From Caldilineaceae bacterium (GTDB lineage Bacteria; Chloroflexota; Anaerolineae; Caldilineales; Caldilineaceae), in the NCBI GenBank assembly GCA_026989655.1, contig JALSIX010000004.1, positions 1-34,834 of the forward strand: 34,834 nt of DNA. Direction: 5' to 3'. The position numbers and the translations under genes are program-made. Positions 1-34,834 of the stretch are shown here, piece after piece (position 1 is the stretch's first letter; each line of letters begins with the position of its first letter). The notes under the pieces are model-generated. The model was not told the origin of the DNA. It did not search any database and saw only the letters and a list, made by a program, of their open reading frames with translations.

Positions 1-129
1 ACTCGGCAGCGCCAGAGGCTGCTCCCACGCGAGCGGCGGGCAGGAGCCCCCCATCTCGACCAAGGGTCCGCTGCCGATGGCCCTGCAATCCACCCCGGCC
101 CGGAACGCGCAAAACTGGACGATCTGCAA
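1..129 (-). other. possible 5' end of a leftward gene cut by the window edge
   Basis: On the minus strand a frame opens from a TTG at 129 and stays open to base 1. A weak AGGA lies just upstream at 133-136. Nearly all third codon positions in this frame are G or C, as in the real genes of the window. However, a plus-strand frame shares the same third positions, so the bias does not decide the strand. The translated piece (about 43 residues) resembles nothing I recognise. An AT-richer stretch directly upstream (130-200) would suit a start region. Confidence 0.2.
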
Positions 130-341
130 ATTTCCTGTAATCGTTTTCTGTAATGACGACGTCAGAGCACAGCCAATCAAGCATACCAAACATTTTTTCA
201 GCTAACTTTCCCCAAGGGCCGCCACCCCCCTGCAAAACGGACCGGGGTCCGCCAATTTCCTTGCCGAAAACTTTCGCTTCTGCCCGTCGCGGCGGGGGAT
301 TTCCGCCCCCAGACTTCACATAACCGCAGGATAACACCGAT
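130..341. other. intergenic stretch without a recognised gene
   Basis: The G+C content drops at 130-200 and rises again from 200. Short open frames here show no family resemblance and no ribosome binding site. I see no RNA gene or long repeat. It probably holds the upstream region of a leftward gene and the upstream edge of the 342-370 promoter. Confidence 0.4.
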
Positions 342-370
342 TTGCGTTCTGGAGGCAGATGGTGTATAAT
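342..370 (+). promoter_or_regulatory. sigma-70-type promoter for the response regulator gene
   Basis: A -35 box TTGCGT (342-347) is separated by 17 bp from a perfect -10 box TATAAT (365-370). The predicted start near 377 gives an untranslated leader of about 180 nt before the ATG at 560. GGGCAC (407-412) and GTGCCC (457-462) in the leader are complementary and could fold. No terminator is seen in the leader. Confidence 0.75.
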
Positions 371-559
371 GGGGCACCGTAAGATCTATAACGGCCTTAT
401 TGCCTTGGGCACCCCGCGGATCCGGTCTCCCCAATTACGGGCCTGTAAATGCCGGAGTGCCCTGGCGCCTGGAGCAGGCTCGAGGGATCTCCCGCCCTCC
501 CCAGGCCATCATCCGTTGCTCGGAGTCCCACAAACCCAGGAGAAAGTGAGAGTCACGCC

Positions 560-1312
560 ATGAGTACAACCACGCCGACCCCTCAGGAAACTCCTCGTAT
601 CCTCGTGGTGGACGACGCCGCAGACACCCGGCTCCTGCTGAACCTGCGGCTCCAACGCCAGGGCTACGAAGTGTTGACCGCGGGCAGTGGCACAGAGGCC
701 CTGGAGATCATCCAGAAGGAGGGCCTGCCGGACCTGGTGCTCCTGGACATCATGATGCCGGGCATGGATGGGTTCGCCGTGGCCCAGGAGCTTCGGCGGA
801 TGGGGGACATCCCCATCATCTTCCTCTCCGCCCTCTCGGACACAGAGACCAAGGTAGAGGGCCTCAGCCGCTTCGCCGAGGACTACATCACCAAGCCCTT
901 CGACTTCGAGGAGCTCCTGGCCCGCATCCGCCGCGTCTTGCTTCGGGTGGCCGCGGCCGGGGAGGCGGATCCGGAGCACACCATCGACGACTACCTGCAG
1001 GTGAACTTCGCCCAACAGTACGCGGTGGTGGGCGGCAAACAGGTGACCCTGACCCCCACGGAGAACCGGCTGCTCCACATCCTCTACGCGAACCGCGGCC
1101 GGGTCCTCTCGCCGGGCTTCCTGTTGGCCAAGGCCTGGGATCCCGTGCGCCAGGGCACCGTGGAGTCCCTGTGGGTCCACATGCGGCGCCTGCGCAGCAA
1201 GATCGAGCCCGACCCAGACAACCCCCGCTACATCGTCACCGTTCGGGGCCAGGGCTACTGTCTGCCCCAGCGCATCCGCACGCCGGACGGCGAGGAGGCC
1301 ACCACCATCTAG
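560..1312 (+). CDS. OmpR/PhoB-family response regulator
   Basis: This is a 250-aa two-component response regulator: an N-terminal receiver (about residues 12-125) and a C-terminal winged-helix DNA-binding domain (about 145-240). Visible receiver residues are the acidic pair D18/D19, phospho-acceptor D63 in [11 protein letters not shown], and K112 in TKPF. The output domain carries the usual [16 protein letters not shown] and VRGQGY motifs. I chose the ATG at 560, preceded by AGGAGAAAG (538-546), rather than the in-frame ATG at 449, whose extra 37 residues are proline/serine-rich and unlike the family. No histidine kinase lies beside it, so its partner must be encoded elsewhere. The gene has its own promoter (342-370) and a likely terminator (1345-1370), so it appears monocistronic. 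The target genes and signal cannot be told from the sequence. Confidence 0.93.
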
Positions 1313-1344
1313 GGGGACACTCCCCCGCCCCAGCAGGCCAGGGA

Positions 1345-1370
1345 AGGGCCCGGAGCCGGCTCCGGGCCCT
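1345..1370 (+). terminator. probable terminator after the response regulator
   Basis: A perfect 26-bp palindrome (two 13-bp arms meeting at 1357/1358) lies 33 bp after the stop at 1312. The hairpin is very GC-rich. The following bases (CTGTGCCTCT) are only weakly T-rich, so it may terminate inefficiently or need a factor. Confidence 0.55.
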
Positions 1371-1434
1371 CTGTGCCTCTCCGCCCCGCTCCACCGACCT
1401 CCCCGCCCCATTATTCTCAAAACTTTCATAATAA

Positions 1435-1463
1435 TTGACACCCCCATCCGGCTGTGCTATACT
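1435..1463 (+). promoter_or_regulatory. consensus promoter of the SufR-like/moaA operon
   Basis: A perfect -35 TTGACA (1435-1440) and -10 TATACT (1458-1463) are separated by 17 bp, with an extended -10 TGC at 1455-1457. An A/T-rich stretch (1411-1434) sits directly upstream, like an UP element. The predicted start near 1470 gives about 110 nt of leader. Such a strong basal promoter suits a repressed operon; the downstream regulator is a plausible autorepressor. Confidence 0.85.
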
Positions 1464-1580
1464 GCCCATCAGCCGTAGTCCCCCGGTCGTCGGGATCGTG
1501 GGGGAGGTGTCCCCTCGGGGCAGCGTGGATCTTCGCCGGAGGGGAAGGGCAAGGCCCGCATCATCCCTGGACACAAGGCC

Positions 1581-2333
1581 GTGCACCCTGTTCGTCAGCG
1601 CATTCTCGAGTTCCTGAAACAGAGACAGCAGGCCACCGTGGCGGAGCTGGCCGACGCCCTGGACATGGCGCCCGTCAGCATCCGCTACCACCTGGATGTG
1701 CTCCAGGCCGATGCCCTGATCCGCGCGGAGCCGGAACGCCGGGAGGGGCGGGTCGGCCGCCCCAAACAGGTGTACACCCTGACCGCGCAGGCAGGCACCC
1801 TCTTCCCGGACAACTTCGGGGCCCTGGCCCGGGGGCTGTTGCGCCAGCTCAAGCGACGCCTGGGCGAGGAGCAGCTGGCGGGCCTGTTCCAGGAGCTGGC
1901 CCGGGAGATGGCCGCGGAGCTGGCCGCCCAGTGTCGACAGCCCATGGAGGAGCTCCCCCTGGAGCAACGGCTGGACTGCGTGGCCGAACTGCTCAGCGCC
2001 CGGGGCTACATGGCCCAGTGGCATGGCCGGCCCGGCGAGGGCAACGCCGCGGCCAACGGCAGCGATCGGCCGGAGTACATCCTGTACACCTACAACTGCC
2101 CGTACGGAGAGGCGGCCCAGGAACACCGGGAGCTGTGCTGCATGGACCTGGCCCTGGTCTCGAACCTTCTCGGCCAGGAGTGCGAACGGGTGGATTCGCT
2201 GGCGGACGATGGACTCTGCTGCGCCTACCGGGTCCAGGCCGGTGCCCCGGGGGAAGCCACCTGCCTGCAGGCCCAGCGGCCGGAGGAGGCGATGTCGCCC
2301 ACCCCACCACGGATAGGAGGCCGTGCCCCATGA
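1581..2333 (+). CDS. SufR-like iron-sulfur winged-helix transcriptional regulator
   Basis: This 250-aa protein has an N-terminal winged helix-turn-helix (about residues 1-70; the segment VAELADALDMAPVSIRYHL is the HTH). Its C-terminal half carries clustered cysteines: C173 in YNCPYG, C186/C187, C201 in QECERV and C213/C214 in LCCAY. The order and spacing match the Fe-S-ligating cysteines of SufR-type ArsR/DeoR-like repressors, which sense Fe-S status and control Fe-S assembly genes. The start is a GTG at 1581; no strong SD precedes it. The stop overlaps the start of moaA (ATGA at 2330-2333), so the two are translationally coupled. Its neighbours (MoaA, A-type carrier, rhodanese, radical SAM enzymes) all concern Fe-S or sulfur chemistry, which supports an Fe-S-responsive role. 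Binding of a cluster is inferred, not shown. Confidence 0.82.
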   Translation: MHPVRQRILEFLKQRQQATVAELADALDMAPVSIRYHLDVLQADALIRAEPERREGRVGRPKQVYTLTAQAGTLFPDNFGALARGLLRQLKRRLGEEQLAGLFQELAREMAAELAAQCRQPMEELPLEQRLDCVAELLSARGYMAQWHGRPGEGNAAANGSDRPEYILYTYNCPYGEAAQEHRELCCMDLALVSNLLGQECERVDSLADDGLCCAYRVQAGAPGEATCLQAQRPEEAMSPTPPRIGGRAP

Positions 2334-3427
2334 CGTCCTCGACCGCGGTGCCCCCGGCCGAGGCAGGCCACCGGGCAGGTGAGCGGCGCTATCGCTCCCG
2401 TTTCGGGACCGTGACCGTGCCCCCTGTCCCGGCCTCCTGGGCTGTGGAACCCACCCTGGACCAGTACGGCCGGCGCATCCGGTACCTGCGCATCAGCCTG
2501 ACGGATGCCTGCAACCTCCGCTGTGTCTACTGCATGCCGGAGCACATGACCTTCCGGCCCCGACACGAGCTGATGAGCGACGCGGAGGTCCTCTTCCTGG
2601 TCCAGGTCGCGGCCAGCCTAGGGGTGGAGAAGATCCGGCTGACCGGCGGCGAACCCACCATCCGCCCCGGGGTGGTGGAGCTGGTGGCGGCCATCGCGGG
2701 GGTCCCCGGCATCCGAGAGGTGGCCATGACCACCAATGGCCTGCTCCTGGACCGCCTGGCCGAGCCCCTGGCCCGGGCCGGCCTGCAGCGGGTCAACGTC
2801 AGCCTGGACACCCTGGACGCCGAGAAGTTCCACCGCATCACCCGGTGGGGCCACATCGAGGACGTCCTCCGGGGCATCCAGGCCGCGGAGGACGCGGGCC
2901 TGCGCCCGGTGAAGGTCAACTGCGTGGTGGTGCGGGGCTTCAACGAGGAGGATGTGGTGGACCTGGCCGGCCTCACCCTGGAGCGGGAGTGGGAGGTCCG
3001 CTTCATCGAGCTGATGCCCTTCGGCGCCATCACCGACTTCCAGACCAGCGGTGTGGTGCCCTTCGCGGAGATCCGGGCCCGGATCGAGACGGCCTTCGGC
3101 CCCCTGGAGGAGGTAGGCTACGACTTCCAGGACCCGAGCCGGCCGTTTCGGATCCCAGGGGCTCGGGGGACCCTGGGCTTCATCAACAGCGTCACCGAGC
3201 CCTTCTGCCAGGGGTGTGGCCGGGTGCGCCTCACGGCCGACGGCAAGCTCCGCCTCTGTCTGCTGCGGGACGACGAGGTGGACCTGCTGACCCCCCTGCG
3301 GGCCGGCGGCTCCTTCCAGGAGATCCGGGAGCTCATGCGGGCGGGCATGTACCGCAAACCCTGGGGGCACGAGCTCTCCCGGGGGGTCATCGCGGCGGAG
3401 CGGGCCATGAACCAGATCGGGGGGTGA
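2330..3427 (+). CDS. moaA: GTP 3',8-cyclase MoaA (molybdenum cofactor biosynthesis)
   Basis: MoaA is a radical SAM enzyme that, in the family, converts GTP to 3',8-cyclo-GTP in the first step of molybdopterin synthesis. The 365-aa protein has the N-terminal cluster motif C61-x3-C65-x2-C68, the GGEPT SAM-binding segment, and the C-terminal second-cluster cysteines C293, C296 and C310. It ends in the characteristic Gly-Gly. The N-terminus is about 40 residues longer than usual and is proline/alanine-rich before the conserved DQYGRRIRYLRISLTDACN segment. The ATG at 2330 has AGGAGG at 2315-2320 and overlaps the upstream stop by 4 bp. No other mo-cofactor genes lie here. Placement under an Fe-S-type regulator is logical because MoaA carries two 4Fe-4S clusters. 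Confidence 0.97.
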   Translation: MTSSTAVPPAEAGHRAGERRYRSRFGTVTVPPVPASWAVEPTLDQYGRRIRYLRISLTDACNLRCVYCMPEHMTFRPRHELMSDAEVLFLVQVAASLGVEKIRLTGGEPTIRPGVVELVAAIAGVPGIREVAMTTNGLLLDRLAEPLARAGLQRVNVSLDTLDAEKFHRITRWGHIEDVLRGIQAAEDAGLRPVKVNCVVVRGFNEEDVVDLAGLTLEREWEVRFIELMPFGAITDFQTSGVVPFAEIRARIETAFGPLEEVGYDFQDPSRPFRIPGARGTLGFINSVTEPFCQGCGRVRLTADGKLRLCLLRDDEVDLLTPLRAGGSFQEIRELMRAGMYRKPWGHELSRGVIAAERAMNQIGG

Positions 3428-3558
3428 GCGGGAAACGTGGGGCCCCTGGGCCGTCGACCGCCCCGATCCTGTGGCCAGCCCTCGGCAAGGCCTCCGTGGG
3501 CCCAATCCGGCCATCCCGCCCGCGCCCATCCCGGCATGCAATATACACGATATCACAC

Positions 3559-3628
3559 TCTCGTGCATCCATCATCGTGCTCTCATCTCGTCGATCCAGT
3601 GACTTCATCGATACCCGTGACTTCCCAG
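3559..3628. repeat. degenerate 7-nt-period intergenic repeat
   Basis: The stretch upstream of the Fe-S carrier gene can be laid out in successive heptamers (CATCCAT at 3566, CATCGTG at 3573, CTCTCAT at 3580, CTCGTCG at 3587 and so on) with a loose 7-nt period. The 14-mer CATCCATCATCGTG at 3566-3579 recurs near 28850-28870. The base composition differs from the surrounding GC-rich genes. I see no promoter or gene in it. Confidence 0.45.
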
Positions 3629-3658
3629 CGCTTCCCATGAACCCGAGGAGATAGGCCC

Positions 3659-4066
3659 ATGGATATCCCGCTGACCGACAACCAGACCGCTATCGTGCTC
3701 ACCGAGCTGGCCGCGGAGAAGCTGAGCGCCATCATGGAGCAGAAAGGGGTCAAGGAGACCCACGCGCTCCGGGTCTTCGTGCGGGGCGGCGGCTGTGGAG
3801 GCATGCAGTACGGCATGACCTTCGACGACCGGATCCAGGAGACCGACGTGGTGGTGGAACAGCACGGCCTGCGGATCGTGGTGGATCCCACCAGCCTCTT
3901 CTACATCCAGGGCTCGGTGATCGACTACATCGACAACCTGATGGGCGGCGGCTTCCACATCGAGAACCCCAACGCGGTGAGCACCTGTGGCTGTGGCAGC
4001 AGCTTCCGCACGGCCCAGAGCCACGCGGGCGCCCCGGCCGGAGGAGGCCAGGCCTGCGGCTGCTGA
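3659..4066 (+). CDS. A-type Fe-S carrier (IscA/ErpA/HesB family)
   Basis: This 135-aa protein belongs to the HesB/IscA/ErpA family, which carries Fe-S clusters or iron to apo-proteins. The three conserved cluster-binding cysteines are present: C46 in GGGCGGMQYG, and C110 and C112 in STCGCGSSF. A short tail of about 20 residues ends in a further Cys-Gly-Cys, which is not part of the family core and could add a metal ligand. The ATG at 3659 follows GAGGAG at 3645-3650. It sits between moaA and a DUF2203/rhodanese pair and upstream of four radical SAM genes, so delivering clusters to these enzymes is a reasonable inference. Which subfamily (IscA, ErpA or SufA) cannot be fixed from sequence alone. 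Confidence 0.92.
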   Translation: MDIPLTDNQTAIVLTELAAEKLSAIMEQKGVKETHALRVFVRGGGCGGMQYGMTFDDRIQETDVVVEQHGLRIVVDPTSLFYIQGSVIDYIDNLMGGGFHIENPNAVSTCGCGSSFRTAQSHAGAPAGGGQACGC

Positions 4067-4171
4067 ACCCCACCACGGCGGATGGGGTCCCAGGGCGGGG
4101 GTGCCAAGGCATCCTCGCCCTCTTCCTATCCGGTCCCCCGGCAGTCTTCCCCTGCACCCGGAGGAGGAGGC

Positions 4172-4567
4172 GTGCAGCCGCGACGGTTCACCCTGGCCGA
4201 GGCCAGGGCCGCCCTGCCCACGGTCAAGCAACACATGGAGGTCATCCAGGCCGAACGTCGAGCCATCCTGGAGCTGCGGCCAGAGGCCTGGCCCGCCCTC
4301 CAGAAGGCCGCCCTCAACGGCGGCAACCCCGCGGCGGGGCGCCTGCTGGACCACTTCCACCGCCTGGAGCACCACGTGAAGGCCATCCTGGCCATGGGCG
4401 TCCTGGTGAAGGACATCGACCTGGGCCTGGTGGATTTCCTGGCGCGCCGACAGGGGCAGGACGTGTTCCTGTGTTGGCGCTACGGAGAGGACGATCTGCG
4501 CTACTGGCATCCCCTGGATGCCGGCTATGCCGGACGACGGCCCATTGTGGACAGCGAGTTCGCGTAG
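4172..4567 (+). CDS. DUF2203 family protein
   Basis: This conserved protein of unknown function (131 aa from the chosen start) matches the DUF2203 pattern: FTLAEARAALPTV near the N-terminus, a helical middle, VKDIDLGLVDFLARR, then VFLCWRYGE, YWHPLDAGYAGRRPI at the C-terminus. The start is a GTG at 4172 with a run of GGAGGAGGAGG directly before it. An in-frame ATG at 4082 would add 30 glycine/serine/proline-rich residues unlike the family. The GTG start leaves about 105 bp after the Fe-S carrier stop. No function is known to me. The gene lies between Fe-S and sulfur-transfer genes. Confidence 0.85.
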   Translation: MQPRRFTLAEARAALPTVKQHMEVIQAERRAILELRPEAWPALQKAALNGGNPAAGRLLDHFHRLEHHVKAILAMGVLVKDIDLGLVDFLARRQGQDVFLCWRYGEDDLRYWHPLDAGYAGRRPIVDSEFA

Positions 4568-4621
4568 GAGATCTCTCGCTGGCCCCACCCATGCCACAAG
4601 GTGGACTGTACAAGGTGGACC

Positions 4622-4984
4622 ATGCCCAATCCCTACAACGCGCCGGAGATCTCCCCCAAAGAGGTGGCGGAGAAGCTGGACCGAGGCGACAACTTCATCC
4701 TCCTGGACGTCCGGGAACCCCACGAGCTGGCCCATGCCAGCCTGCCCCAGGGGACCTTCCAGCTCGTTCCCCTGAGCGAGCTGGCCGCCCGGCTCACCGA
4801 CGCGCTCCCCCAGGAGGTGCAGGCAGACCGAGACCGGGAGATCGTGGTCATGTGCCACCACGGGCTCCGCAGCGCCCAGGTGACCGCCTGGCTGCGCCAG
4901 CAGGGCTGGACCCGGGTGTTCAGCATGGCTGGGGGCATCGACGCCTACGCCCAGGAGGTGGACCCCTCGGTGGGCACCTACTGA
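4622..4984 (+). CDS. single-domain rhodanese-like sulfurtransferase
   Basis: This 120-aa rhodanese-fold protein has the N-terminal LLDVREPHE motif and an active-site loop CHHGLRS with catalytic C78. The C-terminal GGIDAYA segment is also typical. In the family the cysteine forms a persulfide and passes sulfur to acceptors. I prefer the ATG at 4622; a GTG seven codons upstream (4601) is possible, and neither has a clear SD. It has no signal peptide, so it is cytoplasmic. Its position after an A-type Fe-S carrier and before radical SAM genes makes a sulfur-supply role plausible, though single rhodaneses also act in cyanide or thiosulfate detoxification. Confidence 0.93.
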   Translation: MPNPYNAPEISPKEVAEKLDRGDNFILLDVREPHELAHASLPQGTFQLVPLSELAARLTDALPQEVQADRDREIVVMCHHGLRSAQVTAWLRQQGWTRVFSMAGGIDAYAQEVDPSVGTY

Positions 4985-5061
4985 GAGCCGAGGGACTCGG
5001 ACGTATCCCAGGCGTGGGGAAACGGTCCGACTGTTTTTTATGAAGTCGGCTAGAATAATTT

Positions 5062-5091
5062 TTGGCACCTGGCCCGGTTTCGTGCTACACT
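5062..5091 (+). promoter_or_regulatory. promoter of the radical SAM gene cluster
   Basis: A -35 TTGGCA (5062-5067) and -10 TACACT (5086-5091) are separated by 18 bp, with an extended -10 TGC at 5083-5085. The predicted start near 5098 gives about 80 nt of leader before the GTG at 5179. An A/T-rich patch (5032-5062) lies upstream. Confidence 0.7.
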
Positions 5092-5178
5092 GAATTCCAC
5101 GACCTTGGGGCGACTCCGGAGGTCGTGCCGGACCTGCCCGTGTCCGACCGTGGGACACTACCGAGGGAGGAGAGAACC

Positions 5179-6669
<1,491 letters not shown>

Positions 6670-6720
6670 AAGGGCAAGGAGTGAAAGCAGGCTCAAGTAC
6701 ATCCCGGAGCCCCACTTCTT

Positions 6721-6762
6721 GCTCATGGCTCATTAACTCATTACTCATTACACTTTTCACTC
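6721..6762. repeat. heptad-period intergenic repeat between radical SAM genes 1 and 2
   Basis: CTCAT-type pentamers recur at 6722, 6729, 6737, 6744, then CACTT at 6751 and CACTC at 6758, almost exactly every 7 nt. The stretch is AT-rich against its neighbours and resembles the short heptanucleotide repeats known from cyanobacteria and some other phyla. It lies in a 148-bp gap otherwise without a gene. Confidence 0.6.
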
Positions 6763-6817
6763 TGTAGCCACGTACTCCCGAGCCACCGATCCGCTGTTCG
6801 CCGAGTCAGGAGCATCG

Positions 6818-8290
6818 ATGCGCATCATCCTGGCCAGTCCAGAGGCCAAAGTCTGGAGCGCCCGCAAACACATCCCCCTGGGCCTGGGCTACCTGGCCGC
6901 GGTCCTCCGGGAGGCCGGCCATCAGGTTCGGATCTACGACGCGGCCGTGGAGGACGTGCCCGTGGAGTACTACCTGGACCTGGCCGAGGAACAGGGCCGG
7001 CCCTATCGCCTCATCGGCATCACCGCCACCACCCCCCTGATCCAGGAAGCCTGGGAGATGGCCGCGCTGGCCAAAAAACGCGGCCTGGTCACCGTGCTGG
7101 GCGGCCCCCACCTGACCATCATGCCCTTCGAATCCCTGGAGCCGCCCCGAGACCGGTTCGTGGACTACGTCTTCAAGGGGGAAGCCGAGTACAGCCTCCT
7201 GGAGCTGGTCACCGCGCTGGAGGCCGGCCGGGAGCCCGGGGTCATCCCGGGCATCCACTTCCGCCATGGGGACGAGATCGTGGCCAGCCCCGAGAGCCCC
7301 ATGATCCCGGACCTGGACGCGCTGCCCTTCCCGGCCCACGATCTCTTCCAGATCGACCGCTACACGAACCTGCAGCCCCTGACCGACGGCCTGGACCCGA
7401 ACGCCCGGAGCTTCACCATCCTCACCAGCCGGGGATGCCCCTACAAGTGCACCTTCTGCTCCAAGCCCGTCACCGGGGACACCTGGCGGGCCCGCTCGGT
7501 GGAGAACGTGGTCCAGGAATGGCGCTGGCTGGTGAAGGGGTTGGGCGCCACGGAGATCGGCGTCACCGACGACATCTGGAACCTGAAACTGCCCCGGGCC
7601 AAGGAACTCTGCCGCCGCCTCATCCAGGAGGGGTTGAACACCGTCCCCTGGGTCACCGTCCACGGCATGAAGGTGAACCACACAGACCTGGAACTCTTCC
7701 AGCTCATGAAGGCCGCAGGCTGCAAACGGGTGGGCTTCGGCGTGGAGAACGGCGACGACCGCATGCTGCGGGACGTGATCCGCAAGGGCCAGACCGTGGA
7801 GATGGTGCGGGCGGCCTTCCGCAACGCGAAGGCCGCAGGGCTCCAGACCATGGGCTTCTTCATCTTCGGCATGCCCGGAGACACCGAGGAGACCATGGAG
7901 AAGACCATCCAGTTGGCCCTGGAGCTGGACCCAGAGCTGGCCAACTTCATGCTGGCCGCACCCTTCCCGGGCACGGCCATGTACGACATGATCCGGGAGG
8001 GGGGCGAGATCTTCGCGGACAACTGGACCGACTACGCCATCCACGAGCAGAAGGCCCGCTTCACCATGCACGACGGCCAGTACGACCCCGAGCTGGTGGT
8101 GCGGAAGTGGCGGGAGGCCTATCGCCGCTTCTACCTCTACCGCCCCCGACGGGTGCTGGAGAAGGCCCTGATGAAGGAGAACTGGACGAACCTGCCCAAC
8201 ACCCTGGCCCAGGTGAAACGCTTCTTCATCGGCCACAAGGACCAGACCGCCGACGCGGTCAGCGCCCAGAAGGACCCGGTAGCGGTGTAG
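6818..8290 (+). CDS. B12-binding-type radical SAM enzyme 2
   Basis: This 490-aa protein is a paralogue of the preceding gene with the same layout. An N-terminal cobalamin-binding-type domain runs to about residue 150 (starts RIILASPEA, then LIGITATTP and VLGGPHLT). The radical SAM core has C207, C211 and C214 in [10 protein letters not shown]. The [10 protein letters not shown] and [14 protein letters not shown] segments are typical SAM/substrate-barrel motifs. The ATG at 6818 follows AGGAG (6808-6812). The next gene begins 4 bp after its stop, indicating one transcript. Tandem duplication with divergence suggests two related steps on one substrate. B12 binding is inferred from architecture only. 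Confidence 0.9.
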
Positions 8291-8294
8291 CCCC

Positions 8295-9374
8295 ATGCTC
8301 GGCCTGCTGCCCAAGCTTCCGCTGTACTGGGCCTTCCGGACCTTTGGCTGGCCCAAGGTCAAACCCTTCTCCCTGGTCATCAGCGTGAGCTTCCGATGCA
8401 ACAGCCGCTGTCGCACCTGCGACGTGTGGCGCAAGCCCAACGACGACATGACCGTGGAGGAGTGGGACCGGGTCTTCCGCAGCCTGGGCCGGGCCCCCTT
8501 CTACCTGACCTTCACCGGCGGCGAGCCCTTCCTGCGCAAGGACCTGGACGAACTGGTGATCCGGGCCTACCGCCACTGCCGCCCCCAGGTCATCACCGTC
8601 CCCACCAACGGCATGCTCACCGAACGGACCCTCGCGATGGTGGACCGCATGTGCCGGCAATGCCCCAAGGCCACCATCGGCATCAACCTGAGCCTGGACG
8701 GCATCGGCCCCGAACACGACCGGATCCGGGGCGTGGAGGGCAACTGGGACCGGGCCATGGAGACCTGGCAGGGGCTCAAGGCCCTCCAGGAGCGCCACCG
8801 GAACCTGGTCCTCACCGTCCACACGGTGATCAGCCGCTTCAACGTACACCGTTTCCCCGCGATCCAACAGGCCCTCCTGGCCCTGGAGCCGGACAGCTAC
8901 ATCACGGAAGTGGCCGAGGAACGGGTCGAGCTGGACACGGTGGGCTGGGGCATCACCCCGGAACCGGAGGACTACGACCCCATCGCGGACCTCCTGAGCG
9001 CCCAGGCCCGCCAGGCCCCGGCCCGAGGGATCGCCCGCTTCACCCAGGCCTTCCGAGCCCAGTACTACCAGCTGGCCAAACGGGTCCTCCGGGAGCGAGA
9101 CCAGGTGATCCCCTGCTACGCAGGCTGGGCCAGCGCCCACATCGCGCCCAACGGCGACCTGTGGAGCTGTTGCATCCGCGCAGAGCCCGTGGGCAACCTG
9201 CGGGAACACGACTACGACCTGACGCCCATCTGGCGCAGCCAGGCCATGGAGGCCCTGCGGGACAGCATCCGACGCCGGGAGTGCGCGTGCCCCATGGCCA
9301 ACGCCAACTACGCCAACATGCTGCTCCACCCACCCACCCTGGCCAAGGTGGCCCTGGACGTGGTGCGGCGCTAG
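8295..9374 (+). CDS. radical SAM protein with SPASM-like C-terminal cysteines
   Basis: This 359-aa protein lacks a B12 domain; the radical SAM motif lies near the N-terminus: C35, C39 and C42 in [18 protein letters not shown] is the SAM-binding motif. The C-terminal region has C274, C292, C293, C330 and C332 around [10 protein letters not shown] and RECACP, resembling SPASM/Twitch auxiliary-cluster domains. Such proteins modify peptides or small molecules, or act like MoaA and NirJ. The ATG at 8295 lies 4 bp after the previous stop, with AAGGA only at a distance, so coupled translation is likely. It is sandwiched between B12-type radical SAM genes, which points to a shared pathway. The substrate is unknown. 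Confidence 0.88.
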
Positions 9375-9405
9375 GGAACGAACCGCGCATCGAGGGGGAG
9401 AGACC

Positions 9406-10818
9406 ATGAAGTTCTCGTTTCCATGGCAACGCCACAGACGCACGTCGGACATCCTGTGGCTGGACCTGGGCGACCTGGGCGACCTGGTCCACCCCAGCGG
9501 GCCCCACGAGCAATGGCAGGACCACGGTCTGGGCCTGCTGCGCACCATCCTCCACCGGAACGGCATCCACACGGACATCCTCTCCACCCGGGCCGTCACC
9601 TCCTGGGAGCAGTTGGCCAGGAAACTGCCCGGCTACCGCATGATGTTGATGAACGTCCGCAGCTACACCTATCCGGTGGCCCTGAAGGCGGCCCAGCTCT
9701 TCAAGGAGATCAACCCCCAGGGCCTGGTGCTCACCGGGGGGATGCACGCCACCGTGGCCCCAGACGAGATGGAGGCCGTGCCCCAGTTCGACCGGATCTG
9801 CATGGGGCCAGGCGAGAACATCATCGTGGACCTGGTGCGGGATCCCCAGGCCTTCCCCCGGGTCTTCCCGGGCAAGGGAGCCCGCTCCATGGCCGAATGG
9901 CCCATGATCGACCGGGAGCTGTGGCCCAAGCCGGCCCACTGGAAACTCCGCCGGACCTTCCACTGGCCCCTGGAACCGGAATGCGGCTGGGGGCCCCCGC
10001 CCGTGGCCACCATCCTGACCAGCCGGGTCTGCCCTTGGCAGTGCGTCTTCTGCAACGAGGCCTCCTACATCCCCATGATGGGCCGACGCCCGGTGGACAT
10101 GGTCATCGACGAGCTGAACTACCTGGACGATCGATACGGGGTGGGCTCCGTGGTGATCCACGACTCCATGTTCTTCCAGAACCCCTCCTGGCTGGAGGAG
10201 TGGCTGGAGAAATACCCCCGTCGGGCCAACAAGCTGTGGCCCTACTGGGCCGCCGCCCGGGCCGACACCGTCCGCCAGTGGCCCGATCTCTTCGAGGCCC
10301 TGATCCGGGAGACCAACTGGAACCTGATCTCCATCGGCTTCGAATCGGGCAGCGACCGGATCCTCCGGCTGCTCAACAAGGAGTGCACCGAGGAGGACAA
10401 CCTGTTCGCGATCGAGCTCCTCAACCGGATCGGCGACGAGATGGAGGCCCAGGGCAAGGAACCGCCCAAGTTCTGGTCCAACATCATGTTGGGCATCCCG
10501 GGAGAGACCCCGGAGGACGCGTTCAAGACCATGCGCATGCTCAAGCGGATGAAGCGGGTCTTCCCTTCCATCTCCTACTACGCGCCCTACCCCGGCTCTG
10601 CCCTGGGCTTCCAGCTCATCGCGGAGGGCAAGAGCCTCATGTCCAAGGACAACTACCACCGCTACCCCGACGATGAGAAGGTCAAGGGGGTGGACTACCA
10701 GTTCTACCGGGACCTGCTGGCCGGCAAGTACGACGACGAGATCAACAAGGGGCTGACAGAGGAGGAGAGACGTCGAGGCTATCAGGGGCTCTACGCCCAG
10801 GCATTGGTCAAGGCCTGA
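9406..10818 (+). CDS. B12-binding-type radical SAM enzyme 3
   Basis: This 470-aa protein has an N-terminal cobalamin-binding-type fold (about residues 15-150; GLVLTGGMHATVAPDE and MGPGENIIVDLV are typical). The radical SAM core follows with C209, C213 and C216 in CPWQCVFC. The SIGFESGSDRIL and MLGIPGETPED segments are standard. It is more distant from the two preceding B12-type paralogues: it has SRVCPW instead of SRGCPY and lacks the RYTNLQP block. The ATG at 9406 follows GAGGGGGAG, 31 bp after the preceding gene. A 68-aa gene begins 14 bp after its stop. The substrate is not known to me. Confidence 0.88.
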   Translation: MKFSFPWQRHRRTSDILWLDLGDLGDLVHPSGPHEQWQDHGLGLLRTILHRNGIHTDILSTRAVTSWEQLARKLPGYRMMLMNVRSYTYPVALKAAQLFKEINPQGLVLTGGMHATVAPDEMEAVPQFDRICMGPGENIIVDLVRDPQAFPRVFPGKGARSMAEWPMIDRELWPKPAHWKLRRTFHWPLEPECGWGPPPVATILTSRVCPWQCVFCNEASYIPMMGRRPVDMVIDELNYLDDRYGVGSVVIHDSMFFQNPSWLEEWLEKYPRRANKLWPYWAAARADTVRQWPDLFEALIRETNWNLISIGFESGSDRILRLLNKECTEEDNLFAIELLNRIGDEMEAQGKEPPKFWSNIMLGIPGETPEDAFKTMRMLKRMKRVFPSISYYAPYPGSALGFQLIAEGKSLMSKDNYHRYPDDEKVKGVDYQFYRDLLAGKYDDEINKGLTEEERRRGYQGLYAQALVKA

Positions 10819-10832
10819 CCCGGAGGCAAGCC

Positions 10833-11039
10833 ATGAGCAGCTTCTCCAACCCCCACTACATGTACCTCTTCTCCATGAAGAACGGCAAGAAGAAGCTCGC
10901 CTATGGCCAGGATCCCCAGGACGCCCTGGAGATCCTGCGCATCCGCCTGACGCCCGAGGAGATGGAGCAGATCATCCCCGACGACTACATCAAGATCAAC
11001 CAACGCCGCCTGCAGGAGTACGTCCACCTGCTTGGGTGA
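10833..11039 (+). CDS. small 68-aa conserved-looking protein of unknown function
   Basis: This small gene has a good SD (CGGAGG at 10821-10826) and an ATG 14 bp after the radical SAM stop, so it is very probably translated as part of the cluster. The protein is charged and soluble-looking: a short N-terminal aromatic stretch (HYMYLFSMKNGKKKLAYG), then a helical section (ALEILRIRL, EEMEQI) and a C-terminal helix. It has no cysteines, no signal peptide and no repeated core, so it does not look like a typical RiPP precursor. A small accessory or adaptor protein for one of the radical SAM enzymes is the simplest inference. I do not recognise the family. Confidence 0.75.
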   Translation: MSSFSNPHYMYLFSMKNGKKKLAYGQDPQDALEILRIRLTPEEMEQIIPDDYIKINQRRLQEYVHLLG

Positions 11040-11088
11040 CCGCCAGACCGCCGTTCCCCCACCCGAGCCGCCATCCCGGAGGAGAAGG

Positions 11089-11316
11089 ATGCCCCTCACC
11101 CCCACTGCCCGACGCCGGCTCCTGCTGCGGCTCTCCCTGGTGGCTGCCCTGCTGAGCGGCCTGTTCGGCTACGGGTACAGCCTGACCTCCTGGCAGGTGG
11201 ACCTGACAGAGGCCCTGCAGGGGTTTCGTTCCGGCAACGCCGACGCCTGGCTGGACCTGATCAGCCGGGTACTGGAGACGCTGATCCAGATCTTCTTCGG
11301 CCTGCTCTCGGGCTGA
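11089..11316 (+). CDS. 75-aa single-span membrane mini-protein
   Basis: The ATG at 11089 follows GGAGGAGAAGG (11078-11088); the longer frame from 11032 would add 19 unlikely residues. The protein has a basic N-terminus (TARRRLLLR), one strong hydrophobic helix at about residues 11-31 (LSLVAALLSGLFGYGYSL) and a short polar loop. A second amphipathic or hydrophobic helix lies at the C-terminus (LETLIQIFFGLLSG). It could be a signal-anchor protein with the tail outside. It is the last gene of the radical SAM cluster, 49 bp after the 68-aa gene, and faces the convergent arg operon. I do not recognise it. A membrane anchor or a lipid-facing subunit would fit its place. Confidence 0.6.
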   Translation: MPLTPTARRRLLLRLSLVAALLSGLFGYGYSLTSWQVDLTEALQGFRSGNADAWLDLISRVLETLIQIFFGLLSG

Positions 11317-11358
11317 CCCGACCCCCGGCCCCGTCCTGGGGAGAACCGGAGCCCAGGG

Positions 11359-12042
11359 CTAGGCGCCCCCATCCCCTCCCGGTCCCCCGGAGCCCTGTGC
11401 CTCCCCCTCCTCGGAATTCGCGGCCCGGTGGGCCCGGGGCGGCCGCTCCTGGTAGGCCAGGCGCAGCGGCTGCCAGGCCTGCCAACGCAACAACGGCTGC
11501 CAGGCCGCCGACCGGGTGGGATCGGCCAAGGTGGCCTCCACCGGGCGGCCGTCCAGGTTCAGGAGCACCGCCACCTCGTCGCAGCGGTGGAACTTGGGGC
11601 AGTAGATACACTCCTGCCACAGCTTGGGACTCACGCTCCACCGGTCCACTACCGAGAAGCCCAGCCGCTCGAAGAAGCCCTCCTGGAGGGTCAACGCGCA
11701 GACCTGCCGAAACCCCCGCTGCCGGGCCAGGTCCACCAACGCGCGCACGATCTGGCTGCCCACCCCCCGCCCCTGGCCCCGGGGATGGACGGCCAGGGAG
11801 CGGATCTCGGCCAGCTCCTCGGTCAGCGCGACCAGGGAACCACAGCCCAGGAAGGCCGGAGCCCCGGTCCCGGCGCCTCCCCTCCCCTCGGCCACCAGCC
11901 AGTTCGCCAGAGAGGCCTGGATGCTCTCCGGGCTCCGAGGGAGCATCAGGTCCTGGGCCGCGAAGGTGTTGACCAGCTCGGCCATGGCCGAGACATCCTC
12001 GGGGCGGGCGGGGCGGATGTGGACGGGAGAAGGGGCTGTCAT
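11359..12042 (-). CDS. argA: GNAT acetyltransferase, probable N-acetylglutamate synthase
   Basis: This 227-aa GNAT-fold protein has the acetyl-CoA-binding motif A VHPRGQGRGVGS and preceding EIRSLAV strand. The C-terminal segments FFERLGF and KLWQECIYCPKFHRCDEVAV match the short, kinase-less N-acetylglutamate synthases seen in several non-proteobacterial phyla. These acetylate glutamate in the first step of arginine synthesis. Its position as the last gene of an argC-argB-argD operon strongly supports this role. The start is the ATG at 12042; the SD is weak. The last 25 residues are low complexity (Gly/Ala/Glu). Another GNAT activity cannot be excluded. Without argJ in the operon, a separate NAG synthase makes sense. 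Confidence 0.78.
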   Translation of the reverse strand: MTAPSPVHIRPARPEDVSAMAELVNTFAAQDLMLPRSPESIQASLANWLVAEGRGGAGTGAPAFLGCGSLVALTEELAEIRSLAVHPRGQGRGVGSQIVRALVDLARQRGFRQVCALTLQEGFFERLGFSVVDRWSVSPKLWQECIYCPKFHRCDEVAVLLNLDGRPVEATLADPTRSAAWQPLLRWQAWQPLRLAYQERPPRAHRAANSEEGEAQGSGGPGGDGGA

Positions 12043-12101
12043 GGCGCCTGGAACCCGGGGCGCGCGACCGAGGACGAGGCCTCCGGCCGGATCGCGAGGG
12101 G

Positions 12102-12419
12102 CTATCCGAACAGGGTCTGCATCCGCAGGGCCACGCCCATGTTGCCCTCCACCCGGATCTTCCCCGTCATGGCCGCGGTGACGGGGTTCAGCTTGCCCTG
12201 GGTGAGGGCCACGTAGTCGTCCGCGGCCATCCGGATGGTGGTGGTGGGGTTGTCGACCCGTCCCTCCTGGACCTCCAGGGTCCCCTCCTGGATGGTGACC
12301 ACCCATTGGCCGCCCCCCTCGCCGGAGAGATCGAACTGGACCACGGCCTTCAGGTCGCCGGCCTTCTCCGGCCGGAAGCGGTCGGGCATGTGCTGGAAGA
12401 TCTCACGCGCTGTGGGCAT
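12102..12419 (-). CDS. SCP2 sterol-carrier-like protein
   Basis: This 105-aa protein has the SCP2 fold pattern: an N-terminal helix (AREIFQHMPDRF), a beta-sheet core (AVVQFDLSG, WVVTIQEGTLEV) and the tail ADDYVALTQGKLNPVTAAMTGKIRVEGN, which is typical of small SCP2/sterol-binding proteins. The family binds lipids or other hydrophobic ligands in a cavity. The ATG at 12419 follows GAGGAGG. It lies between argD and the acetyltransferase in the arginine operon, where a lipid-binding protein is unexpected. Gaps of 146 bp on one side and 59 bp on the other leave room for separate regulation. No arginine-related function is known to me. Confidence 0.85.
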   Translation of the reverse strand: MPTAREIFQHMPDRFRPEKAGDLKAVVQFDLSGEGGGQWVVTIQEGTLEVQEGRVDNPTTTIRMAADDYVALTQGKLNPVTAAMTGKIRVEGNMGVALRMQTLFG

Positions 12420-12565
12420 AGGCTGCCTCCTCGGCATCGGTTCGCTGGGCCTCTGTCCCTTGGGGCCCAGAAGACGTTCCAGGGCGGTCCGCGGCAGAGA
12501 CCCGGGGCGGGCCCGGGCCACGAACCACCGCCCTGTCGGGGAGGAAGGTTCCCGGACGCCGGCGT

Positions 12566-13768
12566 CTAGAGCGCTGCCAGGATGGCCTCCAGGATCTCCA
12601 CGGCCCGGGCCAGCTCCTCCTGTTGGATGACCAGGGGCGGCACAAAGCGGACCACATTGGGCCCCGCGCTCACCAGGAGCAGGCCATGCTCGTATCCCCG
12701 CTCCACCACGGGGCCGGCCTCCACGTCCAGCTCCACCCCCACCATGAGCCCCTGGCCCCGGATCTCCCGGATGTGGGGGCTGTTGATCTCCTGGAGTCGC
12801 TCCACCAGGTATTGTCCCTTGGCCCGAACCTGGGCCAGAAACTCGGGCTGGGCCACCCGCCCCACCACGTGGTGGGCCACATGGGCGGTGAAGGGGTTCC
12901 CCGCGAAGGTGCTGGCGTGGTCGCCGGGGTGGATGGCGTCCGCGACCTTCTGCCTCATCAGGATGGCGCCCATGGGCAGACCGCCGGCCAACGGCTTCGC
13001 CGCGGTGAGGATATCCGGCTCCACGCCATAGCCCTGGTAGGCCCAGAGGTGGCCCGTCCGCCCCAGGCCACACTGGACCTCGTCGAAGATGAGCAGCGCG
13101 TCGTGGGCGTCGGCCAGCTCCCGCAGCCCCTGCAGGAACTCCTGGGTGGCCGGATGGATGCCCCCCTCGCCCTGGATGGGCTCCACGATGATGGCACACA
13201 CCCGAGAGTCCATGGCGGCCTGGGCGCTCGCCAGGTCGTTGAAGGCCGCGAAACGGACGCCGGGCATGAGGGGGCGGAAGGGGGCCTGGTACTGCTCCCG
13301 GGGCGTCGCGGCCAAGGAGCCGAAGAGCCGACCGTGGAACGCGCCGTGGAAGGCCAGGATCTCGTACTTGTCCGGATGGCCCCTTTCCCGGGCATAGCGG
13401 CGGGCGAACTTGAACGCCCCCTCGTTGGCATCCGCGCCGGTCAGGCTGAAGTGGACCTTGTCCGCGAAGCTGGTCTCGCAGAGAAGCTTGGCCAGCCGGG
13501 CATGGGGCTCTGTGTGGTAGAGGTTGCTCACGTGGAGGAGGCCCGTGGCCGCGGCCTCGGCCATGGCCTGGCGGATCCCTGGGTCGTTGTAGCCCAGGAC
13601 GTTCACCGCGATGCCCGCGACGCAGTCCAGGTAGGCCTGGCCCTGGCTGTCGTAGAGGGTACACCCCTCCCCGCGGACCAGCACGAAGGGCGGGCGGGTG
13701 TAGACGCCCAGCACATACTCCCGCTCCATCTGCACGACTTCCTGGGCATGGGTGGAGGTGGTCGTCAC
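12566..13768 (-). CDS. argD: acetylornithine aminotransferase
   Basis: This 400-aa class-III PLP-dependent aminotransferase converts N-acetylglutamate semialdehyde to N-acetylornithine. Visible motifs are the cofactor aspartate D229 in IFDEVQCGLGRTG, the Schiff-base lysine K258 in AAKPLAGGLPMG, and EPIQGEGG. The N-terminal PLP-phosphate region reads SLTGADANEGAFKFAR where many ArgD have NSGAEANE, a small divergence. The GTG at 13768 has AGGAGAG upstream and matches the usual length. Gene order argC-argB-argD supports ArgD over ornithine or GABA aminotransferases of the same class. Such enzymes may also serve lysine (DapC) synthesis. Confidence 0.95.
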   Translation of the reverse strand: MTTTSTHAQEVVQMEREYVLGVYTRPPFVLVRGEGCTLYDSQGQAYLDCVAGIAVNVLGYNDPGIRQAMAEAAATGLLHVSNLYHTEPHARLAKLLCETSFADKVHFSLTGADANEGAFKFARRYARERGHPDKYEILAFHGAFHGRLFGSLAATPREQYQAPFRPLMPGVRFAAFNDLASAQAAMDSRVCAIIVEPIQGEGGIHPATQEFLQGLRELADAHDALLIFDEVQCGLGRTGHLWAYQGYGVEPDILTAAKPLAGGLPMGAILMRQKVADAIHPGDHASTFAGNPFTAHVAHHVVGRVAQPEFLAQVRAKGQYLVERLQEINSPHIREIRGQGLMVGVELDVEAGPVVERGYEHGLLLVSAGPNVVRFVPPLVIQQEELARAVEILEAILAAL

Positions 13769-13829
13769 GGCCTTCTCTCCTTGTGGGTGGAACCGCAGAT
13801 CGACATGGACACAGGGCTGGGGGGCGGGG

Positions 13830-14651
13830 CTAGCCGGCGATGATCCCGGTCCCGGTATCCTCCTGGACACCGGCCAGGTTGGTGATGACCGCCTGGATGA
13901 CCCCCCGACGGACGGCCTCCACCGCGCTGCGCACCTTGGGGACCATGCCCCCGTAGATGCTCCCCTCCCGGATCCAGGCCTCGGCCTGGTCCGCGGTGAT
14001 GGCCCGCACCACCCGGCCCGCGATGAGGACACCGGGCACGTTGCTCACGAAGATGAGCTTCACCGCCCCCAGCCTGGCCGCGATGGCCGCGGCCGCGTGG
14101 TCCGCGTTCACGTTGTAGCTCCGCGCGTCGTAGGCGCCGAAGCTCACCGGGCTGATGACCGGCACGATGGCCGCGCCCAACAGGGCCTGGATCAGATAGG
14201 GATCCACGTCCTGGATCTCCCCCACCCGGCCCAGGTCGCCCAGGGGGTGCCACATGCGCTCCACGTAGATGGTCCCCCCGTCCACGCCGCTGATCCCCGC
14301 AGCCCGGATGCCCTGGTCCACCAGGGCTCGGACGATGCGCTTGTTCATGAGCCCGCTGAGGACCATCTCCACCACGTCCATCCCCTCGTCCGTGGTCACC
14401 CGCAGGCCCTCCAGGAACTCCGGCTCCATGCCCAGGCGCTGTTGGAGATGGGCAATGGCCTTGCCCCCTCCGTGGACGATCACGGGATGGCGGCCCTCCT
14501 CCTGAAGGTGGCGCACCGTGGTGGCCAGGCCGTAGAGGAAGGCCTCGTCGTCCAGCTCGTTGCCCCCCACCTTCAGGACCACCACGTAGCTCGGCTCCGG
14601 GGCGCCCTCCTCCTGGGGGGGCTCGGCGGGTTGGATGCGGTCGTCGCCCAT
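13830..14651 (-). CDS. argB: acetylglutamate kinase
   Basis: This 273-aa amino-acid-kinase-family enzyme phosphorylates N-acetylglutamate, the second step of arginine synthesis. It has the KVGGNELDD phosphate-binding start, VHGGGKAI, the substrate-binding NVNADHAAAAIA, and GGMVPKV near the C-terminus. An N-terminal extension of about 20 acidic/proline residues precedes the core. I see no ArgR-type or PII-interaction helix at the N-terminus that would predict arginine feedback. The ATG at 14651 lies 18 bp after argC. A LysZ-like role cannot be excluded by motif alone, but no LysW gene is nearby and the leader carries arginine codons. Confidence 0.95.
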   Translation of the reverse strand: MGDDRIQPAEPPQEEGAPEPSYVVVLKVGGNELDDEAFLYGLATTVRHLQEEGRHPVIVHGGGKAIAHLQQRLGMEPEFLEGLRVTTDEGMDVVEMVLSGLMNKRIVRALVDQGIRAAGISGVDGGTIYVERMWHPLGDLGRVGEIQDVDPYLIQALLGAAIVPVISPVSFGAYDARSYNVNADHAAAAIAARLGAVKLIFVSNVPGVLIAGRVVRAITADQAEAWIREGSIYGGMVPKVRSAVEAVRRGVIQAVITNLAGVQEDTGTGIIAG

Positions 14652-14669
14652 GGTTCGGTTCGGTCCAGG

Positions 14670-15710
14670 TCAGAGCAGCCCGGCCGTCTCGTCCAGGCCC
14701 ACTGCGATGTTGAAGCACTGGATGGCCTGGCCGCTGGCGCCCTTGAGCAGGTTGTCGATGCTGGCGGCCACCACGTACTCGGTCCCTGGGGCAGGGCCCG
14801 GGTCCACGGGGATCAGGCCGATGGCACAGCGGTTCGTGTGGACCGTGTGGGCCAGGGACGGGAGCTGGCCCGGCGGCAACAGGTGGATGAAGGGCTCGCC
14901 CGCGTAGCGCTCTCGATAGAGGGCCCAGATGGCGGACTCGTCCACGTCCGGGGGCACCCGGACGTACATGGTGCTCAGGATGCCCCGGCTCACCGGCAGC
15001 AGGTGGGGCGTGAACAGGAACCGTCGTTCCACCGGGCCATTGGCCCGGTTGAGCACCAGTTCCATCTCCGCGATGTGGCGGTGGCGGCGCCCTGGGCTGT
15101 AGGGGGCGATGTTCTCGTTGGCCTCCACGAAGTGGTACCGGAGCTGGACCTTGCGCCCGGCCCCACTGATGCCGCTCTTCGCGTCCACGATGACCGGATC
15201 GCCCAGCCACCCTGCCCGGGCCAGGGGATAGAGGCCCAGGTTCACGCTGGTAGGGTAACAGCCCGGCACCGCGATGAGCCGACTCCCCCGAAGGGTCTCC
15301 CGGAAGAGCTCACACAGGCCGTAGCGGGCCTGGGCCAGGAGTTCCGGCGCGGTGTGCTGGACCCCGTACCAGCGGGTGTAGAGGGCCGGATCGGGCAGGC
15401 GGAAGTCCGCGCTCAGGTCGATGACCAGAAGCCCGGCCCGGTGGAAGCGCTGCACCGCCGCCATGGAGGCCCCGTGGGGCAGGCAGAGGAAGACCGCGTC
15501 CACCTGGCCTGCCCGGGCATAGGCCTCCTCCAGCGGGATCAGGGGCAGGTCCCAGGGCCCTGGGTGGACCTGGCTGAGGGTCTGCCCTGCGGTGCGTTCA
15601 CCGGTCAGCCAGCCGAGCTCCAGATGGGGGTGGCGGTGGATCAGTTTGACCAGCTCGAGTCCCGTGTATCCGCTGGCGCCGACGATGCCGGCTCGGTAAC
15701 GTGACGACAT
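14670..15710 (-). CDS. argC: N-acetyl-gamma-glutamyl-phosphate reductase
   Basis: This 346-aa NADPH-dependent reductase forms N-acetylglutamate semialdehyde. The N-terminal GASGYTG (residues 11-17) binds NADP, and catalytic C151 lies in AVPGCYPTSV. KSGISGAGRK and the C-terminal segments fit the family. The ATG at 15710 is first in the operon; the upstream SD is weak (AGGA). It follows a 250-nt leader with a leader peptide and terminator that probably attenuate transcription of the whole operon. Its length is typical for type-1 ArgC. Confidence 0.97.
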   Translation of the reverse strand: MSSRYRAGIVGASGYTGLELVKLIHRHPHLELGWLTGERTAGQTLSQVHPGPWDLPLIPLEEAYARAGQVDAVFLCLPHGASMAAVQRFHRAGLLVIDLSADFRLPDPALYTRWYGVQHTAPELLAQARYGLCELFRETLRGSRLIAVPGCYPTSVNLGLYPLARAGWLGDPVIVDAKSGISGAGRKVQLRYHFVEANENIAPYSPGRRHRHIAEMELVLNRANGPVERRFLFTPHLLPVSRGILSTMYVRVPPDVDESAIWALYRERYAGEPFIHLLPPGQLPSLAHTVHTNRCAIGLIPVDPGPAPGTEYVVAASIDNLLKGASGQAIQCFNIAVGLDETAGLL

Positions 15711-15765
15711 GGATCCAGGTCCTGGTGTGGAAGGGCCGCCCCGGCGGGCTGGGCCTGGGGGCACG

Positions 15766-15792
15766 AAAAAAGCTCTCCGTCTGGAGAGCTTT
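15766..15792 (-). terminator. intrinsic terminator in the argC leader (attenuator)
   Basis: Read on the minus strand, AAAGCTCTCC, a 4-nt loop AGAC, GGAGAGCTTT and further T residues form a perfect 10-bp hairpin with a T-tract (A's at 15766-15771 on the plus strand). It lies 55 nt before the argC start and after the promoter, so it can only act on the operon's own transcripts. Confidence 0.9.
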
Positions 15793-15845
15793 GCGGAAGC
15801 GCCGTTCCCAGGGTGGAGGCCGTACACCGTACCCACGCGCAAAGG

Positions 15846-15961
15846 TCCAGACGGGATGCCTGGTCACAGGATACGGCGGCGCCTCGGGCCACGGGTGCAG
15901 GGAACGGCGAACATGGCGGTCACTCGGCTTCGCATCCAGGGAATGGGAGCCCCGATCTCCT
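15846..15961 (-). promoter_or_regulatory. argC leader: putative arginine attenuator with antiterminator strand
   Basis: The leader starts near 15961 and includes the arginine-rich reading frame (15864-15935). Directly after it, minus-strand CCGTCTGGA (15846-15854) is the exact complement of minus-strand TCCAGACGG (15777-15785), which spans the loop and adjoining stem of the terminator. Pairing these 9 bases would disrupt the terminator. A ribosome at the leader stop would cover this strand, whereas a ribosome stalled on the arginine codons would leave it free. This is the classical attenuation logic. Sequence-based inference; folding was done by eye. Confidence 0.75.
15864..15935 (-). CDS. 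arginine-rich leader peptide
   Basis: This is a 24-codon frame (23 residues) between the operon promoter and the terminator. It encodes seven arginines: two near the start, one at codon 15 (CGT), and four in a row at codons 18-21 (AGG CGC CGC CGT, 15873-15884), followed by Ile-Leu-stop. The start could be the ATG at 15935 or an in-frame ATG at 15914; both include the arginine run. AGGAG at the very 5' end of the transcript is 20 nt from the first ATG, a poor spacing unless a small hairpin (GGAG/CTCC) shortens it. It is too short for a functional protein. Confidence 0.7.
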   Translation of the reverse strand: MRSRVTAMFAVPCTRGPRRRRIL

Positions 15962-15967
15962 GCGAAA

Positions 15968-15996
15968 AGTGTATCACTCCCCTGGAGAGATGTCAA
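15968..15996 (-). promoter_or_regulatory. promoter of the argC operon
   Basis: On the minus strand, TTGACA (15991-15996) and TACACT (15968-15973) are separated by 17 bp. The predicted start is an A at 15961. It is divergent to the 16027-16055 promoter. I saw no clear ARG-box (ArgR operator) around it. Confidence 0.85.
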
Positions 15997-16026
15997 AACT
16001 GGGTCGTTTGGCAGATAGATCAAAAG

Positions 16027-16055
16027 TTCGATGTCCAGGGCTTCTGTGGTATACT
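16027..16055 (+). promoter_or_regulatory. promoter of the membrane protein gene
   Basis: TTCGAT (16027-16032), 17 bp, then TATACT (16050-16055) with an extended -10 TGG (16047-16049). The predicted start near 16062 places the long-frame ATG at 16031 upstream of the transcript, supporting the ATG at 16106. Confidence 0.65.
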
Positions 16056-16105
16056 ATGGAGGTTCGACCACGTGGAAGCCAAGCACCCGGATCGAGTGCT
16101 GTGTG

Positions 16106-19124
<3,019 letters not shown>

Positions 19125-19135
19125 GAGGAGCCCCC

Positions 19136-19504
19136 ATGGCGGCATCCAAGGGTTCGGCCCCCATCCCCCCGGACCTGGACCTGGACACCTACCAACGTCT
19201 CTCCCGGCGGACCTGGCACCGGGTGCACACGGATCACCCTGTGGTCTACCCGACCCTGGGGCTGGTCAACGAGGCCGGGGAGGTGGCGGGCAAGGTCAAG
19301 AAGATCTTCCGGGACAAAGGCGGGCGGATCGGGCCGGAGGACCGGGAGGCCCTGAAAGGGGAACTGGGGGACGTGCTCTGGTACCTGGCCCAGCTCTGCA
19401 CCGAGCTGGACCTCTCCCTCCAGGAGGTGGCGGCCCACAACCTGCGGAAGCTCTTCGATCGGCTGGAGCGCGGGGTGATCCGGGGGGAAGGCGACAGCCG
19501 CTGA
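19136..19504 (+). CDS. MazG-type nucleotide pyrophosphohydrolase
   Basis: This 122-aa all-alpha NTP pyrophosphatase of the MazG/dUTPase superfamily has the metal-binding residues in NEAGEVAGKVKK (ExxE) and ELGDVLWYLAQL (ExxD). In the family these hydrolyse (deoxy)nucleoside triphosphates to monophosphates and PPi and may remove damaged or non-canonical nucleotides. The ATG at 19136 follows GGAGGAG, 11 bp after gyrB. The core is single-domain, unlike the duplicated E. coli MazG. Its transcript ends at the strong terminator at 19579-19606. The preferred nucleotide is unknown. Confidence 0.9.
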   Translation: MAASKGSAPIPPDLDLDTYQRLSRRTWHRVHTDHPVVYPTLGLVNEAGEVAGKVKKIFRDKGGRIGPEDREALKGELGDVLWYLAQLCTELDLSLQEVAAHNLRKLFDRLERGVIRGEGDSR

Positions 19505-19578
19505 ACGCGGCCCCCCAGGCCATCGAGGGGCGATCCCGGGGGACGACCCACTGAGAAATTGCATTGAGAAATGGAGAA

Positions 19579-19606
19579 GGGGGCATCCCGGCGTCGGGAT
19601 GCCCCC
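19579..19606. terminator. strong hairpin between MazG and rpoD (bidirectional terminator)
   Basis: A perfect 12-bp stem GGGGGCATCCCG/CGGGATGCCCCC with loop GCGT lies between convergent genes. AA precedes and TT follows the stem, so it can work in both directions, though neither side has a long T-tract. Confidence 0.75.
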
Positions 19607-19640
19607 CTTGCGTGCACCGTGGGCGGAGAGGGCAGGGCCG

Positions 19641-20858
<1,218 letters not shown>

Positions 20859-21005
20859 CGTCTCCTTCTCCTCGCCCTGAAATCCATCCAACGGGGGCAC
20901 GGCTCGGCCCCCGGTTTCCTCCACAGCCATCCTTCGCCGGGATGGCCCCGGCCTCCTCGCGAGCGCCTGGAATAGGACGCCCGGACGGATGCGGGGGTTC
21001 CTGGG

Positions 21006-21902
21006 TCAGGCCACCGGCTCCTTGAGATCCCAGATCCCGTCCACCTGGCGGTAGGCCCGACCGCAGGTGGGGCAGGCCAGCCGAGTGGCCTCGGGCCGCT
21101 GGAGGGCCTCCCCACCACAGGCCGGACAGCGCAGGAGCCGCTCCACCGGCAGCTCGGCCCCCGGGCCCAGGCGGGGCTCCTCCATGGTGACCGGGCGCAG
21201 CCGGGCCATCACGCTGGGCGCCAGGGGAACCCGCCCCCCCAGGGCCATCAGGGGACGCTCCAGGCGGGCCAGGAGCCCTGGGGGCACCCGGCGCTTCAGC
21301 CAGGGCACCCGGAAGTGGGAGACGGCCAGCTGCCGCTCCACCCGGAAGCCGGCCATGGCCCACTGCCGATCCATCCACGCCGGGTGGAAGTCGAAGTTGA
21401 GCTTGACGAATTCCACCGGCTCGTGTACAAATGGAGACCAGGACTGGCGCCCTGCGAGCCACCGGGCAATGGCCTTCAGATGGCGCTTGTTCGCGTACTC
21501 CATCACGGCCACGCTCTCCCGGTGCAGCACCCGGTGGAGCTGGGCCAGGGCCGCCGACACCCGGACCAGGTGATGCATCACCCGCACCATGACCAGGGTG
21601 TCCACCACCCCGGTGGCCAGAGGAAGCCGGTAGACGTTCCCGGCCACGAAGAGGAACCGAGGATCCGCCCCCCAGGTGGCCACCGCATCCCGGAGCAGGC
21701 TCCGGCTGTAGTCCACCAGGATCACCCGGCGGTAGCCCCGGTAGAGCCCGGCCAGGCGGCCGAACCCGGCGCCGATCTCCGCCAGCCGATGGCCCCGGGG
21801 CGGAAGCAGGGCCCGGAGGGCCATGCGCTCCGCGGCGTCCTCGTAGCGGCGATCCGGGGCTCCCCAGAACGCCTGGCGATATGGGCTGCCCTCGTAGTCC
21901 AT
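21006..21902 (-). CDS. SAM-dependent methyltransferase with C-terminal zinc ribbon
   Basis: This 298-aa class I methyltransferase has motif I AEIGAGFGRLA, the acidic ribose-binding loop VILVDYS, and post-motif VRVMHHL. The C-terminal 40 residues carry two CPxC pairs (CPAC and CPTC) typical of a Trm112-like zinc ribbon. The ATG at 21902 is preceded by CGGAG at a normal distance; a TTG at 21947 would add 15 residues. The substrate is unknown: small-molecule, lipid or protein methylation are all possible. It lies directly upstream of rpoD and after a long leader that contains parS. Confidence 0.82.
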   Translation of the reverse strand: MDYEGSPYRQAFWGAPDRRYEDAAERMALRALLPPRGHRLAEIGAGFGRLAGLYRGYRRVILVDYSRSLLRDAVATWGADPRFLFVAGNVYRLPLATGVVDTLVMVRVMHHLVRVSAALAQLHRVLHRESVAVMEYANKRHLKAIARWLAGRQSWSPFVHEPVEFVKLNFDFHPAWMDRQWAMAGFRVERQLAVSHFRVPWLKRRVPPGLLARLERPLMALGGRVPLAPSVMARLRPVTMEEPRLGPGAELPVERLLRCPACGGEALQRPEATRLACPTCGRAYRQVDGIWDLKEPVA

Positions 21903-22003
21903 CACCGGGATCTCCGGCGTGGGAGGGCCCGCGGCACGGGTGGTCAAGGAACCTGCCCCCGAACTTCCCAGTGAAGCGCATCCCGTGGGGCCGGGCCCGG
22001 CGA

Positions 22004-22019
22004 TGTTTCACGTGAAACA
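22004..22019. other. parS chromosome-partition site
   Basis: A perfect 16-bp palindrome TGTTTCACGTGAAACA matches the ParB-binding parS consensus exactly. parS sites cluster around oriC in most bacteria; gyrB and rpoD nearby fit an origin-proximal location. It sits in the untranslated leader of the methyltransferase/rpoD transcript. Confidence 0.95.
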
Positions 22020-22078
22020 CGCCCATCCCCGCCCCACCCACGAAAGATGCCAAGGCCTGGGGCGGCCTACAGGCCGCC

Positions 22079-22120
22079 AAAAAGAAAAATTGCGAAAGAG
22101 CCCGGACATCCTCTTTCGCA
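22079..22120 (-). terminator. promoter-proximal intrinsic terminator or attenuator upstream of methyltransferase/rpoD
   Basis: On the minus strand, TGCGAAAGAG (22111-22120) and CTCTTTCGCA (22091-22100) form a perfect 10-bp stem with a 10-nt loop, followed by ATTTTTCTTTTTGG (22077-22090). The hairpin begins about 2 nt after the predicted start of the 22129-22157 promoter. A second perfect 8-bp hairpin (GGCGGCCT/AGGCCGCC, 22061-22078) follows at once. It has no upstream gene to terminate, so it acts on its own promoter's transcripts. Confidence 0.75.
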
Positions 22121-22128
22121 TTCGACCC

Positions 22129-22157
22129 ATTATACCACGCCCCGAACCGGGTTTCAA
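22129..22157 (-). promoter_or_regulatory. promoter for the methyltransferase-rpoD transcript
   Basis: On the minus strand, TTGAAA (22152-22157), 17 bp, then a perfect TATAAT (22129-22134) with an extended -10 TGG (22135-22137). The predicted start is an A near 22122. Transcripts pass the terminator hairpin and parS before the methyltransferase start (21902). Confidence 0.85.
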
Positions 22158-22202
22158 CCCCCAATTTGAGATTTTTTGCACGAAATGCGCGAGGAGACAG
22201 CC

Positions 22203-23348
22203 ATGCCCGAGCCCGTGATCGTGGAGGCCGTGCGCACCCCCATCGGCAAGAAGCAGGGAAGCCTCCGCCACCTGGAGCCCATCCGGCTGGCGGCCCTGGT
22301 GTTGCGGGCCGTGGTGGAGCGAGCAGGGCTGGACCCGGCCCAGGTGGACGATGTGGTCATGGGGTGCGTCACCCAGGTGGACGAACAGGGGGCCAACATC
22401 GCCCGCCTGGCAGCCCTCTACGCAGGCTTCCCGGTGACGGTCCCCGGGGTGAGCCTGAACCGCATGTGCGGCTCCAGCCAACAGGCCATCCACTTCGCCT
22501 GCCAGGCCGTGGCCGCGGGCGACATGGCGATCGTGATCGCCGCCGGGGTGGAGAGCATGAGCCGGGTCCCCATGGGCTCCGACTTCCCCAGCCGTTTCCC
22601 CCCGGACCCCCCCTGTCGCCTCCTCCACCAGGGGATCGCCGCGGAGCTGGTGGCCCAGCGCTGGGGGCTCAGCCGAGAGGCCCTGGACGCATACGCCTAC
22701 CAGAGCCACATCCGAGCCGCCGCGGCCACCCGGGCCGGCCACTTCCGCAGCCAGATCCTGCCCATCCCCCTGCCGGCCAACGGTGCCGAGGGGGTGTTGG
22801 ACCACGACGAGGGGATCCGCTTCCAGCCGGACCGGGCCCGGATGGCCGCCCTGCCCCCGGCCTTCCAGGAGGACGGCGTGATCACCGCGGGAAACGCCAG
22901 CCAGATCAGCGACGGGGCCGCGGCCGTCCTGATCATGGACCGGGAAAAGGCCCGGGCCCTGGGGCTCCGTCCCCGGGCCCGCTTCCTGAGCCGGGTGGTG
23001 GTGGGCAGCGACCCCGAGCTCATGCTCACCGGCCCCATCCCCGCCACCGAGAGGGCCTTGCAACAGGCCGGCCTCAGCCTCGACCAGATGGACGTCATCG
23101 AGATCAACGAGGCCTTCGCCTCGGTGGTCCTGGCCTGGGCCCAGGAACTGGAGCCCCCCATGGAACGGGTGAACCCCAACGGAGGGGCCATCGCCCATGG
23201 CCACCCCCTGGGGGCCACCGGCGCCATCCTGATGACCAAGCTGCTCCACGAACTGGAACGACGGAACGGCCGCTACGGCCTGCAGACCATGTGCATCGGC
23301 CACGGCCAGGCCACGGCCACCGTCATCGAGAGGATCCAGGAGGCGTAG
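22203..23348 (+). CDS. thiolase family acetyl-CoA acyltransferase
   Basis: This 381-aa thiolase has nucleophile C89 in NRMCGSS, NEAF, the general-base histidine H334 in GHPLGATG, and catalytic C364 in CIGHG. In the family it either condenses two acetyl-CoA or cleaves 3-ketoacyl-CoA in beta-oxidation. The ATG at 22203 follows GAGGAGA; the frame from 22176 is less likely. It is divergent to the rpoD leader promoter. An acyl-CoA synthetase two genes on and a PhaI-like protein further right suggest fatty-acid or polyhydroxyalkanoate metabolism. FadA-type versus AtoB/PhaA-type cannot be settled by motif. The 3' end overlaps the convergent phosphatase gene by 26 bp. Confidence 0.92.
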   Translation: MPEPVIVEAVRTPIGKKQGSLRHLEPIRLAALVLRAVVERAGLDPAQVDDVVMGCVTQVDEQGANIARLAALYAGFPVTVPGVSLNRMCGSSQQAIHFACQAVAAGDMAIVIAAGVESMSRVPMGSDFPSRFPPDPPCRLLHQGIAAELVAQRWGLSREALDAYAYQSHIRAAAATRAGHFRSQILPIPLPANGAEGVLDHDEGIRFQPDRARMAALPPAFQEDGVITAGNASQISDGAAAVLIMDREKARALGLRPRARFLSRVVVGSDPELMLTGPIPATERALQQAGLSLDQMDVIEINEAFASVVLAWAQELEPPMERVNPNGGAIAHGHPLGATGAILMTKLLHELERRNGRYGLQTMCIGHGQATATVIERIQEA

Positions 23349-24012
23349 AAGGCGGATCGTCGAAGATCTCCGTGGCCGGACGGGGGGTTCGCGTCTCTCG
23401 AGGCAGGTGGTCCACGTCGTTGAGCCGGACCGGGTGCCAGCCTTCGCCGTCCCACTCCACCACGGAGATGGCGCAGTTGGGCGCATCGAAACGCACCCAA
23501 TCCTGGGGACCTTCCCCAAACCACTGGGCCAACACATTGCTGATCACCCCGCCATGGGTGACCACCACCAGGGTCTGGCCCGGATGCCGACGGGCCAGAC
23601 CCTCCATGGTCCGACGGACCCGACGGCTGAAGGCCACCGGCGATTCGCCGTTGGGCGGGGCGAAATGGGGATCCCGGGCCCAACGCTCCCAGAGGCGCTT
23701 TCGCTGCTGCAGCTCCTGGAAGGAGAGCCCCTCCCAGTCGCCGATGCTCATCTCCCGCAGCCCAGGCTCCACCGTGGGTGCCCGCCCGATGGCCCGGGCA
23801 ATGGCCTCAGCCGTCCTCCGAGCCCGGGGCAGAGGCGAGACGTAGATCGCATGGATGGGATGCTCCCGGTGCATGGACGCGAGACGACGGGCCGTGGCCT
23901 CCACCTGAAGCCGGCCCCGAGGGGTCAGGGGCGCGTCCAGGTGGCCGTGCCACACCTTGCGCACATTGGCCTCGGTCTCCCCATGCCGGACCAGGATCAG
24001 ACGGGTGCCCAT
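23323..24012 (-). CDS. histidine phosphatase (phosphoglycerate mutase-like) family protein
   Basis: This 229-aa protein has the catalytic LVRHGETEAN motif (H10), the arginine in SPLPRARRTAEAIA, the acid GDWEG, and the second histidine in VVTHGGVISNVL. Members are phosphatases or cofactor-dependent mutases; the lack of a mutase-specific insert points to a phosphatase of unknown substrate. The ATG at 24012 has GGAAGG at a normal distance. The C-terminal 35 residues are a proline/arginine-rich extension beyond the core. That tail lies partly in the 26-bp overlap with the thiolase gene. It follows the acyl-CoA synthetase gene by 128 bp on the same strand, perhaps as one transcript. Confidence 0.9.
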   Translation of the reverse strand: MGTRLILVRHGETEANVRKVWHGHLDAPLTPRGRLQVEATARRLASMHREHPIHAIYVSPLPRARRTAEAIARAIGRAPTVEPGLREMSIGDWEGLSFQELQQRKRLWERWARDPHFAPPNGESPVAFSRRVRRTMEGLARRHPGQTLVVVTHGGVISNVLAQWFGEGPQDWVRFDAPNCAISVVEWDGEGWHPVRLNDVDHLPRETRTPRPATEIFDDPPSTPPGSSR

Positions 24013-24140
24013 GGCAGGCCTTCCGGCCGACGTGGAGCCCACCGCCCTCCTGCGGGGGCCATGGCCGTGCATTCGTCCACCCTCCCGAAGGCCCTCCACC
24101 CCGTCCGGGTCTGGACGAAGCCGAGGCCCATGTCCTGACC

Positions 24141-25757
24141 TCATCCCTGTTCCCGCAGCTTCCGACGCATGATCTTGCCCGTGGCCGTCATGGGCAGGGT
24201 GTCCACGAACGCGATCTGGCGGGGATACTCGTGGGCCGCCAGCCGGACCTTCACGTATGCCTGGATCTCCTGGACCAGCTCCGGCCCGGGCGCCCATCCC
24301 TCCTGCAACACCAGGAAGGCCTTCACCGCCTGCCCCCGAAGGGGATCGGGCACCCCCACTGCCGCGGCCAGCTTCACCGCCGGATGCCCCATGAGGCAGT
24401 CCTCGATCTCCCCCGGGCCGATCCGATACCCCCCGCTGATGATCACGTCGTCGTTCCGCCCCACGAAGCGGATGTACCCCTCCTCGTCCAGGATGCCCAT
24501 GTCGCCGGTGAGCAGCCAGTCGCCCAGGTACTTGTCCGCTGTGGCCTGGGGGTTGTCCCAGTATTCCAGGAACATGACCGGATCCGGGCCGCGGACCGCG
24601 ATCTGGCCCACCTGGCCTGGGGGCAGGGGCTCGCCGGCCTCCCCCAGGACCGCGACCCGGTGCCCGGGGACCGGACGGCCCATGACCCCGGGCTTGGCAG
24701 GCATGAGGGCAGCACAGGAGGAGATGACCATGTTGCACTCGGTCTGGCCGTAGAACTCGTTGATGGTCAGGCCAAAGGTCCGTCGCCCCCAGTCCAACAG
24801 CTCCGCGCCCAGGGTCTCGCCCCCGCTGGCGATGGAGCGCATCTGGTAGTTCCAACGCCGCGCCGGCCGCTCCACGGCCCGCATCATCTTGAGTGCAGTG
24901 GGGGGAAGGAACGCGTTGCGCACCTGGAAGTCGGCCAGGAGCTGGAACGCGGCCTCGGGGTCGAACTTGGCGAAGCGGTGGGAGACCACCGCGATGCCGT
25001 GGTGCCAGGCCGGCATGAGCACATCGTAGAGCCCCCCGATCCAGGCCCAATCCGCGGGGGTCCAGATCCGATCCCCGGGCTGGGGGAAGAGGTCGTGGGA
25101 CATCTCCACCCCCGGCAGATGGCCCAGGAGGGTTCGATGGGCATGGAGGGCTCCCTTGGGAGGGCCCGTGGTGCCCGAGGTGTAGAGGATCAGCGCCGGA
25201 TCGTCCGCCTGGGTCGCGACCGGAACGAAGTCGGCCGAGGCCTGCCGGCGCAGGGCGTGGAAGTCCAGACAGCCCGCCTCGGGACCGTCCACGGTGAGGA
25301 CCACCTCCAACGCGGGCAGCTCCTCGCGCACGGCCCGGATCTTGGCCGCCCCCTCGGCGTCGGTGATCACCGCCCGGGCTCCGCTGTGGGCCAGCCGGTA
25401 GGCCAGAGCCTCCAACCCGAAGAGGGTGAACAGAGGGACCGCGATGGCCCCCAGCTTGTACACAGCCACGTGGCTGTACGCGGTCTCGGGCCTCTGGCCC
25501 AGCAGGATCCCCACCCGATCGCCCAGACCGATCCCCAGCTCCCGCAGCAGGTTGGCCGTCTCGTTGGAGCGGGCCCGGATATCGGCAAAGGTGTACTCCT
25601 CCACACCGCCGTCTGGGCGGCGGTGGATCAGGGCCAGACGGCCTGGTTCGGCCTGGGCCCACCGATCGCACACATCCACACCGATGTTGTACTGCCGGGG
25701 GACCTGCCAGCGAAACGCCTGTACCAGAGCTTCGTAGCTGGACGCGGACGGCAACAC
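24141..25757 (-). CDS. AMP-forming acyl-CoA synthetase (ACSM-like)
   Basis: This 538-aa adenylate-forming ligase activates a carboxylate to acyl-CoA via acyl-AMP. The P-loop-like LYTSGTTGPPKG, the FYGQTE core motif, TGD (LLTGDMG), the hinge FVGRNDDVI and the C-terminal lysine in PMTATGKIMRRKL are present. The substrate region resembles medium-chain or acetyl-type synthetases; the exact acid is unknown. I chose the GTG at 25757 because AAGGAGGGG precedes it. A GTG at 25850 would add 31 residues and has no good SD. The divergent response regulator starts at 25906. A thiolase nearby supports fatty-acid catabolism. Confidence 0.92.
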   Translation of the reverse strand: MLPSASSYEALVQAFRWQVPRQYNIGVDVCDRWAQAEPGRLALIHRRPDGGVEEYTFADIRARSNETANLLRELGIGLGDRVGILLGQRPETAYSHVAVYKLGAIAVPLFTLFGLEALAYRLAHSGARAVITDAEGAAKIRAVREELPALEVVLTVDGPEAGCLDFHALRRQASADFVPVATQADDPALILYTSGTTGPPKGALHAHRTLLGHLPGVEMSHDLFPQPGDRIWTPADWAWIGGLYDVLMPAWHHGIAVVSHRFAKFDPEAAFQLLADFQVRNAFLPPTALKMMRAVERPARRWNYQMRSIASGGETLGAELLDWGRRTFGLTINEFYGQTECNMVISSCAALMPAKPGVMGRPVPGHRVAVLGEAGEPLPPGQVGQIAVRGPDPVMFLEYWDNPQATADKYLGDWLLTGDMGILDEEGYIRFVGRNDDVIISGGYRIGPGEIEDCLMGHPAVKLAAAVGVPDPLRGQAVKAFLVLQEGWAPGPELVQEIQAYVKVRLAAHEYPRQIAFVDTLPMTATGKIMRRKLREQG

Positions 25758-25905
25758 GATCCCCTCCTTCGCGTCAGAGAGGGCCCAGAGAGATTGGGCC
25801 AGATCGCCTACGGACCGGGGCGCGAGCGCGGTGGTAGCATAGAGATGCACGTTGTAACCCCAGCGCCCTTAAAGCCCACTTACCTCTCTCCCGGGTCCAA
25901 GGACC

Positions 25906-26346
25906 ATGTCGACACAGACCAGAGCAGGAGCCATGTACTCACCCCGCCCCGACACCGATGATTCCACCCCCACGGTGGTGGTCGTGGACGACGAGGCCCA
26001 GATCGGCCGCTTCATTGCCATGTGCCTGGAGCGGCTGGGGCTACACCCGGTGGTGTGCCAGACAGTGGCCGAAGCCCGAGAGTACCTGGACAGCCATCCT
26101 GTGGCCTTGGTGCTGACCGACCTCCTCATGCCTGGGGAGGGAGGCGAAGAGCTCATTCGCTGGATGGAAGTCCACCATCCCCACATCCCCGTGGTGGTGA
26201 TCACCGCCTACGCGGCCAACATGGTGGCCGCACAGGTGGACCACGCCCAGGTCCAGGCAGTGCTCACCAAGCCCTTCACCGTGCGCCAACTGGACCAGAC
26301 CGTGAACGATCTCCTATGGCCACGGGAGGTGGGGGAACGGATGTAG
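25906..26346 (+). CDS. single-domain response regulator
   Basis: This 146-aa protein consists of a receiver domain only: acidic pair D28/D29, phospho-acceptor D72 in VLTDLLMPG, T100 in VITAY, and K122 in TKPF. A 20-residue polar N-terminal extension precedes it and there is no output domain. Such proteins act as phosphate sinks, in relays or by protein contacts. The ATG at 25906 is preceded by AAGGA; an ATG at 25933 with AGGAG immediately before it is an alternative. No histidine kinase is nearby. Its last 33 bp overlap the convergent GNAT gene. Confidence 0.9.
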   Translation: MSTQTRAGAMYSPRPDTDDSTPTVVVVDDEAQIGRFIAMCLERLGLHPVVCQTVAEAREYLDSHPVALVLTDLLMPGEGGEELIRWMEVHHPHIPVVVITAYAANMVAAQVDHAQVQAVLTKPFTVRQLDQTVNDLLWPREVGERM

Positions 26347-27201
26347 CGCCTCCGGGACCAGGATATAGCGCCACTCCCCCTCCAGGCATACGCAGTCCAC
26401 CAGCACGTAGCCGGCCTGGAAGGCCGCCTCCAGGGCTGCCCGCAGGGCAAAGCGCCATTCCAGCAGCAGGGAAAGGCTGTGGGCCCGAAGGGCCTCCACG
26501 CTCTCGGGCAGGGGCACGGCCAGGGGACGCCCGTCCAACGTGGGCGTGCCCCCCAACGGTTCCCGCAGCTCGGGCCGCCCCGGCAGGGACCGGGTGGACA
26601 GCATCTCCAGAGCCAACCCTCTCCAGTCCACGTCTCCGGGCGCTGGATCGGCCAGCGCGTACGCCACCCTGGGGCTGGCCAGATGCCAGTCCACCTGACA
26701 CCGGTCGCTGGGCAGCCCCCGGTTCAGCCGGTCGGTCATCTCCCCGTACACGTTGCGCAGATAGGTGCGGCAGGTGGCCCCCAGCCGGTGGATGTTGAAG
26801 CGCCCGTTGACCCGTTGCAGGGGATCGTAGGTCCAGGTGATCCAGTCCGTCCATCCCTGGGCCAGCATCTCCTCCCGCTGGATCCGCTTGAGGGCCAGGC
26901 CGATGCCGTGGCCCTGCCAGGCCGGCAGCACCCCCACGATGTGGCTGCACAGCTTCAGACGACGTTCGCCCGAGGGCAGGGTGCCGAAGGCCGGCCATCC
27001 CAGGGCGATGCCCACCATGCCGCCGGTCTCCTCCGGGCCCTCCTGGGCAAAGGCCCCCCAGAGGAAGCCCCCGTTCTTGGCCTGGGTGACCAGCACATGG
27101 AGCGGCACGATCTCGTCCGGCACCCGTCCCCAGATCCGGGCCTGGACCTCCTGGAAATGGCGACAGTCCTCCAAGGTCGTGAGTGCGCGATAGGTGATCA
27201 T
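26314..27201 (-). CDS. GNAT-fold protein of the COG3375 type
   Basis: This 295-aa protein has a GNAT-like N-terminal half: HIVGVLPAWQGHGIGLALKRIQREE carries the acetyl-CoA-binding signature. The segments WTYDPLQRVNGRFNIHRLGA and YGEMTDRLNRGLPSDR are typical of an uncharacterised conserved family (COG3375 by my recollection). The C-terminal half is family-specific. Activity and substrate are not known. The ATG at 27201 lacks a good SD. It is the last gene of the glyA operon, 96 bp after the RNA methyltransferase-like gene, and its 3' end overlaps the response regulator. Confidence 0.82.
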   Translation of the reverse strand: MITYRALTTLEDCRHFQEVQARIWGRVPDEIVPLHVLVTQAKNGGFLWGAFAQEGPEETGGMVGIALGWPAFGTLPSGERRLKLCSHIVGVLPAWQGHGIGLALKRIQREEMLAQGWTDWITWTYDPLQRVNGRFNIHRLGATCRTYLRNVYGEMTDRLNRGLPSDRCQVDWHLASPRVAYALADPAPGDVDWRGLALEMLSTRSLPGRPELREPLGGTPTLDGRPLAVPLPESVEALRAHSLSLLLEWRFALRAALEAAFQAGYVLVDCVCLEGEWRYILVPEALHPFPHLPWP

Positions 27202-27297
27202 GGTACCGAGCGATGCCGAGCGGGCTGCTGCGGTGGATGGCCCCCCGGGGTGTCCCCGGCCGGAACGGGGTCCTCAAGGGCCCCCGGGAGGTAGCGT

Positions 27298-28857
27298 TCA
27301 CCGGTGGCGTTCGAAGCGGGCGATGACCGTCACCCGGGCCTGATGCGGTGCCAGATCCACCGGCTGGACTCGGTGCAGGCGGAAGCTGCGCTCCTGCAGG
27401 GGGGCCACGGCCCGGCCCACGGCCTCGGGCCGCTCGGTGATGACCCCGAAGCGCACCACCCCCATCCGGTAGAGGGGAGGCGCCAGGGTCTCCAGAGGAG
27501 GGCCCTCCTCGGGGAGATGGATCAGGGCCACGTCGGCCCGATAGCCCTTGCGCTGCAGACGCTTCAGGGTCTGGGGAAGGGGGCCCGGGTGCAGGGCCAC
27601 GTTGTCCAGGCCGGCCAGGTTCTCCTCCAGGGCCCTCAGGGCCAGGGGGTCCTCCTCCAGGGCGATGACCGTCCCCACCGCCTCCGCCAGGGCCACCGTG
27701 TGGACGCCGAATCCGGCCCAGATGTCCAGGAGATGCTCAAAGGGCTGGAGCTCCAACACCTGGGCCAAGATCTCGGGAATGGCCTGGTTGGCCAGGACAT
27801 GGGGCCAGAGAAAGTCCCGCGGGCCCACGGGGGGATAGGCCCGGAGCCATCGCGGGCCCACGGATATCGGATAGCTCCACTCCCCCACCAGGAGCTCCAC
27901 CTCCGCCTGGTGTCTCCGTTCCCGATACAGCACGACGTTCACCGGCAGGTCCAGGGACAGGTCGGGAAGCTCCCGACCGGCCAGTTCCAGGACCACCATG
28001 CCCGGTTCCTGGTCGGTCAGCTCGGGGCCGGTGGCGCCCACGGCCAGGCGCACAGCCCGCAGGCGGGGCCTAAGGTGGGCAGGTCCTTGGCCCTCTCCGG
28101 CCAGAGGTTCCCCGGGATCCCTGTCCTCTGGCCCCCTCCTCCCGGCGGCGCTGATCGGGGGAAGGGCCGCGGGAGGGTGGGGCTCGGTCGCCTGAAAGGC
28201 CCGGAAGAGCTGGTCCAGTTGGGGGTGATGGAGCAGACAGGCCTGCACAGGCACCGGGGCGTTGTCTCCGGCCGGCTCCGGGCCGGCGGTTCGGGCCGGC
28301 AGACCCAGGCGGCCCTCCGGGTCCACCGGAAAGCGCATCTGGGTGCAGTAGCCGTAGGTCAGCAGCCGGTCCTCTGTGGATGCGTTCGGATCGCCGAACG
28401 CGATGGGATCCTCCACCAGCCGATCGGCCCAGCTCTGCGGGGCCGGCCCGGGCCGGGGAGGGGCCTGGGCTGTGGCCGCCAACTGCGCCACCACCATGGA
28501 CCGCTTCCAGCGAAGCTGTTCCACGTAGTCCACGTGTTGCCACTGGCACCCCGCGCATCGGGGGGTGTCCGCGGGGTTCAGTCGGGTGCCGTCGGGCAGT
28601 TCCACCGGCCGGGGAGGGCCGAAATAGGGACAGGGAGCCGGAACCCGATGGGGGCTGGCCCTGTGCACCTGCAGCAGGCTCCCCTCCCAGGATCCGTGCT
28701 CCCCGAGGCCCTCCAGGCGGACCTCCACCTCCTCGCCGGGAAGCCCGTCCACCACGTAGATGGGGGTGCCGGTCTCCGGGTGTGGGGCCCAGGCCCTTCC
28801 CCAGGCGTCTGGCCCGGAGAGCACCAGCCGGAGGACGGTCATCTCAGCGTTGTCCAT
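27298..28857 (-). CDS. TrmA/RlmD-family RNA methyltransferase-like protein lacking the catalytic cysteine
   Basis: This 519-aa protein has an N-terminal TRAM-like beta domain (about residues 6-65) and Fe-S ligands C76, C101 and C104 in CAGCQWQH. A fourth cysteine in VQACLLHHP matches the family's 4Fe-4S layout, with a longer first spacing. A SAM-binding-type segment LDIWAGFGVHTVALA follows. In active uridine-C5 methyltransferases, a DPPR motif and a catalytic cysteine in SCNPATLARD come next. Here the corresponding parts read IHLPEEGPP and GVITERPEAV, with no cysteine. It may be a non-catalytic RNA-binding paralogue or have an altered mechanism. The ATG at 28857 has no clear SD; one at 28842 is possible. 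It is fourth in the glyA operon. Confidence 0.8.
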   Translation of the reverse strand: MDNAEMTVLRLVLSGPDAWGRAWAPHPETGTPIYVVDGLPGEEVEVRLEGLGEHGSWEGSLLQVHRASPHRVPAPCPYFGPPRPVELPDGTRLNPADTPRCAGCQWQHVDYVEQLRWKRSMVVAQLAATAQAPPRPGPAPQSWADRLVEDPIAFGDPNASTEDRLLTYGYCTQMRFPVDPEGRLGLPARTAGPEPAGDNAPVPVQACLLHHPQLDQLFRAFQATEPHPPAALPPISAAGRRGPEDRDPGEPLAGEGQGPAHLRPRLRAVRLAVGATGPELTDQEPGMVVLELAGRELPDLSLDLPVNVVLYRERRHQAEVELLVGEWSYPISVGPRWLRAYPPVGPRDFLWPHVLANQAIPEILAQVLELQPFEHLLDIWAGFGVHTVALAEAVGTVIALEEDPLALRALEENLAGLDNVALHPGPLPQTLKRLQRKGYRADVALIHLPEEGPPLETLAPPLYRMGVVRFGVITERPEAVGRAVAPLQERSFRLHRVQPVDLAPHQARVTVIARFERHR

Positions 28858-28899
28858 CCATCATCGTGCATCCGTCAGCGTTGTCCCTCCTCACCGTTG
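28851..28899. repeat. heptad-period repeat between M3 peptidase and RNA methyltransferase-like genes
   Basis: CAT recurs at 28855, 28862 and 28869 and CAG at 28876, exactly 7 nt apart, in successive heptamers. The 14-mer CATCCATCATCGTG matches 3566-3579 exactly. TCAGCGTTGTCC occurs twice (28844-28855 and 28875-28886). The repeat covers the end of one gene and the start of the next. Confidence 0.5.
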
Positions 28900-30765
28900 C
28901 CCATCCAGGCGTGCGGCGGCCAGCTCCTCGAAGCGGCCCACGTCCTCCCGGATCAACGCCAGGCTGCTGCGCCAGAAGTCCACGGAGCGGATGTCGATGC
29001 CGAATCGGGCCGCGAGCTCGCCGGTCTCGGCCATCCCTGTGGACGCCAACAGGTCGTCGTAGAGGGCGCGGAACCGCTCTGGGTCCTGGCGATACTGGGC
29101 GTAGAGGCCCAGGGCGAAGAGGAGGCCGAAGAGGTAGGGGTAGTTGTAGAAATGGAGCCCCGGGTGGTAGTAGTGGGGCTTGACGCTCCACATGTAGGGG
29201 TGGAGGAAGCGGCTGTCCAGGCCCTCTCCGTAGGTGGAGCGTTGGGCCTCCAGCATGAGCTGGCAGAGCTCGTCCTGGGTCAACTCGCGCTGGCGCCGTT
29301 TCTCGAACACGGCCTGCTCGAAGAGGAAGCGACTGGTGATGTCCACCACCGTCTGGGTGGCGTCCTGGAGGGCCGATTCCAGGATGAGAAGCTGTTCGGT
29401 GGTGTCGGTCTGGGCCAGGGCGGCCTCGCGCACCAGGGTCTCGCAGAAGGTGCTGGCGGTCTCGGCCAGGACCATGGGCGTCAGGCGCTGGAGGGGCGGC
29501 CGGTGGGCCAGGTTCAGGTTGTGGTAGGCGTGGCCCAGCTCATGGGCCAGGGTGCGGACCGCGTTGTAGCCGGGTTTGAAGTTGACCAGGATCCGGGACT
29601 CGGAGCCCTGCAGGCGCATGCAGAACGCGCCGTCCCGTTTCCCCATCCGGGGCTCCGCGTCGATCCAGCCCTCCGCGAAGGCCCGTTCGGCCAGCCGGCC
29701 CATCTTCGCGGAGAAGGCGTGGAACTGGTGGATGATGAGGGCCGCGGCCTCCTGGAAGGTCCACCGGTGGCTGCTCTGGACCACCGGGGCGAACAGGTCG
29801 AACCAGGCCAACTGCTCCAGCCCCAACAGGCGGGCCTTGATCCGGAGATATCGGCGCATGTCCGGCAGGAACTCCTGGGCCGCGCGGAACATGGCCTCCA
29901 CGCTCTCCGGGTCCACGTTGTTCTGGAAATAGCTGGCCGCCAGGGCCGATGGCCAGTGCCGGCGCTGGATCAGGGTGTTGGCCTCCCCCTTGATGCTGTT
30001 CAGGGCCGCGGCCACCGGCACGGCCACCCTTTCCCACGCGGCCAGCTCCGCGCGGTAGGCCTGTTCCCGGACCGAGCGGTTGGGATGATAGGCCAGGTTG
30101 CGGACCTCGCTCATGGGCAACTGCCGAGGCCCCTCGGGGAGCTCCACCGAGACCTGGAGCTGGGAGGTGAAGTTGTGGTACAGGCGGCTCCAGGCCTGGC
30201 CACCGCTCAGCCGCAGCTCCGCGGCCAGCTCCTCCTGAGAAGGGTCCATCAGGTGTCGGGCCTGGACGTGGGCCCGCCGCAACATATGGGCATGTTCCGC
30301 GGCCACCGACGAGCGCTCCATCAGGGCCTGGACCGGCAGGGTGCCCAGCCAGGCCACCAGGCGGGTCAGCAGTTGGTCCAGGCGGACCAGGTGGGCCTGG
30401 AGCTCGCTGTGGCGCTGCTGGGCCAGGGTGTCGGTGGAGTCCGTGGCGATGAACATGCTCACGTAGGCAGAGAGCTGACCGGCCCGGTCCATGGCCAGGT
30501 TGACCGCCTGGATCGCCTCCTCAAAGGCCTGGACCTGGTCGGAGGAGAGGGCGTTGCCCTGGCCACCGGCCGCGATCCGATGGCGCTCGAAACATGTCTC
30601 CAGATCCTGGATGGCCTGGATGGTCTCCTGAAAGGCCGCCCGGAACTCCAGGGAGTCCAGGCCTGGATAGGGGACCGTGAGATCCCAGCGCGGCAGCCCT
30701 GTGGGCTCTGGGCGCATGGGCGGGGAGGACGCCTTTGTCCGTCGCGGTTCGTCGTGGGGCTTCAT
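28891..30765 (-). CDS. M3 family oligoendopeptidase (PepF-like)
   Basis: This 624-aa zinc metallopeptidase of family M3 has the HELGH motif (H408, E409, H412) and the third ligand E435 in LAETASTF. Members cut short peptides in the cytoplasm. The domain order (helical N-terminal lobe, then catalytic lobe) and length are typical of oligoendopeptidase F-type enzymes, and there is no signal peptide. The ATG at 30765 has GGAG at a normal distance; an in-frame ATG at 30717 is possible. It lies third in the glyA operon, 50 bp after the PhaI-like gene and 33 bp before the RNA methyltransferase-like gene. Confidence 0.93.
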   Translation of the reverse strand: MKPHDEPRRTKASSPPMRPEPTGLPRWDLTVPYPGLDSLEFRAAFQETIQAIQDLETCFERHRIAAGGQGNALSSDQVQAFEEAIQAVNLAMDRAGQLSAYVSMFIATDSTDTLAQQRHSELQAHLVRLDQLLTRLVAWLGTLPVQALMERSSVAAEHAHMLRRAHVQARHLMDPSQEELAAELRLSGGQAWSRLYHNFTSQLQVSVELPEGPRQLPMSEVRNLAYHPNRSVREQAYRAELAAWERVAVPVAAALNSIKGEANTLIQRRHWPSALAASYFQNNVDPESVEAMFRAAQEFLPDMRRYLRIKARLLGLEQLAWFDLFAPVVQSSHRWTFQEAAALIIHQFHAFSAKMGRLAERAFAEGWIDAEPRMGKRDGAFCMRLQGSESRILVNFKPGYNAVRTLAHELGHAYHNLNLAHRPPLQRLTPMVLAETASTFCETLVREAALAQTDTTEQLLILESALQDATQTVVDITSRFLFEQAVFEKRRQRELTQDELCQLMLEAQRSTYGEGLDSRFLHPYMWSVKPHYYHPGLHFYNYPYLFGLLFALGLYAQYRQDPERFRALYDDLLASTGMAETGELAARFGIDIRSVDFWRSSLALIREDVGRFEELAAARLDGQR

Positions 30766-30815
30766 CCAGTCGACTCCGGGGGAAGAGGTGGGATGCGGTC
30801 GCCGAATCCACTATG

Positions 30816-31199
30816 CTATGTGGTCTCCTTCTCCAGGTACAGCCGGCGCAGGCGCTCGATCCGGTCGGCGAGGGCCGCGACCTGGCCCGAGAGGGCGTCG
30901 ATCTCGTCCCGGGTGGGCACCTTCCAGCGCTCCAGCAGGGCCCGGATCTGCCGCTCCAGGAGCGCCTCGGCCGACGGGTTCTGGCCATCCGCCACCGGCA
31001 GCTCCCGGAGCAGACGTCGGGCCTCGTCCGCGGTCAGTTCGCCCCGGCCCACCAGCCGATCCAGGAAGGCCTGGGCCTCGCTCCGGGTGAGGGAGAGGGC
31101 ATCGACGCCGTCCCACAGGACCCGCCGGACCACCGGGTACAGGCGGCCGGCCGGACGATGGCCTGGAGCTCGGTCCACGGCCCGGGCAGGTGCGTCCAT
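30816..31199 (-). CDS. PhaI/phasin-like small helical protein
   Basis: This 127-aa protein resembles polyhydroxyalkanoate granule-associated (PhaI/PhaF, phasin-like) proteins. A short N-terminal part is followed by an amphipathic helical section (FLDRLVGRGELTADEARRLLREL). The conserved RALLERWKVPTRDEIDALSGQVAALADRIERL segment near the C-terminus forms a coiled coil. In some bacteria such proteins bind PHA granules or membranes and regulators. The ATG at 31199 follows GGAGGAGG. No PHA synthase is in the window, so a PHA role is uncertain. It is second in the glyA operon, 32 bp after glyA. Confidence 0.7.
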   Translation of the reverse strand: MDAPARAVDRAPGHRPAGRLYPVVRRVLWDGVDALSLTRSEAQAFLDRLVGRGELTADEARRLLRELPVADGQNPSAEALLERQIRALLERWKVPTRDEIDALSGQVAALADRIERLRRLYLEKETT

Positions 31200-31231
31200 A
31201 GGGCCTCCTCCAAGGGTGGGGCCGGCCTGGA

Positions 31232-32539
31232 CTAGGCCGGCACGGGGAAGGCCTCCACCATCTCCAACACCTCCCCCCGGATCCGCTGTTGCAGGGCCTC
31301 GTCGAAGGGGTTCTTGGCGATGGTCGCGATCCACCGGCCGATCTGGCGGAACTCGGTCTCCTTCATCCCCCGGGTGGTGGCGGCCGGCGTCCCCAGCCGG
31401 ATGCCGCTGGCCACCAGAGGCGGCCGGGGATCGTAGGGGATCATGTTCTTGTTGCAGTGGATGTGGGCCTGGTCCAAGGCCTTCTCCACGACCTTGCCGG
31501 TGATCTCCTCCTGGCCCAGGCTGTTCAGGTCCACCAACAGGAGATGGTTGTCCGTGCCGCCGCTGACCAGACGGAGCCCCTCCTCCTGTAAGGTATCGGC
31601 CAGGGCCTGGGCGTTCTTCAGCACCTGGGCCTGGTACTCCTGGAAGGTGGGCTCCAGGGCCATCTGGAAGCCCACGGCCTTGGCCGCGATCTGGTGCATG
31701 AGAGGGCCGCCCTGGATGCCCGGGAAGACCGCCCGGTCGATGGCCTTGGCCAGCTCCCCGGTGCACAGGATCATCCCCCCCCGAGCACCCCGGAGGGTCT
31801 TGTGGGTGGTGGTGGTGACCACATGGCAGTGGGGAACCGGGTCCGGGTGGAGCCCTGTGGCCACCAGGCCCGCCACGTGGGCCATGTCCATCATCAGATA
31901 GCAGCCCACCCGGTCCGCGATGGCCCGAAGACGGGGGAAGTCGAAGTGGCGGGGATATGCGCTGGCGCCCACCACCAGGAGCTTGGGCCGATGCTGCAGG
32001 GCCAGGGCCTCGATCTCGTCGTAGTCCAGCCGTTCGGTCTCCCGGCTGACCCCGTAGTGGACGAAATGGTAGTAGGCACCGGAACTGTTCAGACGGAACC
32101 CGTGGGTCAGATGGCCGCCGTGGTCCAGCTTCATGGCCAACACGGTATCGCCCGGCTCCAGGAGGGCAAAGTAGACCGCGGCATTGGCCTGGGCGCCGGC
32201 ATGGGGCTGGACGTTCACGTGGTCCGCGCCGAAGAGCTGTTTGGCCCGCTGGATGGCCAGGGTCTCCACCACGTCCACGTGCTCACAGCCGCCGTAGTAA
32301 CGCCGACCGGGGTAGCCCTCCGCATACTTGTTGGTCAGCACGCTGCCGGCCGCGGCCAGGACCTCGGGGAAGACGTAGTTCTCGCTGGCAATGAGCTCGA
32401 TGCCCTCGGACTGGCGGCGCCGTTCCAGCTCGATGGCCTGGTAGATCTGGGGATCCCGGGCCTTCAACAGGGCTCGGGGATCGGGCTGCTCGGTCCAGGG
32501 GGTGAACGGGTGCAGCCGAGAGGAGGAGGGGACGGCCAT
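31232..32539 (-). CDS. glyA: serine hydroxymethyltransferase
   Basis: GlyA (435 aa) interconverts serine and glycine with tetrahydrofolate and supplies one-carbon units. It has the PLP lysine K247 in [14 protein letters not shown]; most family members have RGPRGG, so the proline is replaced by alanine here. [25 protein letters not shown] and MDMAHVAGL are canonical. The ATG at 32539 follows AAGGAG. An N-terminal extension of about 20 residues precedes the core. It is the first gene of a five-gene minus-strand run with its own promoter at 32591-32619. Confidence 0.97.
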
Positions 32540-32590
32540 GGATGCACGCTCCTTGTCTGTTCAGGATAAATTCAACGCGCCTCGCGGGGT

Positions 32591-32619
32591 ACGATAGCAC
32601 GAAGGGGACCGTTCGTCAA
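32591..32619 (-). promoter_or_regulatory. promoter of the glyA operon
   Basis: On the minus strand, TTGACG (32614-32619), 17 bp, then TATCGT (32591-32596) with an extended -10 TGC (32597-32599). The leader to the glyA ATG is about 45 nt. Confidence 0.7.
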
Positions 32620-32686
32620 TTCCGCCCCGCGGCATCCTGTGGCATCCCCGTCCTGTGCCCAACCCGAACCTCCAGGGCGTCGAGCC

Positions 32687-32716
32687 TTCGGCATTCCCCA
32701 CGGCCCGTGCTACAAT
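32687..32716 (+). promoter_or_regulatory. promoter of the thioredoxin-fold gene
   Basis: TTCGGC (32687-32692), 18 bp, then TACAAT (32711-32716) with an extended -10 TGC (32708-32710). It is divergent to the glyA promoter. The predicted start near 32722 supports the GTG at 32804 over the ATG at 32639. Confidence 0.55.
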
Positions 32717-32803
32717 GGGCCATGGGGCAGAGACCGCCCCCCAGGAGGCCCTGTCACGGAGGCAGGCCCCAGAGAGACGAGCTGTGGCCAGGAGGGAAGG
32801 ACC

Positions 32804-33496
32804 GTGCCGGATGCCGTGAACGATCCCCCCCGGAGCCCATCCGCCCCGGGTGAGACGCCCATCCCCATGGACGAGCCGGCCATCGCCTTCGGCCAGGGGA
32901 TGGCGTTCAAGGCGTATCTCCGCTCTCTGCCCCCGCAGACCCGGCACTTCATGCGTGGCCGGGCCGCGTGGACCCGGCTGGCCCCAGAGGACCAGGCCTT
33001 CTTCGCGACCTATCCTCTGGAGACCCGGATGGTGATCCTGGTGTCGGACGAGATGCCCGACTCCATGCTGGTGACCCCGGTGATCCACCGCATCGCCCAG
33101 AGCGGCCCCCGGCTGAGCCTCAGCATCGTCTGCGACGACATGGACCTGGTGCCCCTGAACGAGATGCTGGAGGAGATGGACCTGGCCACCGATCTGGAGG
33201 AGGTGGATCTGCCGCTCCTCTTCCTCTTCGACGAGGAGTGGCATCAGGTGGGCACCTGGGGGCCCCGGCCCCGGGCCGCGGAGGAGCGCCTGGAGGCCTG
33301 GATGGCCGCCCACCCGAACTACGCCCATCTCCTCGCCCAGGAGGGGGTGGCGGACTCCACCGAGCTCCATCGACTGATGGCCGAGCTCATCGTCCAGATG
33401 TCCCTCTGGTACAACGACGACCTGACCCAGGCCACCGTGGACGAGCTCCGGGAGCTCCTGGCCGCTCTGGCAGACAACGGGGAAGCCGATGGCTGA
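32804..33496 (+). CDS. thioredoxin-fold family protein lacking active-site cysteines
   Basis: This 230-aa protein matches a thioredoxin-like family whose members usually have a WCGD-type active site. The corresponding segment reads VILVSDEMPDSMLVTPVI, with no cysteine. The rest of the family pattern remains: RIAQSGPRLSLSIVCDDMD, then PLLFLFDEEWHQVGTWGPRP, and helical segments. The only cysteine (in SIVCDD) is outside the active site. It may be a redox-inactive binding or scaffold protein, perhaps with a protective or interaction role. The GTG at 32804 follows AGGAGGGAAGG; an ATG at 32869 is an alternative. A SCO1-type lipoprotein gene lies 140 bp downstream on the same strand. Confidence 0.78.
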   Translation: MPDAVNDPPRSPSAPGETPIPMDEPAIAFGQGMAFKAYLRSLPPQTRHFMRGRAAWTRLAPEDQAFFATYPLETRMVILVSDEMPDSMLVTPVIHRIAQSGPRLSLSIVCDDMDLVPLNEMLEEMDLATDLEEVDLPLLFLFDEEWHQVGTWGPRPRAAEERLEAWMAAHPNYAHLLAQEGVADSTELHRLMAELIVQMSLWYNDDLTQATVDELRELLAALADNGEADG

Positions 33497-33636
33497 ACAG
33501 GCGGCGTGATCCCAGGACAGGCATCCCTCCCGGGCGCTTCCCGGGCCCGCCGCCATGGCCTGATCCCACCACCGCCGCACGCAGGATGGATGGAGGCCCC
33601 GACATTCCCCAACCATCGCAAGGAGTGGAGAAGACC

Positions 33637-34257
33637 GTGAACAGAACGACCCCCCATCGTCCCCTCTTTGGGCTGTTCCCTGTCGTGGCCCTGGTGGCCC
33701 TGTCCCTCCTGGCAGGATGTTCCCGCCATGAGTTCGTGGCCACCCTGTTCGACCAGCCCCGGCCGGCCACGGAGATCCGGGGCACCAACTGGGACGGAGA
33801 ACCCTTCCGACTGTCCGAGCTCCAGGGACGGTATGTCCTGGTCTTCTTCGGCTACGCCTCCTGCCCGGACATCTGCCCCTTCACCCTGGGAGAGCTCTCC
33901 AAGGCCTACAACCGGTTGCTGGCCGAGGACCCAGAGGTGGCCCAGGAGCTGGCCGTGGTCTTCATCACCCTGGACCCGGACCGGGACACGCCGGAACGGC
34001 TGGCCGAGTACGTGCCCCACTTCCACGCGGACTTCTACGGCGTCTACGTGCCGCCGGAGGCCCTGGAGGAGCTCAAGGCCGCCTACGGCATCTACGCGGA
34101 GAAACGGGACGTGAGCGACGTCAGCGCGGCCGGCTATTTCATCGACCACACGGCCACCATCTACCTGATCGACCCCCAGGGACGGGTGAAGGGGCTCTTC
34201 CCGCACGATGTCCCTGCCGAAGATCTGGTGGCCGACCTCTCCTACCTGCTGCGCTGA
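33637..34257 (+). CDS. SCO1/SenC-family copper-binding lipoprotein
   Basis: This 206-aa protein has an N-terminal lipoprotein signal (basic start, hydrophobic core, lipobox LLAGC with C28). A thioredoxin-fold SCO domain follows: CPDIC copper/redox site in YASCPDICPFTL, ITLDPDRDTP, and the third ligand histidine in YFIDHTATIYLID. SCO proteins deliver copper to the CuA site of cytochrome c oxidase or act as thiol reductases. The GTG at 33637 follows AGGAGTGGAG. No oxidase genes lie in the window. It would sit on the outer face of the cytoplasmic membrane. Confidence 0.93.
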   Translation: MNRTTPHRPLFGLFPVVALVALSLLAGCSRHEFVATLFDQPRPATEIRGTNWDGEPFRLSELQGRYVLVFFGYASCPDICPFTLGELSKAYNRLLAEDPEVAQELAVVFITLDPDRDTPERLAEYVPHFHADFYGVYVPPEALEELKAAYGIYAEKRDVSDVSAAGYFIDHTATIYLIDPQGRVKGLFPHDVPAEDLVADLSYLLR

Positions 34258-34308
34258 AGACCGGCCCGACCCCGGACATCGGGCACCGCTTTCCAGGCTC
34301 GGAACCCC

Positions 34309-34834
34309 ATGCACCGGCTCGCCCGCCCGCGCCCCATCCGCCTGCTCGTCCTGGCCCTCCTGGGCCTGGGACTCGGCCTGCCCGTGGACGCCGCGGTGGA
34401 GCTGGCTGAACTCCGGGCCTTCGCCCTCTCGGACCGGGTACGGCTGGAATGGGCGACGGACAGCGAGTACAACGTGGCGGCCTTCCGGGTGGAGATCCGG
34501 GAAGAGACCCGCCCCGAGGCCGAGTACTATCCCCTGGGCCTGGTGCCGGCCCGGGGCAGCCTGGACCAGGGCGCGACCTACTTCTTCGAGATCTCCGCGC
34601 TGGCCCCCGAGGTCAGCTATTGCTTCCGCATCGTCGAGGTCACCACGGACCAGGAGCCCGGGGAGGTGTTCGAGCTCTGCGGCTACGGGATCCGGGTGAC
34701 ACCGACACCGACCGCCACACCGACACCCACGGCCACCCCCACGGCCACGCCCACCGCCACACCGACCCCCACGGCCACCCCCACGGCCACGCCCACCCCT
34801 CTGCCGCCTACCCCCACCCCCACACCCACCTTCC
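34309..34834 (+). CDS. secreted protein with Fn3-like domain and T/P repeat tail (partial)
   Basis: The gene runs off the window end. The start has a Sec-type signal peptide (RLARPRPIRLLVLALLGLG, with a likely cut near DAA). A fibronectin-III-like stretch follows (DRVRLEWATDSEYNVAAFRVE, YFFEISAL, YCFRIVEV). From residue about 131 it is a threonine/proline/alanine repeat (TPTATPTPTATPT type), a common linker in secreted proteins of Chloroflexota. The ATG at 34309 lacks a clear SD. The remainder, probably a cell-wall or extracellular domain, lies outside. Confidence 0.85.
   Translation, partial: MHRLARPRPIRLLVLALLGLGLGLPVDAAVELAELRAFALSDRVRLEWATDSEYNVAAFRVEIREETRPEAEYYPLGLVPARGSLDQGATYFFEISALAPEVSYCFRIVEVTTDQEPGEVFELCGYGIRVTPTPTATPTPTATPTATPTATPTPTATPTATPTPLPPTPTPTPTF
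34714..34797 (+). repeat. 42-bp tandem repeat in the T/P-rich tail
   Basis: Two copies of a 42-bp unit (34714-34755 and 34756-34797) encode 14 residues each of the type TATPTPTATPTATP. The copies differ by one A/C substitution seen by eye. Shorter ACGGCCACCCCC subrepeats lie within each unit. Such repeats can change copy number. Confidence 0.8.

Follow-up and report, generated by a model that had tools for sequence, protein, structure and literature searches.

Organization of the argC leader region

The window, by which we mean the whole 34,834-nucleotide stretch of Caldilineaceae DNA analyzed here, carries a group of minus-strand genes that, with the exception of a small SCP2-domain gene, all fit the arginine pathway. 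They are preceded by a leader region (15996-15766), the terminator of which lies directly before argC-argB-argD. The leader elements and genes are listed below in the 5' to 3' direction of the minus strand.

15968..15996 (-), sigma-70-type promoter driving the leader, TTGACA-N17-TACACT (-35 box TTGACA, 15996-15991; 17-nt spacer; -10 box TACACT, 15973-15968), with a TG two bases before the -10 box
15864..15935 (-), leader peptide ORF MRSRVTAMFAVPCTRGPRRRRIL*, 23 codons, 7 of them Arg
15873..15884 (-), run of four Arg codons, AGG CGC CGC CGT, the predicted stall site; placing the A site here refolds the downstream RNA to the antiterminator
15869..15878 (-), strand 1, CGCCGTATCC, overlapping the Arg codons (minimum-energy fold)
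15838..15854 (-), strand 2, 5' arm of the antiterminator, CCGTCTGGACCTTTGCG, with a conserved GCGyGG just 3' of it
15777..15795 (-), strand 3, CGCAAAGCTCTCCAGACGG, partner of strand 2 (antiterminator) or of the 3' arm of the terminator, with three-way covariation
15766..15792 (-), intrinsic terminator AAAGCTCTCC-AGAC-GGAGAGCTTT followed by a T-tract, 10-bp stem and AGAC loop
14670..15710 (-), argC, N-acetyl-gamma-glutamyl-phosphate reductase (TIGR01850, 376 bits), start at 15710
13830..14651 (-), argB, acetylglutamate kinase (TIGR00761, 223 bits)
12566..13669 (-), argD, acetylornithine aminotransferase (TIGR00707), 5' end of the gene not fixed
12102..12437 (-), small SCP2-domain gene (PF02036) between argD and the acetyltransferase gene, coordinates from the ORF list
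11359..12306 (-), GNAT N-acetyltransferase, N-acetylglutamate-synthase-like (NF005840, amino-acid N-acetyltransferase models, PF00583), true start within the frame

The promoter is the sole promoter-like match in the 900 nt between positions 15400 and 16300 (0.1 expected in shuffled sequences), and promoters of a similar type are found upstream from most of the leaders of relatives. In the minimum-energy fold, strand 1 pairs with 15834-15825, together with a nested CCAG/CTGG pairing, which keeps strand 2 sequestered in the absence of a stalled ribosome. The terminator has a folding stability of -15.0 kcal/mol. The original prediction for this locus had described the promoter, a 23-residue frame with four Arg codons in a row plus three others, and a 10-bp terminator with a T-tract before argC, and each of these was confirmed on the minus strand. 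It had also proposed a 9-nt complementarity, and this pairing is real: CCGTCTGGA (15854-15846) begins 9 nt past the leader stop codon and is complementary to TCCAGACGG (15785-15777). Its extent was nevertheless understated, the antiterminator comprising 16 bp (9 + 7) between CCGUCUGGA-C-CUUUGCG (15854-15838) and CGCAAAG-CUC-UCCAGACGG (15795-15777).

A plain end-of-gene terminator was considered and ruled out, because the upstream neighbor is divergent and the leader is the only transcript entering this site. The divergent frame (16020-17089, plus strand) had no Pfam or NCBIfam match and is preceded, near 16045-16055, by a promoter-like site of its own, TGTGGTATACT.

Conservation of the leader in the Caldilineaceae

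ArgC was detected in 45 of the 46 genomes of the family; the first argC or the region upstream from it falls outside the assembly in G003, G024, G028 and G034. Almost all genera have a short Arg-codon ORF, strand 2 and a terminator within the 40-200 nt that precede argC or a small gene located just ahead of it, with the family-wide forms TCTGGnnCTTTGCGCGyGG for strand 2 and GCAAAGCTCTCCAGnnGGAGnGCTTTTTT for the terminator. Apart from the Arg codons, the leader peptides vary freely (MNPTNTCSTQLRRRPRQ, MNTRRAPLPKSRRRSGF, MKTGMIGSKTTQKQLRSRRRLSVAG, MNTCALFVYNLRSRRFASRTGH and MTMHRIHPRAARPIRRS). A covariance model (hereafter referred to as R1) identified the element in 43 of the 46 genomes, about 41 of them with strong matches and, assembly duplicates aside, with one strong match per genome.

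The Arg run, strand 2 and the terminator are thus kept in the main across related argC leaders. The original prediction had named the loss of Arg codons or complementarity in genomes retaining argC as evidence that would count against it, and such losses were found only at the edges, in genus g7 and in G032. Genus g7 keeps the RNA core with a single Arg codon, AGG (MNQHKSCSSLLRKSPEQ). In G032, a reduced form precedes argC (MMAQRKRRSSPRW..., locus L028), with Arg codons abutting the terminator stem and no strand 2; here, a ribosome stalled on these codons might itself prevent the terminator from forming.

At several loci (L003, L005-L008, L013 and L036), the attenuator is followed by a gene of about 210 aa, PAI2/FMN-binding-like by eye, and then by argC; this gene would share the regulation of the arginine genes. 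At another (L061/L015, G018:C1:4590351-4592297), the attenuator and argC are kept apart by a 301-aa ORF that lies on the opposite strand and resembles a transposase on visual inspection.

Covariation of the mutually exclusive helices

Covariation was assessed on a MAFFT alignment of 24 leaders (hereafter referred to as A1), in which a strand-2 insertion of genus g2 was misplaced by the program, making the g2 counts conservative. For the antiterminator, 88% of cells were paired and 12 were double-change cells, a result reached in 0 of 500 shuffles; slid versions of this helix were paired in no more than 50%. For the 1:2 helix and the terminator, taken together, 91% of cells were paired and 13 were double-change cells, again a result reached in 0 of 500 shuffles, and the terminator alone was paired in 94% (23 leaders). 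Compensatory changes, proposed as a test along with the original prediction, were therefore detected in both of the competing structures.

Changes at column 82 (U or C) are matched by changes at two others, column 20 (A or G) on the antiterminator side and column 91 (A or G) on the terminator side; one strand therefore retains two mutually exclusive partners. The change at column 82 is limited to genus g3, to which part of the covariation can be traced, and corresponds to one or a few events. The change at columns 14/88 (GC to AU) is seen in several genera.

Arginine codons and predicted leader translation

In 44 leaders, Arg accounted for 19.6% of the codons in frame, versus 8.7% and 7.0% for the two remaining frames, a count biased by the choice of ORFs partly on the basis of their Arg content. 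We therefore also used an ORF-free approach, counting the loci with at least three codons for one amino acid in any six-codon window, in any frame, with dinucleotide shuffles for comparison. Arg runs were found at 32 of the 46 loci, versus 15.1 ± 3.1 in 200 shuffles (maximum 24). Gly and Glu were likewise raised, as would be expected when AGGAGG is read out of frame. The leader can be considered to exceed chance, because R1 gives one strong match per genome, before argC, and the Arg excess is greater than that in every shuffle. AGG makes up 75 of the 156 leader Arg codons, versus 3 of 67 in the argCBD genes of the window's genome. This preference points either to a sensitive isoacceptor or to an RNA constraint and, given the AGG share, some of the Arg enrichment may be RNA- or codon-driven.

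A spacing of only 6-10 nt between the -10 box and the leader ATG was observed at 21 of the 44 loci, such that the transcript would start at the ATG or a few bases before it. The leader mRNAs of these loci are accordingly predicted to be leaderless, a situation reported for the trpL mRNA of Sinorhizobium meliloti (PMC10117765). In the window's genome, 32 nt separate the -10 box from the leader ATG, and no clear Shine-Dalgarno sequence was found before this ATG.

Folding of the leader with and without a ribosome

The leader of the window's genome was folded with a 13-nt downstream ribosome footprint and the exact terminator arms. Its default fold consists of the 1:2 hairpin and the terminator: with no ribosome, 9.3 of the 10 terminator pairs and none of those of the 2:3 helix were formed. 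With the A site on AGG, CGC, CGC or CGT (codons 18-21), the 2:3 helix had 12.1-15.5 pairs and the terminator 2.1-0.0, and the flip to the antiterminator began at codon 18, the first of the Arg run. A ribosome at the stop codon gave a mixed state (7.7 pairs in the 2:3 helix and 4.6 in the terminator). Folding in two states, proposed along with the original prediction, thus yielded the change from terminator to antiterminator with the four-Arg run in the A site.

The analysis was extended to 44 leaders by an automated procedure, in which the terminator of the window's genome was mis-delimited; the values for this genome are those obtained with the exact arms. At full-transcript equilibrium with a finished terminator, a switch was seen in just 7 of the 44 leaders, the terminator being favored in most. 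We judged this calculation too blunt as a general test of switching, and instead folded the RNA as it would be before the 3' arm of the terminator is made. Over the 44 leaders, the mean number of pairs between the upstream RNA and the 5' arm and loop of the terminator was then 3.2 in the absence of a ribosome, 3.9 for a ribosome stalled early and 8.1 for one stalled on Arg codons. The Arg stall added at least four pairs in 28 of the 44 leaders and, with the ribosome at the stop codon, many leaders dropped to near zero. As the equilibrium favors the terminator in most leaders, the switch is assumed to be kinetic, through co-transcriptional competition. Kinetic switching is also the case in other attenuators.

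Distribution in the class and phylum

A search of 396 genomes of the class with R1 yielded strong matches in families f15, f17, f21, f24, f31, f33 and f37. The element has therefore spread beyond the Caldilineaceae to at least seven further families, in which it is nearly always located before argC (leaders there include MKMTLRPRRRFF, MERHMPLSLAIRRSRR and MITLFLRSRRPLF). Genomes of f15 have extra copies before argS (MLSRCSRCSRCVEPA, MFTQYRCFRPNRLI, MLTFGCFRLRPRQPA and MSSLCRRRARFTPPA) and before argB-argD (MKTSLVRSRRLPQQPA). Among 400 genomes of the phylum, just two matches were obtained outside the class, both in genomes from another class. In one (G537), the element precedes argG, with the leader MNTQHAHMTMLRFRRRTQPDDPSG; in the other (G556; L152, 1501-1595), the core precedes a gene for a LysE-type exporter, and the leader MMMTPHTRTSQQRGQQQPDRRSG is rich in Gln besides Arg. 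Outside the window's genome, the arginine gene directly downstream from the terminator is argC, argS, argB or argG. Weak matches at L110, L112-L116, L153 and L224 were judged to be due to chance, as either a leader ORF or a suitable gene was missing.

A sister element with lysine codons

A weak R1 match before the homocitrate synthase gene of G037 (L111; TIGR02146) was accompanied by Lys codons. A Lys-codon leader precedes the gene for homocitrate synthase, an enzyme of the lysine pathway, in more than 20 genomes of the family, and these leaders end in KKSKK-type runs (MSLFATFVKKSKKECPD and MQAQLFVAKKKSKKQKPD). The window's genome has one such element:

G000:C119:120-228 (L141, L206), Lys-codon attenuator before homocitrate synthase, leader MPWTMIERGSLPVAIVAKKKSKRIPEPD

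The Lys core has the form CCGGAC..GTCTGG..CTTGCTC..CCAGAC plus a terminator, and the Lys-codon stretch GAGCAAG is complementary to CTTGCTC. Over both helices, 92% of cells were paired, with almost no variation. Covariation was nil for the 1:2 helix, which hardly varies and so speaks neither for nor against this pairing; the antiterminator was 97% paired, with four double-change cells (11 of 500 shuffles). A second covariance model (hereafter referred to as R3) identified the Lys element before homocitrate synthase in further families of the class, with KKQSKAKKPDR-type leaders. R3 also scored some argC leaders, as expected if the Arg and Lys elements are related. At the level of the sequence, the replacement of Arg by Lys codons before lysine genes constitutes a natural codon swap.

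Comparison with known regulators and attenuators

The C-terminal domain of ArgR was detected in none of the 46 genomes of the family and in none of 249 genomes of the class, whereas 8 of 14 controls were positive. ArgR/AhrC acting at ARG boxes also adjusts arginine biosynthesis to arginine supply, but by a protein-DNA mechanism. No Rfam 15 family was found at the leader at the gathering score. In a lax scan, the best match was to Leu_leader (RF00512; 20.2 bits, E = 0.07), and no T-box was obtained. We rejected Leu_leader as an assignment, because the score falls below the gathering cut-off of 50 bits and the codons are for Arg rather than Leu, and consider the match to be an architectural echo.

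The likeness of the element to the his, trp, leu, thr and ilv leader-peptide attenuators (Leu_leader and relatives) lies in the promoter, the short ORF with a run of cognate codons, the exclusive 1:2, 2:3 and 3:4 helices and the intrinsic terminator before a biosynthetic operon. Unlike these attenuators, the element described here has Arg (or Lys) codons, occurs in Chloroflexota, scores below the Rfam cut-offs and has a leader mRNA often predicted to be leaderless. In addition, a single core serves argC, argB, argS, argG and, with Lys codons, homocitrate synthase. Comparative genomics has revealed histidine attenuators outside Proteobacteria and Actinobacteria, in the Bacillus cereus group and others (PMC9413887; PMC2965389); those of the Bacillus cereus group are in Firmicutes and have His codons, and these two papers include no arginine cases.

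In Rfam 15 and the open-access literature, the search extending to few subscription journals, we found no attenuator with arginine or lysine codons controlling the corresponding biosynthesis genes. Among the papers found, arginine codons in a leader were described only for speF of Salmonella (PMC6386406). In that system, Arg codons in a short upstream ORF, orf34, stall the ribosome at low arginine levels and alter the folding of the mRNA (PMC6386406). However, speF serves putrescine rather than arginine synthesis, control involves Rho-dependent termination, RNase G and masking of the ribosome-binding site, there are only two consecutive Arg codons, and we found no mention of an intrinsic-terminator switch (PMC6386406). 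The leaders studied here lack the HIRRT..HIMM core of ORF34 (DUF2618) given there, and have an intrinsic terminator and arg genes instead.

Discussion

The region 15996-15766 (minus strand) is, in all likelihood, a ribosome-mediated transcription attenuator sensing charged tRNA-Arg and controlling the argC-argB-argD-SCP2-acetyltransferase operon. The evidence consists of the elements themselves, their conservation, the covariation of the exclusive helices, the in-frame enrichment in Arg codons, the gene context and the codon swap. The reading of the leader as an attenuator of the his/trp/leu type, put forward in the original prediction, is supported by the conservation, the compensatory changes and the two-state folding. 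We infer from these features leader translation, stalling on uncharged tRNA-Arg, regulation and its effect size. Transcription would start upstream from the short leader ORF. With ample arginine, the ribosome would clear the Arg run and reach the stop codon; strand 2 would be held by strand 1 or covered by the ribosome, and the terminator would form before argC. Under arginine shortage, the ribosome would stall on AGG CGC CGC CGT and mask strand 1, leaving strand 2 to form its 16-bp pairing with strand 3, such that no terminator would form and the operon would be read. The conserved GG-N7/8-TTTGCG resembles an elemental RNA polymerase pause, and could hold the polymerase for the ribosome.

Several other explanations of the same features were weighed. 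T-boxes regulate arginine genes in some groups and are common in the family (matches in 46 of 46 genomes), but control of argC by a tRNA-Arg T-box or another known riboswitch, with an incidental Arg-rich ORF, is extremely unlikely: the Rfam scans provided no such assignment even at lax settings, the T-box matches in the window's genome lie on other contigs, with none at the argC leader, none of the matches listed for the family as a whole is at argC, and the specifier loop and T-box sequence are absent from the leader. Direct binding of an RNA-binding protein or metabolite to the conserved UCUGG..UUUGCGCG core, with no need for leader translation, would account for the conservation of UUUGCGCGyGG past the needs of antiterminator pairing. 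This conservation might equally reflect pairing with strand 1 or a pause site, and direct binding is difficult to reconcile with the in-frame Arg excess in an otherwise free peptide sequence, the position of the ATG at the expected transcript start (21 of 44 leaders) and the Lys-for-Arg swap at lysine genes; we regard it as highly improbable.

The abundance of AGG in the leaders, rather than in argCBD, and the Gly and Glu enrichment from AGGAGG would fit a constitutive pause set by AGG codons or AGGAGG, through anti-Shine-Dalgarno pairing or a rare tRNA. Such a pause is very unlikely to be the explanation, given that many leaders have runs of CGC, CGT or CGA (MKMTLRPRRRFF, LRFRRRTQ), that the Lys leaders combine the same core with Lys codons in place of AGG, and that the targets throughout are arginine genes. 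An Arg-rich leader peptide before an arginine gene also recalls the fungal arginine attenuator peptide, and the nascent peptide might sense free arginine in the exit tunnel. Arrest peptides require conserved residues, however, whereas these leader peptides share only their Arg codons, and the Lys-codon copy has the same anatomy, making sensing of this kind exceedingly improbable.

Attenuation through charged tRNA-Arg remains the preferred reading. The textbook leader-peptide attenuators respond to His, Trp, Leu, Ile/Val, Thr, Phe and Cys, whereas the familiar regulators of arginine and lysine biosynthesis are repressors, T-boxes and riboswitches. We consider it rather likely that, in Anaerolineae-type Chloroflexota, ArgR has been replaced by a modular attenuator, with duplication of an ancestral core (CCrGAC..GUCUGG..terminator) and exchange of its codons giving rise to an Arg sensor (argC/argB/argS, and argG in a neighboring class) and a Lys sensor (lysine genes of the alpha-aminoadipate pathway). 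The Arg/Lys codon exchange on one RNA core provides an evolutionary test of the notion that codon identity sets specificity, and the covariance model is ready for use in annotation and to locate arg and lys genes in Chloroflexota metagenomes. Both basic amino acids are apparently sensed by classic attenuation across a class without detectable ArgR, and such class-wide attenuation would account for the way in which these poorly studied bacteria keep their arginine supply under control.
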